Source: Nitrosomonas sp. HPC101
GTDB lineage: Bacteria; Pseudomonadota; Gammaproteobacteria; Burkholderiales; Nitrosomonadaceae
NCBI RefSeq assembly: GCF_009833125.1
Contig: NZ_QRCC01000008.1
Location: 1 to 64,000 of the forward strand
DNA length: 64,000 bases
Direction: 5' to 3'
The first letter of the stretch is position 1. Every line of letters begins with the position of its first letter. The notes beneath the pieces are model-generated. The model was not told where the DNA came from, did no database searches, and saw only the letters and a program-made list of their open reading frames with translations. Below, one piece after another: positions 1 to 64,000 of the stretch. Both the position numbers and the translations under genes were made by a program.

Positions 1-2
1 GG

Positions 3-193
3 ACCATTGCCATGGTACGTATGCGAAGCGATTCGAGAACGCGGGTGTACGTTGAGCGACGGACTAAAGAAGGCATGTCCCACAAGGAAATTCACCGATG
101 CTTGAAGCGATACATTGTCCGGGAACTGTACCCTTTAATCCTTGCTGATCTAAACGATTCGATTCGATGCGATCCACTTGACATAGGAGCGTC
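3..193 (+). pseudogene. IS110-family transposase, C-terminal remnant
   Basis: The frame open from the window edge reads like the extreme C-terminus of IS110/IS116/IS902 transposases: a basic stretch (RTKEGMSHKEI) followed by the family's typical RCLKRYIVRELY segment at about 75-135. The rest of the element, including the catalytic RuvC-like domain, lies outside the window or is lost. The frame then runs into an IS3-type fragment in another frame, so the end near 193 is a recombination scar rather than a natural end. The family assignment is by pattern recognition of this segment. Confidence 0.6.
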
Positions 194-400
194 AACGCAG
201 TTGCAGAAAACTTCTTTGGTAGCCTCAAGCAGGAACGCTGCCAGTGGCGACATTACCAAACCCGCTATGAAGCACAGCAGGACATTTTGCAGTATATCGC
301 CGTGTTTTATAATAACAACCAGAGACTGCATTCATATCTGGATTACAAAAGCCCAAACCAATATGAAGCAGAGGCAAAAAAATCGATAAAAGCAGCTTAA
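188..400 (+). pseudogene. IS3-family OrfB transposase, C-terminal remnant
   Basis: From codon 194 a continuous frame of about 68 residues to the TAA at 398-400 reads NAVAENFFGSLKQERCQW, then a segment ending in NNQRLHSYLDYKSP. That is the last part of an rve-type (DDE) integrase domain; the E of NAVAEN is the third acidic catalytic residue. The first two acidic residues are missing, so the fragment cannot be active. It lies directly against the IS110 fragment, one element having been inserted or deleted into the other. The A/T-rich stretch just after the stop probably includes the element's right end. Confidence 0.75.
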
Positions 401-669
401 CTGGAGTGTCCTGTTTTATTTGACTAGGTCAAAAGACAAGATCCACTCTTTCATCATGCTAACGATCAATTCGGATGATCATTCTGTCATGAACCAGTTT
501 CATAAACCTGAAACTGAGAAAAGAATGGTGGTTATCTTGCCAAAAAGGCCGTACAAAGATTGGCAGGCTTCATCAAACCATGACGCCATGAATCAATTGT
601 AGGATCGAAATAAAGTCGGTAATTTGCAAATAAAGTTGGCACCTCCGAAGTACGGTTACGAACTTTTCA
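401..669. other. No gene recognised; degenerate DNA between IS remnants
   Basis: About 270 bases without a recognisable gene. Short open frames exist on both strands but none resembles a known protein or has a convincing ribosome-binding site. It is probably decayed accessory DNA between two transposase fragments. Confidence 0.5.
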
Positions 670-697
670 TTGGTACGGCATGCGGGGAGCAGGTCAC
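670..697 (+). repeat. Copy 1 of a 27-28 bp imperfect direct repeat
   Basis: Begins TTGGTACG and ends GGGAGCAGGTCAC; a near-identical copy in the same orientation lies at 2330-2356. The copies differ by a one-base length change and a few substitutions in the middle. Each ends exactly where a truncated IS3 transposase fragment begins, so the repeat looks like the edge of a mobile element joined to two IS3 copies. Confidence 0.55.
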
Positions 698-771
698 TCA
701 AAGAGAGTGAGACTGGTGTGCTGGTGGCTGAACCTTGTCGCAAACACGGTATCAGCAGCACAACATACTAT
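694..771 (+). pseudogene. IS3-family OrfA fragment
   Basis: The frame reads LKESETGVLVAEPCRKHGIS followed by STTYY, the helix-turn-helix of IS3-type OrfA proteins (typical pattern LKE-E-G--VAELCRKHGIS---YY). The N-terminal start and everything after the HTH are missing. It is cut on the left at the repeat ending at 697 and on the right where DNA of the neighbouring membrane-protein gene begins. Non-functional. Confidence 0.7.
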
Positions 772-776
772 ATTGA

Positions 777-2003
777 TTACGTTAACATTTTCCTTCTAAT
801 GAAATGCGCATGGCGCTTCTTCATCCAGATAATGATGCCGGTTACTGACAGCATGACAATCACCAGGCCAAGCACACAGACAAAAATACGGTATGGCAGT
901 CCGAATACATTGGCCATGTGCAGCGCAGCGAGCCAGGTGGTTACAGTGTTGCCGCTGTACTGGCCGCTGGGCAGCAGTGCCAGTTTGAGTTCACCCGAAT
1001 TGGCATCAAAAAATACATTTGTTCTGCCGCGCTTGTCCTGAATATCTTTCGAGCTACGCACGGTATAGACATAAGTACCGTTCATGCGATTCAATCCCAG
1101 TGCAACCACCTGTTCGATGGTGAAATCCTGTTTCTCTGCCTGCTCAGCCATCAGCTGCTCACCGATGCGCTGTGCCTGCCGCCAGCCTATCTCGGTTTCT
1201 GCCAGAGGGATATCCCGTTTTGGAAGCTCTGTCCAGGGCGCCTTGTATTCCATCACTGCGCGAGTGGTCCAGGTATAGACCGTATCCCACAGATTCATGT
1301 AAACACTGGACCAGGCAAAAGTGAGCAGAATCAGCCACAGCCATAGACCGCTGGCGCGATGCAGGTCGAAATTGAGTTTGTAACTGCTTGATCGCCAGCG
1401 GATTTTCCAGGCCGGCTGCCAGCGTTGCCACCAGCTGTTCTGATCAGGAGAGGATTTCGGAGATTGCCTGCGCCGCTGCGGCAGGGTCAGATAAAACCCG
1501 ACGAAACAATCGATCGTCCAGATCAAGGCACAGATGCCCAGTACCCATACCCCGAATGTGCCTAACGCCAGTTGATCGTGCAGTTCGTAAACAAAAGGCA
1601 TGAAGTTAATCATCCCTTCCGAGATCGCCCCGAACTGGCGCCGCCCCAGTTCTTCACCGGTATAGGGATCGAGAAACAGCTGATCGAACCCGAGTTCATT
1701 TGCCTGACCAGTCTCACCCGGACGTGCACTCATGCTGATCTGTGCTGCACCATAAACCCCTTCGAGCGTTACATAATCAACTCGGCCATACGGGACTCGC
1801 TGCTGCGCGAGCTCGGCCAATGCTGTAATATCCAGCTTGTTAGCCTGGATTTGTTTGGGAATAAACTGAGGATTGATCAGGCGTTCCAGCTCGGGATAAA
1901 ACGCCAGTAAACTGCCCGTCGTCCCCACGATGATCAGAAAACCAGCCATGAACAACCCGGCCCAGCGGTGCAGCCACACCCAGAAAGAACGTTGTGATGC
2001 CAT
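777..2003 (-). CDS. PepSY-associated membrane protein, iron-linked
   Basis: A 408-residue inner-membrane protein of the PepSY-associated TM-helix family (PiuB/iron-regulated membrane protein type). The N-terminus has the family signature WVWLHRWAGL followed by a hydrophobic helix (about residues 9-35). Further membrane segments occur near 140-175, 215-240 and 360-395, with periplasmic PepSY-like parts between. Homologues are usually encoded beside TonB-dependent siderophore receptors and are thought to reduce or release iron in the periplasm; that role is inferred. No receptor gene remains here: IS debris lies on both sides, and the stop codon is only five bases from an IS3 fragment, so the extreme C-terminus could be altered. 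A Fur-like box lies about 70 bp upstream. It appears to be the only intact gene in the decayed region. Confidence 0.88.
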   Translation of the reverse strand: MASQRSFWVWLHRWAGLFMAGFLIIVGTTGSLLAFYPELERLINPQFIPKQIQANKLDITALAELAQQRVPYGRVDYVTLEGVYGAAQISMSARPGETGQANELGFDQLFLDPYTGEELGRRQFGAISEGMINFMPFVYELHDQLALGTFGVWVLGICALIWTIDCFVGFYLTLPQRRRQSPKSSPDQNSWWQRWQPAWKIRWRSSSYKLNFDLHRASGLWLWLILLTFAWSSVYMNLWDTVYTWTTRAVMEYKAPWTELPKRDIPLAETEIGWRQAQRIGEQLMAEQAEKQDFTIEQVVALGLNRMNGTYVYTVRSSKDIQDKRGRTNVFFDANSGELKLALLPSGQYSGNTVTTWLAALHMANVFGLPYRIFVCVLGLVIVMLSVTGIIIWMKKRHAHFIRRKMLT

Positions 2004-2072
2004 TATATAAATAACCTTATAACTATACTTACTTTACAGCGGCGCTATGCGCTGCTCATCACCGTTTTTCAT

Positions 2073-2091
2073 ACTTTATATAATCATTATC
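2073..2091 (-). promoter_or_regulatory. Possible Fur box upstream of the PepSY gene
   Basis: The 19-mer ending ATAATCATTATC matches 13 of 19 positions of the classical Fur consensus, with all 12 positions of the right part identical. It lies about 70-88 bp upstream of the PepSY gene start, which suits an operator. The left half is poor, so the call rests on half-site quality and on the iron-related downstream gene. Confidence 0.4.
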
Positions 2092-2103
2092 TCCTCAAAT
2101 CTG

Positions 2104-2142
2104 CCAATCGAGAATGCGACAAATTGTCGCATTGACGATTGG
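2104..2142. repeat. 39-bp inverted repeat
   Basis: Two 19-base arms, CCAATCGAGAATGCGACAA and its complement, surround a single central A at 2123. The inner nine bases pair perfectly and the outer seven pair perfectly, with two mismatches between. In RNA this would be a long hairpin. It lies between the PepSY gene and a possible upstream fragment on the same strand. It could be a terminator or processing hairpin for a lost upstream gene, or an operator; it has no clear T run on either side. Confidence 0.7.
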
Positions 2143-2160
2143 GTATAACATTGAATAACT

Positions 2161-2283
2161 TTATTGGCAGCAGCCAGAAACCAGGATGGTTTCTACATAA
2201 CCTCGTACAGGAGTATCAAGGTCTGGAAAATCTTGGGATACATTTATTGAGATGACAGCTGGAAATATGCCTGGAATCGCCAG
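2161..2283 (-). pseudogene. Possible C-terminal fragment of a lost gene
   Basis: On the minus strand about 40 codons read without a stop to TAA at 2163-2161, after an in-frame TGA at 2286-2284. The product is not recognised. Its composition is protein-like, and a strong hairpin follows its stop by about 20 bases, as expected for the tail of a gene once upstream of the PepSY gene. A frame this short can arise by chance, so the call is weak. Confidence 0.2.
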
Positions 2284-2329
2284 TCAATTTGAAGCCGATA
2301 TCATATGTTTTGGCAAACAGTCCTTAATG

Positions 2330-2356
2330 TTGGTACGCCAGCAGGGAGCAGGTCAC
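2330..2356 (+). repeat. Copy 2 of the 27-28 bp imperfect direct repeat
   Basis: Begins TTGGTACG and ends GGGAGCAGGTCAC like the copy at 670-697, in the same orientation. It abuts the truncated end of the IS3 OrfB fragment that starts at 2357. The two copies bracket the PepSY gene. Confidence 0.55.
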
Positions 2357-2770
2357 CACCACGGTTAAACATTTAAGTGTTTGACCGTTGGCGCAGGCGT
2401 CGTACACGAAGTCATAGCTCCAGACGCTGTTCCTGCCAGTCGGCAGGCATGGGCGAGGCTGAAATCCGGCCACACGGCGCCGCTTGCGTTTGGCGGGCAC
2501 TTGGAGTCCTGTTTCCCGTCATAGGCGTGAACAGCGCTCCTGGCCGACCTGAATGCCTTCACGATCCAGGAAGACACGGATACGGCGAGAACCAAAGCGT
2601 GGGTATTGACCAGATAGGCGTTGCATAACCTCAATCACTGGCGCATCTTTCGGCGGCATCTTCAGCGTGTAATATAAACTCGAACGGGAAACATCCATCG
2701 GCGCACAGGCCCGACGCTGGCAGATGCCATGAGAGATGGCGTACCTTGCCTGCGCCAGACGAATCAACAA
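2357..2770 (-). pseudogene. IS3-family OrfB remnant with internal stop
   Basis: Read right to left, this is the N-terminal part of an IS3-type OrfB: ISHGICQRRACAPMDVSRSS (HTH region), then SGQYPRFGSRRI and FLDREGIQVG, an in-frame TGA at 2521-2519 where relatives usually have Trp, then KRKRRRVAGF and the start of the catalytic domain (SYDFVYDACANGQTLKCLTV). The first catalytic Asp is in DACANG; the sequence is cut right afterwards at the repeat ending at 2356. The C-terminal catalytic half is missing. Nonsense mutation plus truncation make it clearly dead. Confidence 0.82.
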
Positions 2771-2799
2771 AAACTAAATCCAGTACTTGAGAAATAGAT

Positions 2800-3120
2800 A
2801 TGTTGCCGCATGTAGAAAATGTTCTGATTGATCAAAAACAATACACATTGCCACAAATGGACTGAGGATCAACAAATCAGGAAGGGGTTTTATTAAGAAA
2901 AGCCGGTGCCAGGTACAAAAACCCATACCAGACCAGGCACACATATGCATCAATGATGTTGTCTGCAGGGGAAAATCTAGCGTGGGTATCGGCGCAAATG
3001 GGGCACTCAAATGTACTTATAACAGCACGAATTTATATGCGCTGGATAAACAATAATGAGCAACATGGCAACAAAGCAGTCGAAATGTTTGGGCAACATT
3101 TAGGCAACATCAGAAATTAA
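2800..3120 (+). pseudogene. Phage-type tyrosine integrase, C-terminal remnant
   Basis: From 2866 to the TAA at 3118-3120 the frame encodes about 84 residues of a tyrosine recombinase C-terminus: KAGARYKNPYQTRHTYASMM, containing the catalytic R-H-x-Y-like element (TRHTYAS), then AGENLAWVSAQMGHSNV with the second catalytic His in QMGH, then the Tyr-containing segment TARIYMRWI. The same frame continues upstream of an in-frame TGA (2863-2865) to about 2800 with integrase-like residues. The N-terminal DNA-binding part is lost, replaced by IS3 debris. The stop lies only 23 bases from the 3' end of tRNA-Ser, the expected position for an island integrase at its attachment site. Confidence 0.72.
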
Positions 3121-3143
3121 CCATTTGATTATTAACGAATAAA

Positions 3144-3234
3144 TGGCGGAGAAGGCGGGATTCGAACCCGCGGTACGGTATTACCGTACACACGCTTTCC
3201 AGGCGTGCACCTTCAACCGCTCGGTCACTTCTCC
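3144..3234 (-). tRNA. tRNA-Ser(GGA)
   Basis: A 91-nt class II tRNA with a long variable arm, encoded on the minus strand. Acceptor GGAGAAG pairs with CTTCTCC, the anticodon stem-loop is CACGC-CTGGAAA-GCGTG (anticodon GGA), the T loop contains GGTTCGAATCC, and CCA is encoded. Its 3' end faces the integrase remnant, making it the probable attachment site of the decayed element to the left. Confidence 0.97.
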
Positions 3235-3257
3235 TTGCCCTGCAAACGCGACCGTGA

Positions 3258-3286
3258 AGGATAAACCAGATTTACTCCGGGAGCAA
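3258..3286 (-). promoter_or_regulatory. Putative sigma70 promoter of tRNA-Ser
   Basis: On the minus strand TTGCTC (3286-3281) and TATCCT (3263-3258) are separated by exactly 17 bases and placed about 24 bases before the tRNA 5' end. Confidence 0.5.
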
Positions 3287-3324
3287 TACATGGTGAGCTA
3301 TCGGGTAAGGTTCACAAAAAGATT

Positions 3325-3368
3325 ACGAGAAGTAAGGAGCGCATCAGGAAAAATCTTCTTATTCTCGT
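3325..3368 (-). terminator. Possible terminator after ubiD
   Basis: ACGAGAA...TTCTCGT arms, extending to about 11 pairs with one bulge, lie just past the ubiD stop. On the minus strand the hairpin is followed within six bases by TTTTT. The loop is long (about 20 bases), so efficiency is uncertain. Confidence 0.4.
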
Positions 3369-3378
3369 GATGGCCTGA

Positions 3379-4842
3379 TCAGAATGGCAGCTGCTGCCAA
3401 AGATGGTCGATTCTGGTTTTGACGGTTGCATCCATTTCGATGGCGCGACCCCATTCACGTGTTGTTTCACCTTGCCATTTGTTGGTGGCATCCAGGCCCA
3501 TTTTGCTGCCAAGCCCCGAAACCGGGCTGGCGAAGTCGAGGTAATCGATCGGGGTATTTTCCACGATCAGAGTATCGCGTACTGGGTCGACTCGGGTCGT
3601 CATTGCCCAGACGACTTCTTTCCAGTCACGGATATCGATATCGTCATCGGTCACGATGATGAATTTGGTATACATGAACTGACGCAAAAAACTCCAGATA
3701 CCAAACATGACGCGCTTGGCATGGCCGGGATACTGCTTTTTCATGCTGACTACAGCAAGGCGGTAAGAGCAGCCTTCAGGTGGCAGGTAAAAATCGGTGA
3801 TTTCGGTGAATTGTTTCTGCAACAGTGGTACGAATACCTCGTTGAGCGCTACACCGAGGATGGCCGGCTCATCAGGGGGTTTGCCGGTGTAGGTGGAGTG
3901 ATAGATTGGATCGCGGCGCATGGTGATGCGTTCGATCGTGAAGATCGGGAAGGTTTCCTGTTCGTTGTAATAGCCGGTATGGTCGCCATAAGGTCCTTCC
4001 ACAGCTGTTTCATCCGGATAAATATAGCCTTCCAGCACGATTTCGGCGCTGGCGGGAACCTGTAAATCATGCGTCAGGCATTTGACGACTTCGGTTTTTG
4101 CACCACGCAGCAATCCGGCAAACTGGTATTCGCTCAGGCTGTCGGGAACCGGGGTGACTGCTCCCAGAATCGTTGCCGGATCCGCACCCAGTGCAACGGC
4201 GACTGGATAGGGCTGTCCCGGATTCGTCTGGCAGAAATCACGGTAATCCAACGCTCCGCCGCGATGCGCCAACCAGCGCATGATTACTTTGTTCGGTGCA
4301 ATTACCTGCTGCCGGTAAATGCCCAGATTCTGTCTGGATTTATGCGGGCCGCGTGTCACCGTGAGTCCCCAGGTGATCAGGGGGGCCACATCTTCCGGCC
4401 AGCAGGTCTGGATCGGCAGTTTGCCCAGATCGACATCATTCCCTTCCCACACGATTTCCTGACAAGGAGCGCTGGTCAGTTGTTTGGGTGTCATATTGAG
4501 CACTTGCTTCAGTACCGGCAGTTTTTCCCAAGCGTCGCGCAGTCCTTTGGGGGGATCAGGTTCCTTGAGATAGGCGAGCAGTTTGCCCACTTCCCGCAAG
4601 GCAGAAACCGAGGTCTGGCCCATGCCCAGCGCTACTCGCTCCGGTGTGCCGAACAGATTGCCCAATACCGGGATAGTATATCCGGCAGGCCGTTCGAACA
4701 GTACGGCCGGACCGGCCTGCTTGAGCAGACGATCACAGATTTCCGTCATCTCCAGATGCGGGTCGATTTCGATCCCTACGCGCTTCAGATCACCTCGTTG
4801 CTCAAGCTGTACGAGAAAATCACGTAAATCCTTATATTTCAT
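3379..4842 (-). CDS. ubiD: UbiD, prenylated-FMN 4-hydroxy-3-polyprenylbenzoate decarboxylase
   Basis: Decarboxylates 3-octaprenyl-4-hydroxybenzoate in ubiquinone synthesis, using the prenylated FMN made by UbiX (not in this window). At 487 residues it has the length of E. coli UbiD and is collinear throughout. The hallmark [11 protein letters not shown] segment, with the catalytic Glu near residue 281, is intact, as are the conserved PDEPAILG and [11 protein letters not shown] blocks. ATG at 4842 is preferred over an in-frame TTG one codon earlier. It is the last gene of a same-strand ubiC-ubiA-ubiD series (gaps of about 67 and 75 bases), so three ubiquinone genes are probably co-expressed. 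Confidence 0.95.
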
Positions 4843-4917
4843 CAATCAGGCACGGTAATGGTTGTGTAAGAAAATTGAACGGAATGTGATGGAGTTGGAG
4901 CTGATCCTGAGTCCTTG

Positions 4918-5811
4918 TCAGAGGGATGGATTGGTTCTGAGCAGCGTATCGAGCACTATACCCACAAATATGACTGCGCCGATCCAGTTGTTATGCAAAA
5001 ATGCCTGGAAACAGCGAAAGGGTTCACGTTTACGGATCATGCCGTATTGAACGATGACCAGGCCCAATGCAATCAGCAGAGCGCCATAAAACCAGATGCC
5101 GCGCTGCAGTAATATGCCTGCGTAAGCCAGGATGCTCAGAAAGATGATGTGGCATAGCAGAACGCCTGCCACATCGAATCGACCGAATGTGATGGCAGAC
5201 GTTTTGACGCCGATTTTCAGATCATCCGCGCGATCTACCAGCGCATATTCGGTATCGTAAGCGATCACCCAGAACAGATTGGCCAGCACCAATAACCATG
5301 CGAGCGGTGGCACAGTACCGGTTTGTGCTGCAAATGCCATGGGAATGCCGAAGCTGAATGCGATGCCCAGGTACGCTTGTGGCATGGCAAAGAAGCGTTT
5401 GGTAAATGGATAGGAAGCTGCAAGGAACAGGGCGGGTACGGATAGCTGAATCGTCAGCAGATTGAGCGGCAGTATCAGCAGGAACGCGCACAAACTCAGC
5501 CCGGCGGCAATCAGCAATGCTTCGCGTGTCGTAATGAGGCCGGCCGCCAGAGGGCGATTGCGGGTGCGGGAAACATGAGGATCGATACGTCGGTCGGCAA
5601 AATCGTTGATGGCGCAACCAGCGGAGCGCATTAGAATCGTGCCGAGAACGAAAATTACCAGAATCTTCAAATCCGGCGTACCATCAGCCGCCAGCCATAA
5701 TCCCCATAATGTCGGCCATAGCAGCAACAAGATGCCGATAGGTTTATCCAGCCGGATCAGCCGGGCGTATGCAGAAAGCCGGTCTGCGAAGGTTATGTTT
5801 ACAGTAGTCAT
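4918..5811 (-). CDS. ubiA: UbiA, 4-hydroxybenzoate polyprenyltransferase
   Basis: Integral membrane prenyltransferase that joins the polyprenyl tail to 4-hydroxybenzoate. 297 residues, close to the E. coli enzyme. Both Mg-diphosphate binding motifs are present: NDFADRRID (about residue 68) and [12 protein letters not shown] (about residue 187). About eight to nine hydrophobic segments can be picked out, starting with [15 protein letters not shown]. It lies between ubiC, which makes its aromatic substrate, and ubiD, which acts on its product: three ubiquinone steps together. Confidence 0.96.
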
Positions 5812-5878
5812 AAGAATCAGTTCAGTAATGTATCCGGGCCTGATAGATGATCAGGAAGGTAGAGCGTATTTTACCGCG

Positions 5879-6415
5879 TTAAAGTCTGCGGATTGCAGGC
5901 AGAAATACTTCGGTGACGAGTATCGGCTGCTGTAACAGGATAAATAACGAGCGTCTTGCCCAGAGATTGATCGGACGAATCTGGAGTTGCCGGCAGGCAC
6001 GTTCAAACAGCGGATGGTGCGGTTTCAGTTTTCTGAAGGCGAGGGGCGTGCGCTGTATCAGCGGGTTGGTGAACAGCATGGTGCCCAGCGACTGGTTGCC
6101 CAGGCGGCTCAGGCCACGCCATGCTCCCCGTAAATGTTCTCTTCTGACGATTGAATGGGCAAATACAACTGGTGTTTCATTGCAACGCAGGTAAACCTCC
6201 CGTATCAATGCCCGGGTCTGTCTGCGCAGGTGCATGATTTCCAGCTCATCGATACATGCTGTCGACAGTGCCTGAAAAACGGGTTCAACTTGAAAATGCT
6301 CGCAGCGATCCTGGATCAGGCGGGTGAGGGAACCCCGGTGAGTCAGCCACCAGTTGAGATCGACGGGCGCGGAAACAGGTTCAGGATGCCACGCCAGAGG
6401 CGGGTTGGCCTTCAT
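5879..6415 (-). CDS. ubiC: UbiC, chorismate pyruvate-lyase
   Basis: Converts chorismate to 4-hydroxybenzoate plus pyruvate, the committed step of ubiquinone synthesis. 178 residues against 165 in E. coli. Family features are visible: REVYLRCN near the middle, the LGTMLFTNP block, LWARRSLF, and the C-terminal TEVFLPA that carries the active-site Glu. The start MKANPPLAW gives about 13 extra N-terminal residues relative to E. coli. First gene of the ubiC-ubiA-ubiD series. Confidence 0.92.
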   Translation of the reverse strand: MKANPPLAWHPEPVSAPVDLNWWLTHRGSLTRLIQDRCEHFQVEPVFQALSTACIDELEIMHLRRQTRALIREVYLRCNETPVVFAHSIVRREHLRGAWRGLSRLGNQSLGTMLFTNPLIQRTPLAFRKLKPHHPLFERACRQLQIRPINLWARRSLFILLQQPILVTEVFLPAIRRL

Positions 6416-6482
6416 TACGACAAGAGTATGTAAGACGGGGAAGCTGGTTGTAGCATTGGTCTGTAAAAACGGAGATCCACGG

Positions 6483-6890
6483 TCAGGCTGGCACCTGGTT
6501 CTTTAATGTATGTTTCCGGATCGTATTGAGTAGTGCTTCTTTGGTAAACGGCTTGGTGAGGTATTCGTCAGAACCGACCATTCTGCCGCGTGCGCGATCA
6601 AACAATCCGTTTTTGCTGGAGAGCATGATGACCGGCACAGACTGGTATCTGGGATTCTTCTTGATCAGCATACAGGCCTGGTAGCCATCCAGCCGTGGCA
6701 TAACGATATCCAGGAAAATAATGTCCGGTTGATAATCAATCACCTTGGCCATTGCATCAAATCCGTCTATGGCCAGAATCACTTTGCAGCCTGAATGTGC
6801 AAGAAAAATTTCGGCACTGCGACGAATGGTGTTGCTGTCATCAACCACCATCACTTTGATGTCTGCTAAATCATTTTCCATGTCAGTCAC
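6483..6890 (-). CDS. Receiver-only response regulator, PilG/CheY-like
   Basis: A 135-residue single REC domain without an output domain. The acidic pocket (VDDSN), the phospho-acceptor Asp in FLDIVMP, the conserved SSK switch residues and the Lys of TKPF are all present. PilG-type regulators of twitching motility have this size and sequence style, but no pil genes are adjacent, so a role in pilus control is only an analogy. Two starts are possible (MTDMEND: codon 1 or 4). It lies 160 bases downstream of trkH and 67 bases upstream of ubiC on the same strand; function is not settled by context. Confidence 0.85.
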   Translation of the reverse strand: MTDMENDLADIKVMVVDDSNTIRRSAEIFLAHSGCKVILAIDGFDAMAKVIDYQPDIIFLDIVMPRLDGYQACMLIKKNPRYQSVPVIMLSSKNGLFDRARGRMVGSDEYLTKPFTKEALLNTIRKHTLKNQVPA

Positions 6891-7052
6891 AATTTTCCCC
6901 TATTTCCAGAATCCAGAATTTCCTGCAAGGTTTTTATTTTGTACGTCGGAGTTTGTTCTTGTCGGGTGTTCTTTTTTACCGCAAGCAGATTTTTGCTTAT
7001 TATAATAACGTATTATCGGCTGCTTCAATTTGATCTGAGTATTCCGTCTGCT

Positions 7053-8510
7053 TTATTTTCGCCAGAAGGCGGGGGTGAAAACAATCATCAGAGTATAAAA
7101 TTCCAGTCGACCGAGGAACATGGCAAAACTGCACAGCCAGATTTGAAAATCGTTGAGCGAAGCATAGTTCATGGATGGACCTACTCTTCCTAATCCAGGG
7201 CCCAGGTTATTCAGACATGCAACAGCAGCTGAAAAAGCGGTAATTTCATCAAGCCCGCTCAATGCCAGCGTGAGTGTCATCAGAACGATACTAATCAGAT
7301 AAACAAACAAAAATGCCAGCACGCCAAAAATAATTTCATTGGGGACAATATTTTTACCAATTTTAACTAGAGAAATTGCGCGTGGATGCATGATAATAAT
7401 CATTTCACGAAAGAACTGCTGAAACAGGATGCGCGCACGGATCATTTTGATGCCGCCACCCGTTGAGCCAGATGATGTGCAAAAACCCGATAAAAAAAGG
7501 ATCCAAAGAGGTGCAAAAATTGGCCAGAGGGTATAATCAGTATTGCTGAAACCGGTGGTTGTAGCGACGGAAACCACGTTAAAAACGGCATAACGTAGCG
7601 CAATGAGAGGATCTGTATAAATTCCTTTAATCCAAAGGAAAGCCGCTATGCTGATACAGCTGCCAAGCGTAATCAGGATAAACAATTTTGCTTCCGGATC
7701 AATACGGTAAGCAAAGAAACTCTTGGTATGCCAGGCCATGAAGTGCGCTGAGAAATTGATGCCAGCGATCAGCATGAACACCACCGCAATGGTTTCAATT
7801 AATGAGGAATCCCAGTATTCATAACTGGCGTCATGAGTGGAGAATCCTACCAGACCGAGCGTACTTAAGGCGTGAGCAATTGCATCGAATGAAGTCATGC
7901 CTGCCTGCCAGTAAGCGATTGCGCAAATAATGGTTAAAGTGACGTAGATCAGCCATAATCGTTTTGCTGTTTCTGCGATCCGGGGCGTTAATCTGGATTC
8001 CTTGATGGGACCGGGAATTTCTGCACTGAGAAGTTGCCGCCCCCCAACGCCAAGCATAGGCAGAATGGCTACTGCCAACACAATCAATCCCATGCCACCA
8101 ATCCATCCCATGAGACAGCGCCATAGATTGATCGCGCAGGGAAGTTCGTCGAGCCCTGTCAATATTGTTGCGCCCGTTGAAGTCAGGCCGGATGCTGCTT
8201 CAAAATACGCTTTGGCGAGGCCAAGCTCCGGAAAGTAAAAAAACAGGGGCAGCATACCAAATACGGATAATGATAGCCACACCAGTACAACCAGTAAAAA
8301 TCCATCCCGGATTTGCAGCTCGCGTTTGAATCGGTATGTCAGCAACCATATTGTTGTGCCACACCCCAGTGTGGTGAGTAGCGCTTTAAGAAAAACAGGC
8401 AATGATCCATCTTGCATCCAGTAGGCGACTCCACAGGGGATCAGCAAAATCAGCCCGAACATCAGTATTACTTTGCCCAGGATATTGGCTACCGCGAGGA
8501 AGTGGCTCAT
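7053..8510 (-). CDS. trkH: TrkH, potassium uptake channel subunit
   Basis: Pore subunit of the Trk K+ uptake system in the inner membrane. 485 residues with four membrane-pore-membrane repeats; the four selectivity-filter segments can be read as STGATILTG, GFSTHDAS, ATTTGFSN and NLGPGLG. Length matches E. coli TrkH (483). It follows trkA by 23 bases on the same strand, so gate regulator and pore form one operon. Confidence 0.96.
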   Translation of the reverse strand: MSHFLAVANILGKVILMFGLILLIPCGVAYWMQDGSLPVFLKALLTTLGCGTTIWLLTYRFKRELQIRDGFLLVVLVWLSLSVFGMLPLFFYFPELGLAKAYFEAASGLTSTGATILTGLDELPCAINLWRCLMGWIGGMGLIVLAVAILPMLGVGGRQLLSAEIPGPIKESRLTPRIAETAKRLWLIYVTLTIICAIAYWQAGMTSFDAIAHALSTLGLVGFSTHDASYEYWDSSLIETIAVVFMLIAGINFSAHFMAWHTKSFFAYRIDPEAKLFILITLGSCISIAAFLWIKGIYTDPLIALRYAVFNVVSVATTTGFSNTDYTLWPIFAPLWILFLSGFCTSSGSTGGGIKMIRARILFQQFFREMIIIMHPRAISLVKIGKNIVPNEIIFGVLAFLFVYLISIVLMTLTLALSGLDEITAFSAAVACLNNLGPGLGRVGPSMNYASLNDFQIWLCSFAMFLGRLEFYTLMIVFTPAFWRK

Positions 8511-8533
8511 GGGAAACGCTTCATAACATGTAG

Positions 8534-9982
8534 TTACAGGAACCCTACATTTACTTGAAACAATTTCTCAACCTGTTGCACCATTTTTTTGTTGACGACG
8601 AACAGGATAATATGGTCATCCGGTTCGATTACCACGTCACGGTGTGCAATGATGACTTGAGCCTGATTGGGCTGATCGGCAGTATCATCTTCTTCGGTTC
8701 CGGATGATTCTTGATGATAAATATCTCTGGGCGGCAGTCCGCGCACAATGGCGCCGATGGTAGCTCCTCTGGGCAATTTGATCTCCCCGATTTTGCGGCC
8801 GACTATTCGGGAAGAGCTGGCGCTCCCGTGAGCGACCAGTTCCAATGCTTCGGCTGCCCCGCGCCGCAGGCTGTGCACCACCGCCACATCGCCCTGACGG
8901 ACATAAGCCAGCAGCGAGCCAATCGTAACCTGGGCGGGTGAAATAGCGATATCGATGCCGCTGTCCTGCATCAGATCTACATAAATACTGCGATTAATCA
9001 GTGCAATTACCCGGCGGGCCCCTTTGCGTTTGGCAATTAAGGCAGCCATGATATTGTTTTCTTCATCATTGGTTAGCGCGCAGAATACATCCATTTCGCT
9101 GACGTTTTCGCTTTCCAGTAGATCTTCGTCCGTGACATCCCCATGTAAAACCAGTACGTTATGTAGATTTTGGGTCAGAGATTCACATGTCCGGAGGTCT
9201 CGTTCGATAATCCGTATCTGGTGAGATACTTGTAGCACTTCAGCCAGACGCTGACCAATTCTTCCACCACCAGCAATCATTACTCGCCTAACCGGTTTAT
9301 CCATACGGCGTAATTCGCCCATAACGGCCTGAATATCATGCGTGGAGGCAATGAAAAATACTTCATCCCCTTCTTCAACAATGGTAGAGCCTTCGGGAAT
9401 GATGGGGTGATTACGGCGGAAAATAGCTGCAACGCGCGTTTCCAGACTGGGAACATGATGTCGTAATTCTTTCAACTGGCGCCCTACCAGCGGGCCGCCG
9501 TGGATCGCCTTTACTGCGACCAGGCTGACTTTACCCGATGCAAAATCAAGCACCTGCAATGCACCGGGGAATTCAATCAGCTTCTTGATATATTTAGTCA
9601 GGATGCGTTCTGGGCAAATCGCGAAATCAACACAAAAATTTTCGTTTGAGAATATATCGGGATGATTCAGATAATCGGTGGTGCGGATTCGGGCGATTCG
9701 GGTGGGGGTGCTAAACAGACTTGCCGCCAGTTTGCATGCAACCAGATTGGTTTCATCGCTACCGGTAAGGGCTAACAGCATATCAGCGTCTTCCATGCCT
9801 GCTTGGATCATAACGTTAGGATGAGATGCACTGCCAGTAATCGTGCGTAAATCCAATCGCTCTTGCAATGAAGTGAGGTTGCTCCTTATTTGATCAACGA
9901 CAGTTATATCATTGGACTCGCTGACCAGACTTTCAGCAACGGCCGATCCGACTCGACCTGCTCCCAGAATGATAATTTTCAC
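8534..9982 (-). CDS. trkA: TrkA, cytosolic NAD-binding regulator of TrkH
   Basis: Peripheral regulator with two tandem RCK units. Nucleotide-binding motifs are seen at the start (ILGAGRVGSAVAE) and near residue 236 (IAGGGRIGQRLAE). At 482 residues it is about 24 longer than E. coli TrkA (458); most of the surplus is an acidic, polar insert around residues 420-440 (ESSGTEEDDTADQP) inside the last RCK_C domain, probably a surface loop. First gene of the trkA-trkH operon; the 257 bases upstream presumably hold the promoter. Confidence 0.95.
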   Translation of the reverse strand: MKIIILGAGRVGSAVAESLVSESNDITVVDQIRSNLTSLQERLDLRTITGSASHPNVMIQAGMEDADMLLALTGSDETNLVACKLAASLFSTPTRIARIRTTDYLNHPDIFSNENFCVDFAICPERILTKYIKKLIEFPGALQVLDFASGKVSLVAVKAIHGGPLVGRQLKELRHHVPSLETRVAAIFRRNHPIIPEGSTIVEEGDEVFFIASTHDIQAVMGELRRMDKPVRRVMIAGGGRIGQRLAEVLQVSHQIRIIERDLRTCESLTQNLHNVLVLHGDVTDEDLLESENVSEMDVFCALTNDEENNIMAALIAKRKGARRVIALINRSIYVDLMQDSGIDIAISPAQVTIGSLLAYVRQGDVAVVHSLRRGAAEALELVAHGSASSSRIVGRKIGEIKLPRGATIGAIVRGLPPRDIYHQESSGTEEDDTADQPNQAQVIIAHRDVVIEPDDHIILFVVNKKMVQQVEKLFQVNVGFL

Positions 9983-10239
9983 TGCAGATACCCGTTTTTA
10001 CGAAGCTGATAATGTTTGGCGTGATTCATGTTCCGCCTGCTGGCGGTTTATGGAGCGGGAGATTTGTAGTTGACGGAAAAAAGCCACGTCATGGTATATC
10101 ATCCTGACCTTAAATCCAAGAAAGAGAGAAACCGGATCAAGGTTGTGTGCAGTACGAATATAGAAACATTATCTTTTACGGCAAATATGTGATCTGACTG
10201 GTACGGTTGCTGCCGGAATTGCAAAATGACTGTTGAAAT

Positions 10240-11514
10240 TCAGTACTGCAACCACTTCAGGGAAGTAATACGCTGCTCGATTTCATCCATGATTTCGTGG
10301 TATCTGGGGTCGTCGATGCTCCCGAAGCGAGCTTTAAAAGCACTTTCCGACATATGCTCAGGCAGGTCGGACCATGGGGGAATGAGATCGGTATCGCGGA
10401 TTCCGGCCAGGATGATATTGCGCATTCTGCGTGCAGAATCCTGACTGGACATGGCCTTCTCGGCGAAGCGCGTGCCGGAGCGATCTGCTATGAAATCGTT
10501 GAAGGAAAATCCGCTGCCTGAGCGTGCGTCTTCCAGTTCTTTGTATAAGCCAATTGCGTTGGACAGGATTGTATCCGAGTAAGCGGTAATGACTGCAGAT
10601 GCCATGAAATGCATGGCAAGATCACTGCGCCCGTCCAGCGTGATATTGACCCGGACCGGGTCCGGCCAACTGGCAGCTTCCGGAATGATCAGTTTGAACG
10701 GGACATGAATGACATGGAATGCGGTTACCAGTATTGCGGCCCGAAATTCCTCCAGTACGTTTTCACGTGAGGTATGACGGACAGTTTCCCGCATGATGAG
10801 CGCTAATATTTCAGACAATGGAGCGGCTTGTGAAGCTTGCTGGCGATTTTTTTCGTTCAAAAAAAGGTGATAGTGCAGCAGTCTGTCGAGTGCTTGTCGA
10901 TTAAAAAAAGGGAGATTGATCGATGCAGGGTTGGTATCGTCAATATCCCATCCCTTCCAGTAGTAGGTGATGGCCATTTCATTGCGAGAGAATTGCAGTT
11001 TTCTGAAGGCATCTACTCCGGCGTGTATATCAGGGCTGGTGATTTGCAGCCATGTCCGGAATGTTTTGAGTAACAGGTTGGCGAGTGTGTCCGGGATAGG
11101 CAGGCTCCCAATCTTTACCGCGCTGAATTCAGGGAGGCCGCTTGTTTCAGTCAGAGTGGCTTGCAGGTTCAAGTAGCTATCCATTATTTTCGCTGGAACT
11201 GGCAGACTTAACTCGATCTGTGCGATTCCGTCATGCATGGTGATTTGTGCATGCCCTTGTCCGAGATAATAAGCCAGATAATTCAATGCGTTATCAATAT
11301 CATCGGGCAAGATTCTGATTGTGGCGGATGTGCCAGGATGCACCCGGTGGCGGTGGGTATCGAGAATATTTTTTGCGCGTGCAATCTGTTTCGGTGTGAT
11401 GGAGACTTCTCTCGCAATCTTTGGTCGGCTATCAATAGCCAAGTAAGAGGCTCCTGCAAAGATGCCAGCAAGAATCAGCAAGCTGATTCCTGTTAGATTG
11501 AGTAATTTTCGCAT
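10240..11514 (-). CDS. Conserved membrane-anchored protein of unknown function
   Basis: I do not recognise a characterised homologue. The protein (about 424 residues from the fourth codon of the longest frame, MRKLLNL) has one N-terminal hydrophobic anchor (about residues 4-24) and is otherwise soluble, so most of it should be periplasmic. Residues about 60-140 resemble the layout of YpmS-like (DUF2140) domains: a repeated beta pattern ending IGSLPIPDTL. The C-terminal half is helical and charged, with two DPRY/DFIADR-like conserved-looking patches. It lies alone between trkA and a Slp-type lipoprotein, both on the same strand but separated by over 100 bases. Role unknown. Confidence 0.75.
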   Translation of the reverse strand: MRKLLNLTGISLLILAGIFAGASYLAIDSRPKIAREVSITPKQIARAKNILDTHRHRVHPGTSATIRILPDDIDNALNYLAYYLGQGHAQITMHDGIAQIELSLPVPAKIMDSYLNLQATLTETSGLPEFSAVKIGSLPIPDTLANLLLKTFRTWLQITSPDIHAGVDAFRKLQFSRNEMAITYYWKGWDIDDTNPASINLPFFNRQALDRLLHYHLFLNEKNRQQASQAAPLSEILALIMRETVRHTSRENVLEEFRAAILVTAFHVIHVPFKLIIPEAASWPDPVRVNITLDGRSDLAMHFMASAVITAYSDTILSNAIGLYKELEDARSGSGFSFNDFIADRSGTRFAEKAMSSQDSARRMRNIILAGIRDTDLIPPWSDLPEHMSESAFKARFGSIDDPRYHEIMDEIEQRITSLKWLQY

Positions 11515-11635
11515 GCAGATCAACAGGGTCTTATATCAGGCTGGATGCAATTCGGTTATTGGCTGGTAATCTGTGTCATATACGAGCTGATGTGGCGTTA
11601 CGTTATTGGATGTTCACTATCATAAATGTGGCTGC

Positions 11636-12184
11636 TTACCACCAGTACCGATAGGGCCGGTAATAGCCGTTGTAGAAAAACGGATAGCCATATCCATAAT
11701 AACCAGGGTAGGGCCCATAACGATAGGAGTTATCTTCACGATAGCTCTGTGGCCAAAGATGAATGGCCTTGGCTGTAATGAACGGGATATGAATGGTTTT
11801 GTGTCCGATCGTGCGTTCAATATCCCCTTTCACCGTGCCGACGATAGTTACTTCCGTGCCTTTGGTATAAATTGCCGGGTCAAGAAATTTGTTGATTTCC
11901 ACGGCAAAACGCCCCTCTCCGGATTTTCTGGTTTCCGGGTACCCATTGCGATTGAGTGGATAAAAAAGTACCTGCATCAGGCTGAAATCCGTTTCATTTT
12001 CCACTTCGATTACAGTTCCTCCCCAACGAACCGGTGTGCTCTTATAGGTTTCAGCATTCTGGCTGACTAGCTGATAGGGGATATCCGTTGCTGAAAAATT
12101 TCTGATTTCAGGCGGCATGCTGGTGCATGCGCTGGTAAGAAACAGAATGCACGGCGAGAGAAAGAGCAAGGTGTGGGTCTTCAT
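11636..12184 (-). CDS. Slp-family outer-membrane lipoprotein
   Basis: A 182-residue lipoprotein of the Slp/YeaY family (starvation-inducible or stress-linked outer-membrane lipoproteins, function poorly known). The start is placed at ATG 12184, with GAGGAAAAC just before it; this gives a proper signal peptide ending in the lipobox LTSAC. An upstream in-frame start would bury the signal peptide. The Slp domain occupies about residues 30-150, and the tail is extremely rich in Tyr, Gly and Pro (ending YRPYRYWW). Slp proteins often end in an aromatic tail; here it is unusually long. Confidence 0.85.
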   Translation of the reverse strand: MKTHTLLFLSPCILFLTSACTSMPPEIRNFSATDIPYQLVSQNAETYKSTPVRWGGTVIEVENETDFSLMQVLFYPLNRNGYPETRKSGEGRFAVEINKFLDPAIYTKGTEVTIVGTVKGDIERTIGHKTIHIPFITAKAIHLWPQSYREDNSYRYGPYPGYYGYGYPFFYNGYYRPYRYWW

Positions 12185-12431
12185 GTTTTCCTCAGCAAAT
12201 GAGGTGAAAATGTGAACCTTAAGCAACTTCAAGTTAGACAAGTACGCTGTCTGGATGTTCGGCTCGGACAATACACGATTTGCCATGTTTCTGATCAAAC
12301 CGGTTTATTCCGTTTGATTGAAAGGTATAATAATATTTTTTACATTCGACTTTAGATTGTTTTGCTTAATTCCATCTTTCACATGCCCTTGTATCATAGC
12401 CGATTTTGTACGAGGCTGAGGCATTGCTAAT

Positions 12432-13157
12432 ATGAATCAGTCTTCTATCCTGGATTTCAGGAGCGGTACTTTTTTTGCGCCAGTCCTGGTTCTGTATAGC
12501 AACAACATGGAAATGATCAGCCAGCGGTTACAGGACAAAATTGCAAGTGCTCCTGGCTTTTTCAGTAATTCTCCTGTGCTGTTTGATTTGAGTGAGCTGA
12601 ATAAAAATGACATAAAAGTGGATGTCGAGGCACTCATATCACTTCTTCGCAAATTGAGCCTGTTTCCCGTCGGGATCAGAGGCGGGGATGCTTCACAGGA
12701 AAAGCGGGCACTGGAATTATCTGTTCCGCTTGATTCCGGCCGCAGTCGCGGTGACGCCATCTTGCTTGAAATACAAAAGCAGGATGATACTGCGTCTGAA
12801 TTCCAGACTGTGGTCAGGGAAGCAGTGCGTACCCCGGCAATGATGATTACCCAGCCAGTACGTTCGGGCCAGCGCGTCTATGCCGCCAGTGATCTGGTGA
12901 TTCTGGCTCAGGTCAGTGCCGGTGCGGAAATCATGGCTGAGGGTAATATCCATGTTTACAACACGCTGAGAGGACGTGCTCTGGCTGGAGTACAGGGGGA
13001 TATCGAGGCGAGACTTTTTTGTCTGGACCTGCAGGCAGAGCTGATCTCGATTGCGGGCATTTATAAGACTAGCGAGGATTTGAAGGAAGTTTCCAGGAAA
13101 AAGCCGGTACAGGTTTATTTGCGGGATCAGGCGTTGATTATCGAAGAATTGGGCTGA
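12432..13157 (+). CDS. minC: MinC, septum-site inhibitor
   Basis: Blocks FtsZ ring assembly away from mid-cell. 241 residues: an N-terminal FtsZ-antagonising domain (about 1-110), a linker, and the C-terminal beta-helix that dimerises and binds MinD (about 135-235), recognisable from RSGQRVYA and the rung repeats [20 protein letters not shown]. First gene of minCDE; minD starts 25 bases downstream. Confidence 0.96.
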
Positions 13158-13182
13158 AAATATTTCTGAGAAGGAGATTCAA

Positions 13183-13989
13183 TTGGCAAGAATCGTTGTT
13201 GTAACATCTGGGAAGGGGGGGGTTGGCAAAACCACAACCAGTGCTGCTATTGCCATGGGGCTGGCAAAAAAAGGGCATAAAACGGCTGTCATCGATTTTG
13301 ACGTCGGTTTGCGTAATCTGGATTTGATTATGGGGTGCGAGCGTCGTGTGGTGTACGATTTTGTCAATGTTATCAATGGTGAAGCAAATCTTAATCAGGC
13401 GCTGATCCGGGACAAGAATTGTAATCAGCTTTATATTCTTCCTGCATCACAAACGCGTGATAAGGATGCGTTGAATCTGGAAGGTGTTGGCAAAGTACTG
13501 GAGGAACTTTCCAAAGATTTTAAATATATTGTGTGCGATTCTCCTGCGGGTATTGAGAAAGGAGCTTATCTGGCCATGTATTATGCGGACGATGCTTTCG
13601 TTGTGACCAATCCGGAAGTTTCGTCCGTAAGAGATTCGGATCGCATGCTGGGAATACTGGCAAGTAAATCGCGTCGGGCTGAATTGAACATGGAACCCAT
13701 CAAGGAATATCTGCTGCTGTCGCGCTATGATCCGGAACGGGTTGAATCGGGTGAAATGCTGAGCCTGGAAGATGTGCAGGAGATTCTGTCACTGCATTTG
13801 CTTGGCGTTATTCCTGAATCCAAAGCGGTATTGAATGCGTCAAACGCGGGAATTCCTGTGGTTCTGGATGAAAAAAGCGACGCCGGACAAGCTTATGCAG
13901 ATGTGGTGGCGCGTTATCTTGGTGAAAAAAGACCTCTTCGTTTTATCGATGGCAAGAAAGGTTTCTTTAGAAAGCTGTTTGGAGGGTAA
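13183..13989 (+). CDS. minD: MinD, septum-site ATPase
   Basis: Membrane-cycling ATPase that recruits MinC and is released by MinE. 268 residues. The deviant Walker A motif GKGGVGKTT (residues about 9-17), the LDLIMG/DFDVGLRN switch regions and the C-terminal amphipathic membrane-targeting helix (GFFRKLFGG) are all present. The start is TTG at 13183, chosen because GAAGGAGA lies eight bases ahead and the family begins exactly there (LARIVVVTSGKGG). Followed by minE after three bases. Confidence 0.97.
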   Translation: MARIVVVTSGKGGVGKTTTSAAIAMGLAKKGHKTAVIDFDVGLRNLDLIMGCERRVVYDFVNVINGEANLNQALIRDKNCNQLYILPASQTRDKDALNLEGVGKVLEELSKDFKYIVCDSPAGIEKGAYLAMYYADDAFVVTNPEVSSVRDSDRMLGILASKSRRAELNMEPIKEYLLLSRYDPERVESGEMLSLEDVQEILSLHLLGVIPESKAVLNASNAGIPVVLDEKSDAGQAYADVVARYLGEKRPLRFIDGKKGFFRKLFGG

Positions 13990-13992
13990 ATA

Positions 13993-14289
13993 ATGAGCTT
14001 ACTGGATTATTTCAGATCGTCTAAATCTAAGACAGCTTCGGTTGCCAAGGAAAGATTGCAGATCCTTGTCGCTCATGAGCGCTATTACCGCGACAAGCCA
14101 TCCTATCTGCCGCAGCTGCAGGAAGAACTGATGCAGGTTATCCGGAAATACGTACAAGTAGATCAGGATGCCATATCTGTAAAATTTGATCAGGATGACA
14201 ATCAGGAAACACTGGAGCTGAATATCATTTTGCCGGATACGCAAAATACCCGGAATACCCAGCAGGGTATGATCCGGAATGCGCTTTAG
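13993..14289 (+). CDS. minE: MinE, topological specificity factor
   Basis: Stimulates the MinD ATPase and drives pole-to-pole oscillation. 98 residues against 88 in E. coli, with the N-terminal membrane-targeting part (SLLDYFR), the anti-MinCD helix region (AKERLQILVAHER) and the C-terminal dimerisation domain. The last 10-12 polar residues (NTRNTQQGM) are an extension. Last gene of minCDE; a small hairpin follows. Confidence 0.96.
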   Translation: MSLLDYFRSSKSKTASVAKERLQILVAHERYYRDKPSYLPQLQEELMQVIRKYVQVDQDAISVKFDQDDNQETLELNIILPDTQNTRNTQQGMIRNAL

Positions 14290-14313
14290 GAGACCCCCTG
14301 AAATTGGCTTTCA

Positions 14314-14343
14314 AGCAAGCCATGGTGTTGTATGGTGCTTGCT
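14314..14343 (+). terminator. Weak hairpin after minE
   Basis: AGCAAGC pairs with GCTTGCT, extended by an imperfect CAT/ATG pair, 25 bases past the minE stop. There is no T run, so it may only stabilise the mRNA end or assist Rho-dependent termination. Confidence 0.3.
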
Positions 14344-14489
14344 GATTCATTTGTCCATTTGATATATCCTGTTTGCGTTCTGTGCGCCTTGCGCTTTATT
14401 CCATACAACCTGATTTCTGGAGGCGTCTATCAGATTGCTGAAATTCATCAGGAAGTTTTTACGAGGGCCTGGCTGCCAGATCTCCTGAG

Positions 14490-15176
14490 ATGACTTGCGT
14501 TGCGCTTTTTTGTTTTTCCGAGTTGGATGCCAGCAGAGCAGGGTGCAGGAAATGGATTCTGGCTGTGATTCTGATTTTGGCTGGATGTGCTGGGCCGGAT
14601 GTCCGTCATGCCGAGGTAAGAACAGTAGTTATCCAGCCTGTATATGAACAGGCTGGTATTTTGGAGAAACCTTTTGTGCTGATCGGCAGGCTGGTAGTAA
14701 ATGCCCGGCAGCAGAAGTTCTCGGGTGGAATACGCTGGCACCATACCGGGCAGAGTGATGAAATTTATTTGTTTTCTCCCCTTGGACAGGTTGTTGCAGA
14801 AATCCTCCAAGATCAGACTGGGGTTCGTCTGGCAACTTCCGAACCGGCGATCTATCAGGCACAAAGTGCAGAATATCTTACCAGCCAGGTATTGGGCTGG
14901 GAATTGCCTCTTGCCGGTTTGCAGTTCTGGGTGCGCGGAGAACATTTTCCAGGTACCGTCGCTGAAAAGGATCTGGATCAGCGTAATCATGTCGTGGCAA
15001 TTCGCCAGGATGGATGGAATATCGTCTATCAGAGTTATTACCCGGAGCAGTCGACCGTTCCGGCCTTGCCCAGGTTACTGGAGTTCAGTCGTCAAGGTAT
15101 AAAGATGAAGCTGATCGTTGATCGTTGGGAGGGCGAGACGGGAAGGGCTACTGGAGCGGACAGAAAGCTGCCGTAA
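14490..15176 (+). CDS. lolB: LolB, outer-membrane lipoprotein receptor
   Basis: Accepts lipoproteins from LolA and inserts them in the outer membrane. 228 residues, with a signal peptide ending in the lipobox ILAGC (Cys about residue 33) and a single LolB beta-barrel domain (about 55-215) containing SGGIRWHH and the SPLGQVVAEI strand. It starts the betaproteobacterial order lolB-ispE-tRNA-Gln-prs-rplY-pth-ychF, with ispE 24 bases downstream. The N-terminal dozen residues before the signal core look non-essential; a slightly later start is possible. Confidence 0.9.
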   Translation: MTCVALFCFSELDASRAGCRKWILAVILILAGCAGPDVRHAEVRTVVIQPVYEQAGILEKPFVLIGRLVVNARQQKFSGGIRWHHTGQSDEIYLFSPLGQVVAEILQDQTGVRLATSEPAIYQAQSAEYLTSQVLGWELPLAGLQFWVRGEHFPGTVAEKDLDQRNHVVAIRQDGWNIVYQSYYPEQSTVPALPRLLEFSRQGIKMKLIVDRWEGETGRATGADRKLP

Positions 15177-15200
15177 TGGTTCTTCATTTTCATATAAGGC

Positions 15201-16037
15201 ATGAATATATTTCCAGCGCCGGCCAAACTTAATCTGTTTCTGCATGTGATCGGCTGTCGAGATGACGGTTACCATTTGCTGCAGACTGTTTTTCGCTTTA
15301 TCAACTACTCGGATAGGCTGCGTTTTGACGTCACTCGTGATGGTGTCATCGGACATGCGAATTTGATTCCCGGCCTTCCGGAAGCGGATGATTTATGTGT
15401 GCGGGCAGCAAAATTGTTACGGCAACAGTCCGGCAGAGAGTCACTCGGAGTGAAAATTCATTTGGAAAAGAACATTCCGGTAGGAGGAGGGCTGGGCGGA
15501 GGAAGCTCCGATGCGGCTACAACGCTGATTGCTCTGAACAGGCTATGGGGGATTGATTGGGAAAGAGAACGTTTAATGGCGCTGGGGCTGGAACTGGGTG
15601 CCGATGTCCCGGTATTTATTTACGGCAGGAATGCATTTGCTGAAGGCATTGGTGAAAAACTGGAGGAAGTCGATTTGCTACCCGCCTGGTACGTCGTTCT
15701 GACACCACCTGTTCGGATTTCCACAGCAATGGTTTTTGCCAGCAAGGAGTTGACACGAAACACGATTCCTATCAAAATGGCGGCCTTTTCCATGGTGCAG
15801 GGACATAATGATCTTGAGCCGGTTGCAATGCGCTTGCAGCCTGTTATTGCTGAATGGCTGGATTGGTTAAAACAGCAACATGGATTGACAAAAGTAGCAA
15901 TGAGTGGTTCCGGATCATGTGTATTTGCAGAATTCCCTTCCGAATCAACTGCGCAGGCGATATTCGGACAATTGCCTGATGGCATGAGTGGTTTTGTCGC
16001 ACCAGGGCTTGCAAGACATCCTTTGCTGGATTTTTAG
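15201..16037 (+). CDS. ispE: IspE, 4-diphosphocytidyl-2-C-methyl-D-erythritol kinase
   Basis: Phosphorylates CDP-methylerythritol in the MEP isoprenoid pathway, ultimately feeding the polyprenyl tail used by UbiA. 278 residues, typical length. GHMP-kinase motifs are intact: AKLNLFLHV (substrate Lys), the ATP loop PVGGGLGGGSSDAA (about residues 92-105), the catalytic Asp in GADVPVF, and the C-terminal SGSGSCVF. The tRNA-Gln gene begins seven bases after its stop, so they are probably transcribed together. Confidence 0.97.
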   Translation: MNIFPAPAKLNLFLHVIGCRDDGYHLLQTVFRFINYSDRLRFDVTRDGVIGHANLIPGLPEADDLCVRAAKLLRQQSGRESLGVKIHLEKNIPVGGGLGGGSSDAATTLIALNRLWGIDWERERLMALGLELGADVPVFIYGRNAFAEGIGEKLEEVDLLPAWYVVLTPPVRISTAMVFASKELTRNTIPIKMAAFSMVQGHNDLEPVAMRLQPVIAEWLDWLKQQHGLTKVAMSGSGSCVFAEFPSESTAQAIFGQLPDGMSGFVAPGLARHPLLDF

Positions 16038-16044
16038 AATATTT

Positions 16045-16119
16045 TGGGGAGTCGCCAAGTGGTAAGGCACCGGATTTTGATTCCGGCATTCGTAGGTTCG
16101 ATCCCTACCTCCCCAGCCA
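16045..16119 (+). tRNA. tRNA-Gln(TTG)
   Basis: 75 nt with acceptor TGGGGAG/CTCCCCA, anticodon arm CCGGA-TTTTGAT-TCCGG (anticodon TTG), T arm GTAGGTTCGATCCCTAC and encoded CCA. Sits between ispE and prs, as in many proteobacteria. Confidence 0.97.
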
Positions 16120-16172
16120 AATTCTGCCAAATCTATCCGTGCCACCTTTTAAACCGGAAGTAAAAGTTACCT

Positions 16173-17123
16173 ATGTCCTATGACAGCCTGATGGTTTTTA
16201 CCGGAACGGCCAATCCCAAGCTGGCACATGATGTGGTCAAGTACCTGAATATCAATCTTGGGCGTGCAACCGTGGGGCGCTTCAGCGATGGTGAGATCAT
16301 GGTGGAAATACTTGAAAATGTCAGGGGTAACGATGTTTTTGTATTGCAATCCACCTGTGCACCGACTAACGACAGCCTGATGGAAATTCTGGTGATTGTT
16401 GACGCACTGAAACGTGCGTCAGCCAGCCGTGTTACCACGGCGATTCCTTATTTCGGCTATGCGCGACAGGATAGGCGAACCCGTTCTGCACGGGTGCCTA
16501 TTACAGCCAAGGTTGTGGCAAACATGCTAAGTAGCGTCGGTGTCGACAGGGTGTTGACCATGGATCTGCATTCCGATCAGATCCAGGGGTTTTTTGATAT
16601 TCCTGTGGATAATATTTATGGCACGCCAACATTGCTGGGCGATATCTGGAAGCATGATTACCAGAATCTGATTGTGGTATCTCCTGATGTGGGTGGGGTT
16701 GTCAGGGCTCGCCACATGGCCAAGCGTCTGGAATGTGATTTGGCCATTATCGACAAGCGGCGTCCCAAACCGAATGAATCTAAGGTCATGAATATCATCG
16801 GTGATGTTAGGGGGCGTACCTGTGTAATTATTGACGACATGGTGGATACAGCAAATACATTATGTGAGGCGGCTTCAGCGCTTAAACAGGAGGGTGCAGC
16901 CAGCGTGATTGCCTATTCAACGCATGCAGTTTTATCAGGCAGGGCGGTGGAACGCGTACAGAATTCTGATCTGGACAAACTGGTGGTGACGGATACGATT
17001 CCCCTAAGAAAAGATGCTATCCAATGTGATCGTATACAGCAATTGAGTGTGGCCAGTTTACTAGGTGAATCCATGCTCAGGGTGAGTAATGAAAGTTCAC
17101 TGAGCTCGTTATTCATAGAATAA
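16173..17123 (+). CDS. prs: Ribose-phosphate pyrophosphokinase
   Basis: Makes PRPP from ribose-5-phosphate and ATP for nucleotides, His and Trp. 316 residues (E. coli 315). The divalent-cation/flexible-loop segment ([10 protein letters not shown]), the [15 protein letters not shown] block and the PRPP-binding loop [12 protein letters not shown] are present; the loop's AN replaces the GG of E. coli. Follows tRNA-Gln by 53 bases and precedes rplY. Confidence 0.97.
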
Positions 17124-17175
17124 AATAACTTTCTGGTCCGTTCACAGATGGATGGGCTGTTTTCAGGAGAATAGA

Positions 17176-17784
17176 ATGTCAATCGAGATAAGTGCCAACA
17201 GTCGTAAATTACATGGAACCGGTGCAAATCGTCGCCTGCGTATCCAAGGAAGATTGCCGGGTGTCATCTACGGGGGGGGCGGTGCCACACAGTCGATAGA
17301 TCTTGATCACAAGGATCTCTATTACAAGCTGAAAACAGATGCCTTTCATGCATCGATACTGTCAATTGATGTAGATGGCAAAAAAGAACAAGTGCTTTTG
17401 CGTGATGTGCAGATGCATCCGTTCAAGCAACAGGTATTGCATATTGATTTTCAGCGTATTAAACAGGATCAGAAAATTAACGTGAAGATCCCTCTGAATT
17501 TCATTAACGCTGACGTGGCACCGGGAGTGAAATTGTCAGGCGGGATCATCAGTCATGTGGCAACTGAAATTGAAATATCTTGCTTGCCTAAAGATTTGCC
17601 TGAATCCATTACGGTGGACTTGTCGGAAATGGTAGCCGGTAGCACGATACACACAAGCGACCTGAATCTGCCGGAAAATGTTGAAATACCAGCCTTGTTG
17701 AGAGGTGATAATCAGCCAATCTCCAGTCTTATCGTGCCACGAGGCGGCGAGACTGCCAGTGAATCTGATGAAGAATCAGCCTGA
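17176..17784 (+). CDS. rplY: Ribosomal protein bL25, CTC/TL5 type
   Basis: Binds 5S rRNA. The 202-residue form has an L25 domain (about 1-95) plus the C-terminal TL5/CTC beta domain, unlike the short E. coli L25. The start ATG at 17176 follows CAGGAGAAT; an upstream in-frame start adds unsupported residues. Tail is acidic (SESDEES). Located between prs and pth as in many bacteria. Confidence 0.95.
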
Positions 17785-17806
17785 TTCTGCCTGATTTCTG
17801 TTTATG

Positions 17807-17829
17807 CGCCAGAGTATATTGCTCTGGCG
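17807..17829 (+). terminator. Hairpin after rplY
   Basis: Perfect eight-base stem CGCCAGAG/CTCTGGCG with a seven-base loop, 22 bases past the rplY stop. The following sequence is T-rich but interrupted, so it is a moderate intrinsic terminator. Confidence 0.6.
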
Positions 17830-17897
17830 TGATTCTTGTTATTCTGAAATTCAATTCTCTTTTACCAAATCGTCTGCTGTCGGGACCGTACTGAACT

Positions 17898-18485
17898 ATG
17901 GAATTACCCATAAGGCTGGTGGCTGGCCTTGGCAATCCGGGTGAAAAATATGCTTCGACCCGTCATAATGTCGGTTTTGATTGGCTGGATCATCTGGCCG
18001 GCTTGCAGCGGGCTGCATTCGCACTGGAAACCCGATTCCGAGGATTATGCACGCGTATTATTCAATCTGATACTGATATCTGGTTGCTCAAACCGCAAAC
18101 CTACATGAATGTCAGTGGTATGTCAGTTGCTGCTATATGCCGCTATTACAAGATAGCACCCGAGCAGATACTGATCGTTCATGATGAACTGGATCTGCAG
18201 CCTGGCATTATCAGGCTGAAATTCGGTGGTGGAACCGGGGGGCACAATGGTCTTAAAAGTATCGTTGCTGATCTTTCCAGTCAGGCTTTCTGGCGATTGC
18301 GGATCGGCGTGGGACATCCCGGGGATCGAAATCAGGTGGTGGATTATGTCCTGCATCCCCCGCGTAAGGAAGAAGCCGTGTTGATTGATGAGGCAATAGA
18401 TCACAGCATGCAGGTATGGCCATTAATCGCCCGGGGGGATTTTTCCGTGGCAATGCAGCGACTGCATACCCGGCAGGAAAACTGA
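17898..18485 (+). CDS. pth: Peptidyl-tRNA hydrolase
   Basis: Recycles tRNA from prematurely released peptidyl-tRNA. 195 residues, E. coli length. Catalytic and substrate residues are all visible: the Asn of GLGNPG, the catalytic His of TRHNVGF, Asn in MNVSG, the Asp in VHDELDL and the Asn in GGHNGLKS. Lies between rplY and ychF, as in E. coli and most relatives. Confidence 0.97.
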   Translation: MELPIRLVAGLGNPGEKYASTRHNVGFDWLDHLAGLQRAAFALETRFRGLCTRIIQSDTDIWLLKPQTYMNVSGMSVAAICRYYKIAPEQILIVHDELDLQPGIIRLKFGGGTGGHNGLKSIVADLSSQAFWRLRIGVGHPGDRNQVVDYVLHPPRKEEAVLIDEAIDHSMQVWPLIARGDFSVAMQRLHTRQEN

Positions 18486-18551
18486 CAATACTGTTTTATC
18501 TGAAAATAACTATTCTGGTACAACTTTCAGGAAATCGATGGAAACCGGATT

Positions 18552-19643
18552 ATGAGCTTGAAATGTGGAATCGTCGGTTTGCCCAATGTTGGCAAATCCA
18601 CTTTATTTAATGCATTGACCAAAGCGGGTATCGCTGCAGAAAACTATCCATTCTGCACCATCGAACCCAATGTTGGCATCGTTGAAGTGCCTGATTCACG
18701 CCTTACAGAGCTGAGCAAAATCGTCAATCCACAGCGCGTGCAACCGGCCATCGTAGAATTTGTCGATATTGCCGGGTTGGTGGCAGGTGCTTCCAGGGGA
18801 GAAGGACTGGGTAACCAGTTTCTTGCCAATATTCGTGAAACAGACGCCATCGTCAATGTTGTGCGCTGTTTCGATGACCCAAACGTTGTGCACGTCGCTG
18901 GTAAGATCGATCCACTAGCCGATATCGAAGTCATTCTGACCGAACTGGCACTGGCTGATCTTGCAACCGTGGACAAAGCCATTGCACGTGACGGCAAGAA
19001 AGCGAAATCCGGTGACAAGGAAGCAATCAAACTGGTTGCGGTGCTTGAAAAACTGGTACCTCACCTTAATCAGGGACAGCCGGCGCGCACGTTTCCGCTT
19101 TCGGACGAAGAAAAGGAAATCATTCAGCCGCTGTGTCTGTTGACGATCAAACCCGCCATGTACGTGGGGAATGTGCTGGAAAACGGCTTCGAGAACAATC
19201 CGTATCTTGATCATCTGCGTGAGTACGCAGCAAAAGAAAATGCACCGGTCGTGGCGCTGTGTGCCAAGATCGAAGCCGAGTTGGCCGATCTAGACGAAGC
19301 AGATAAAAAGGAATTTCTGGCTGATCTGGGGCTGGAAGAACCCGGTCTCAATCGCCTGATTCGCGCAGGTTACGATCTGCTCGGCCTGCAAACCTATTTC
19401 ACTGCCGGTGTCAAGGAAGTACGCGCCTGGACCATACACAAGGGCAATACCGCTCCGCAGGCAGCGGGCGTTATCCACACCGATTTCGAGAAAGGTTTCA
19501 TCCGTGCACAAACCATATCCTATGCTGATTTCATTGCGTGTGACGGTGAAGCCGGCGCGAAGGAGAAAGGTAGAATGCGGGTGGAAGGTAAGGATTACAT
19601 CGTTCAGGATGGAGATGTAATGCATTTCCTGTTCAACGTCTAA
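18552..19643 (+). CDS. ychF: YchF/OLA1-type redox-regulated ATPase
   Basis: Universally conserved Obg-related P-loop protein that prefers ATP and binds ribosomes. 363 residues as in E. coli. P-loop GLPNVGKST (about residues 8-16), switch [10 protein letters not shown], an inserted coiled-coil (about 130-200), and a C-terminal TGS domain with the family ending [13 protein letters not shown]. Classic neighbour of pth, ending in a strong terminator. Confidence 0.97.
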
Positions 19644-19706
19644 TCTAAACAAGCCTTTTCTCAACATTTCATAAAATTGCTTTGAAGCCCTGAAACAACG
19701 CTAGAA

Positions 19707-19723
19707 CCCCGGAAATTCCGGGG
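19707..19723 (+). terminator. Intrinsic terminator after ychF
   Basis: GC-rich stem CCCCGG/CCGGGG with loop AAATT, followed by ATTTT, 63 bases past the ychF stop. Confidence 0.75.
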
Positions 19724-19904
19724 ATTTTCGATTATATAGAGATTGTGCCTAGTCCTTGCTCGTACAAAGTGACTGTGCTGGTCTATGTGAGGGTTGGATT
19801 GGATGTCTGGGGGGGCGTATATGATCTTCCGTTGGCCAATAAAATTGGCGCGACTAAAGACTGACATGGTCAGAATGTTGCGAAGCCGAGCGGTAGCTTA
19901 ATGA

Positions 19905-20339
19905 TTAATATCGTTTGAGTGCGAGGAGAAGCACGCCTCCTGCGATCATTGCAATTCCGAGCCATTCCTGAAACGATGGACGTTCTTCCAGAAAAATGAA
20001 AGCAAATGTAGCCACTAGTACCAGGCTGAATTTGTCCACGGGTGCAACCTTGGATGCATCGCCGATCTTGAGTGCCCGAAAATAGCACACCCAGGAGGCT
20101 CCTGTAGCTAAACCGGATAGACCAAGAAACAGCCATGTTTTGGGTGATAATTCAAAGGGGTTGGTCCATTTACCGGTGGAAGCCACAAATACAGATAAAA
20201 CAATAATGATAATGGCTGTCCAGATCAAGGTGGCCAGATCAGAATCTACGTCTTGAATGCCTATCTTGACGAAAATAGCAGTTAATGCCGCGAAAACAGC
20301 GGATAACAGTGCCCAATAGAACCAGTCGTTTGAAGTCAC
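19905..20339 (-). CDS. EamA/DMT-family single-domain membrane protein
   Basis: 144 residues with about five hydrophobic segments, equal to one EamA repeat rather than the usual two. The second half carries the family's conserved PVDKFSLVLVATFAFIFLEE-type block followed by a final GG-containing helix. Half-size members work as dimers (as in EmrE-like or small DMT proteins); substrate unknown. Its ATG overlaps the end of the DUF190 gene by four bases, so the two are translationally coupled, and crcB lies just upstream of that. Confidence 0.85.
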   Translation of the reverse strand: MTSNDWFYWALLSAVFAALTAIFVKIGIQDVDSDLATLIWTAIIIIVLSVFVASTGKWTNPFELSPKTWLFLGLSGLATGASWVCYFRALKIGDASKVAPVDKFSLVLVATFAFIFLEERPSFQEWLGIAMIAGGVLLLALKRY

Positions 20340-20668
20340 TCCTGATCTCCCGGCAGATCATCAGTCATACCGAATTCGATTGGTATTTTGATATAGAACA
20401 TGTTAATTTTTTCATCGTGTAGCCGTTGAAACAGACGTTTGCTCTCTGCTTCACTAAGTGCCATTGTTATCTCGATGGGTTGATCCGCCAGCTCAAAGAA
20501 ACGTGCAGCGTGTAATTTGCGATCACGCCCGAAACCTTCGGTTGCTGCAATCAAGGTTGCGCCACCGATTCCAAGTTTATGGGCTTCTTCAATCAACCAG
20601 TTGCTCAGGAACTGACGCTTGTGCGTGCGGTTCTGCTGAGTGAAGAATGTCAATTGATAACCTTGCAT
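20336..20668 (-). CDS. DUF190 small PII-like protein
   Basis: 110 residues of the DUF190 family, whose fold resembles nitrogen-regulatory PII proteins. Features include IGGATLIAATEGFGRD in the middle and PIEITMALSEAESKRLF. Members are frequently encoded next to crcB, suggesting a regulatory partner for the fluoride channel, but this is only an association. Sits between crcB (15-base gap) and the EamA-type gene (four-base overlap). Confidence 0.88.
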   Translation of the reverse strand: MQGYQLTFFTQQNRTHKRQFLSNWLIEEAHKLGIGGATLIAATEGFGRDRKLHAARFFELADQPIEITMALSEAESKRLFQRLHDEKINMFYIKIPIEFGMTDDLPGDQE

Positions 20669-20683
20669 AATGCCTCTTTTATA

Positions 20684-21082
20684 TCATAGGTGCTTGCAAA
20701 TGTCGTAGGTGGCTAGCCCTAGAAATGTCATTAATAATGAGCCAAATACGTGGGCTGACATAGCTACGCCTGCCCATAACAGGCGCTCTTGCTGAATCAA
20801 TGTAGCGACTTCTGCTGAAAATGTTGAGAAAGTTGTCAAGCCTCCCAGAAATCCGGTAATGATGAACAGCCGCCATTCGGGAGACAAGCCTGCATGCTGA
20901 CCAAAGTACGCGATTGCTACGCCTACTAAATAACCACCAAGCATATTGGCCAGCCATGTTCCTGGTGGAATGGTTGGGAACAGCGCGTTGAGGGTCATAC
21001 CCAGGCTCCAGCGCAGGATGGCCCCCAGTGACGCCCCCAGCGATATTGCCAGCAGGGAGCGGATCATGACATTGGTTTCCAT
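20684..21082 (-). CDS. crcB: CrcB/Fluc fluoride channel
   Basis: Dual-topology fluoride exporter protecting against F- toxicity. 132 residues with four hydrophobic helices; conserved Asn/Gly segment [12 protein letters not shown] and the pore motif [15 protein letters not shown] are intact. ATG at codon 1 (21082) or codon 6 are both possible. First gene of a three-gene operon with the DUF190 and EamA-type proteins. I looked for a fluoride riboswitch upstream and did not recognise its conserved blocks. Confidence 0.94.
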
Positions 21083-21467
21083 GTTTTATAAAGTAGATTT
21101 ACACCGGCATATCGTGGGGTTCAACATTTTAGGAAGCAATTATCTCGATCATCTGGAACTGATAGTGGTATCCAGACGGAGTTGTTCAGAAATAGGTATT
21201 CTACTGTTTTTCTTATCTCGCTTTTGTATCAGATAGTTTCTCAATTACCCCAGATATAACAATTTGAGTATTTCTGGTGTTGCTACAGCTAGATCAAGTG
21301 GAGAATTACAGAACCCTTGGTATGGATTTTATTGAGATTAACAGATACTAAACTGGAAACTTGACTTGATTGGTTGGATATAAAATAGAATTATGGAGAA
21401 GTTTACGGATGGAAATAAATTTGTATCACGGACACTTATAAAACTATATTTTTCAGGCACAATGAAA
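21083..21467. other. Intergenic region between crcB and the lipoprotein terminator; no gene recognised
   Basis: About 385 A/T-rich bases. It presumably holds the crcB promoter near its left end. No RNA gene or coding frame with convincing support was seen. Confidence 0.5.
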
Positions 21468-21488
21468 AACCGCCCCGGAGGGGCGGTT
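21468..21488 (-). terminator. Strong intrinsic terminator of the small lipoprotein gene
   Basis: Perfect nine-base stem AACCGCCCC/GGGGCGGTT with a three-base loop. On the minus strand it is followed immediately by TTTTTCATT, 26 bases after the lipoprotein stop. The plus strand is also T-rich after the stem (with a short gap), so it may act both ways. Confidence 0.85.
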
Positions 21489-21514
21489 ACATTTGTTTTT
21501 TCATGTTTTCCTTT

Positions 21515-21703
21515 TTATTGCTTGTTTGTTTGTTCTGCTTCCTGATTCGCTGTTTGATCTGTTGCTTGGTCTACTTTATCCGGCATTGTGCTACGTTCCA
21601 TCATCATGCTTGGTGGGTAGTTACCGGGTTTGTCCGTATCAATACATCCAGTCAAGCCAGTTGAAGCTACTAGCAGAGCAGCAGCGGTAAGTATGAGTTT
21701 CAT
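21515..21703 (-). CDS. Small secreted lipoprotein, function unknown
   Basis: 62 residues. ATG at 21703 follows TAGGAGACTGAAA; the signal peptide MKLILTAAALLVASTGLTGC ends in the lipobox LTGC, after which about 42 polar residues remain (Met/Pro-rich middle, then a Gln/Asn/Thr-rich tail with near-repeats such as QATDQTANQEAEQ). An upstream in-frame start would hide the signal peptide. It has its own strong terminator and no same-strand gene nearby, so it is a single-gene unit. No characterised homologue recognised. Confidence 0.75.
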   Translation of the reverse strand: MKLILTAAALLVASTGLTGCIDTDKPGNYPPSMMMERSTMPDKVDQATDQTANQEAEQTNKQ

Positions 21704-22169
21704 TTTCAGTCTCCTATAAGAAAAATATATTGACAATATAGCTCTTCTCACTGTTTAGACCTGTTGCCTTCCTTTTCAGAAGACAACTATTTAATGCCAG
21801 ATATTATGGTCGTTGTCAATATGTTTTTAATTTTTTTAGGTTTGATTTCTCACTCTCTTGGGGCGCAAGATGCTTTTGTGCGTAGATTTTTTGTATGAGA
21901 GTGAGATGTAATACGTTGTTATTAATTGGTATTGTCGGCAAGATATTGCATGGTATGTTTTTGTTAAACTGGGTGTATTTTTTGAATTTTGAAAAGATAA
22001 AGGCTGGAATGAGCCGGGAAAGCCCCAATTAATATCTGAATGAGGGCATGGTGGGCAAAATTGGTCAATTGCCGGATTCGAAATCCTATTTGAGAGAGAA
22101 GCCGGATGTATTATCCGGATTGTGGCTGTTCGGGTAGTTTATTTATTTTTATACAAATGCTATGTCTGA
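21704..22169. other. A/T-rich intergenic region, no gene recognised
   Basis: About 465 bases between the small lipoprotein and the tRNA promoter. The lipoprotein promoter should lie in the first 100 bases. Remaining open frames lack start-site support and look random. Confidence 0.5.
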
Positions 22170-22198
22170 TTGACGCTTGCCTGGTTAATCGGTATAGT
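22170..22198 (+). promoter_or_regulatory. Sigma70 promoter of the tRNA-Pro/Arg/His operon
   Basis: TTGACG (22170-22175) and TATAGT (22193-22198) are separated by exactly 17 bases; the predicted start point lies about six bases before tRNA-Pro. Confidence 0.75.
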
Positions 22199-22210
22199 GA
22201 GCGACTTTTC

Positions 22211-22287
22211 CGGGGTGTAGCGTAGTCTGGTAGCGCGCCTGGTTTGGGACCAGGATGTCGGGAGTTCAAATCTCTCCACCCCGACCA
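22211..22287 (+). tRNA. tRNA-Pro(TGG)
   Basis: 77 nt, acceptor CGGGGTG/CACCCCG, anticodon arm CCTGG-TTTGGGA-CCAGG (anticodon TGG), T loop GTTCAAAT, encoded CCA. Confidence 0.97.
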
Positions 22288-22331
22288 ATTTTCGTGTCGT
22301 TGATACGGGCCAGAGCCCGGTTTGAGTAGAG

Positions 22332-22408
22332 GTGCCCGTAGCTCAACCGGATAGAGCACCAGCCTTCTAAGCTGGGGGTTACAGGTTCGATTCCTGTCGG
22401 GCACGCCA
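22332..22408 (+). tRNA. tRNA-Arg(TCT)
   Basis: 77 nt, acceptor GTGCCCG/CGGGCAC, anticodon arm CCAGC-CTTCTAA-GCTGG (anticodon TCT), T loop GGTTCGATTCC, encoded CCA. Confidence 0.97.
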
Positions 22409-22458
22409 GATTAGGTCTGATCTTGTCTTGATCAGATTAAGTTGGCTTTCAGATCCAT

Positions 22459-22535
22459 GGTGGCTGTAGCTCAGTTGGTAGAGTCCCGGATTGTGATTCC
22501 GGTTGTCGTGGGTTCGAGTCCCATCAGCCACCCCA
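22459..22535 (+). tRNA. tRNA-His(GTG)
   Basis: 77 nt including the encoded G(-1) opposite C73 that is specific to tRNA-His. Acceptor GTGGCTG/CAGCCAC, anticodon arm CCGGA-TTGTGAT-TCCGG (anticodon GTG), encoded CCA. The D stem closes with a G-T pair. Confidence 0.97.
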
Positions 22536-22854
22536 TCAATATCAGACCCTAATAATTTACTAGACGGTATTGATTCTGCACGATCGTCATGGCTAGTTTG
22601 CAGCTTTTTTGCTGCTTGTCTAACGTTTGTAGATTCGTTTATTGGTTTTTCTCAAGCGATAATACTGTCATGCAGCTCATCTCACTGTCATCCCGCAACG
22701 AGTATGGTACGTGCCGGAAGATTTAAGCCAGGTCGCGTTACGATTTTTAACAGGCTGTCGTGTTTTCGTAAGTTATTGATTTAAAGAGAATCATGATTGA
22801 ATGCAGTAAGCTGCGTTACAGTAAGTAAGAGCAAGAGTCTAAATCTGGCAGGTT
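22536..22854. other. Intergenic region after the tRNA cluster, no gene recognised
   Basis: About 320 bases between tRNA-His and the convergent cti gene. It contains GCAGC-TTTTTT-GCTGC at 22600-22615, an odd hairpin whose loop is the T run, which could help end the tRNA transcript. Nothing else recognised. Confidence 0.4.
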
Positions 22855-25263
22855 CTAGAAATTTTCATAGCGGTTAATATCAAAAATACCTGCCTGCAAG
22901 GGTTGTCGTTGTTTTTGCCAGGCTGTGATGTCGTGTAGGATCTGCCAGAACTGCGGATGTGTACGCCGTATTCCCCAGGTTTCTACAATTTGTTCGAATT
23001 CCTTTGTTTCTTCTGCTTTGCTGAGCCTCGATACAAACTCTTCGATTTGTGCAAGGGGAACGTTGAACATGAAATTGGGATAGCTGCCAGTAATGCCCGG
23101 GTAAATAGTGACGTGGTCTTTCTGCGGCTGATAGCGCAGCTCTTCTCCCAACATGAAGGCAACGTTGCTATGAGCGCGATCTCTCAGCAGTGTATAAACT
23201 GTACGCTCTTTCTTTTGCTCATGTGTGACGCGGATGAATGTTACCTCCGGAAGCTGGATGATTCCGGGCAGGTTGGCAGCGGGTCGTGCGGCAATAGCAG
23301 ATAATGCATGGTCAGCCTGTTGTATCCAGAGTGGTTGGTCACCACGCCCACAGATTTCTTTTTTGCAGCGGTTCAGCGGATCATGTGGTACAGCATTGAT
23401 AGATTGGAAATGTTCAAGTATGTTCGATGCCAGCTCCAATTTTGGGTTGTCCGTGGTGAAGTGTTCGGCTGATGGCGAGTTATCGTCAATGTTGTTATAG
23501 ATGATACCAAACTTCAATTTGCCCAAATTCTGATACCAGTCGCTTAATACGGTTTTTCGTTGTCCAGCTGGAAGCAGCCGGATAAAATTTTGTTCCGAGC
23601 CGTTGCGGATCAGGTCAAAATAAAGCCGTGTCAGGATCTGATGAGCAACGTTGCCGAATACATTGAAATTGACGACCAGCTGGTAGTAGGTTTGCTCCAG
23701 CAGGGGGTAATCCATTAGCCAGATAGTCTGAGGAATAGCTCCAGCAAGTCCTTTCACGACGGAAGCGCTATTGTGATGGCGGAAAATAGTCAACAAGGCA
23801 TTCTTATTGTGACCATCGCCATTCCAGGCATGAGTGAGTGATGCTCCTTGTGGCTGTTGCTGGACATAATTTTTCTGGCGCAATGCCAGATAATTATTAT
23901 GGCGTTTGAGATAACGCAGCCAGTTTTCACCGGCATCAAGCAAATTATCATTCTGACCGGGTACGCCCAATAAAGGGATGACCTGATGCTGATAAACATT
24001 ATTGGTAACAAAGAGGTCGGATTCCGGGGATAGGAATAGTGTCCAGAAGTGATCACGAATCACATCGGTTGCAATTTGGCCACGGCAAACCGGTCCGTGA
24101 ATGAAGGTGCGCACAAAGTATTCCGCTTCGTCCAGCATAAATTGATAGCGCGCGCGTGCTGGTATGGCAGCAAAAGTAACAAATGGATTGGCGCGTTCTG
24201 TGTACCCATAACCGGGCAAATCATCCACAGTCCAGTCTTCGCTGTAAAACAGTTCGCTGATACGCTTCAATTTTTCCTGGTCAAGCGGGTAAAAGATACG
24301 ACGTTTGTGCGTGATTACGCCCGATATCGGGCGCAGACGATAGAAGAACGATCCGCCCGGGTCATCATTCGGGCTGACGGTAGCGATCGGTATGACAGCT
24401 TCACCAGGAGGGGTAGACGAGCGCAATAGCTCGAAAAAACGGGGTTCATCTCCGGATTCCGGAAAATACAAGTAAGCTAGAAACAAGTGTTCGTACAACC
24501 AGCGCGCCACCAGCCGACTGCGATTGTCTTCCCAGTTGAATAGGGTTTCCCACGCCAGAATTGCCTGTTCTTCATCCCGTGTCAGGGTAACAGTGGGTTC
24601 AATTGGTATCACGGCTCCCTGATCCAGCCATCCGGCCAGAAGTGAGTATTCCTGATCAGTCAGGCCACTGGTGCCAAGTGGCATACCTTCATAGGGATGA
24701 TCGTGTGCATAATCGTCAAATTCTCCTTCGAGAACACATTGGTTTTCGCGGGAAAAACCTGTTTCGATTGTGTCGGGCAGTTTGCTGTTGGGCGGGAGCG
24801 GAAACTGTTTTTTCAGGGAGATCATTCTTTTCAGCAATGCCTGAGATTGTTTCTTTTCTGATTGCAATACAGAATAAAATCCCTGCTTGCGCCAACCATC
24901 GGCAGTCAGTTCATCGATTCCCAGGCGGGTAGGTTTCGCTGCTTCGGTGCGTGTACTGCTATATACCAGTTCCTGGGAAGCGCCGCGCAGCAAACCTTCG
25001 GTATTCTCCAGTTTAAGCTGGCAGGGTGCGTCAAAACAACTGTGGCAGGAAAGGCATTTGGCCTCAATGATCGGCTGGACTTCCCTTGTGAAAGAAACCA
25101 GGTGCTGCGCAGGTGGGGGTAAATCGACCGGTGTGGGTAACTCAGTGCGAAACGGAGTCGAAAGGCTGCTTGGCAGAGAATGTTTGCTGTCCTGGCATGC
25201 AGACAGCATAAAAATGAGACTTGGCAAAAAATATAGGAATGGGTAATGTATACGCACCGACAA
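22855..25263 (-). CDS. cti: Fatty acid cis/trans isomerase, heme lipoprotein
   Basis: Converts cis-unsaturated acyl chains of phospholipids to trans, which rigidifies membranes under solvent or heat stress; known mainly from Pseudomonas and Vibrio. 802 residues, the family's usual size. The N-terminus is a signal peptide ending in LSAC, so this copy looks like a lipoprotein. A single c-type heme site CLSCH follows near residue 75, as in Cti, where the heme is needed for activity. Later blocks such as CRGQIATDVI and GSYPNFMFNVP fit the family. It lies 105 bases downstream of glnE on the same strand; whether they share a transcript is unclear. Confidence 0.92.
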   Translation of the reverse strand: MSVRIHYPFLYFLPSLIFMLSACQDSKHSLPSSLSTPFRTELPTPVDLPPPAQHLVSFTREVQPIIEAKCLSCHSCFDAPCQLKLENTEGLLRGASQELVYSSTRTEAAKPTRLGIDELTADGWRKQGFYSVLQSEKKQSQALLKRMISLKKQFPLPPNSKLPDTIETGFSRENQCVLEGEFDDYAHDHPYEGMPLGTSGLTDQEYSLLAGWLDQGAVIPIEPTVTLTRDEEQAILAWETLFNWEDNRSRLVARWLYEHLFLAYLYFPESGDEPRFFELLRSSTPPGEAVIPIATVSPNDDPGGSFFYRLRPISGVITHKRRIFYPLDQEKLKRISELFYSEDWTVDDLPGYGYTERANPFVTFAAIPARARYQFMLDEAEYFVRTFIHGPVCRGQIATDVIRDHFWTLFLSPESDLFVTNNVYQHQVIPLLGVPGQNDNLLDAGENWLRYLKRHNNYLALRQKNYVQQQPQGASLTHAWNGDGHNKNALLTIFRHHNSASVVKGLAGAIPQTIWLMDYPLLEQTYYQLVVNFNVFGNVAHQILTRLYFDLIRNGSEQNFIRLLPAGQRKTVLSDWYQNLGKLKFGIIYNNIDDNSPSAEHFTTDNPKLELASNILEHFQSINAVPHDPLNRCKKEICGRGDQPLWIQQADHALSAIAARPAANLPGIIQLPEVTFIRVTHEQKKERTVYTLLRDRAHSNVAFMLGEELRYQPQKDHVTIYPGITGSYPNFMFNVPLAQIEEFVSRLSKAEETKEFEQIVETWGIRRTHPQFWQILHDITAWQKQRQPLQAGIFDINRYENF

Positions 25264-25368
25264 GCTCCAGAATCAGATCAGGTAGAGCGGATTTTATCCC
25301 AAGGCCCATACTACCGGAAGCGACGGAAGTGAATCGAGAGAAGTCTTCTTTTGAAATACAGTCTTTGC

Positions 25369-28158
25369 CTACGTACCAAAAACATCTTCCCACAGTCGAA
25401 AGACCGCCTGCCTGGCATTACTTAAATAATTGTTTGTTACGCGAGCAAACTTCTGGGATGCATCTTTCAACAGGGTTGTGCCGGTGGCTTCAGGTATGCC
25501 GCTCAGTCGGAGTTGGTGCTGTGTGCGTCGGAGTTCACGATAGGCGACAAGGGCTGCGTTTGCTTTCCCGGCGGATGTCAGCCCAAGTTCTCCTGCAAGC
25601 TTGAGTAAGGCGATGTTACCGATATTTCCGGTCAATTGTGGATAGTGGTGTGCGTAACCCAGAACCAGATACTGCACGATAAACTCCACATCGATAATGC
25701 CACCATGATCATGCTTGATATCGAACAACGGCGTGGAATTCGGGTGCGCTTCCAGCATTCTGGTTCGCATCATCAGAATTTCACGTTTGAGGTTTACCAG
25801 GTCACGTGGCTGGCAAAGAATGTCTTTACGTATCTGCTCAAATTTCTTGCCTACATTACAATTACCAATGACAAAGCGTGCGCGTGTCAGTGCTTGGTGT
25901 TCCCACACCCATGCCTGTTCATGTTGGTACAGGGAGAAAGCCTCAATAGAATTAACCAGTAATCCGCTGGTGCCATTCGGACGTAATCTCAGATCCGTCT
26001 CGTAAAGTACGCCAGCGGAAGTATGACTGGTGAGCCATAGATTGATATTTTGGGCAAGCTTGGTATAAGTCTCCATGGCATCAGGATGATTGTCCTGATA
26101 AAGATAGACAATATCGAGATCGGATACGTAACCCAGTTCTTTTCCCCCAAGTTTTCCGTAGCCGATAATGGCAAAAACGGGTGATTTCCGGTGTTTCTTT
26201 TTTAATCCCTGCCAGGCGAGTTGCAAAACATTGTCGAGAATAATATCGGCCAGTGCAGTTAAATGATCGCTGAGTGTTTCCAGTAATAAATTTCCTTCGA
26301 GATCAACGGCGAGCAGACGAAATACCTGTGCATGCTGAAAATGTCGTAATACATCCATTTGCCATTCCATCATTTGTGCCTTGGGTATATTGGCATGATG
26401 CAGCTGATGGGTAAGCTCTGTTTTAAGCGTTGGCCAGTCTGGCAAAGTATGCAAGCCGGATGGGGCGAGCAGTTCGTCCAGCAGAATCGGGTGTTTGCCA
26501 AGATAATCGCTGGCCCACTGGCTGACGCTGACCAGCTTGGCTACTCGCAGCAGGGTTTGCGGATATTCCTGCAATAAAGCAAGATAGGCTGAATATTGTC
26601 CGATTTTTTCGAGTAATTGCAGCATGCGCTCCAGGGTGATTTCCACTGGGGGAACCCGGGCCGCCACTTCCATCAATGTTGGCATCAGTTCCAGGAGGCG
26701 TTCCTGGTTAGGATGGCTCAGTTGCCGGAAGATAGTGCTATCGTAAAATCTCTGAACGCGCGCAGTAACTTTGTCTGGATCGGTATATCCCAGTGTTTTC
26801 AGCTGGTTACTGAAAGCCTTGACTATCTCATTATCGTTGGTCTGCCCGGGTCTGATCCGGGCAAACGTGCCGGGTCTTACGGCTTTACGGCGTGCTGCAA
26901 AAATCTGTTCAAAATGGCGGGTAACATTCTGGCGGTGCAGATCGAGGTGCTTGAGAAAGCTGTTGTAATCGGCAAACCCCATGCTTTTTGCAATCAGTGC
27001 CTGATCATCCGGATTTTGTGGCAGGTTTTGAGTTTGCTGATCATCCAGATATTGCAGGCGGTGTTCGAGTTTGCGCAGAAAGCAGTAAGCTTCGACCAAC
27101 TCTTCAACCGTCTGTTCGGGAAGTGGCTGTTTCTGTTTTAATCGCTGCAGAACACCAAGCGTGGGACGGATACATAGATCGGCATCCCGTCCACCCCGGA
27201 TGAGCTGAAACACCTGCGTGATAAATTCAATCTCGCGGATTCCACCGGGGCCCAGCTTGATATTATCGTGTAGCTCGCGTCGATCTACTTCTTTTCGCAG
27301 TTGTATATGCAGGCTGCGCATTGCCTCATAGGCTTCAAAATCCAGATATTTGCGGAATACGAAAGGACGTACGATTAATTCCATCAAGGCTGCTTCAGCG
27401 ATGGATGAACCGGAGATTACACGACTCTTGATCCAGGCATGGCGTTCCCATTCGCGGCCCTGTGTGACAAAGTAATCTTCAAGCATAGTCAGACTGATGG
27501 CGAGTGGACTGTTTTCACCGTACGGACGCAATCGCATATCGACACGAAACACATAACCGTCCGCGGTATAATCATTCAGACTTGCAATCAGCTTTTGCCC
27601 GAGTCTGACAAAAAATTCATGATTGGTAATGGATTTTCTGCCATCCGTTTCGCCGTCTTCGGGATAAATAAAAATCAGATCCACATCAGAGGATACATTG
27701 AGTTCGCCCCCTCCCAGCTTTCCCATGGCTACAATCAGTAATTGTTGCTCTGCACCGGTTTTTTCTCCTGTTGGTTTGCCAAAGTGTCCTGGTTGCGTCA
27801 TTACCGCATGGAGAAATTCAAGTGAAAACTGGATCGTTACATCGGCCAGCGTAGTCATGGTTGACATGACTTCGTGCAAATCAGCCAGTCCGGCCAGATC
27901 GCGTGTCGCCAGCCGAAGCATGACACGTTTGCGCAGTTGACGCAGTAAACGGTGTAAATCCGACTCATCTGTCAGGCATGCTGAAGGATTTTGCAGAAAA
28001 TCAAGCATTTCTTCCCGCGTAAAGAGGTGATGTAATTGTTCCAGGAGTTCCTGCCAAAGTTTGGGCTCGCTTTCCAGCACTCGCTTTAAGTACTGGCTGT
28101 AAGGCAGGATGCTGTTCACAATAGAGGCTTCCTGGGATGTGCTGGTTGGCGTCGTCAT
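25369..28158 (-). CDS. glnE: GlnE, glutamine synthetase adenylyltransferase/adenylyl-removing enzyme
   Basis: Adenylylates and de-adenylylates GlnA in response to PII and glutamine. 929 residues (E. coli 946). Two nucleotidyltransferase domains are seen: one near residues 165-195 with LGGGELNVSSDVDLIF, and one near 660-690 with LGGKELGYVSDLDIVYLY, each keeping its metal-binding D-x-D; each is followed by a helical PII-uridylyl-transferase-like domain. Its target, glnA, is in this window at 60848-62254 and carries the adenylylation tyrosine. Confidence 0.97.
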   Translation of the reverse strand: MTTPTSTSQEASIVNSILPYSQYLKRVLESEPKLWQELLEQLHHLFTREEMLDFLQNPSACLTDESDLHRLLRQLRKRVMLRLATRDLAGLADLHEVMSTMTTLADVTIQFSLEFLHAVMTQPGHFGKPTGEKTGAEQQLLIVAMGKLGGGELNVSSDVDLIFIYPEDGETDGRKSITNHEFFVRLGQKLIASLNDYTADGYVFRVDMRLRPYGENSPLAISLTMLEDYFVTQGREWERHAWIKSRVISGSSIAEAALMELIVRPFVFRKYLDFEAYEAMRSLHIQLRKEVDRRELHDNIKLGPGGIREIEFITQVFQLIRGGRDADLCIRPTLGVLQRLKQKQPLPEQTVEELVEAYCFLRKLEHRLQYLDDQQTQNLPQNPDDQALIAKSMGFADYNSFLKHLDLHRQNVTRHFEQIFAARRKAVRPGTFARIRPGQTNDNEIVKAFSNQLKTLGYTDPDKVTARVQRFYDSTIFRQLSHPNQERLLELMPTLMEVAARVPPVEITLERMLQLLEKIGQYSAYLALLQEYPQTLLRVAKLVSVSQWASDYLGKHPILLDELLAPSGLHTLPDWPTLKTELTHQLHHANIPKAQMMEWQMDVLRHFQHAQVFRLLAVDLEGNLLLETLSDHLTALADIILDNVLQLAWQGLKKKHRKSPVFAIIGYGKLGGKELGYVSDLDIVYLYQDNHPDAMETYTKLAQNINLWLTSHTSAGVLYETDLRLRPNGTSGLLVNSIEAFSLYQHEQAWVWEHQALTRARFVIGNCNVGKKFEQIRKDILCQPRDLVNLKREILMMRTRMLEAHPNSTPLFDIKHDHGGIIDVEFIVQYLVLGYAHHYPQLTGNIGNIALLKLAGELGLTSAGKANAALVAYRELRRTQHQLRLSGIPEATGTTLLKDASQKFARVTNNYLSNARQAVFRLWEDVFGT

Positions 28159-28467
28159 AGAAGAAAGATGAGCAGTTACGGGACAAGTCGTATGAAGTTG
28201 ATGTGGCTGGTTTTATAGTTCTGATGTATCACAAGGTGCATCCAGAAATCGGCTGTTGTGTGAGCAGTGGTGGCGCACCCTGCATGTTACTTTGCACAGC
28301 TTATTTTTAGAGATACGTTGACCGCTTCGCATAAAATGTCTTGTTTTTACTGTAGCGCATGATTTTGCGGAAATGATATCCCGTTGAAGGGTGTAAAGAC
28401 TGTTATTTCTCATAATGGACAATAAATTTCAGGTAACGGATGAGATATTCCGGGAGCCGGTTTCGTA
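28159..28467. other. Divergent intergenic region between glnE and yhdP
   Basis: About 309 bases holding the promoters of two divergent genes. No unambiguous -35/-10 pair or operator could be assigned by eye; no coding frame recognised. Confidence 0.5.
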
Positions 28468-31400
28468 TTGAGTCGGTTTATGCCACGTTACTTTCTGCGT
28501 TATTGTGTGATTTGCCTGGGTTGGGCAGGCAGATTTCTTTTGGTTGGCGTAATATTTTTCTGTCTGGTGCTGCTTGCATTGCGTTACTGGATTTTGCCGG
28601 ATATCGGGCAGTATCGTTCTGATATCGTTGCAGCGCTTACCTATGTTGCCGGGCAGCCAGTGCAGGTTGATACCATCCAGGCGAGCTGGGATGGGTTGCG
28701 TCCACATTTGTTGATGCAAGGTGTCAGTGTGCATGATCAACAAGACCAGCCGGTATTGGTTTTTCCGGGGATAGAAGGCACCGTTTCGTGGCGATCAATG
28801 TTGCGTGGTGAACTGAATTTTCACGAGATTGTGATTGACCGCCCAGCCCTGATAACGCGTCGGGATGCGGAGGGTTTGCTGCATATTGCGGGTATCACTC
28901 TGAGCGGGGGCCGGCAGGAAAGTGGATTTCTTGACTGGCTGCTGCGTCAGCGCCGCTTGATTGTGAAACAGGCAAGCATCTACTGGCAGGATGAATTACA
29001 TCGTGATTCGGTACATTATTTTGAATCGGTTGATTTGCATCTGCAGAACAAACGGGGAGGCAAGCATCATCAATTCGGGTTGCGGGCCCAATCATCCAAT
29101 TCCCTGTTTTCTGAGGTGGATATGCGTGGAGATTTGACTGGTGATTCGGTGCAGACATTGTCAGCATGGCAAGGGCGCTTGTTTGTTCAATTGAAGGATT
29201 TCAATCTGGAACGCTGGCAGAAGAGGGTAACGCTGCCGGATGATCTGCTGCTTGAGCATGGGACAGGCAGCATGCGTGCCTGGGCGGATATTGGTGCCGG
29301 TAAATTCTCGCGCTGGGTGGCAGATATCAATTTGCAGGAAGTAGCAGTTCGTTTTGCGCCGCATTTACCTCTGCTGGAAGTGGATCATTTGTATGGTCGT
29401 GCTGGATGGAGCAAAACAGAAGATATACAGGGCACAAATGAGCAGTGGTTTGTTCGTGATTTAGGTGTTGAATTGAAAGATTTATCTTTGGTCGGGCCAG
29501 TTGCAGCATCGTGGCGTGTGCTGGATCGCAAGGACAGTAGTCCATCTGAATACAGGTTGCAGGCGGAAAGGCTCGACCTGAGTGTGCTGACCAGACTTGT
29601 CGCCGGTCTGCCACCGGACAATGTTATACATGAATTCCTGTCCGAATTATCACCGCGTGGCACTGTAAAACGTGCAAATCTCGAATGGCAGGGCAGTTGG
29701 TCTGAAAAACCACCTTTCAAAGTGAGTGCTGTCTTCAGTGATCTTGCCGTGCAGTCATTTGGCAAATATCCTGCATTTAGCGGCGCAAGCGGGATTATCC
29801 ATACTACAGAAACAAGTGGCTCCCTGTTTCTGTCTTCGAAAAATATGGAAATCAGTAGGACGCAGCAACCGGAAGAAAAATTACGCCTGGATGCATTGAT
29901 CGGGCGTGTGGACTGGGAAATTGCACGCGATCATGAAACGCTGAAGTTCAATAACATTATTTTTGCGAATGATGCTGGAAATGGGGTGCTCCAGGGGAAC
30001 TACACTTTTAATGGCGATTTGCCTGGGCAGATTGATCTGACGGGGCGTTTATCACAGGCTGATATGTCTCTTCTTGGTCAATACATTGCCTGGTGGATTG
30101 AGGAAAGCACGATGAACGAGATTAGCAAAGCTGTCATCTCGGGGCAGTTGCATGATGCAAGGTTTCACATCAAGGGCGCATTGAATAATCAGTCAGCTGA
30201 CAAAAGAGAGGAAACAGGTCGATTATCCATCCGTGCGGAAACGGATATTAGCAATGTCGACGTCAAAATCCCGGATAGCTGGCCGGAAGTTTCCGGGATG
30301 ACAGGACATGTCTCGATACAGGATGGCGCTCTGGATATATCGCTTTCTTCTGCCAGTATTTCCGACATCAGGTTACAGAAATTTATGCTGCAATCCAGCG
30401 ATTTGTATGCAGAACAGCCGAAAATCAGGATAAAGGGAGTGGCGGAGGGAGAGACTGATGAGATAGTTGCTTTATTGCGCAAGACAGATGTAAACCAGCA
30501 TATCGATGAGTTATTGAACCGGGTTGAATTTTCTGGAAAGGGACGGTTACAGGCAGATGTTTCCTTGTCGCTTTCTCAAGAAAAATTTTCCGTTGCCGGA
30601 ATGCAGGGGCAGTATCAATTTATGAATAATCGGATCAATTTTGACCGATATGTTCCTGATTTCTATCAAGTCAATGGATTCTTGGTGTTTACTGAGAATG
30701 ATATGGCGCTGGAGGGTATTCGTGCCCAGGTACTGGGTGGTCCAGCTGAGATATCTTCTGTTACTACGCCGGAAGGGGATACGCATATTACTGCAAGCGG
30801 ACGGGTTGATTTTGATCGTTTTCAGGCGGATGGGGGTACAACCGAGCCAATAAATTTATCGCACCTCTGGACACAGTTCATGCAAGGAAGTGCCGACTGG
30901 CAGTGTGGAATAAATATCGGACACAATCAGGCCAGTATCGTGATTGAGTCTTCTCTGGAAGGAATGGCGCTTACATTACCAGCTCCTTTTTCCAAAACAG
31001 CAGCGGAAGTTATCCCATTACGTTTGGAAAAGTATTTTACCTGGCCGCATGACGATCGTACCCGTTTACGCTACGGGGATGTTGCTACCGTAGAGTTTCA
31101 GCGTATTCATGAAGAAGCGCATCGTTACCATCCGGTACGTGGCATCATCCATTTTGGCGGAAAAGGGGTGTTGCCACAGGATCAGATTACCCGGATTGAG
31201 GGTGCAGTTCCCAGGCTGGAATGGGATCAGTGGCGGGAATTGTTTCGGAGGCACGCTGAAGCGGATGTCTCAATTGATCGTACAGCGCGTGGATTGGATA
31301 ATATCCTGACCAGATCAGTACAGTTTGATTTGAGAATCGGGCAGTTTGAGTTTCTGTCCAGCTACTTCAACGATGTCCATCTTGCTATCGACAGGCAGGA

Positions 31401-32358
31401 TAATGCCTGGCAAACGCAGGTTTCCAGCCGTGAGGTTGCTGGCAAGATAGATTGGCATACAGTATCTCCACAGAAAGTGGTAGCGCGTCTGGACAGATTG
31501 ATTATGCCGGAGGCTGCGCCTGAATCTGTATTACTGCAGCACAATCTTGCTGGTCCTGGAGATTGGCCGGCTATGGACATTGAAGCCGATGAACTGATCA
31601 TGGATGGTGTGTTGCTGGGCCAGATGAAATTGAGTGCTGTGCAAAAACAGAATGGCTGGGAGGTGGAGAATCTGGATATCAGACATCCAGATAGCAGGTT
31701 GCAGGCCAGGGGATTGTGGGAAAATCATAATCCGCCTTATCGAGTGTTCAGTCATGTTTGGCTGCAATCGGATAACATCGGTAAATTTCTGAAGCGCTAT
31801 GGTTACCCAAGTCGTATCGCGCGTGGTAAGGGAACAGTAGCAGGTGATCTGGAATGGGTAGGTAGACCGTTTTCAATCAGCTTTCCCACTTTATCCGGTG
31901 ATCTGCAGTTTGATGCTCATGCTGGGCAGTTCATAGAACTGAAGCCTGGTATCGGCAGATTGTTGGGGATTTTCGATCTGAAATCCTTGCCTCGCAGATT
32001 GACATTGGACTTTTATGATGTATTTGGTAAAGGATTCAGTTTTGATGAACTGGGTGGGCATGTTGTTATCCGGAACGGCATGGCTTCGACTGATAGTTTA
32101 TATATTTCCGGAAGTTCGGCCGAACTTGTCCTAAGCGGAGAGTGGAATTTGGTAAATGAGACTCAGGCCTTGAATTTGAAAGTATTTCCCTCATTTGGAT
32201 TGGTAACACCCATTGCTGGCATTGCTGCCATGATTGCTTCGGGAACGCTGCAGGATCCTTTTGACCGGGTGCTGCTTAATGAATACGCTATAACCGGCAG
32301 CTGGAGTGATCCGATCGTAGTCAGGTTGAGTGAAGAGATACCGCTTGAACAGCCATGA
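28468..32358 (+). CDS. yhdP: YhdP-family AsmA-like envelope protein
   Basis: A very large inner-membrane-anchored periplasmic protein of the YhdP/AsmA-like group, which carries phospholipid toward the outer membrane in E. coli. 1296 residues (E. coli 1266): one N-terminal membrane helix (about residues 15-40), a long beta-rich bridge region (DUF3971), and a C-terminal AsmA-like end with the family block ELKPGIGRLLGIFDLKSLPR and FGLVTPIAGI. The start is TTG at 28468, or ATG four codons later; neither has a clear ribosome-binding site. Followed by the nitrilase-family and tldD genes on the same strand, an order common in beta- and gammaproteobacteria. Confidence 0.93.
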   Translation: MSRFMPRYFLRYCVICLGWAGRFLLVGVIFFCLVLLALRYWILPDIGQYRSDIVAALTYVAGQPVQVDTIQASWDGLRPHLLMQGVSVHDQQDQPVLVFPGIEGTVSWRSMLRGELNFHEIVIDRPALITRRDAEGLLHIAGITLSGGRQESGFLDWLLRQRRLIVKQASIYWQDELHRDSVHYFESVDLHLQNKRGGKHHQFGLRAQSSNSLFSEVDMRGDLTGDSVQTLSAWQGRLFVQLKDFNLERWQKRVTLPDDLLLEHGTGSMRAWADIGAGKFSRWVADINLQEVAVRFAPHLPLLEVDHLYGRAGWSKTEDIQGTNEQWFVRDLGVELKDLSLVGPVAASWRVLDRKDSSPSEYRLQAERLDLSVLTRLVAGLPPDNVIHEFLSELSPRGTVKRANLEWQGSWSEKPPFKVSAVFSDLAVQSFGKYPAFSGASGIIHTTETSGSLFLSSKNMEISRTQQPEEKLRLDALIGRVDWEIARDHETLKFNNIIFANDAGNGVLQGNYTFNGDLPGQIDLTGRLSQADMSLLGQYIAWWIEESTMNEISKAVISGQLHDARFHIKGALNNQSADKREETGRLSIRAETDISNVDVKIPDSWPEVSGMTGHVSIQDGALDISLSSASISDIRLQKFMLQSSDLYAEQPKIRIKGVAEGETDEIVALLRKTDVNQHIDELLNRVEFSGKGRLQADVSLSLSQEKFSVAGMQGQYQFMNNRINFDRYVPDFYQVNGFLVFTENDMALEGIRAQVLGGPAEISSVTTPEGDTHITASGRVDFDRFQADGGTTEPINLSHLWTQFMQGSADWQCGINIGHNQASIVIESSLEGMALTLPAPFSKTAAEVIPLRLEKYFTWPHDDRTRLRYGDVATVEFQRIHEEAHRYHPVRGIIHFGGKGVLPQDQITRIEGAVPRLEWDQWRELFRRHAEADVSIDRTARGLDNILTRSVQFDLRIGQFEFLSSYFNDVHLAIDRQDNAWQTQVSSREVAGKIDWHTVSPQKVVARLDRLIMPEAAPESVLLQHNLAGPGDWPAMDIEADELIMDGVLLGQMKLSAVQKQNGWEVENLDIRHPDSRLQARGLWENHNPPYRVFSHVWLQSDNIGKFLKRYGYPSRIARGKGTVAGDLEWVGRPFSISFPTLSGDLQFDAHAGQFIELKPGIGRLLGIFDLKSLPRRLTLDFYDVFGKGFSFDELGGHVVIRNGMASTDSLYISGSSAELVLSGEWNLVNETQALNLKVFPSFGLVTPIAGIAAMIASGTLQDPFDRVLLNEYAITGSWSDPIVVRLSEEIPLEQP

Positions 32359-32372
32359 GTCGCTATACAGCT

Positions 32373-32436
32373 CAGCCCGGAGCAAAATCAATAAAATTGT
32401 TTTAGATGGGCTGTCAAAATTGTGTCATCCGGGCTG
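32373..32436 (+). repeat. Nested inverted repeats after yhdP
   Basis: CAGCCCGGA at 32373-32381 pairs perfectly with TCCGGGCTG at 32428-32436, and its first six bases can instead pair with GGGCTG at 32408-32413. The two pairings are mutually exclusive. No T run follows. It lies in the gap before the nitrilase gene. Confidence 0.45.
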
Positions 32437-32575
32437 GATACAATAAAAATTGCAGAAAGATCTAACATTCACATGCTTGTTATTAAAATGAAAATCCGAG
32501 TTCGGAGCAGAGAAAAAGGAAAGCTGAACATGAACAGCTTGACAGTACTAATTAAATGCAGGAAGGGGGAGAATT

Positions 32576-33439
32576 ATGTTGACTGACACAAATGTTGAAT
32601 TGGCTACTTTTCCCAGCGCATGTGCTGATTCCAAGGTGCGGGTGGCAGCTGTACAGATGGCTTCCGGCCCCAGTGTAACAGCTAACCTTGAGGAGGCTTT
32701 TCGATTGATTGAAGAGGCTGCTGCAAAAGGAGCTCAACTGGTGGTATTGCCGGAATATTTCTGTATCATGGGAATGAAGGATACTGATAAGCTGGCAGTG
32801 CGTGAAAATCCCGGGGAAGGTGAAATTCAGAACTTCTTGAGCGAAACTGCCAAACGATTCGGTATCTGGCTGGCAGGGGGATCGGTACCTTTGGTTTCAC
32901 CGCTCTCGGATAAGGTGTACAACAGCTGCCTGGTGTACGATGAACACGGTCAACAGGTGGCACGATACGATAAAATCCACCTGTTCGGGTTATCATTGGG
33001 TAACGAGAATTTCGCTGAGAAAAGAACGATTGATGCTGGGAACCGGGTGGTCGCAATTGATTCACCTTTTGGTCGGATGGGGTTGTCCATCTGCTACGAT
33101 TTACGTTTTCCCGAGCTGTACCGCATGATGGGCAAGGTAGATATTATTCTTGCACCCGCTGCGTTTACCGCTATTACCGGCAAGGCTCACTGGGAGACAC
33201 TGATTCGTGCTCGTGCGATTGAGAACCAGGCTTATCTGATTGCGCCGGCGCAGGGAGGGTTTCATGTGAGCGGACGTGAGACTAATGGCGATAGTATGAT
33301 TGTTGACCCGTGGGGTGTAATTATTGATCGCCTTCCACGCGGAGCCGGGGTGGTACTTGCAGAAATCGATCGTGTATATCAGTCAAGCGTACGGGCAAGT
33401 CTGCCCGCATTGGAGCATCGGTGCTTGCTTGCCTGTTGA
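32576..33439 (+). CDS. Nitrilase-superfamily amidase, Nit1/YbeM-like
   Basis: C-N hydrolase of 287 residues. The Glu-Lys-Cys triad is complete: PEYF (about residue 59), YDKIHLFG (about 131) and ICYDLRFPELY (about 172). The close pattern to Nit1/YbeM suggests deaminated-glutathione amidase, a metabolite-repair role; omega-amidase is the main alternative. The start ATG at 32576 follows AGGAAGGGGGAGA. A conserved neighbour of yhdP and tldD in betaproteobacteria. Confidence 0.88.
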   Translation: MLTDTNVELATFPSACADSKVRVAAVQMASGPSVTANLEEAFRLIEEAAAKGAQLVVLPEYFCIMGMKDTDKLAVRENPGEGEIQNFLSETAKRFGIWLAGGSVPLVSPLSDKVYNSCLVYDEHGQQVARYDKIHLFGLSLGNENFAEKRTIDAGNRVVAIDSPFGRMGLSICYDLRFPELYRMMGKVDIILAPAAFTAITGKAHWETLIRARAIENQAYLIAPAQGGFHVSGRETNGDSMIVDPWGVIIDRLPRGAGVVLAEIDRVYQSSVRASLPALEHRCLLAC

Positions 33440-33542
33440 GAAGATATAATTATTAACCTTCATTTTCTGCAGGTTATTGCCTTGGCTACCATCTTGCGGC
33501 CGTGGTTTACTTGCCTGTTTAACTAATGAACTTATTTCTGAA

Positions 33543-34994
33543 ATGATGGATTCATTTGCAATAGCCGATCAGTACCTGCTGGCCCCGTATGAACTGAATA
33601 CAGACAGGCTTCAGGATGTATTTGGCCAAATTCTTACCCACCGCATTGATTATGCTGATATTTATTTTCAGTATAGTCGATCGGAAGGCTGGGTGCTGGA
33701 AGAGGGCATTGTCAAATCGGGCAGTTTTAGTATTAGTCAGGGAGTCGGGGTGCGAGCTGTCAGCGGAGAAAAAACTGCCTTTGCCTATTCGGATGATATC
33801 AGTAGCCAGGCTCTGATTTCTGCAGCTCGAGCAACGCGCGCAATTGCTGCTCAAGGTAGCGAAACGCAGGCACGTATAGCAGGCTTATCAGGAAATAATA
33901 TCCAGCAAGCGCTATATTACCCGTCTCTGGATCCTATCGTTCTTAGTCAGGATCTTGACAAGATCGGGTTACTTGAACGACTGGAAAGGTTTGTGCGCGC
34001 ACTGGATAAAAGAGTTATTCAGGTCATGGCATCGCTGGCCGGAGAGTATGAGGTGATCATGGTTGCACGCAGTGATGGTTTGCTCGCTGCTGACGTGCGA
34101 CCTCTGGTGCGAGTGTCTCTGCAGGTTATAGTCGAGGAAAATGGTCAGCGGGAGCAGGGTGTTGCTGGAGGTGGAGGACGTTTTGACTATGGCTATTTTA
34201 CCGATTTGGTACTACAGGATTATGCGCGTAAGGCTGTTCATCAGGCAGTAACAAATCTGGTATCAAAACCGGCTCCGGCAGGAAGCATGACGGTTGTGCT
34301 GGGTAATGGGTGGCCGGGTATTTTGCTGCATGAGGCAATTGGCCATGGCCTTGAGGCAGATTTTAACCGCAAGGGAAGTTCAGCTTTTTCCGGGCGTATC
34401 GGAGAGCGAGTGGCCGCACCAGGTGTGACGGTGGTCGATGATGGCACAATAGGTGATCGTCGCGGATCATTGAATATTGATGATGAAGGTAATCCAACGC
34501 AACGCACCGTATTGATTGAAGATGGTATTCTCAAAGGCTATCTTCAGGATAACTTGAATGCCCGACTGATGAATCAATCTGTTACCGGTAACGGCCGCCG
34601 TGAATCATTCGCACATATTCCCATGCCACGCATGACGAATACCTGCATGCTGAATGGTGACAAAGAACCGGAAGAAATCATTGCTTCTGTTAAACATGGC
34701 CTGTATGCCGCTAATTTTGGGGGAGGACAGGTTGATATTACCAGTGGTAAATTCGTATTTTCTGCTGCAGAAGCTTATATGATTGAAAATGGTAAAATTA
34801 CTTATCCAGTGAAAGGGGCAACACTGATTGGTAACGGTCCTGATGTGCTGACTCGCGTTTCCATGATTGGCAATGATCTGACACTGGATCCCGGAGTTGG
34901 TACGTGCGGTAAGGAAGGACAAAGTGTTCCGGTGGGTGTTGGACAACCAACTTTACGGATAGATGGATTAACGGTGGGAGGCACAAACGGGTAG
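33543..34994 (+). CDS. tldD: TldD metalloprotease subunit
   Basis: With TldE/PmbA forms a zinc protease that degrades unfolded peptides and trims microcin and CcdA-type substrates. 483 residues from ATG 33543 (E. coli 481). The HExxxH zinc motif is HEAIGH (about residue 262) followed by GLEAD; the glycine-rich C-terminus ends in the family's GTCGKEGQSVPVGVGQPTLR-type block. A longer in-frame start at 33477 was not used because it adds residues absent from the family. TldE is not in the window. Confidence 0.95.
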   Translation: MMDSFAIADQYLLAPYELNTDRLQDVFGQILTHRIDYADIYFQYSRSEGWVLEEGIVKSGSFSISQGVGVRAVSGEKTAFAYSDDISSQALISAARATRAIAAQGSETQARIAGLSGNNIQQALYYPSLDPIVLSQDLDKIGLLERLERFVRALDKRVIQVMASLAGEYEVIMVARSDGLLAADVRPLVRVSLQVIVEENGQREQGVAGGGGRFDYGYFTDLVLQDYARKAVHQAVTNLVSKPAPAGSMTVVLGNGWPGILLHEAIGHGLEADFNRKGSSAFSGRIGERVAAPGVTVVDDGTIGDRRGSLNIDDEGNPTQRTVLIEDGILKGYLQDNLNARLMNQSVTGNGRRESFAHIPMPRMTNTCMLNGDKEPEEIIASVKHGLYAANFGGGQVDITSGKFVFSAAEAYMIENGKITYPVKGATLIGNGPDVLTRVSMIGNDLTLDPGVGTCGKEGQSVPVGVGQPTLRIDGLTVGGTNG

Positions 34995-35037
34995 CTCTGC
35001 ATGCTGGCATTATCTGCGTGTTTTACTAGAGCGATTG

Positions 35038-35106
35038 ATGAGGAGTAAATATATAATTCAAGCAATATGGCTGAATATTGCTCATTTCGCATCCGTATAT
35101 TTGTAG
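35038..35106 (+). CDS. Possible branched-chain leader peptide before ilvB
   Basis: A 22-residue open frame starting ATG at 35038 with four Ile, two Leu and one Val, ending 46 bases before a small hairpin with a T run. The arrangement resembles amino-acid-biosynthesis attenuators. Against it, the enrichment is modest, no good ribosome-binding site precedes it and there is no solid run of Ile or Val codons. Listed as a candidate only. Confidence 0.22.
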   Translation: MRSKYIIQAIWLNIAHFASVYL

Positions 35107-35151
35107 CGAATGAAGAAAATATGGAAAGATCGCCACTTTTAATTTATCAAT

Positions 35152-35170
35152 AAAAGCAGTGGTGCTTTTT
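35152..35170 (+). terminator. Small hairpin with T run ahead of ilvB
   Basis: AAAAGCA-GTGG-TGCTTTTT: seven pairs, mostly A-T, running into a T tract. It could end the tldD transcript. An upstream CCACTTTT (35133-35140) can pair with the same AAAA and GTGG bases, so two exclusive structures are possible, as in attenuators. Confidence 0.4.
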
Positions 35171-35319
35171 CTGTATTGCAATTTTTATTTCGGATTTCGG
35201 ATGTTAAGGCATTCAATAGGCCTGATTACTTTATAATCTGCAAACGATATAACGTGGGTATTGCATTGATTTTAATTAAAAAATGAGAAAAATTATTTTA
35301 AATCTGGGAATTTCCTGGT

Positions 35320-37023
35320 ATGAGTACTGAATTGACAGGTGCTGAAATCACAATACGCTGTCTGCAGGAGGAAGGGGTAAGTCATATTTTTGGTTATCCT
35401 GGTGGTGCCGTGTTGTTCCTGTACGATGAGCTGTTCAAACAAGATAAAATCAAGCATATTCTGGTTCGCCATGAGCAGGCTGCACTCCACGCAGCAGATG
35501 GCTATGCACGTTCCAGCAATAAAGTAGGTGTGGCTCTGGTTACATCCGGCCCAGGTGTTACGAATGCTGTAACAGGCATTGCTACCGCCTTCATGGATTC
35601 GATTCCGATGGTGATTATCAGTGGGCAGGTGCCAACGGCAGCCATTGGTCAGGATGCATTCCAGGAAGTGGACACGGTGGGGATTACGCGTCCGTGCGTC
35701 AAACATAATTTTCTGGTGAAAGATGTAGCAGAGCTGGCCACAACGATCAAGAAAGCTTTTTATATTGCATCCACGGGGCGCCCTGGGCCTGTTTTGGTAG
35801 ATATTCCCAAGGATGTCACGCAACAAAAGGCTGAGTTTAACTATCCTGCCAATATCTCACTGCGTTCTTATGCCCCGGTCGTTACAGGAGATGCTCAGCA
35901 GATTAAAAAAGCCATCCAGATGATTCTGGAAGCAAAACGTCCCATGGTCTATTTTGGGGGCGGTGTAATTCTGGATAACGCTTCAGCGGAATTAGCAGAA
36001 TTTGTGCGGATGCTGAATTTTCCGTGTACCGGTACACTCATGGGGTTGGGAGGCTATCCATCAACTGATCGGCAGTTTGTCGGAATGCTGGGTATGCATG
36101 GTACTTACGAGGCAAATATGGCTATGCAATACTGCGATGTGCTGATCGCAGTAGGCGCCCGTTTTGATGACCGGGTTATCGGAAATCCCAAGCATTTCTG
36201 TAATGAAGAAAGGAAAATTATCCATATTGATATTGACCCATCATCAATTTCCAAGCGTGTCAAAGTGGATGTTCCTATTGTGGGGGGCGTATCTGCGGTA
36301 TTAAAAGAGCTGAACACGCTGTTCAAGGCAAGCAGGGAAACAACAGATGCCAATGCCTTGTTTAAATGGTGGGAGCAGATTGAGTTGTGGCGTGCGCGTG
36401 ACTGTCTGAAATACGATCGGGCGACTCATATAATCAAACCCCAAATGGTAGTTGAAAAGCTGTGTGAAATAACCGACGGAGATGCTTTTGTTACATCTGA
36501 TGTTGGGCAACATCAAATGTGGGCAGCGCAGTTTTATAAATTTGACAAGCCGCGCCGCTGGATCAATTCAGGAGGTCTGGGTACGATGGGATTCGGCTTG
36601 CCTGCAGCAATGGGTGTGCAGATGGCTAACCCGGAAAGCAGGGTGGCTTGTATTACCGGAGAGGCGAGTATTCAGATGTGTATACAGGAGCTATCCACCT
36701 GCAAACAGTATCACCTGCCGATCAAGATTATCAATCTTAACAATCGCTACATGGGAATGGTGCGGCAATGGCAGGAATTTTTTCATGGCAATCGTTACGC
36801 TGAATCCTATGTGGATGCGTTACCCGATTTTGTTAAGTTGGCTGAGAGTTACGGGCATGTCGGCATGCGAATCGATAAACCGGAAGATATTGATGGTGCA
36901 CTGAGAGAAGCCTTCAAACTGGAAGAACAACTTGTATTTATAGATTTTATTACGGATCAAACCGAGAATGTTTTTCCTATGGTGCCCGGTGGCAAGGGTC
37001 TGTCCGAAATGATTCTGGTATAA
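35320..37023 (+). CDS. ilvB: Acetolactate synthase large subunit
   Basis: Catalytic ThDP enzyme starting valine, leucine and isoleucine synthesis. 567 residues, with N-terminal ThDP-binding domain (catalytic Glu in VRHEQAALHAADGYAR), central FAD domain (FDDRVIG) and C-terminal ThDP domain. The ThDP-Mg motif reads GEASIQM...NLNN, where E. coli has GDG; Glu in place of Asp is familiar from betaproteobacteria. The operon continues ilvB-ilvN-ilvC-psd-pssA with gaps of 4, 88, 3 and 28 bases. Confidence 0.97.
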   Translation: MSTELTGAEITIRCLQEEGVSHIFGYPGGAVLFLYDELFKQDKIKHILVRHEQAALHAADGYARSSNKVGVALVTSGPGVTNAVTGIATAFMDSIPMVIISGQVPTAAIGQDAFQEVDTVGITRPCVKHNFLVKDVAELATTIKKAFYIASTGRPGPVLVDIPKDVTQQKAEFNYPANISLRSYAPVVTGDAQQIKKAIQMILEAKRPMVYFGGGVILDNASAELAEFVRMLNFPCTGTLMGLGGYPSTDRQFVGMLGMHGTYEANMAMQYCDVLIAVGARFDDRVIGNPKHFCNEERKIIHIDIDPSSISKRVKVDVPIVGGVSAVLKELNTLFKASRETTDANALFKWWEQIELWRARDCLKYDRATHIIKPQMVVEKLCEITDGDAFVTSDVGQHQMWAAQFYKFDKPRRWINSGGLGTMGFGLPAAMGVQMANPESRVACITGEASIQMCIQELSTCKQYHLPIKIINLNNRYMGMVRQWQEFFHGNRYAESYVDALPDFVKLAESYGHVGMRIDKPEDIDGALREAFKLEEQLVFIDFITDQTENVFPMVPGGKGLSEMILV

Positions 37024-37027
37024 CAGC

Positions 37028-37519
37028 ATGCGACATATTATTTCTTTACTCATGGAAAATGAGGCGGGTGCTCTATCTCGAGTGGCCGGCTTGTTTTCTG
37101 CCCGTGGTTACAATATCGAATCCCTGTCTGTTGCACCTACCGAAGATCCGACACTGTCTCGTATGACGTTGGTCACGAATGGCCCTGAAGAAATCATTGA
37201 ACAGATTACCAAGCAGCTCAACAAGTTAATCGAGGTTGTCAAGTTAATTGATTTGAGTGATGAGGGTTATGTTGAGCGAGAGCTCATGCTGATAAAGATG
37301 AGGGCGGTGGATAAGGATCGCGAGGAGATGAAGCGGCTTGTCGATATTTTTCGAGGCAACATCATTGATGTTACAAATAAAATCTACACCATAGAGCTTA
37401 CGGGTACCAGATCAAAGTTGGATGGTTTTTTGCAGGCAGTAGATCGCAATCTGATTCTGGAGATAGCCAGGACGGGTGTGTCTGGTCTTGGCCGTGGAGA
37501 ACGGATTTTAAAGCTGTAA
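37028..37519 (+). CDS. ilvN: Acetolactate synthase regulatory subunit
   Basis: Small subunit conferring valine feedback inhibition. 163 residues: an N-terminal ACT domain (LLMENEAGALSRVAGLFSARGYNIESL) and a C-terminal ALS_ss domain with RELMLIKM. The length matches the IlvH type of E. coli. Starts four bases after ilvB. Confidence 0.97.
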   Translation: MRHIISLLMENEAGALSRVAGLFSARGYNIESLSVAPTEDPTLSRMTLVTNGPEEIIEQITKQLNKLIEVVKLIDLSDEGYVERELMLIKMRAVDKDREEMKRLVDIFRGNIIDVTNKIYTIELTGTRSKLDGFLQAVDRNLILEIARTGVSGLGRGERILKL

Positions 37520-37562
37520 ATTTTTACTGGAATCTGGCGGCGGATTCTGATTTCATCGATAG

Positions 37563-38624
<1,062 letters not shown>

Positions 38625-38627
38625 TAT

Positions 38628-39278
38628 ATGCCGACTTCTTACTATCCTCATCCGATCATTGCACGTGAAGGTTGGCCTTTTATCTCTGGAGCATTTGTCG
38701 TTGCGTTACTAGTGCAAATTTTTGCAGGCTGGCTATGGGCGCTGCCACTATGGCTGATTGCTCTGTTCGTTCTGCAGTTCTTCCGTGATCCGCCGCGGGT
38801 TATACCTGCTCTTGCTGGAGCAGTACTGGCCCCGGCGGATGGGCGAATCGTTGCAGTGGATAAAGTTCAGGATCCTTATCTTTCACGTGAAGCGCTGAAA
38901 ATCAGTGTTTTTATGAATGTTTTCAATGTACATTCAAATCGCAGTCCAGTAGATGGTGAAATACGCAATCAGTGGTATTTCCCCGGGAGCTTTCTAAATG
39001 CAAGCCTACCCAAGGCCTCTTTGGAAAATGAGCGCAATGCCTTGTGGATCAGAACTAAAGAGGGGCAGGATGTGACTTGTGTGCAGATCGCTGGCCTGAT
39101 TGCAAAACGGATTGTTTGCCATGTACACCCCGGGGAGCATCTTGCTCGTGGACAGCGTTTTGGTTTTATTCGCTTTGGTTCGCGTGTTGATGTTTATCTT
39201 CCATTAGGGACGAAAGTCCATGTCGGAATTGGCGATAAGGTTCAGGCTACCCAGACGGTATTGGCTGAGTTTCACTGA
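38628..39278 (+). CDS. psd: Phosphatidylserine decarboxylase, short PSD-A form
   Basis: Makes phosphatidylethanolamine. 216 residues of the short single-anchor type. An N-terminal hydrophobic stretch ([20 protein letters not shown]) anchors it in the membrane. The self-cleavage site that creates the pyruvoyl group is the G-S bond in [10 protein letters not shown] (about residue 183). The conserved [12 protein letters not shown] block is present. Sits between ilvC and pssA, the enzyme that makes its substrate. Confidence 0.95.
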
Positions 39279-39306
39279 TTATTTATGGCTGAATATATAT
39301 CTGTTT

Positions 39307-40086
39307 ATGCAGGAATCTGATTCAGAACAACTACCTGTTGCAAATGTCCGCTGGAGAAGGCGAGGTATTTATTTGTTGCCTAATCTTTTCACAACAGCGG
39401 CTTTGTTTGCCGGTTTTTATGCGATTGTGCAAGCGATGAATGGCCATTATGAGCATGCTGCCGTGGCTATATTCGTGGCCATGGTATTTGATGGATTGGA
39501 TGGCCGGGTGGCACGCCTGACGCATACGCAAAGTGAATTTGGTGCAGAATACGATAGTTTATCGGATATGGTTTCATTTGGCGCTGCCCCTGCACTGATC
39601 GTGTACGAATGGGCTTTGAAGGACATGGGAAAATTGGGCTGGATTGCTGCCTTTATCTATTGTGCTTGTGCAGCGCTGCGTCTTGCTCGTTTCAATGTAT
39701 CAATCGAAGTTGTAGACAAGAAATTTTTTCAGGGTCTGCCAAGCCCGGCCGCTGCCGCATTGATTGCGGGTATGATGTGGGTCGCACTGGGGTTTCAGAT
39801 TGCCGCAGATGATATTAGATGGTTAGCCTGGGCCATGACTCTGTTTGCAGGATTGAGCATGGTAACGAATATTCCCTACTACAGTGGCAAGGAAATCAAT
39901 CTGCATAGAAAAGTCTCATTTTTCGTGGTAGTGTTGCTGCTCTTGTTTTTCTTCGTCTTGATTCCAAGTCATCCACCTCTCGTGCTGTTTGGATTGTTTC
40001 TGACTTACGCATTATCCGGATATGCCATGAAAATCTGGCGATTATGCAAAAACAGAAAACGTGGTGAATTACGTAAGGATATTTGA
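39307..40086 (+). CDS. pssA: CDP-diacylglycerol--serine O-phosphatidyltransferase
   Basis: Integral membrane enzyme producing phosphatidylserine, the substrate of Psd. 259 residues from ATG 39307; upstream in-frame starts overlap psd and add unrelated residues. The CDP-alcohol phosphotransferase signature DGLDGRVARL...GAEYDSLSD is complete near residues 60-85. About seven to eight hydrophobic segments. Last gene of the ilvBNC-psd-pssA run; in several betaproteobacteria leuA follows here, but in this genome leuA is 7 kb away on the opposite strand. Confidence 0.95.
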   Translation: MQESDSEQLPVANVRWRRRGIYLLPNLFTTAALFAGFYAIVQAMNGHYEHAAVAIFVAMVFDGLDGRVARLTHTQSEFGAEYDSLSDMVSFGAAPALIVYEWALKDMGKLGWIAAFIYCACAALRLARFNVSIEVVDKKFFQGLPSPAAAALIAGMMWVALGFQIAADDIRWLAWAMTLFAGLSMVTNIPYYSGKEINLHRKVSFFVVVLLLLFFFVLIPSHPPLVLFGLFLTYALSGYAMKIWRLCKNRKRGELRKDI

Positions 40087-40182
40087 GTCTATTGCCAGGC
40101 GCTATTTTCAGATTCATCAGGAATGGGAAGAGGTACACTTGCAGCGTAGAGGATATATTTGCCAGACAGAGCGAAACGAGAA

Positions 40183-40728
40183 TTAAAGCTTCACCGGTTT
40201 TTTGGAGAGTTTGCGTTGCAAGGTTCTGCGATGCATGTTGAGTGCCTTAGCTGTAACAGAGATATTATTGTCATTTTCCATTAGTATACGGTGTATATAT
40301 TCCCATTCCAGCCGCTCGACTGAAAGTGGGTGAGGGCTGATGGGCGTATCGACATTCCCGCTGGTGCGCTCGAACGCTACCATGATATCGTCCGCGTCCA
40401 CTGGTTTTGCCAGATAGTGAGTAGCTCCCAATTTGATGGCTTCAACTGCAGTTGCAATACTGGCATAACCGGTTAGTACGATGACGCGGGTTCCAGGATC
40501 CAGCTCCCTGATTTTCTCGACAAGTGATAAGCCGGATTCGTCACTCAGCTTGAGATCAATGATCGCATACTCCGGCATCAGCAACTCTGCTTGCTCGATT
40601 GCAGTTTGAATGGTATGTGTACAGGTGGTGTCAAACCCGCGTTTTGTCATTGCCTTGGCCAGCACGTCACAGAAAACTTCATCATCATCTACGATCAACA
40701 GGCTAGGGCGATCCATGGAATCATTCAT
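40183..40728 (-). CDS. regA: RegA/PrrA/ActR-type redox response regulator
   Basis: 181-residue DNA-binding regulator of global redox control. Receiver domain with acidic pocket VDDDE, phospho-acceptor Asp in AIIDLKLSDE, switch Thr in VLTGYAS and Lys in AKPVDADD; then a short linker and a Fis-type helix-turn-helix (ISVTAKALNMHRRTLQRKL) strongly conserved among RegA proteins. ATG at 40728 follows AAGGAGATTCCCC; it overlaps the end of regB by four bases, so the pair is translationally coupled. Confidence 0.93.
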   Translation of the reverse strand: MNDSMDRPSLLIVDDDEVFCDVLAKAMTKRGFDTTCTHTIQTAIEQAELLMPEYAIIDLKLSDESGLSLVEKIRELDPGTRVIVLTGYASIATAVEAIKLGATHYLAKPVDADDIMVAFERTSGNVDTPISPHPLSVERLEWEYIHRILMENDNNISVTAKALNMHRRTLQRKLSKKPVKL

Positions 40729-42038
40729 GGGGAATCTCCTTTTAGTGAAGTGCTGGTTGTTCTGTATGAAATCGGAATCGTGACATAGGTACACGCACCT
40801 CCTTCCGGCCGGTTAAATAAACGTATATTCCCACCAAAACGTTCAATGTTGGTGTTAGCAAGAAATAACCCGATACCAAAGCCTTGCCCTGGTCCCTTGC
40901 TGGTAAAGAATGGCTCGCCCGCATGTTCGACAGCTTCCGTATTTAACCCGGTACCATCATCAAGTATTTCGAGGTGTAGCAGCTTTCCATCCCAACGGCT
41001 GGTAATGGTTACCAGTTTGGTTGAGGCATCCGCTGCATTATTCAACAGATTCAGGATGGATTGGCTCAGCAGGCGGGTATTCATGATAATCGGTACGGGT
41101 TGTGTGCCTTCACATTGATGGATGAACTTAATTGAGGGGCGAATCAATTGCCACTTATCAATTATTTGTTGCAGAAAAAGATTGACAGGCTGCCCATTAC
41201 CTTCTTCTACTCTGGTTTGTCCGGCATCTGCCAGCAGATGAGTCAATGTTTGTTTACAGTGAGAAATCTGGTCGCGCAGGATACGAATACTATTCTGGAA
41301 TTCAGTGTTTTCAGGGGATTCCTGCTGCAATTCACCCGTAATAATAGCCATGGTTGATAAAGGGGTGCTTAGCTCATGTGCAGCTCCGGCCGCAAGAGTA
41401 CCGAGCGCAATAATTTGTTCATTTTGCAGCGCTCGCTCACGTGATCTGGACAATTCCTTGTCACGGTCGCGAATGGAGGCATTCATTCTGACAACAAATG
41501 AGGTAATAAGTAAGGTACTCAGCACAAATGTCAGCCACATTCCAGAAACATGGAGGTTGAATTCAAACATGTGCCGACTGTGGTCATCGAGGTGATCATG
41601 CGGAAAAGGGATATATTTAAATAACAGGAAGGTATAGCAGGAAATAGTGATCACTGCCATGCTCCAGGTGTAGTGCCATGGTAGTACAGTCGCTGCGATA
41701 GTAAGTGGAAGCAGATAGAGCGAGACGAAGGGATTGGTTGATCCGCCACTGAAATATAGCAGGGCAGTCAATCCGGCAACATCGATTAACAGCTGGGTAA
41801 AAAATTCGGGATAAGTTACCGGCCAGGGATAGCGCAGACGAACCCAAGTGAAGAAATTCAGAATGGCAAGTATGGAGATGGTCAGCATAATGGCTATCCA
41901 TGGCAGTTCCAGCTTGATAAGGGCATAAACAGCCCAGAAAAGAATGATCTGGAAAGCGATAGCAATGGATCTGAGCTGAAACAGACGCTGCAGATTTTTG
42001 CCGGAAGGTGACTGGTTCAGAATGCTGAAAATACCCAT
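40725..42038 (-). CDS. regB: RegB/PrrB-type redox sensor histidine kinase
   Basis: Membrane sensor kinase partnering RegA. 437 residues with about six N-terminal membrane helices. The ubiquinone-interacting motif of RegB, GG-x-TNPF, is present (FSGGSTNPF, about residue 99). The phosphorylated His lies in AGAAHELSTPLS (about residue 219). A Cys follows near residue 259 in DQISHCKQT, corresponding to the redox-active Cys of Rhodobacter RegB. ATP-binding N, G1 and G2 boxes (NLLNNAADAS, DDGTGL, GQGFGIGLFL) are intact. It therefore has both known redox inputs, quinone and thiol. Located beside ubiquinone-pool and cytochrome genes. Confidence 0.94.
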   Translation of the reverse strand: MGIFSILNQSPSGKNLQRLFQLRSIAIAFQIILFWAVYALIKLELPWIAIMLTISILAILNFFTWVRLRYPWPVTYPEFFTQLLIDVAGLTALLYFSGGSTNPFVSLYLLPLTIAATVLPWHYTWSMAVITISCYTFLLFKYIPFPHDHLDDHSRHMFEFNLHVSGMWLTFVLSTLLITSFVVRMNASIRDRDKELSRSRERALQNEQIIALGTLAAGAAHELSTPLSTMAIITGELQQESPENTEFQNSIRILRDQISHCKQTLTHLLADAGQTRVEEGNGQPVNLFLQQIIDKWQLIRPSIKFIHQCEGTQPVPIIMNTRLLSQSILNLLNNAADASTKLVTITSRWDGKLLHLEILDDGTGLNTEAVEHAGEPFFTSKGPGQGFGIGLFLANTNIERFGGNIRLFNRPEGGACTYVTIPISYRTTSTSLKGDSP

Positions 42039-42157
42039 GGCCTGCGTTGGTTTGCTCTGTTTAATCTGCTATTTTACTACTATACAGTCAGGTGATCTGA
42101 TCAGAGATTTCTTAAGTGTCAGATTGCTGGCTCCATGTGTGTAGATCAGGAGTGGAT

Positions 42158-42253
42158 ATGTACTATCTGCAGTTAGACTTGATTGATATTGCCCAACCAA
42201 CTCTTTTTAATGGAGGTGGTCAGGCATTTCAGAAAGTTCCGAGTATAGTTTAG
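42158..42253 (+). CDS. Candidate 31-residue small ORF
   Basis: ATG at 42158 is preceded at five bases by AGGAG; the frame ends in TAG at 42251-42253. The product is acidic to neutral and not recognised. It lies convergent to the peroxidase gene in a gap of about 215 bases. Support is only the ribosome-binding site. Confidence 0.2.
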   Translation: MYYLQLDLIDIAQPTLFNGGGQAFQKVPSIV

Positions 42254-42255
42254 TA

Positions 42256-43260
42256 CTAATTAAATGGCTGAGGGCGCGGCGTATCGTTATTGGAAGGTGG
42301 CAGAATTGGTAACTTGAAGTCGGGCTGATCACCGGTCAATGTTTTCAGGAAAGCGACAATCTTGGAAATTTCATCCTTGTTAAATTCGCGATTCAGCTGA
42401 ATTCTACCCATGGTCTCCACTGCTTGCTCCAACGTTGCGGCTTCTCCATCATGAAAATAGGGGTAGGTTAGCTCAATATTTCTCAAGATGGGTACTTTGA
42501 ATAAATTACGATCGGCTTCATTGCCGGTTACATCCATCCGCCCCGTAGCTGGATTTTTGGTTTCATAGGGTTTAAAGACGCCCATTTTTTGGTAAGAATT
42601 TCCACCGACAGCTGGTCCGTTATGACATTGCACGCAGCCGCTGCCCTTGAACAAGTTGTAGCCTTCCAGCTCATCCTGGTTCAGTGCGTTTTTATCGCCT
42701 TCCAGCCATTGATCGAATTTTGAACCCGGTGTAACCAGCGTTTCTTCAAACTGGGCGATTGCGGTTGTGATGCGATCGATCGTCACTTCGTCGGAGCCAA
42801 AGGCTTTCTTGAACCATTCACGATATTGGGGCATGGAAGCGATCACTTTTTCTGCCATTTCATGGGTGGAGGCCATTTCCTTCGGATTGGCAATCGGGCC
42901 GGCAGCCTGCTCCTTCAGATCCTTGGCTCTGCCATCCCAGAATTGTGCCAGATTCATACTGGAATTCAGCACGGTTGGGGCATTGATCGGGCCTTGCTGC
43001 CATTTGTGCCCGATTGAGGTGCTGATATTGTCTGTTCCACCCATGCTCAGGTTATGGCAAGAATTGCAGGAAATGAATCCTGATTTGGAAAGTCTGGGGT
43101 CAAAAAACAGCATTTTCCCAAGCTCTGCCATATCCGCATTCTCCGGAATCACCGCTTTAATCGGCTGTATTGGTTCGTTGGCAGCCATTGCACCGGCAGA
43201 CGCGAACATCGCCCCCAGACTTAATGACAGCAGCGAAACAGTCAATGTACGCTTGATCAT
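42256..43260 (-). CDS. Periplasmic di-heme cytochrome c peroxidase
   Basis: Reduces hydrogen peroxide with electrons from cytochrome c. 334 residues with a cleavable signal peptide (…ASAGAMAA, about 26 residues). Two c-type heme sites: CNSCH (about residue 66, peroxidatic) and CVQCH (about residue 208, electron-transferring). The overall pattern matches the bacterial CcpA/MauG-like family, and the sequence style resembles the Nitrosomonas europaea enzyme, which is known to be active in the fully oxidised state without reductive activation. Its own transcription unit: rppH is 103 bases upstream. Confidence 0.95.
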   Translation of the reverse strand: MIKRTLTVSLLSLSLGAMFASAGAMAANEPIQPIKAVIPENADMAELGKMLFFDPRLSKSGFISCNSCHNLSMGGTDNISTSIGHKWQQGPINAPTVLNSSMNLAQFWDGRAKDLKEQAAGPIANPKEMASTHEMAEKVIASMPQYREWFKKAFGSDEVTIDRITTAIAQFEETLVTPGSKFDQWLEGDKNALNQDELEGYNLFKGSGCVQCHNGPAVGGNSYQKMGVFKPYETKNPATGRMDVTGNEADRNLFKVPILRNIELTYPYFHDGEAATLEQAVETMGRIQLNREFNKDEISKIVAFLKTLTGDQPDFKLPILPPSNNDTPRPQPFN

Positions 43261-43363
43261 TGCACTCTCCTTGTGATTTGATAATTGTAACGGCTGACAT
43301 GGCGCAGCCGCTTACGCCTTGAATTCTTCAGTCCGACAATAGTACCCCAGACAAAAATCAGAA

Positions 43364-43918
43364 TCAGCCTTGTCTGGTATCAGAAGATTTTGCTCCGTTT
43401 TTTTTAACCGGTTCCCGGTAAGCCTGATCATTACCCAGGCCGGTTTCATGATCCAGTAGTCGCGAAAGTTCTGTGAGTGCCTGTCGATAAACCTGCCGCT
43501 TGAATTCAACCACGGATTCCAGCTCGACCCAATACTGATTCCAGCACCAAGCATCGAATTCAGGGTGTGCACAGGTTTCAAGCGATACATCACTGTCTCT
43601 TCCCAGCAGGCGCAGCAGAAACCAGATCTGTTTCTGCCCACGGTAGTTTTTGCGCCAGCTGCGACGTGTCCAGCAGGTGGGTACGTCATAGCGCAGCCAC
43701 TCCCTCGTCCGTCCCAGAATTTCCACGTGCACAGACTGCAGACCTGTTTCTTCCGCTAATTCCCGGTACATTGCTTCGGTAGGTGTTTCTCCTGACTTTA
43801 TACCACCCTGCGGAAACTGCCATGAATCTTGCCGTGCACGCTTTCCCCAGAAAACCTGGTTTTGTGAATTCAGGAGAATAATACCGACATTTGCTCTATA
43901 TCCATTACGGTCTATCAT
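43364..43918 (-). CDS. rppH: RppH, RNA 5'-pyrophosphohydrolase
   Basis: Nudix hydrolase that removes pyrophosphate from mRNA 5' ends and triggers decay. 184 residues (E. coli 176). The N-terminus [15 protein letters not shown] and the [12 protein letters not shown] segment are typical; the Nudix box [20 protein letters not shown] is complete, with the catalytic Glu residues. The last 15-20 residues are polar and probably disordered. Divergent from proS, the usual betaproteobacterial neighbour. Confidence 0.94.
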
Positions 43919-44159
43919 CCGATTCGCTCATCAATTTAACTTAATCTGCATTGAAATGCCGATAATTCTTCCATATTTTGATCATAATTTGTAGTTGTAG
44001 AACCTATTAGCACCACAAATTACTGCAAATTTTATAGTTAACTTATTTTGACTCCCGGAGTAGCAGTCAATTCCCATCGGAATACGCTGAAGCATGCTGA
44101 GCTACGACGATTTCAAGGTAAAATTGCCCAATTACCTACAATGATAATGGAATCCTGTC

Positions 44160-45866
44160 ATGCGCGTTTCTCAATTCTTTCTTGCGACACTTAAAGAGGC
44201 TCCCGCTGAAGCCGAATTAATCAGCCACCGGCTGATGCTGCGAGCCGGTCTGATCAAGCGTTTAGGCAGTGGATTGTATACCTGGATGCCGTTGGGTCTG
44301 AGAATTCTACACAAGATCGAGCATATCATCCGCGAGGAAATGAATAGCAGTGGCGCCCTGGAGCTTCTGATGCCCGCCATTCATCCGGCTGAACTCTGGC
44401 AGGAGACAGGTCGGTGGGATGTATTCGGCCCACAAATGTTGAAAATCCAGGACCGGCACAAACACGACTTCTGCTTCGGTCCGACACATGAAGAAGTCAT
44501 CGTTGATATTGCGCGCCGTGAAATCAAAAGTTACCGGCAGCTGCCCATTAATTTTTACCAGATTCAGACCAAGTTTCGTGATGAAATCCGTCCGCGATTT
44601 GGTGTGATGCGCGCGCGCGAATTCATCATGAAGGATGCTTATTCTTTTCATGCCGATGTGAATAGCTTAGAGCAGACCTACCACCTCATGCAGGAAACGT
44701 ACAGCAGGATTTTTACCCGGATCGGCCTGAAGTTCCGTGCAGTTGCTGCTGATACCGGCGCGATAGGCGGCAGTGGATCGCATGAATTTCATGTTCTGGC
44801 TGACTCCGGTGAAGATGCCATCGCCTTTTGTCCTGATTCTGACTATGCCGCCAATATTGAACTTGCCGAGGCTGTATCTTATGGTATTCCACGCAGGGAG
44901 CCGGCAGGGACTATGGAGAAAATCGCTACTCCTGATCGAAAATCCTGTCAGGATGTGGCCGATTTTCTGAGGATTCCGGTTGAGCAGACACTCAAGACGT
45001 TGGCTGTCACCGCGGGAGGCAAGTTTTACTTACTATTGCTGCGAGGCGATCATCAACTCAACGAAACCAAGGTTAGAAAAATTCCGTTTCTGGATGATTT
45101 CGAGTTTGCTGAAGAAGGCAGGATTATTGCCGAAACAGGTTGTCCGCCGGGGTATCTCGGGCCGGTTGGTGTAAAAGCAGAAATTATCGCTGACCGAGCT
45201 GTTCTGGAAATGAGCGATTTCACCTGCGGTGCAAACGAAGAAGGCTTTCACCTGAGCCATGTTAATTTCGGGCGAAATCTGCCGCTGCCGGACCAGGTAT
45301 TCGATATCCGTAACGTAGTGGCAGGTGATCCTTCACCCGATGGCAAAGGGACGCTCGAAATCTGCCGAGGTATCGAAGTCGGCCATGTTTTTCAGTTGCG
45401 CACCAAATATTCGGAAAAAATGAAAGCCACCTATCTGGATGAATCAGGACAAACTCGAATACTGGAAATGGGCTGTTATGGTATTGGTGTTTCACGTATT
45501 GTCGCTGCGGCTATTGAGCAAAACTATGATGAACGAGGCATCATATTTCCACAGATGATCGCCCCGTTCCAGCTGTCGATCATCCCAGTCAGTTATCATA
45601 AAAGCCAGCAAGTCCGGACTGAAGCCGAAAGACTCTATCAGGCCTGTTGTGCAGCTGGCATCGAGGTATTACTGGATGATCGCGAGGAAAGACCTGGAGT
45701 CATGTTTGCAGATCAGGAACTGATTGGAATTCCGCATCGTATTGTGGTCAGTGAGCGCAATCTACGGGAAGGCATGGTGGAATATCAGAGCAGACTGGAC
45801 GAAAAATCTCAAATGTTCTCGTTGTCGGAGGTAGCTTCCATCATCAGCAAAATATGTGGCGACTGA
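44160..45866 (+). CDS. proS: Prolyl-tRNA synthetase, bacterial type
   Basis: Class II aminoacyl-tRNA synthetase of 568 residues (E. coli 572). Motif 2 region [17 protein letters not shown], the PTHEE loop (FGPTHEEV), an inserted YbaK-like editing domain (about residues 225-390) and the C-terminal anticodon-binding domain are all present. Its end overlaps the next gene by 13 bases. Divergent from rppH. Confidence 0.97.
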
Positions 45867-46450
45867 TATATTTCCTGTTATTTTTGATGCCCGGTGCAGT
45901 GATAGCCGGGATGCAGATGTATGAGCCCTTGTCGGCCAGTACTCTCACCGTGTTACATCGCACCGTCAGTGATCAGGCAGTGACGGTGCTTGTTACTCCC
46001 ACGGGACCTGAAGCAAAAGACTGGCTGGACAGTATGACAAAACGCTTGGAAAAACGGATACCTGATATTGGAGAACGCAGGGCATTCCTGATCACCGTTC
46101 ATTATGAAGCCACCCGTGCTGGACTCGATCCTGAACTGGTACTCAGCATTATCCAGATCGAGAGTAATTTCAGAAAATACGCGATCTCTTCTGCCGGCGC
46201 GCGCGGATACATGCAGGTCATGCCGTTTTGGGTGGATACAATTGGCGATCCGGAGCATAATCTGTTTCATCTGCGTGTCAATCTGCGTTACGGTTGCACT
46301 ATCCTTCGCCACTATCTTGATCTGGAACGAGGAGATTATTTCAGAGCTTTGGGAAGATATAACGGCAGCGTGGGCAAAGCTGACTATCCTGATCTGGTAT
46401 TGAATGCTTGGCGCCGCTACTGGACGTACTCCACTGCTTTGCAGCAATAG
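45854..46450 (+). CDS. Lytic transglycosylase, SLT domain
   Basis: 198-residue exported murein transglycosylase. A short signal peptide ([16 protein letters not shown]) is followed by an SLT domain (about residues 80-190). The catalytic Glu lies in IIQIESNF and the family block [11 protein letters not shown] follows; NGSVG and the final YWTY part complete it. Its start lies inside the end of proS (13-base overlap), so it is probably translated from the same mRNA, as in other betaproteobacteria. Confidence 0.9.
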
Positions 46451-46458
46451 CTAGCCTG

Positions 46459-46516
46459 TGCGGATGGAATACAAGACGAGTAAGGCATACTTCACAACGG
46501 GTGCAGCCCGTCCGCA
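46459..46516. repeat. Nested hairpins between convergent genes
   Basis: TGCGGA (46459-46464) pairs with TCCGCA (46511-46516), enclosing the hairpin ACGGG-TGCAG-CCCGT (46497-46511). A further hairpin (GTACCC/GGGTTAC) lies just to the right. There is no long T run. Located between two convergent genes, so it may end transcription from one or both sides. Confidence 0.4.
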
Positions 46517-46631
46517 AAGCCAGTACCCCAAAGGGTTACAGCAAAATCATGCGCTCGCTATTTCACGCTCCTTGCAATCATCACGATTCTGCCTGCAATG
46601 ATGACTCATAGAGGGCTTGATCAGAGGTTCC

Positions 46632-47093
46632 TTAGTGGGTATTGATGAAAGTTTCGATCTCGGCGCGGGTAATCAGTCCAATTTTACGCGCTGCGGGATT
46701 TCCGTCAGGATCGAACAAATAGGTGCTCGGCAGCATCGAAATCTCATCTCCAAGTTGCGCTACGGCGGTTCTGTCGCCGAGCACAATCGGATAGGGAATC
46801 GTCATCTTCTCCACAAATTTCATGACTTCCTGGGTATCGTCATACTCCATCGCAATTCCAATGATGATAATGTCGTTTCTTTCCCGAGACAATTCGGACA
46901 GATCAGGAATTTCTCTCAAGCAGGGTGGGCACCATGTTGCCCAGAAATTGACCAATACCCATTTTCCCTTATAGCCTGACAAAGTATGCATTTTGCCTGA
47001 GCTGTCTTCGAAATGGAAACCATAGGCTCCCACCTCGAAGACAGGCAGATACCCGATCAGTATAAGCAGAAAAATTGTAAACCATTTTTTCAT
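46632..47093 (-). CDS. TlpA-like thiol-disulfide oxidoreductase
   Basis: 153-residue exported thioredoxin-fold protein. ATG at 47093 gives a signal anchor (KKWFTIFLLILIGYLPVF); longer in-frame starts place it internally. The active site is WCPPC (ATWCPPCLREIP) and the cis-Pro loop is MLPSTYLFD. Such proteins reduce periplasmic disulfides, often for cytochrome c maturation, a plausible role beside many c-type cytochrome genes; no direct link is visible. Confidence 0.9.
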   Translation of the reverse strand: MKKWFTIFLLILIGYLPVFEVGAYGFHFEDSSGKMHTLSGYKGKWVLVNFWATWCPPCLREIPDLSELSRERNDIIIIGIAMEYDDTQEVMKFVEKMTIPYPIVLGDRTAVAQLGDEISMLPSTYLFDPDGNPAARKIGLITRAEIETFINTH

Positions 47094-47258
47094 CGCATAT
47101 TTTGGCAGAATTGGCCAGAGCAATTTACTCTGAAAGATCGGTTGCGGTCTTTTTCGTAAAACCACTCTACGAGAATTACATCTATATCACTACTCGCTCC
47201 AGCTATTCTTGTACGTTCAATTTTGGCAGTAAACAATCTTTAGTGATCCTTATGTCAG

Positions 47259-48791
47259 TTAAATTTGGGGATGAGTTCGTTCCAAACTGGAGTGCAGTTT
47301 ATTGCAGGCATTCAAGTAAGCTTTGGCAGAAGCTGCAATGATATCGGTATCTGCTCCATGACCATTGACGATCCGTCCGGATTTTTGCAGACGGACGGTT
47401 ACCTCGCCCTGTGCATCTGTTCCGCTGGTGATATTATTCACGGAGAATAATTGTAGTTCTGCTTTGCTGTCCAGTATTTTTTCGATCGCGCGAAACGTTG
47501 CATCTACCGGGCCACTTCCTTCAGATTCAGCCTGCTTTTCACTGTCTCCCACGGTAATAACGATTTGAGCAGAGGGTGTTTCTCCAGTTTCACTGATCGC
47601 ATGCAATGAAAGCAAACGATAGTGTTCTTCAGGAATCTGTGCCTCATCCGAAACAAGCGCATGCAGATCCTCGTCGAAAATTTCATGCTTCTTGTCTGCA
47701 AGATCCTTGAAACGCAGGAATACGGCATTCAGTTTCTCTTCTGATTCCAGGTTGATCCCTAACTCTTTCAGACGGCTGCGAAACGCATTCCGACCCGAAT
47801 GTTTACCCAGCAGTAATTTGTTTGCTCCCCAGCCCACATCCTCTGCACGCATGATTTCATAGGTCTCACGGTGTTTGAGTACTCCGTCCTGATGAATACC
47901 TGATTCATGGGCAAAGGCATTGGCACCGACAATCGCTTTGTTGGGTTGTACCGGAAACCCGGTAATTCCTGAAACCAATTTGCTGGCAGGGATGATCTGC
48001 GTTGTATCGATACGTGTATCACATGGGAAATAATCCTGCCGTGTGCGCACCGCCATCACAATTTCTTCAAGTGCGGCATTGCCGGCCCGCTCACCCAGAC
48101 CATTGATGGTACATTCCACCTGTCGTGCGCCGTTCATGACTGCGGACAATGAGTTAGCCACTGCCAGGCCGAGATCGTTATGGCAGTGAACCGAGAATAT
48201 GGCCTTGTCAGAATTCGGGATGCGTTCTCGCAGCGTACGGATCAGGCTACCAAACTGATCCGGCATGGTATATCCCACCGTGTCCGGAATATTTAGTGTC
48301 CGTGTACCCGCATCGATCACTGCTTCCAGCACTCGGCAAAGAAAATCGATTTCCGATCGCCCGGCATCTTCAGGGGAGAATTCGATGTTATCCGTGTACT
48401 GACGTGCCCACTTTACCGCCTTGATCGCCTGATCGATGACCTGATCGGGCGACATACGCAGCTTGTTCTTCATATGGATCGGAGACGTCGCAATGAAGGT
48501 ATGAATACGCACATTCTGATTGATCTGCAAGGCTTCTCCGGTACGATCAATATCAGCTTCCATCGCACGGGCAAGGCCACACACCGTGCTATTGCTTACC
48601 GCCTCTGCCACTGCCCGGACTGCTTCAAAATCACCTCTCGAAGCAGCCGGGAAACCTGCTTCTATCACATCCACACCCATACGCTCCAGCTGTCTGGCGA
48701 TACGTACTTTTTCTTCCATCGTCATGGATGCGCCTGGACTCTGCTCACCATCACGTAAAGTTGTATCAAAAATAACCAAATGTTCTTTCAT
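47259..48791 (-). CDS. leuA: 2-isopropylmalate synthase
   Basis: First committed enzyme of leucine synthesis. 510 residues (E. coli 523). Begins [16 protein letters not shown] with the catalytic and metal residues; metal-binding HCHNDLGLA and the HESGIHQDG segment are present, and a C-terminal LeuA regulatory domain (about 385-505) carries leucine feedback. It is a single gene here, separate from the ilv-psd-pss cluster. It is upstream of and on the same strand as the TlpA-like gene. Confidence 0.96.
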
Positions 48792-49040
48792 TGTTTCACT
48801 CCACTATTATTCCGGCCAAAATGCACAATCAGACTGATGGTGTGCAGTCCATATACTTCAAAACAGATTAAGAAATGATTGAAATAATTAGCGCGCAAGG
48901 CGCAGCAGTCGGCCGAGCAGACATAACAGGGTCGTCGGGCAAGAAGGATAGAGGAAAGGAGTAATTTTGATAGCTTGCATCATGCTGGTAAATATAAAGT
49001 GTTTGCTTCCATTGCGCAACAACGGATATTACTGCTGACT
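48792..49040. other. Divergent region between leuA and the SUF operon
   Basis: Carries the leuA promoter on the left and leads into the iscR promoter on the right. No coding frame recognised. A G/C-rich patch at about 48890-48940 has local dyad symmetry but no clear identity. Confidence 0.4.
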
Positions 49041-49065
49041 ATAGTTGACTAATATAGTAGGTTAT
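49041..49065 (+). promoter_or_regulatory. IscR type-1-like site over the suf promoter
   Basis: The 25-base stretch contains ATAGTTGACTAATATAGTAG and ends in GTTAT, close to the E. coli type 1 IscR consensus in length and spacing. TTGACT inside it can serve as the -35 element; a TATAC-like -10 follows at about 49066-49071. It lies 76-100 bases before the iscR start, so autoregulation is likely. Confidence 0.65.
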
Positions 49066-49140
49066 TATACAGTTACTTACTGATCAAGGTGAATGATAAG
49101 TATGTTTGGTTACTTTAAAAGTATACGCTAAGAGGCTGAA

Positions 49141-49608
49141 ATGAGATTAACGACGAAAGGACGATTTGCGGTAACAGCACTGCTGGACATCGCGATACGG
49201 CATGGAAATGGGCCGGTGACGCTAGCTGATATTAGTGAACGGCAGAGAATTTCGCTGTCTTATCTGGAACAGCTGTTTTCCAAGCTGCGTCAGCGGAAGC
49301 TGGTTGACAGCGTGCGTGGACCTGGTGGTGGATATTGTCTGGCCAAAGGGTTACATGAGGTATCGGTAGCCGACATTATTCTGGCTGTGGATGAGCCTAT
49401 TGACAGCACGCAATGTGGCGGTAAGGAAAACTGTTTGGGTGACAGTAAGTGTATGACCCACGATTTATGGGCAAAGCTGAACGAGATAATATTTGATTAT
49501 CTTGGCAATGTCACACTGGAACGGCTGGTGGATGAGCAAAGCCAGCGTGAGCTGCAGCGTGAGCAGTCAGTAGTTAAGTTATATGACATGCGGGAAGCTG
49601 CATTCTGA
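49141..49608 (+). CDS. iscR: IscR, Fe-S sensing Rrf2-family regulator
   Basis: 155-residue winged-helix regulator heading the SUF operon. Starts with the family [16 protein letters not shown]. Three Cys ligands spaced five residues apart (CGGKENC, then CLGDSKC, about residues 92-104) and the following His in MTHDLW reproduce the [2Fe-2S] site of E. coli IscR exactly, which distinguishes it from SufR or NsrR. The site upstream suggests it represses its own operon when clusters are plentiful. Confidence 0.94.
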
Positions 49609-49634
49609 TTATTTATTTTTTGATGCGGGAAGTT

Positions 49635-49964
49635 ATGGCAATTACATTAACTGAGCGCGCGGCCAGACAAATCCGGCAGCAGCTGGACAGACGGGGCAGA
49701 GGAATTGCGCTGCGATTGGGAGTCAGAAAATCAGGCTGTTCAGGGTTTGCATACAGTTTTGATTATGCCGACGATGTACAGAATGATGATCAATTATTTG
49801 AGTCCAACGATGCCAAGATCGTCGTTAGTCGAGATCAATTATCTTTCATCGATGGTTCCGAGATTGATTTTATTCAGGAAGGTTTGAACAGTTCTTTTAA
49901 ATTCAGCAATCCGAATATAGACAATACCTGTGGCTGTGGAGAGAGTTTCAGCCTTAAAACTTAG
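49635..49964 (+). CDS. sufA: A-type Fe-S carrier, SufA/IscA-like
   Basis: Receives and passes on Fe-S clusters. 109 residues from ATG 49635, which is preceded by GGGAAG; an in-frame ATG five codons earlier is less likely. The three Cys ligands are present in SGCSGFAY and the C-terminal CGCGESF. Second gene of the operon; named SufA by position, although the sequence alone fits IscA equally well. Confidence 0.9.
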   Translation: MAITLTERAARQIRQQLDRRGRGIALRLGVRKSGCSGFAYSFDYADDVQNDDQLFESNDAKIVVSRDQLSFIDGSEIDFIQEGLNSSFKFSNPNIDNTCGCGESFSLKT

Positions 49965-49982
49965 AAATTCAGGAATTAAAAA

Positions 49983-51419
49983 ATGAGTGCTGCATTACAA
50001 AATTTGGTGAATCAACCATATAAGCACGGTTTCGTCACAAATATAGAATCCGACATTGCACCTAAAGGGCTCAATGAGGACATTATCCGGCTAATCTCCT
50101 CCAAGAAAAATGAGCCTGAGTGGTTGCTTGCATTCAGGTTGGATGCTTATCGAAGATGGCTCAATATGGTCGAGCCTGCCTGGCAGAATGTTAAGTATCC
50201 CAAAATTGATTTTCAGGCAATCAGTTATTATTCGGCACCCAAGCCAAAGAAAAAACTTGCCAGCATGGATGAGGTCGATCCTGAGTTGCTGCGTACATTT
50301 GAGAAGCTGGGTGTTCCCATGCATGAACGGGCAGCGTTGGCAGGAGTTGCTGTTGATGTCATATTTGACAGTGTATCGGTTGCAACTACCTATAAGGAAA
50401 AACTGGCTGAAGTTGGTATTATTTTTTGTTCGATTTCGGAGGCTGTTCAGTTGTATCCAGAGCTGATCAAGCAATACCTGGGTACAGTTGTGCCGCCGGG
50501 AGACAATTACTATGCCGCACTGAATTCGGCTGTATTTACGGACGGTTCTTTCTGTTTTATCCCGAAAGGAGTCAAATGCCCGATGGATTTATCCACCTAT
50601 TTCCGCATCAACACGGAAGAGTCGGGGCAGTTTGAGCGTACGTTGATCATTGCGGAGGAGGGCGCATCTGTTTCTTATCTGGAGGGATGCACAGCCCCCC
50701 GTTTTGATACGAATCAGCTTCATGCAGCCGTGGTCGAGTTGATTGCTCTGGATGATGCGGATATCAAGTACTCAACTGTACAGAACTGGTATGCCGGAGA
50801 TGAGAATGGCGTTGGAGGAATTTACAATTTTGTTACCAAGCGTGGGCTGGCCAAAGGGAGGAATTCGCGTATTTCCTGGACGCAGGTGGAAACCGGGTCG
50901 GCCATTACCTGGAAATACCCTTCATGCATTCTGCGCGGAGAAAACTCTGTCGGAGAATTTTATTCTGTTGCAGTGACCAATCACCACCAACAGGCTGATA
51001 CCGGTACCAAGATGATTCACATTGGTGCGAATACGCGCAGCACCATCGTGAGCAAGGGAATTTCGGCAGGACAATCCAATAGCAGCTACCGTGGCCTGGT
51101 GAGAATTACTCCTGCAGCCCGGAATGCCCGTAATTACTCGCAGTGTGATTCGATGCTGATTGGCAATCAATGTGGTGCCCATACGTTCCCTTATATCCAG
51201 GTACAGAACAACAGCGCACAAGTTGAACATGAAGCTTCAACTTCCAGAATTGGAGAGGATCAGTTGTTTTATTTTTCTCAGCGCGGTATCGGTGCGGAAG
51301 AGGCAGTCTCGATGATTATCAATGGTTTCTGTAAGGAGGTTTTTCAGCAGTTGCCCTTGGAATTTGCGGTGGAGGCCACTAAATTACTCAGCTTCAAGCT
51401 GGAGGGGAGTGTCGGATGA
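49983..51419 (+). CDS. sufB: SufB, scaffold subunit of SufBCD
   Basis: Main scaffold on which SufBCD assembles clusters. 478 residues, typical of the ~480-residue SufB. Beta-helix core with the family blocks [18 protein letters not shown] and [18 protein letters not shown]; the conserved Cys in the latter two are retained. The stop overlaps sufC by four bases. Confidence 0.97.
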
Positions 51420-52207
51420 TAAATGTAAACAGTAAAACTCTGCTGGAAGTCCGTGATTTACACGCGACTGTTGGTGGTGCCGAGATTCTCAAGGGTGTGG
51501 ATCTCACCGTTAAAAGTGGCGAAATCCATGCCATCATGGGATTGAATGGCTCAGGGAAAAGTACTCTTGCCAAGGTGTTAGCTGGACACCCAAGTTATGA
51601 GGTCACCCGGGGGACATTGCTGTTTGATGGTCATGATTTATCAGCATTAGCGCCAGAAGATCGTGCGCGTGCCGGCGTGTTTCTCGCTTTTCAATATCCA
51701 GTGGAAATACCGGGAGTTGCCAACAACCAGTTTTTGCGACTGGCTTATAACACCGTCCGGGGACAGCGTGGCGAGGAAGAGCTGGATCCTCTCGAGTTTG
51801 ATGATTTTGTGCGGGAAAAAATGAAGCTGCTAAAGATGAATCCGGATTTTCTTGATCGCAGTGTGAACGAAGGGTTTTCGGGTGGCGAAAAGAAACGCAA
51901 TGAAATATTGCAAATGGCTTTACTTGAACCTCGCCTTGCTTTGCTGGACGAAACGGATTCAGGATTGGATATTGATGCGCTCAGAATAGTTGCGAACGGG
52001 GTTAACCAGTTATCTAATAAAGATAATGCTCTGATTCTGGTAACGCATTATCAGCGTTTATTGGATTATATTGTTCCTGATTATGTGCATGTAATGGAAG
52101 CCGGTCGCATTATCAGAACGAGTGGCAAGGAGCTTGCGCTGGCTTTGGAAAAGCACGGTTATGATTGGATCCATGCTGATGATCAAATGACCGAGGCGCG
52201 ACCATGA
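51416..52207 (+). CDS. sufC: SufC, ABC ATPase of SufBCD
   Basis: Soluble ABC-type ATPase driving conformational change in SufB-SufD. 263 residues with Walker [10 protein letters not shown], the Suf-specific signature [11 protein letters not shown], Walker [13 protein letters not shown] and H-loop THYQR. Overlaps sufB and sufD by four bases each, indicating tight coupling. Confidence 0.97.
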
Positions 52208-53514
52208 GCACGGCTATCTGGGATGATTATCTCGAGAAATTGATTGAATCCTGGAAGAAAGAAACTCAGCCTTTTCGCACCGTATCTTATTTGAACCGGT
52301 TGCGGACAAATGCATTAAATCGTGTCGAATCACTCAGATTACCTACGATTCGTGACGAGGAGTGGCGCTTCACTGATATTTCTTCACTCAGGAATACACC
52401 GTTTCCGAGAGCTTCAACGATTTCGTTGCTGAGTCTGGATAGCCAGAAAAATACTTTCCTGAATGAGCCTGTTTGCAGGTTGGTATTTGTGGATGGTCAA
52501 TATATACCCGAGCTATCCAGTCTGGTAGATGATGATTCTGTTACTGTTTGCAGGTTATCCGGACTGGCCAATACATGTGCTTCCAAAGCGGAACGGCATC
52601 TCGGCCAGCTCGCCGATTTTCAGGATAGCGTATTTGTGGCACTGAATACCGCTCTTATGCATGATGGCGTTTGTATTGTTATACCGGCTAATGTTTCCGC
52701 AACGATACCTGTTCATGTGCTATATGTTACTTCCGGAAAGGAAGAAGTGGCTGCCTATCCGCGTTGTTTGCTTGTTGCCGAATCCGGAGCTGAAGTAACA
52801 ATTGTTGAAGAATATGTAGCATTGCGTGAAGGTGCTTCCCTGACAAATGCAGTAACAGAAATATACATCGGGGAGTCGGCTCGCGTGAATCATATCCGTG
52901 TACAGCGTGAAGCTCCACAGGCTTTTCATATTGCCAATAATGCTACATTTGTTGCGAAGGCAGCGCGTTATGATTCGGTCAGCTTTGCGTTTGGCGCGCG
53001 TATTTCACGTTTTGATCAGAAAATTACGTTGGCAGGCGAGGGTGCTGAGTGTCAGATAGATGGGTTGGCGCTGATAGCTGGGCGTCAGCTTGCGGATACA
53101 CATACCTTCATTGATCATGCCAATCCGCATTGTGGAAGCAGACAGCTGCACAAGTGTATTGTGGATGAGAGTGCGCATGGTGTTTTCAGCGGAAAAATTA
53201 TGGTTCGCCCACATTCACAGCAGACTGATGCCAAGCAATTGAACCATAATTTATTGTTGTCGGAGAAAGCGCGTATGGACACCAAGCCTCAGCTTGAGAT
53301 CTTCGCTGATGATGTTAAATGTGCGCATGGGGCTACGGTGGGGCAGCTTGACAAGGAATCCCTTTTTTATCTTCAGAGCAGGGGGCTTGCTGAAGAGGCG
53401 GCCCGTAATTTGTTGACCTATGCATTTGGGGGCGAAATTATTAATCGCGTTGTAGTGGCTTCACTCAGACAACGACTTGAAGAATATATTCTTGCAAGAA
53501 CACGAATCAGTTAA
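52204..53514 (+). CDS. sufD: SufD, SufBCD subunit
   Basis: Partner of SufB. 436 residues (E. coli 423). N-terminal helical part with [11 protein letters not shown], beta-helix core, and C-terminal block ending in [21 protein letters not shown], which contains the conserved His of SufD needed for iron entry. sufS begins three bases after its stop. Confidence 0.95.
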
Positions 53515-53517
53515 ATC

Positions 53518-54786
53518 ATGAAAATTGTCGATGCATTAGTTACTTCATCCGCACAGCAGACAACCGCACTTGGAATAGAGCGATTTCGTGCAGATTTTCC
53601 GATTCTTGATATCAAGGTGGATGACAAACCGCTGGTTTATCTTGATAACGCTGCCTCCAGTCAGATGCCGCAGGCAGTAATCGATTGTCTGGTTCGTTAC
53701 CAGAAAACACAGCATGCAAATATTCATCGTGCAGTGCACTATTTATCCAACCTGGCCACACAGGAGTATGAGGCAGCGCGGTGCAAACTACAGAATTTTA
53801 TCGGTGCCCGTGAAGATAGAGAGGTGATATTCACCAGTGGTACAACTGACAGTATCAATCTGGTGATGCATGGATACGGGCGCAAGTTTATTCAGGATGG
53901 CGATGAAATTATCCTGTCCGAACTTGAGCACCACTCCAATATCGTACCTTGGCAGATGTTAGCAGAAGAAAAAGGTGCACATATCCGGGTGGCTCCAATT
54001 AATGATGCAGGAGAAGTGCTGGTAGAGGAATATGAAAAGCTTTTCAATTCCAGGACCCGATTTGTAGCTTTGTCACATGTTTCCAATGCGCTTGGCAGTA
54101 TTAATCCGGTTAAACGCATGATCGCCATAGCACATCAGCATGGTGTTCCCGTTCTGATCGATGGTGCCCAGGCAGCGCCACATTTGAAAATAAATGTTCA
54201 GGATCTCGATTGTGATTTTTATGCGTTTTCTGCGCATAAGATGTGCGGTCCTACCGGGGTGGGTATTTTGTACGGAAAGGCGCATCTGCTTGAGTCCATG
54301 CAGCCATTCAAGGGTGGAGGGGATATGATTGCCTCGGTTTCTTTTGAAAAAACAATCTATAACGAGATACCTTACAAATTTGAGGCGGGTACGCCTCCTA
54401 TTGCAGCGGCCATAGGCTTTGGCGTGGCAATTGATTATCTGGAACAGATCGGCCTTGATGCCATTGCCGCTTATGAGCATGAACTGCTGGTTTATGCTGC
54501 CAGCCAAATCAGAACGATTCCGGGTGTGAAAATCGTAGGCGACTGTCCGAACAAGGTTGCGGTGATATCGTTTGTTATCGATGGTATTCATCCGCATGAT
54601 GTCGGTACTCTGCTGAATCAGGAGGGTGTGGCTGTGCGCACAGGCCATCATTGTGCACAACCGATCATGCAGCGTTTTAATGTAGCGGCAACATCACGTG
54701 CCTCATTTTCTTTTTACAATACTAAAGAAGAGATCGATATTCTGGTGGCTGGTATTCGATCTGTACAAAAGGTTTTCGCACAATGA
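53518..54786 (+). CDS. sufS: SufS, group II cysteine desulfurase
   Basis: PLP enzyme that takes sulfur from cysteine. 422 residues. The internal-aldimine Lys is in FSAHKMCGP (about residue 240) and the persulfide Cys in RTGHHCAQP (about residue 379), the group II signature. A polar N-terminal extension of about 20 residues precedes the usual start. Its stop overlaps sufU by four bases. SufS needs a sulfur acceptor: here SufU is present and no SufE is seen in the window. Confidence 0.96.
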   Translation: MKIVDALVTSSAQQTTALGIERFRADFPILDIKVDDKPLVYLDNAASSQMPQAVIDCLVRYQKTQHANIHRAVHYLSNLATQEYEAARCKLQNFIGAREDREVIFTSGTTDSINLVMHGYGRKFIQDGDEIILSELEHHSNIVPWQMLAEEKGAHIRVAPINDAGEVLVEEYEKLFNSRTRFVALSHVSNALGSINPVKRMIAIAHQHGVPVLIDGAQAAPHLKINVQDLDCDFYAFSAHKMCGPTGVGILYGKAHLLESMQPFKGGGDMIASVSFEKTIYNEIPYKFEAGTPPIAAAIGFGVAIDYLEQIGLDAIAAYEHELLVYAASQIRTIPGVKIVGDCPNKVAVISFVIDGIHPHDVGTLLNQEGVAVRTGHHCAQPIMQRFNVAATSRASFSFYNTKEEIDILVAGIRSVQKVFAQ

Positions 54787-55265
54787 ATCTGAAATCAATT
54801 TATCAGGAAGTTATTCTGGATCATAACCGTAAGCCGCGTAACTATGGCTCTCTTGACTGTCCTACGCATCATGCAACTGGACACAACCCTTTGTGTGGTG
54901 ATCGTATTGATCTGGATATCAATATGCTGGATGGCCATATTGAAGAAATTGCATTTCGCGGTGAATCCTGTGCAATTTGTAAGGCTTCTTCTTCAATGAT
55001 GACCAGTGCTGTCAAGGGGAGATCACGTCAGGAAGCAGAAGCGCTGATTCGGGAATTTCGGGAGATGCTGGTTAGTAAGGAAGACAATAATGATTTAGAT
55101 CATCTTGGCCGGCTCAAGGTACTTGCAGGGGTGCGTGACTTGCCGACCAGGGTCAAGTGTGCGATTCTGCCGTGGCATACCTTGCATGCTGCTATAAATT
55201 CAACAGGAGAAGCCACAACCGAAGCAGATGATCATTCAAACAAGCTCGTAGCAAATAATCACTGA
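54783..55265 (+). CDS. sufU: SufU, zinc-dependent sulfur-transfer partner of SufS
   Basis: 160 residues, IscU-like fold but of the SufU kind. Three Cys ligands are present in NPLCGD, ESCAICKASSSM and RVKCAILPW, and an extra stretch of about 20 residues before the last Cys (with EDNNDLDHLGR) separates SufU from IscU. In Firmicutes SufU carries sulfur from SufS to SufB; the same role is inferred here because sufE is absent and the genes overlap. The N-terminal LKSIYQEVILDHNRKPRNYG is classic. Confidence 0.92.
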   Translation: MNLKSIYQEVILDHNRKPRNYGSLDCPTHHATGHNPLCGDRIDLDINMLDGHIEEIAFRGESCAICKASSSMMTSAVKGRSRQEAEALIREFREMLVSKEDNNDLDHLGRLKVLAGVRDLPTRVKCAILPWHTLHAAINSTGEATTEADDHSNKLVANNH

Positions 55266-55272
55266 TATCACC

Positions 55273-55833
55273 ATGCCAAAGATCTCAGAAATCGAGGGAA
55301 CTCCAAACCCTAACGCATTGAAGTTTATCCTGAAAGAGCCATTGACCTGGGGTGTGACAAAATCTTACAGCAACGCCGAGCAGGCAGTTGATGATCCGCT
55401 TGCCGCTGCATTGTTTGATATTGATCATGTCATCAATGTTTTCTATGTGGATCGCTGGATTACGATCACACAGGATGGAGGCGCGGATTGGCAAGATTTG
55501 GCGCGAGAGGTGGCGGATCCGATTCGGGCTGCGCCGGCTGCTGCAGATCAATCAGCCACGGTAGTTGCTGAAGCGAATGCAGCCTTGATGAATCTTAGTG
55601 AAGAAGATCAGCAACGATTGGAGCGAATCAATATTCTACTAGAGGAAGAAGTGCGACCTTATTTGCAACACGATGGTGGTGACCTTCATGTACTGGCTCT
55701 GGAAGGCAGTGTGCTGCGCATTCATTATCAAGGAGCCTGCGGAACCTGTCCAAGTTCGATTTCCGGAACGTTAAGAGGAATTGAGCAGCTTCTAAGGACG
55801 ATTGAGCCGGATATTCGGGTGGTATCTGGCTAA
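55273..55833 (+). CDS. Nfu-type Fe-S carrier
   Basis: 186 residues with two domains: an N-terminal Nfu_N domain (about 1-90; EGTPNPNALKFIL) and a C-terminal NifU-like domain with the cluster-binding CxxC in GACGTCPSS (about residue 157). This architecture is that of mitochondrial-type NFU1, unlike E. coli NfuA, which has an A-type-like N-terminus. Last gene of the SUF operon, seven bases after sufU. Confidence 0.9.
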   Translation: MPKISEIEGTPNPNALKFILKEPLTWGVTKSYSNAEQAVDDPLAAALFDIDHVINVFYVDRWITITQDGGADWQDLAREVADPIRAAPAAADQSATVVAEANAALMNLSEEDQQRLERINILLEEEVRPYLQHDGGDLHVLALEGSVLRIHYQGACGTCPSSISGTLRGIEQLLRTIEPDIRVVSG

Positions 55834-55910
55834 AAGATTTGCCCTGTAACGCAATCCTGTAATTATAAGTATCAACCATTTTTCTCCTGCCTCAGATATT
55901 TCTGAAATTC

Positions 55911-55944
55911 CGGCTGGCTGACACAAAAAATGTTCTGCCAGCCG
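55911..55944 (+). terminator. Hairpin after the SUF operon
   Basis: Perfect eight-base stem CGGCTGGC/GCCAGCCG, loop of 18 bases, 77 bases past the last SUF stop. No T run directly follows, so it may be a processing or Rho-linked end. Confidence 0.4.
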
Positions 55945-55985
55945 TATCCCTTCTAAAGTCAAATGAGTACGTTGATGTATGTTCA

Positions 55986-56012
55986 CTTACAGTATTCAGA
56001 AGAAACTGTAAG
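55986..56012 (+). repeat. Inverted repeat in the petABC leader region (1)
   Basis: CTTACAGT and ACTGTAAG, perfect eight-base arms with an 11-base spacer. Lies about 270 bases before petA. Confidence 0.6.
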
Positions 56013-56030
56013 CAGCACTAAGAAATTCTT

Positions 56031-56067
56031 GCACTTCATAAAAAAAAGGAGTTATTTTATGAAGTGC
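56031..56067 (+). repeat. Inverted repeat in the petABC leader region (2)
   Basis: Perfect 13-base arms GCACTTCATAAAA/TTTTATGAAGTGC around an 11-base spacer that contains AAGGAG. The right arm includes ATG eight bases after AAGGAG, opening a frame of only four codons before TAG (56072). Could be an operator dyad or an RNA hairpin that displays a Shine-Dalgarno-like loop. Confidence 0.65.
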
Positions 56068-56277
56068 CAATAGATTATTTCCAATAAATACGTAATAACA
56101 GCGATTGCGATAATTTCTCTCTTGCTGTGGGTGATTTGGTGTAAACATTCTATTTCAAACTTGCCGTTCATGCGAACAGACTAACCTGATATGATTTTGA
56201 AGTAGGGGTTTGTAAAAGGAAGACATAGAACTTTTGCAGAGCAAACAACCCGATAAATTTTTCGGTAGGCCAATACG

Positions 56278-56853
56278 ATGACAGCAGAAAGTGAAATCCA
56301 CGACGGTAATAAGGGTGGTGAACAAGGGGATGGTCAGGAAGGTGCTTCGCGCCGTGATTTTCTTTGCCTTTCCGGAGCAGCCTTCGGCGTGGTGGGTGCC
56401 GCATACGCTGCCACATTCCTGATTAATTCCCTGAATCCCGCACAAGATACATTGGCACTGGCTACGATCGAGGTTGATATCAGTCATATTCCAGTCGGAG
56501 AAGCTAGAACTGTCATGTGGCGTGGCAAGCCAGTGTTTATCCGTCATCGTACATCCGAGGAGATTACGCAGGCACGAGAGGATGATGTTGCCGCATTAGT
56601 GGATAGGGAAGCGGATTCTGCACGTGTGCAAAAGCCAGAATGGCTGATTGTTGTGGGCATTTGCACCCATCTGGGATGCGTGCCCATAGAGCAAAAAACC
56701 AGTGATTCACGCGGAGAGTATGGAGGCTGGTTCTGTCCCTGTCACGGTTCGTATTATGATACTTCAGGTCGTATCCGCAAAGGCCCGGCACCAAAAAATC
56801 TTGTAGTACCCCCCTATGTGTTTGTCAGTGATGTTGTCGTGAAAATTGGCTAA
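56278..56853 (+). CDS. petA: Rieske iron-sulfur subunit of cytochrome bc1
   Basis: [2Fe-2S] subunit that takes electrons from ubiquinol. 191 residues. A twin-arginine-type signal anchor (SRRDFL followed by a hydrophobic helix, about residues 25-50) directs export of the folded protein. Cluster ligands are in CTHLGC (about 128-133) and CPCHGS (about 152-157). The SUF operon just upstream supplies such clusters. First gene of petABC. Confidence 0.97.
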   Translation: MTAESEIHDGNKGGEQGDGQEGASRRDFLCLSGAAFGVVGAAYAATFLINSLNPAQDTLALATIEVDISHIPVGEARTVMWRGKPVFIRHRTSEEITQAREDDVAALVDREADSARVQKPEWLIVVGICTHLGCVPIEQKTSDSRGEYGGWFCPCHGSYYDTSGRIRKGPAPKNLVVPPYVFVSDVVVKIG

Positions 56854-56865
56854 AAAGAGAGCTCT

Positions 56866-58185
56866 ATGATTTACAAAATGAGCAAAACGGAGCGCGTAAC
56901 CTTTAAGAATCCGGTTGTCAGGTGGATTGATGAGCGATTACCGATCTTTACGCTGATGAGGAAAGAGTACAAGGTATTTCCTATTCCTCGCAACGTCAAC
57001 TATTTCTGGAATTTCGGGGCTATTGCCATATTCATGCTGATAGTGATGATGGCTACCGGCATTGTAATGGCTATGCATTATACGGCCGATACCAGGCTTG
57101 CCTTTGATTCCGTCGAACGCATTATGCGTGATGTCAATGGTGGTTGGCTGATCCGTTATGTGCATATGAACGGTGCTTCTTTCTTATTTGTGGCTGTTTA
57201 TATTCATATTTTTCGCGGTATCTATTACGGTTCTTATAAAAAACCACGTGAATTGCTCTGGATGCTGGGGGTTTTGATTTTCCTGTTGCTGATGGGAACA
57301 GCCTTCATTGGCCATGTTCTACCGTGGGGACAGATGTCGTTCTGGAGTGCCACTGTGATTACCAATTTATTTTCCGCCATTCCATTGATTGGTGACGGTA
57401 TCGTTACCCTGCTGTGGGGTGGATTTTCCGTTGATAATCCAACACTGACGCGTTTTTTCGCGCTGCATTACCTGTTGCCTTTCATTATTATTTTTGTGAT
57501 ATTCCTGCATGTCTGTACGCTGCACATAGCCGGATCGAATAACCCACTGGGTATCAATGTTAAGAAATCACAGGATACACTGCCGTTTCACCCGTACTTT
57601 ACGACGCGGGATATGTTCGGGCTGCTGGTCTTCCTGATGATTTATGCCGTGTTTGTGTTCTACATGCCTAACGTGTTTAACCATCCGGATAATTATATTC
57701 CGGCCGATCCATTGGTTACGCCGACGCATATTACGCCGGAATGGTATTTTCTCCCCTTTTATGCCATGCTGCGTGCGATTACCTTTGATATTCCTATTCC
57801 ATTTATGGATATCATCCTGGTTAGCGCCAAATTGGGTGGAGTGATTGCGATGTTCGGATCGATCATTCTGTTGTTCTTCCTGCCGTGGCTGGATTCGCAT
57901 CCGATTCGCAGTGCGCGTTTTCGTCCGCTGTTCCGGTTCTTTCTAATTGCTTTGGTACTTGATTTTGTCTTTCTTGGCTATGTAGGGTCTCAGCCAGCTG
58001 ATGCGACATTACTGGATATCCCGCTCAATCATTTTGGCCTGACTGGAACTGTCTATTATTATGCGTTCTTTCTGGTCATACTGCCTTTACTTAGCAAAAT
58101 CGAGAAAGGGCGCGAGCTTCCCACCAGCATTCATCAGGTAATTTTGCAGGCAGGTAACAGTTCAACGAGCGGAAAAAATGAGTAA
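56866..58185 (+). CDS. petB: Cytochrome b of the bc1 complex
   Basis: Di-heme membrane subunit with both quinone sites. 439 residues, eight helices expected. Axial His pairs are in YVHMNGASFLFVAVYIHIFRG and ALHYLLPF/FLHVCTLH; the Qo-site motif is PEWY (HITPEWYFLPFYAM). ATG at 56866 or four codons later (MSKTERV). The end overlaps petC by eight bases. Confidence 0.96.
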   Translation: MIYKMSKTERVTFKNPVVRWIDERLPIFTLMRKEYKVFPIPRNVNYFWNFGAIAIFMLIVMMATGIVMAMHYTADTRLAFDSVERIMRDVNGGWLIRYVHMNGASFLFVAVYIHIFRGIYYGSYKKPRELLWMLGVLIFLLLMGTAFIGHVLPWGQMSFWSATVITNLFSAIPLIGDGIVTLLWGGFSVDNPTLTRFFALHYLLPFIIIFVIFLHVCTLHIAGSNNPLGINVKKSQDTLPFHPYFTTRDMFGLLVFLMIYAVFVFYMPNVFNHPDNYIPADPLVTPTHITPEWYFLPFYAMLRAITFDIPIPFMDIILVSAKLGGVIAMFGSIILLFFLPWLDSHPIRSARFRPLFRFFLIALVLDFVFLGYVGSQPADATLLDIPLNHFGLTGTVYYYAFFLVILPLLSKIEKGRELPTSIHQVILQAGNSSTSGKNE

Positions 58186-58957
58186 GGCCATGAAAATCAA
58201 ACGATTACTCATTTTCGCATTGTTTTCTGTTCTGGCAGTGGTGCTGTCACCTGTAGCCCATACCGTCGAGCCGATCCAGTTGCCGATCCAGGATTGGCAC
58301 TTCTCCGGGCCGCTGAGCACATTCGATCGTGCGTCACTTCAACGTGGCTATATGATTTATCGCAGGATTTGTGCTGCTTGCCACAGTATGAAGCATGTAG
58401 CCTTTCGTAACCTGGAAGCGATTGGTTACAGCGAGGAACAAATCAAAGCGATTGCTGCAGAGTATATGTATACCGATGGGCCTGACGAAGGAGGCAATAT
58501 GTATGAGCGTCCCGGTCTTCCCAGTGATTATTTCAAATCACCCTATCCCAACCATAACGCGGCCAGAGCTATCCATAACGGGGCTTTGCCTCCCGACCTT
58601 TCTCTGATCATCAAGGCGCGTCACCATGGTCCAGATCATGTCTATGGCATTCTGACTGGCTATGAAGCGGCTCCGGAAGGGACAGCTCTGCGTGCAGGGC
58701 AGTATTGGAATCGATACATGCCCGGTCACATCATCGCGATGATGCCGCCGTTGGCAGGAAATATGATTGCCTACGAAGATGGAACACCGCAGACACTGGA
58801 ACAATATGCGCGAGATGTCGTGACATTTCTAACCTGGGCAGCGGAACCCATGCTAGAGGACAGGAAACGTGCCGGGATGAAAGTGTTGCTTTTCCTGCTC
58901 ATCTTTACAGGCATTATGTATGCTATCCAGAAAAGAATCTGGGCTGCTGTGCGTTGA
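58178..58957 (+). CDS. petC: Cytochrome c1 of the bc1 complex
   Basis: Membrane-anchored c-type cytochrome passing electrons from Rieske to soluble cytochrome c. 259 residues: signal peptide (KRLLIFALFSVLAVVLSPVAH), heme site CAACH (about residue 65), Met-ligand region in GHIIAMMPPL, and a C-terminal membrane helix (MKVLLFLLIFTGIMYAIQKR). Last gene of petABC. Confidence 0.96.
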   Translation: MSKAMKIKRLLIFALFSVLAVVLSPVAHTVEPIQLPIQDWHFSGPLSTFDRASLQRGYMIYRRICAACHSMKHVAFRNLEAIGYSEEQIKAIAAEYMYTDGPDEGGNMYERPGLPSDYFKSPYPNHNAARAIHNGALPPDLSLIIKARHHGPDHVYGILTGYEAAPEGTALRAGQYWNRYMPGHIIAMMPPLAGNMIAYEDGTPQTLEQYARDVVTFLTWAAEPMLEDRKRAGMKVLLFLLIFTGIMYAIQKRIWAAVR

Positions 58958-59109
58958 GGGAATGGTAATCAATACGCAGGCTTAAAATACTATTTATTTC
59001 TGCAAACCATACTTTTTTGTCTGTTTTCCTTTGCGCTGGCAGTCTCACACCTTTCCTGGTCTGCATGCCATGCATCTAACCTTTCTTGCTGCATTTTTCA
59101 ATGATCCTG

Positions 59110-59889
59110 TCAAAGCAGAACCTTCAACCCTGCTGTAGCAAGCACGATTGCTAAAGCAAAACGGATCCATCGTCCTGTAATCCTGTTGGCAAGCTTGCTC
59201 CCCGCAATGACTGCTGGTATGGAGCCAGCTAACAGGCTGATGAGCATTTCGCCATCCACCATTCCTGCGAACAAATAACCCATGCCGGCAATAACCGCTA
59301 ATGGTATGGCATGTACGATTTCCGTGGCAACCAGGCGGTGCGGTGTTATACGTAATGGATAAAGGTACAGCAGCATTACACTTCCCAGAACGCCCGCTCC
59401 CACTGATGTCAGTGCAACACATATTCCAAGGATTGAGCCTGCAAGGATCGTCAGCACTGTTTGCATTGTCCTGAATCGTTCTGGATGTCCAGTCTGCTTT
59501 CTTTTGGCAAAAGCGACCAGTCTTGGGGCTGCCAGTAACCCGATCGCTGTAACCAGCACTATTGTGCCGATACCCTTTGTAAGCCAGTCTATCTTTACGA
59601 TATGCGTTCCCATACTTACCAGCAATACGGTAAGTGAGGCCATCGGAAGGCTGCCTGTCCACAAACGCTTGACTATCTGCCAGTCCACATTGCCGCTGGT
59701 GTGATGTATCCGTGCGCCAGCTATTTTAGTGATGGCTGCAAACCACAAATCAGTAGCGACGGCAGTTGTTGGTGATATTCCGAAAAACAGTAACAGGATA
59801 GGTGTCATCAAAGCGCCACCTCCAACACCGGTCAGTCCAATCACAAAACCAGTGAATGTACCGGCAAGCGTGTAGGACAAGTCAATCAT
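59110..59889 (-). CDS. TauE/SafE-family membrane permease
   Basis: 259 residues with about seven to eight hydrophobic segments of the TauE/SafE (DUF81) family, putative exporters of sulfite, sulfonates or related anions. The N-terminal GLTGVGGGALMTPILL and the second-half ALTSVGAGVLGSVMLL are the two inverted family repeats. Monocistronic, convergent with petC. Substrate cannot be told from sequence. Confidence 0.88.
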   Translation of the reverse strand: MIDLSYTLAGTFTGFVIGLTGVGGGALMTPILLLFFGISPTTAVATDLWFAAITKIAGARIHHTSGNVDWQIVKRLWTGSLPMASLTVLLVSMGTHIVKIDWLTKGIGTIVLVTAIGLLAAPRLVAFAKRKQTGHPERFRTMQTVLTILAGSILGICVALTSVGAGVLGSVMLLYLYPLRITPHRLVATEIVHAIPLAVIAGMGYLFAGMVDGEMLISLLAGSIPAVIAGSKLANRITGRWIRFALAIVLATAGLKVLL

Positions 59890-60198
59890 GCAAAATTCTC
59901 ATACTGTTTGTGTCATTTTAAAAATGATGTTTCGCGAGAATCCAGAGGATCTCTGATCAGCATTAATATTGTTTATCCGACAGGTATTGATGATAAATCT
60001 TGTATACGTGCAAAAGGATGGCAGTTTATCGCGATTTGATTTTTATGACGAAGCTTTCTGTCCAATAACCGTATTTACGGAGAGGCAGGTGATTATTTCG
60101 GGTAAAACAATAAGGATGGATATGCCCTCGGATACTGGCTGGTGACTAGTACCCGCCGGATTCAAGAAGTTGTATTAATTGCAACTAACCGGGTTTGT
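59890..60198. other. Intergenic region before the permease gene, no gene recognised
   Basis: About 309 bases; it holds the permease promoter (minus strand) and the 3' end of the DUF4124 transcript. No coding frame or RNA recognised. Confidence 0.5.
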
Positions 60199-60693
60199 TT
60201 AGAGGTTGTTAAGCTCTGTTTTCAGCGCTTGGATGTTACGTTCATGTGAGACAGCCTGGTTACGCAGCTGGAGAATATCAAAATGGTTTGAGATAAAATA
60301 TGGATGATTGGGTAAATGGCTTTGCATTTTCCGGAGAGTCAGATCAATGATTTTCAGAACATCTTCCAGCAATCTGGTTTCGTTGGCAAGTTCCTGAGAA
60401 AGGATTTGCCGACGTTTGGTATCTCGCTGATCCTGTTGAAGTTTACTGACTTTGGGATAGCTTCCGTTAAGGGTGATCTGTGTGACTCCGGAATTGGGGT
60501 CCACCCGGCGGGTGGTATTTACCAATCTGGTTTTCCCGGGTTGAATTTCTATGGAACCTTTGGCTGCATTGTTGGTAAAGATGATGCGCCCATGCTCATC
60601 CACCAGTTTATAAATACCGGAGGCCGTACAAATAGTGGAAGATCCGAATGCAACAATTCCAATCAGAATGCTCACGTAGTAAGTTTGTTTCAT
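60199..60693 (-). CDS. DUF4124-domain exported protein
   Basis: 164 residues from ATG 60693; upstream in-frame starts would overlap the end of glnA and bury the signal peptide (KQTYYVSILIGIVAFGSSTICTA). The mature N-terminus IYKLVDEHGRIIFTN is a DUF4124 domain, common in betaproteobacterial periplasmic proteins of unknown role. The rest is a charged coiled-coil-like helix (about residues 80-164). Lies 155 bases downstream of glnA on the same strand, an association often seen in betaproteobacteria. Confidence 0.82.
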   Translation of the reverse strand: MKQTYYVSILIGIVAFGSSTICTASGIYKLVDEHGRIIFTNNAAKGSIEIQPGKTRLVNTTRRVDPNSGVTQITLNGSYPKVSKLQQDQRDTKRRQILSQELANETRLLEDVLKIIDLTLRKMQSHLPNHPYFISNHFDILQLRNQAVSHERNIQALKTELNNL

Positions 60694-60847
60694 GATAACT
60701 TTCCCGATTTCTGAAAAAATGGTTTCAAACCGAAGTCCCGTATTAAATAAATCAGGAGAAATACGGGGTTCTGTCTGGGAAGTATCAGATTTTAAGCCGG
60801 GTGTATAGCAGACGATCTGTAAATAAGCGTGAGTTAGTACCGTTTTT

Positions 60848-62254
60848 TCACAGACTATAGTACAAGGCAAATTCAACAGGGTGCGTCGTAGTGCGCAACA
60901 GTGTTGCTTCTTCCGACTTGAGCTTGATAAAAGCGTCGATTGTATCGTTGGAAAATACATTGCCGCGTATCAGAAACTCGCGATCCTGGTCCAGGCTTTC
61001 CAGAGCTTCTTCCAGTGATGCACAGGTACTGGGCACCATCGAGGCTTCCTCCGGAGGCAGATCATAAAGATTTTTGTCAATTGGGTCGCCCGGATGGATT
61101 TTGTTTTGTATGCCATCCAGCCCTGCCATCAGCAAAGCAGTAAAGGTAAGATACGGGTTGGCACTGGGATCAGGGAAGCGAATTTCAATACGCCGCTGTT
61201 TGGGACTGCTGGCATAAGGGATGCGCACAGCGGCTGACCGATTGCTGGAAGAGTACGCAATATTGACTGGCGCTTCGAAACCGGCAACCAGCCTTTTATA
61301 AGAGTTGGTGCCCGGGTTGGCAAAAGCATTCAGCGCCTTGGCATGCCGGATAATACCGCCAATATAATACAATGCAATTTCTGACATGCCAGCATAGCCA
61401 TTTCCTGCAAACAGGTTTTTACCATCCTTCCAGATTGACTGATGAACATGCATGCCCGAGCCATTATCGCCAACAATCGGTTTAGGCATAAATGTCGCTG
61501 TTTTGCCGTAGGAAACAGCAATATTATGAATAACGTACTTCATCAGTTGATTCCAATCAGCGCGTTTCACCAGACTATTGAAGCGGGTGCCAATTTCACA
61601 TTGCCCGGCATTGGCAACTTCATGGTGATGAACTTCAACAGGAACTCCTAGTTCATCCAGCACCATACACATGGCTGAGCGGATATCGTGCAGGGAATCT
61701 ACTGGTGGTACCGGCATATATCCGCCTTTGACTGCGGGTCGATAACCATTGTTGCTGCCCTCATAGCGCTTCCTCGAACTCCAGGAGGCTTCTTCGGATT
61801 CGATTTTGACAAAGCACCCGGACATATCGGCATGCCAGCGTACCGAGTCAAAAATAAAAAACTCTAATTCCGGGCCGAAGTAGGCAGTATCACCGATACC
61901 GGTGGATTTCAGATAAGTTTCGCCCCGTCTGGCCAGTGATCGCGGATCGCGGCTGTATCCCTGTCCATCTGCAGGATCGATAACATCGCAGGTCAGCAGC
62001 AATGTGGTTTCTTCCATGAAAGGATCCAGTGAAGCAGTTTCCGGATCAGGCATAAGCAACATATCGGATGCGTGAATATTTTTCCAGCCGGCAATTGAAG
62101 ATCCATCAAACGGATGGCCATCTTCGAATTTATCAGCGTCAAAAGTATGTGCGGGAACTGTGACATGATGTTCCTTGCCGTTGGTATCGGTGAAGCGCAG
62201 ATCAATGAACTTGACTTCATGGTCCTGAATCATCTTTAAAACATCAGCTGCCAC
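60848..62254 (-). CDS. glnA: Glutamine synthetase, type I
   Basis: Assimilates ammonia into glutamine; in an ammonia oxidiser this is the route from energy substrate to biomass. 468 residues (E. coli 469). Blocks [26 protein letters not shown] and GTNSYKR(L)V are intact, and the adenylylation Tyr is in NLYDLPPEE (about residue 397), target of GlnE in this window. The start is GTG at 62254, chosen because CTGGAG lies seven to ten bases ahead and the family begins AADVLKMI; a longer frame adds eight unrelated residues. Confidence 0.97.
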
Positions 62255-62297
62255 AGTTTTTCTCCAGAAAAGTATCATTTGTTTTGTGAAACGGTTT

Positions 62298-62340
62298 GCA
62301 AGGTACGCGAACTTGGCAGGGAAAATGCAAGCAAGGTACG
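62298..62340. repeat. Ten-base direct repeat upstream of glnA
   Basis: GCAAGGTACG occurs at 62298-62307 and again at 62331-62340, 33 bases apart start to start (about three helical turns), 44-86 bases before the glnA start. The phasing would suit an activator binding twice on one DNA face, but no known regulator motif was recognised. Confidence 0.4.
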
Positions 62341-62478
62341 TTGACCGGTATTGTACCGTTGGGCAGGTAGCGAATAAATAGGCCCATCATTTTATTTCGG
62401 GTAAAAAACTGTGGCCTATCTGCATTTTGAATAAAAATCCGGAAAACGGCGGCACAGGTTACATCCGGAAACAGAGGC

Positions 62479-63507
62479 TCATGAAAATGTCAGGGTGGAC
62501 TGTGGAGTATTTCGTATTGCTTGCAGAAGCTGGGTCATATCGTCTGGCAACGGAGATTCCCAGCGCATGATCTGTCTGCTGTCAGGATGAGTGAGTTCGA
62601 GCTGCAGAGCGTGCAGCGCCTGCCTGGGCAGGTGTGCAATTACATTGATTGCTGGCGGGTTGGATGAAATTTTGCCATATACTGGATCTCCTACCAGTGG
62701 ATGGCCAATAGACATCAGATGAACGCGGATCTGATGTGTGCGCCCGGTTTCCAGGCTGCATTGCAGCAACGTGCAGGCAGTGAACTTTTCCAGAACTTGA
62801 TAATATGTGCGGGCGGGTTTGCCATGTCGTACCACTGCCATGCGGGTGCGATGTACAGGGTGCCGTCCGATAGGTGCGTCTACCAGACCGTCTTTCTCGA
62901 TCTTGCCCAGTGCGAGTGCGAAATAGTAACGTTTGACTGTACGTTGCTGCAATTGCCTGACCAGATCGAGTTGTGCCTCGATTGTCTTGGCAACAACCAG
63001 CAGACCGGTAGTATCTTTGTTCAGCCGATGAACGATACCGGCACGGGGCACCTGGCTTAACTGTGGAGCGTGGTTAAGCAAAGCGTTCAGTAATGTTCCA
63101 TGCCAATTGCCATTTCCTGGATGGACGACCAGGCCGGCAGTTTTGTCGACAACAATCAGATGATCGTCCTCGTAAATAATGCTGAGTGGAATAGCCTCAG
63201 CCTGATAGCTCTGATCACTTTCAATCAACCCGACGGTAATACAAATTGTTTCTCCTCCCCATATTTTTTGCCTGGTTGATCCTGTCGTACCATCCACGCT
63301 GATACGGTTCTCTCCAATCCATCGTTGTAGCCGGCTACGCGACCATTGAGGAAGCAGTTGAGCCAGCGCCTGATCCAGTCGTAATCCTGCAAGATTGCCT
63401 GGTGCAATCAGCTCAATGATGTTTTTACTTTCCTGATCGCCGGCTGCGGATGCATCAGGCTTTGCGCTATAATCGCGCTTATCTTGCCCGTTATCGAGAT
63501 TATTCAT
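62479..63507 (-). CDS. rluD: RluD-type 23S rRNA pseudouridine synthase with altered catalytic motif
   Basis: Family of enzymes that makes pseudouridines 1911/1915/1917 in helix 69 of 23S rRNA. 342 residues: a polar N-terminal tail, an S4 RNA-binding domain (about 40-90; RLDQALAQLLP) and the catalytic domain. The block that normally reads HRLDKDTTG is HRLNKDTTG here (Asn163, codon AAC at 63021-63019). The replaced Asp is the catalytic residue of the family (Asp139 in E. coli RluD). The rest, including AGRTHQIRVH-like (ETGRTHQIRVHL) and GDPVYG, looks intact. ATG 63507 directly abuts the divergent bamD start. See findings. Confidence 0.88.
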   Translation of the reverse strand: MNNLDNGQDKRDYSAKPDASAAGDQESKNIIELIAPGNLAGLRLDQALAQLLPQWSRSRLQRWIGENRISVDGTTGSTRQKIWGGETICITVGLIESDQSYQAEAIPLSIIYEDDHLIVVDKTAGLVVHPGNGNWHGTLLNALLNHAPQLSQVPRAGIVHRLNKDTTGLLVVAKTIEAQLDLVRQLQQRTVKRYYFALALGKIEKDGLVDAPIGRHPVHRTRMAVVRHGKPARTYYQVLEKFTACTLLQCSLETGRTHQIRVHLMSIGHPLVGDPVYGKISSNPPAINVIAHLPRQALHALQLELTHPDSRQIMRWESPLPDDMTQLLQAIRNTPQSTLTFS

Positions 63508-64000
63508 ATGTTGCGACAATTTTTGGCAGGGGGGGTGATAGTATTGCTGGTCTCATGCGGCATACTGTCCGAGAAAACTGTTGATAACAGTCAGTGGTCT
63601 GCGAGTAAATTTTATGTTGAAGCTAAAAATGAGCTCAACGAGGGTAATTATTCAGCTGCAGTCAAGCTGTTTGAGGCTCTGGAAGCCCGTTACCCCTATG
63701 GGCGGTTCGCTCAACAGGCACAACTTGAAATAGCCTACGCTTACTATAAGGATCAGGAACAGGCTTCGGCCATTGCGGCGGCAGACCGGTTTATCCAGCT
63801 TTATCCGCATCATCATAATATTGACTATGCTTATTATATCAAGGGACTTGCCAACTTTAATGATGATCAGGGTCTGCTGGGGTATATAACAACGAAAATC
63901 ATCAAGCAGGATTTGAGTGAACGGGATGCAAAGGCTTCAAGAGAATCATTTGAAAGCTTCAAGCTGCTGGTGACCCGCTATCCAGATAGTAAATATACAC
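63508..64000 (+). CDS. bamD: BamD outer-membrane assembly lipoprotein, 5' part
   Basis: Essential TPR lipoprotein of the BAM complex (ComL in Neisseria). The first 164 codons lie in the window; the gene continues past its end. Signal peptide MLRQFLAGGVIVLLVSC with Cys17 as the lipid-modified residue. TPR-type helices follow, e.g. YVEAKNELNEGNYSAAVKLF and a second repeat with FAQQAQLEIAYAYYKDQ, then the conserved YAYYIKGLANF. Divergent from rluD, the usual betaproteobacterial arrangement. Confidence 0.94.
   Translation, partial: MLRQFLAGGVIVLLVSCGILSEKTVDNSQWSASKFYVEAKNELNEGNYSAAVKLFEALEARYPYGRFAQQAQLEIAYAYYKDQEQASAIAAADRFIQLYPHHHNIDYAYYIKGLANFNDDQGLLGYITTKIIKQDLSERDAKASRESFESFKLLVTRYPDSKYT

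Follow-up and report, generated by a model that had tools for sequence, protein, structure and literature searches.

A rare asparagine at the catalytic aspartate position of the RluD ortholog in Nitrosomonas sp. HPC101

The RluD ortholog of Nitrosomonas sp. HPC101 is a rare allele of a known enzyme, carrying Asn at the position where the family has its catalytic Asp. We lean toward the hypothesis that this allele represents a recent, tolerated inactivation of the sole RluD found in the genome. Under this hypothesis, the strain that was sequenced, or its immediate lineage, would recently have undergone a G-to-A transition, most simply from GAC to AAC. We expect the protein with Asn to remain able to fold and to bind the pre-50S subunit but not to make pseudouridines 1911, 1915, and 1917 of helix 69. 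The cell would tolerate this loss owing to its RF2, which carries Ala at the equivalent of E. coli position 246. Four points in this reading are inferred: a genuine base, lost activity, a young change, and tolerance in this organism through the Ala form of RF2.

The pseudouridines of helix 69 are reported to be conserved across phylogeny (PMC3973299). There is dispute over what they are for, since deleting rluD is described as having a harsh effect in E. coli K-12 and a mild one in combination with the Ala form of RF2 (PMC5373646). If the allele is real, a strain found in nature whose RluD is dead through a point mutation would test whether selection keeps the modification or mere binding. At present, the case consists of one base in one assembly.

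The rluD gene and its changed codon

The gene occupies positions 62479..63507 on the minus strand of the window, by which we mean the whole 64,000-nucleotide stretch of DNA that was analyzed. It encodes 342 aa from an ATG at 63507, and the reading frame is open over 346 aa when read from an upstream TTG at 63519. The protein matched the curated RluD profile NF008385 with 371.1 bits against a cut-off of 351, over profile positions 14-315 of 325, and its residues 37-332 could be aligned with the solved RluD structure 7bl5. Structure 1v9f gave the same E value as 7bl5 (3.9e-91), and we take both to be E. coli RluD. The divergent gene beside it (63508..64000 on the plus strand, running past the end of the window to 64314 in the contig) is one that we take to be bamD from its sequence and from the order of genes in E. 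coli. It stands divergently beside rluD in the present genome and likewise in all five close relatives that were compared. Sequence and genomic neighborhood together identify the 342-aa protein as an RluD ortholog.

The preliminary description had placed an AAC codon, instead of GAC, at 63019..63021. These coordinates proved exact: on the minus strand the codon reads AAC at 63021..63019, and the stretch from 63030 to 63005, CATCGGCTGAACAAAGATACTACCGG, encodes HRLNKDTTG. The wider catalytic-motif region of rluD on the minus strand is PRAGIVHRLNKDTTGLLVVAKTI, and the AAC codon lies outside any long homopolymer. It encodes Asn163, which falls on Asp139 of 7bl5 (a residue number that we counted from that alignment), and the residue is thus the catalytic-motif Asp, as had been proposed. 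Since an active RluD is defined by a catalytic Asp in its HRLD motif, and Asn163 stands in the column of Asp139 here, we do not class the protein as an active RluD. A change from Asp to Asn is reported to inactivate E. coli RluD, and established knowledge of the family leads us to expect that the Asn163 protein would have lost its activity. Our literature search for RluD with D139 found no paper, and a search for RluD in Nitrosomonas returned a single match, by its title a soybean metagenome study. Bacterial TadA prefers a TACG context, from which the context of the AAC codon differs, making A-to-I editing of this codon unlikely.

Compared with the known 23S pseudouridine(1911/1915/1917) synthase RluD (NF008385; structures 1qyu, 1prz, 1v9f, 2ist, and 7bl5), the protein is therefore alike in its score above the cut-off, its HRLxKDTTG context, its divergent bamD neighbor, and the presence of its helix 69 target, whereas it differs in having Asn163 for Asp139 and Thr123 for the Pro of motif I.

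Rarity of the change and selection on the gene

We searched 125 whole genomes of the family and found an RluD-level match, defined as more than 300 bits, in 120 of them. When these homologs were aligned, with one locus per genome (n=120) and the larger piece used in the two genomes where the gene was in two pieces (G040 and G120), Asp occupied the catalytic column in 119 of the 120 sequences, a count that includes the present genome, and Asn occurred in the present genome only. The alignment with the RluD of relatives that the preliminary description had called for rules out Asn as a family- or lineage-wide change. There were 87 columns that were either invariant or broken by a single sequence, and the present genome breaks just one of these, the catalytic column, while ten other genomes each break one or two. 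Given how tightly Asp is held across homologs, the Asn is not drift at a loose position.

The change was similarly scarce outside the family. A DNA pattern for HRLDK[DNEK]T[ST]G matched in 327 of 398 Pseudomonadota genomes, and its Asn version matched in one of the 398, the present genome. The Asn pattern takes CGN-coded Arg and Lys after the Asn, followed by Asp, Asn, Glu, or Lys, so that HRLNR or AGR-coded forms escape it. In a collection of 84,980 species, a scan that may omit records of the source genome or of very near genomes, it found 10 stretches. Only two of these (L035 and L041) matched the present RluD or the genome's other PF00849 proteins by tblastn at E values up to 0.01. In L041, from Microvirga tunisiensis, positions 5053-5078 on the minus strand lie in an intact, RluA-family-like ORF and encode HRLNKDTSG, and apart from it and the present RluD, no intact case of Asp changed to Asn turned up among the matches of the scan. 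L035 holds a broken gene that matched in separate pieces and has four stops, and the same 26-mer occurs in L150. The remaining eight stretches were rejected as RluA-family proteins, being short ORFs with no match, of which three run off the end of the stretch. A search of plasmid records gave nine matches, all of them weak and all with less than 80% coverage of the query. That almost no other species has such a change suggests that it costs something in nature. The Microvirga protein shares with ours the Asp-to-Asn change in an intact ORF, but it scores far below the RluD cut-off (113.3 bits versus 351) and just under that of the RluA subfamily (183 versus 192.7), and its genome has four further PF00849 matches.

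The preliminary description had also held that the protein looks well preserved elsewhere. This stands for the other near-invariant sites, all of which are kept, and it does not stand for motif I, the KPxG stretch, as we take the region around residue 123 to be. There an ACT codon at 63139..63141 on the minus strand encodes Thr123 in DKTAGLVVHPG, at a position that is Pro in 116 of the 120 homologs, Ala in two, and Ser in one, with Thr in none elsewhere. Defining a rare change as a residue that no more than two sequences share in a column conserved to at least 95%, P123T is the sole further rare change in this RluD besides Asn163. As weak evidence, it tips the balance slightly toward an active site that has really loosened and away from a single error; at least two such changes occur in 11 of the 120 homologs, the present genome included. 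The largest number of rare changes at strongly conserved positions among the 120 homologs was six, in the RluD of genome G079 (1501-2514 of L012), which keeps its Asp and has five of the six within about 40 columns of the catalytic position.

Five of the 125 genomes (G043, G063, G090, G108, and G119) had no RluD-level match. A convincing bamD was likewise found in none of them: four had no match, and G043 had one weak match with 28% identity and 19 bits. The rluD locus is therefore probably missing from these assemblies, which are listed as 79-89% complete, and we rejected these genomes as proof that the loss of rluD is tolerated.

Selection on the gene was assessed with a simple Nei-Gojobori count and a three-point split, at rluD synonymous distances that are fairly high (0.65-0.8). 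On the present genome's side after its split from G007 and G008, dN/dS for rluD was 0.105 (bootstrap 0.068-0.157), compared to 0.141 (0.080-0.232) between these two closest relatives. Among the five closest relatives, pairs that include the present genome gave 0.107-0.117, and pairs without it gave 0.070-0.141. As controls from the same stretch we used the downstream neighbor of rluD, a gene at 60848..62278 on the minus strand that we take from its sequence to be glnA (glutamine synthetase; 0.025 on this side versus 0.023 between G007 and G008), together with bamD (0.056 versus 0.032), a 294-aa ORF (0.075 versus 0.082), and a 520-aa ORF (0.040 versus 0.063). Purifying selection on the remainder of RluD thus continues and is not relaxed, and because dN/dS is not raised, rluD has not been decaying over a sizeable part of the branch. 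This result fits a recent change, a base error, and a retained non-catalytic role alike, and it does not separate them.

Substrate, release factor, and competing explanations

The assembly encodes four PF00849 proteins, RluD among them, and the other three keep their Asp in the motifs HRLDRETSG, GRLDFNTSG, and GRLDIDSQG. The search for a second RluD-like gene, another check that had been proposed, found none in the assembly with the PF00849 profile. The next-best match to RluD is 33% identical and scores 115.6 bits, which is within the range of the weaker second match in most relatives, and we therefore rejected a compensating second RluD. A changed substrate was rejected as well. The helix 69 sequence GGCCGTAACTATAACGGTC, with U1911, U1915, and U1917, occurs once in the genome, inside the one 23S gene found (the search for 23S gave one match, with 12 of 26 first-look candidates scored), and it is identical to the comparison sequence that we take to be helix 69 of E. 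coli. RlmH is also present, with a match over all 154 positions of its profile. This enzyme is reported to methylate pseudouridine 1915 (PMC5430550).

The RF2 of this genome has the motif YRASGAGGQ, with Ala where E. coli K-12 has Thr246. We assume here that residue 246 is the one four positions before GGQ. Deletion of rluD in K-12 has been reported to cause a very severe growth defect with suppressors arising in RF2, while rluD deletions are viable with the RF2 of E. coli B, which has Ala246, and position 246 is described as Ala or Ser in all bacteria except E. coli K-12 (PMC5373646). Given that the severe effect is tied to Thr246 of K-12 RF2, and that Ala is present here, we predict a mild effect of RluD loss, and the warning in the preliminary description that loss of RluD would affect release-factor function, drawn from E. 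coli, does not transfer as it was worded. Since Ala in RF2 is reported to be common in bacteria, it would explain tolerance and does not single out the present genome. E. coli without any rRNA pseudouridine is reported to have a very small growth defect (PMC11194073). In Vibrio cholerae, deletion of rluD altered fitness under several antibiotics (PMC10117853), which suggests that a tolerated loss is not equal to a cost-free one.

The preliminary description had named a recent inactivation, a one-base error, and a protein that binds without modifying, and this turned out to be the right set of options. It is possible, although doubtful, that AAC is an error in the consensus base or a minority variant in the sequenced culture, in which case Asp would be encoded by the true gene and the pseudouridines would be made. 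Several features fit an error: a single base in one assembly, shared by none of the 119 other homologs and with almost no counterpart elsewhere, in a gene that is otherwise under ordinary purifying selection. However, the 31 contigs of the assembly amount to 99.93% completeness with 1.14% contamination, no long homopolymer surrounds the codon, and neither a frameshift nor an internal stop was seen in rluD, bamD, or glnA. Each of these three genes has two odd changes, which is ordinary rather than excessive (judged against 30 homologs for rluD, 29 for bamD, and only 6 for glnA), and the second rare change, P123T, falls in the same domain as Asn163. Further from our expectation is that the pseudouridines are still made, whether through Asn itself, through its slow deamidation to Asp, or through misreading of the codon. 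In favor of this, no other near-invariant position has changed, helix 69 is intact as a substrate, and RlmH is retained, but the Asp is indispensable by established knowledge of pseudouridine synthases, D144 of RluC is described as confirmed to be catalytically essential (PMC11194073), and Asn is nearly absent at this position in nature. We consider continued activity highly improbable.

An unlikely alternative is that the protein is a real pseudo-synthase, leaving helix 69 unmodified and retained for a role in large-subunit assembly, in which it binds pre-50S particles. Continuing purifying selection, the retention of the other near-invariant sites, and rare changes in both motifs I and II all agree with such a role. 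An inactive RluD point mutant is cited as having restored the growth of RluD-minus E. coli (PMC7356742, PMC10117853), and vertebrate RPUSD3 has lost the same Asp (PMC12716993). Yet the RF2 suppressors that arise in K-12 rluD mutants (PMC5373646) might confound such a rescue, and inactive RluC D144A is reported to have worsened growth and given no help in assembly in a ten-gene E. coli mutant (PMC11194073). Moreover, none of the 119 other family homologs has Asn, and at this level there is no sign of a lineage keeping the change; with 11 of 120 homologs having at least two rare changes, the two seen here are unexceptional. The fuller form of this idea, that the sole RluD has become a non-modifying assembly factor that binds helix 69 during 50S maturation, with its three uridines unmodified and RlmH facing an unmodified U1915, seems to us quite improbable; if true, it would amount to a natural separation of the modifying and assembly roles.

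The nearest natural parallel is vertebrate RPUSD3, which is likewise a natural RluA-family protein without the catalytic Asp. It differs in that its Asp became Gly rather than Asn, and in that it occurs in vertebrates beside a close active homologue, RPUSD4, whereas here the only RluD found is the one that has changed. In human cells, RPUSD3 is reported to act on neither rRNA nor tRNA to a noticeable degree (PMC12716993), and an older review links its depletion to lower pseudouridine levels in two mitochondrial mRNAs and to a missing mitochondrial large subunit (PMC6414753).

Spacing and order of the neighboring genes

The start codons of rluD and bamD abut as CATATG at 63505-63510 with zero bases between them, and 0 or 1 base separates them in the five relatives, so the ribosome-binding and promoter signals of each gene would sit inside the other. 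A promoter scan of 62250-63800 gave 2 promoter-like sites compared to 2.1 expected from shuffles, and a terminator scan of the same interval found none. On its 3' side, rluD is followed by glnA, not by pgeF/yfiH, the gene that comes after rluD in E. coli. In four of the five close relatives glnA likewise adjoins rluD at about 0.2 kb, and in the fifth, G024, it lies about 2.5 kb away.
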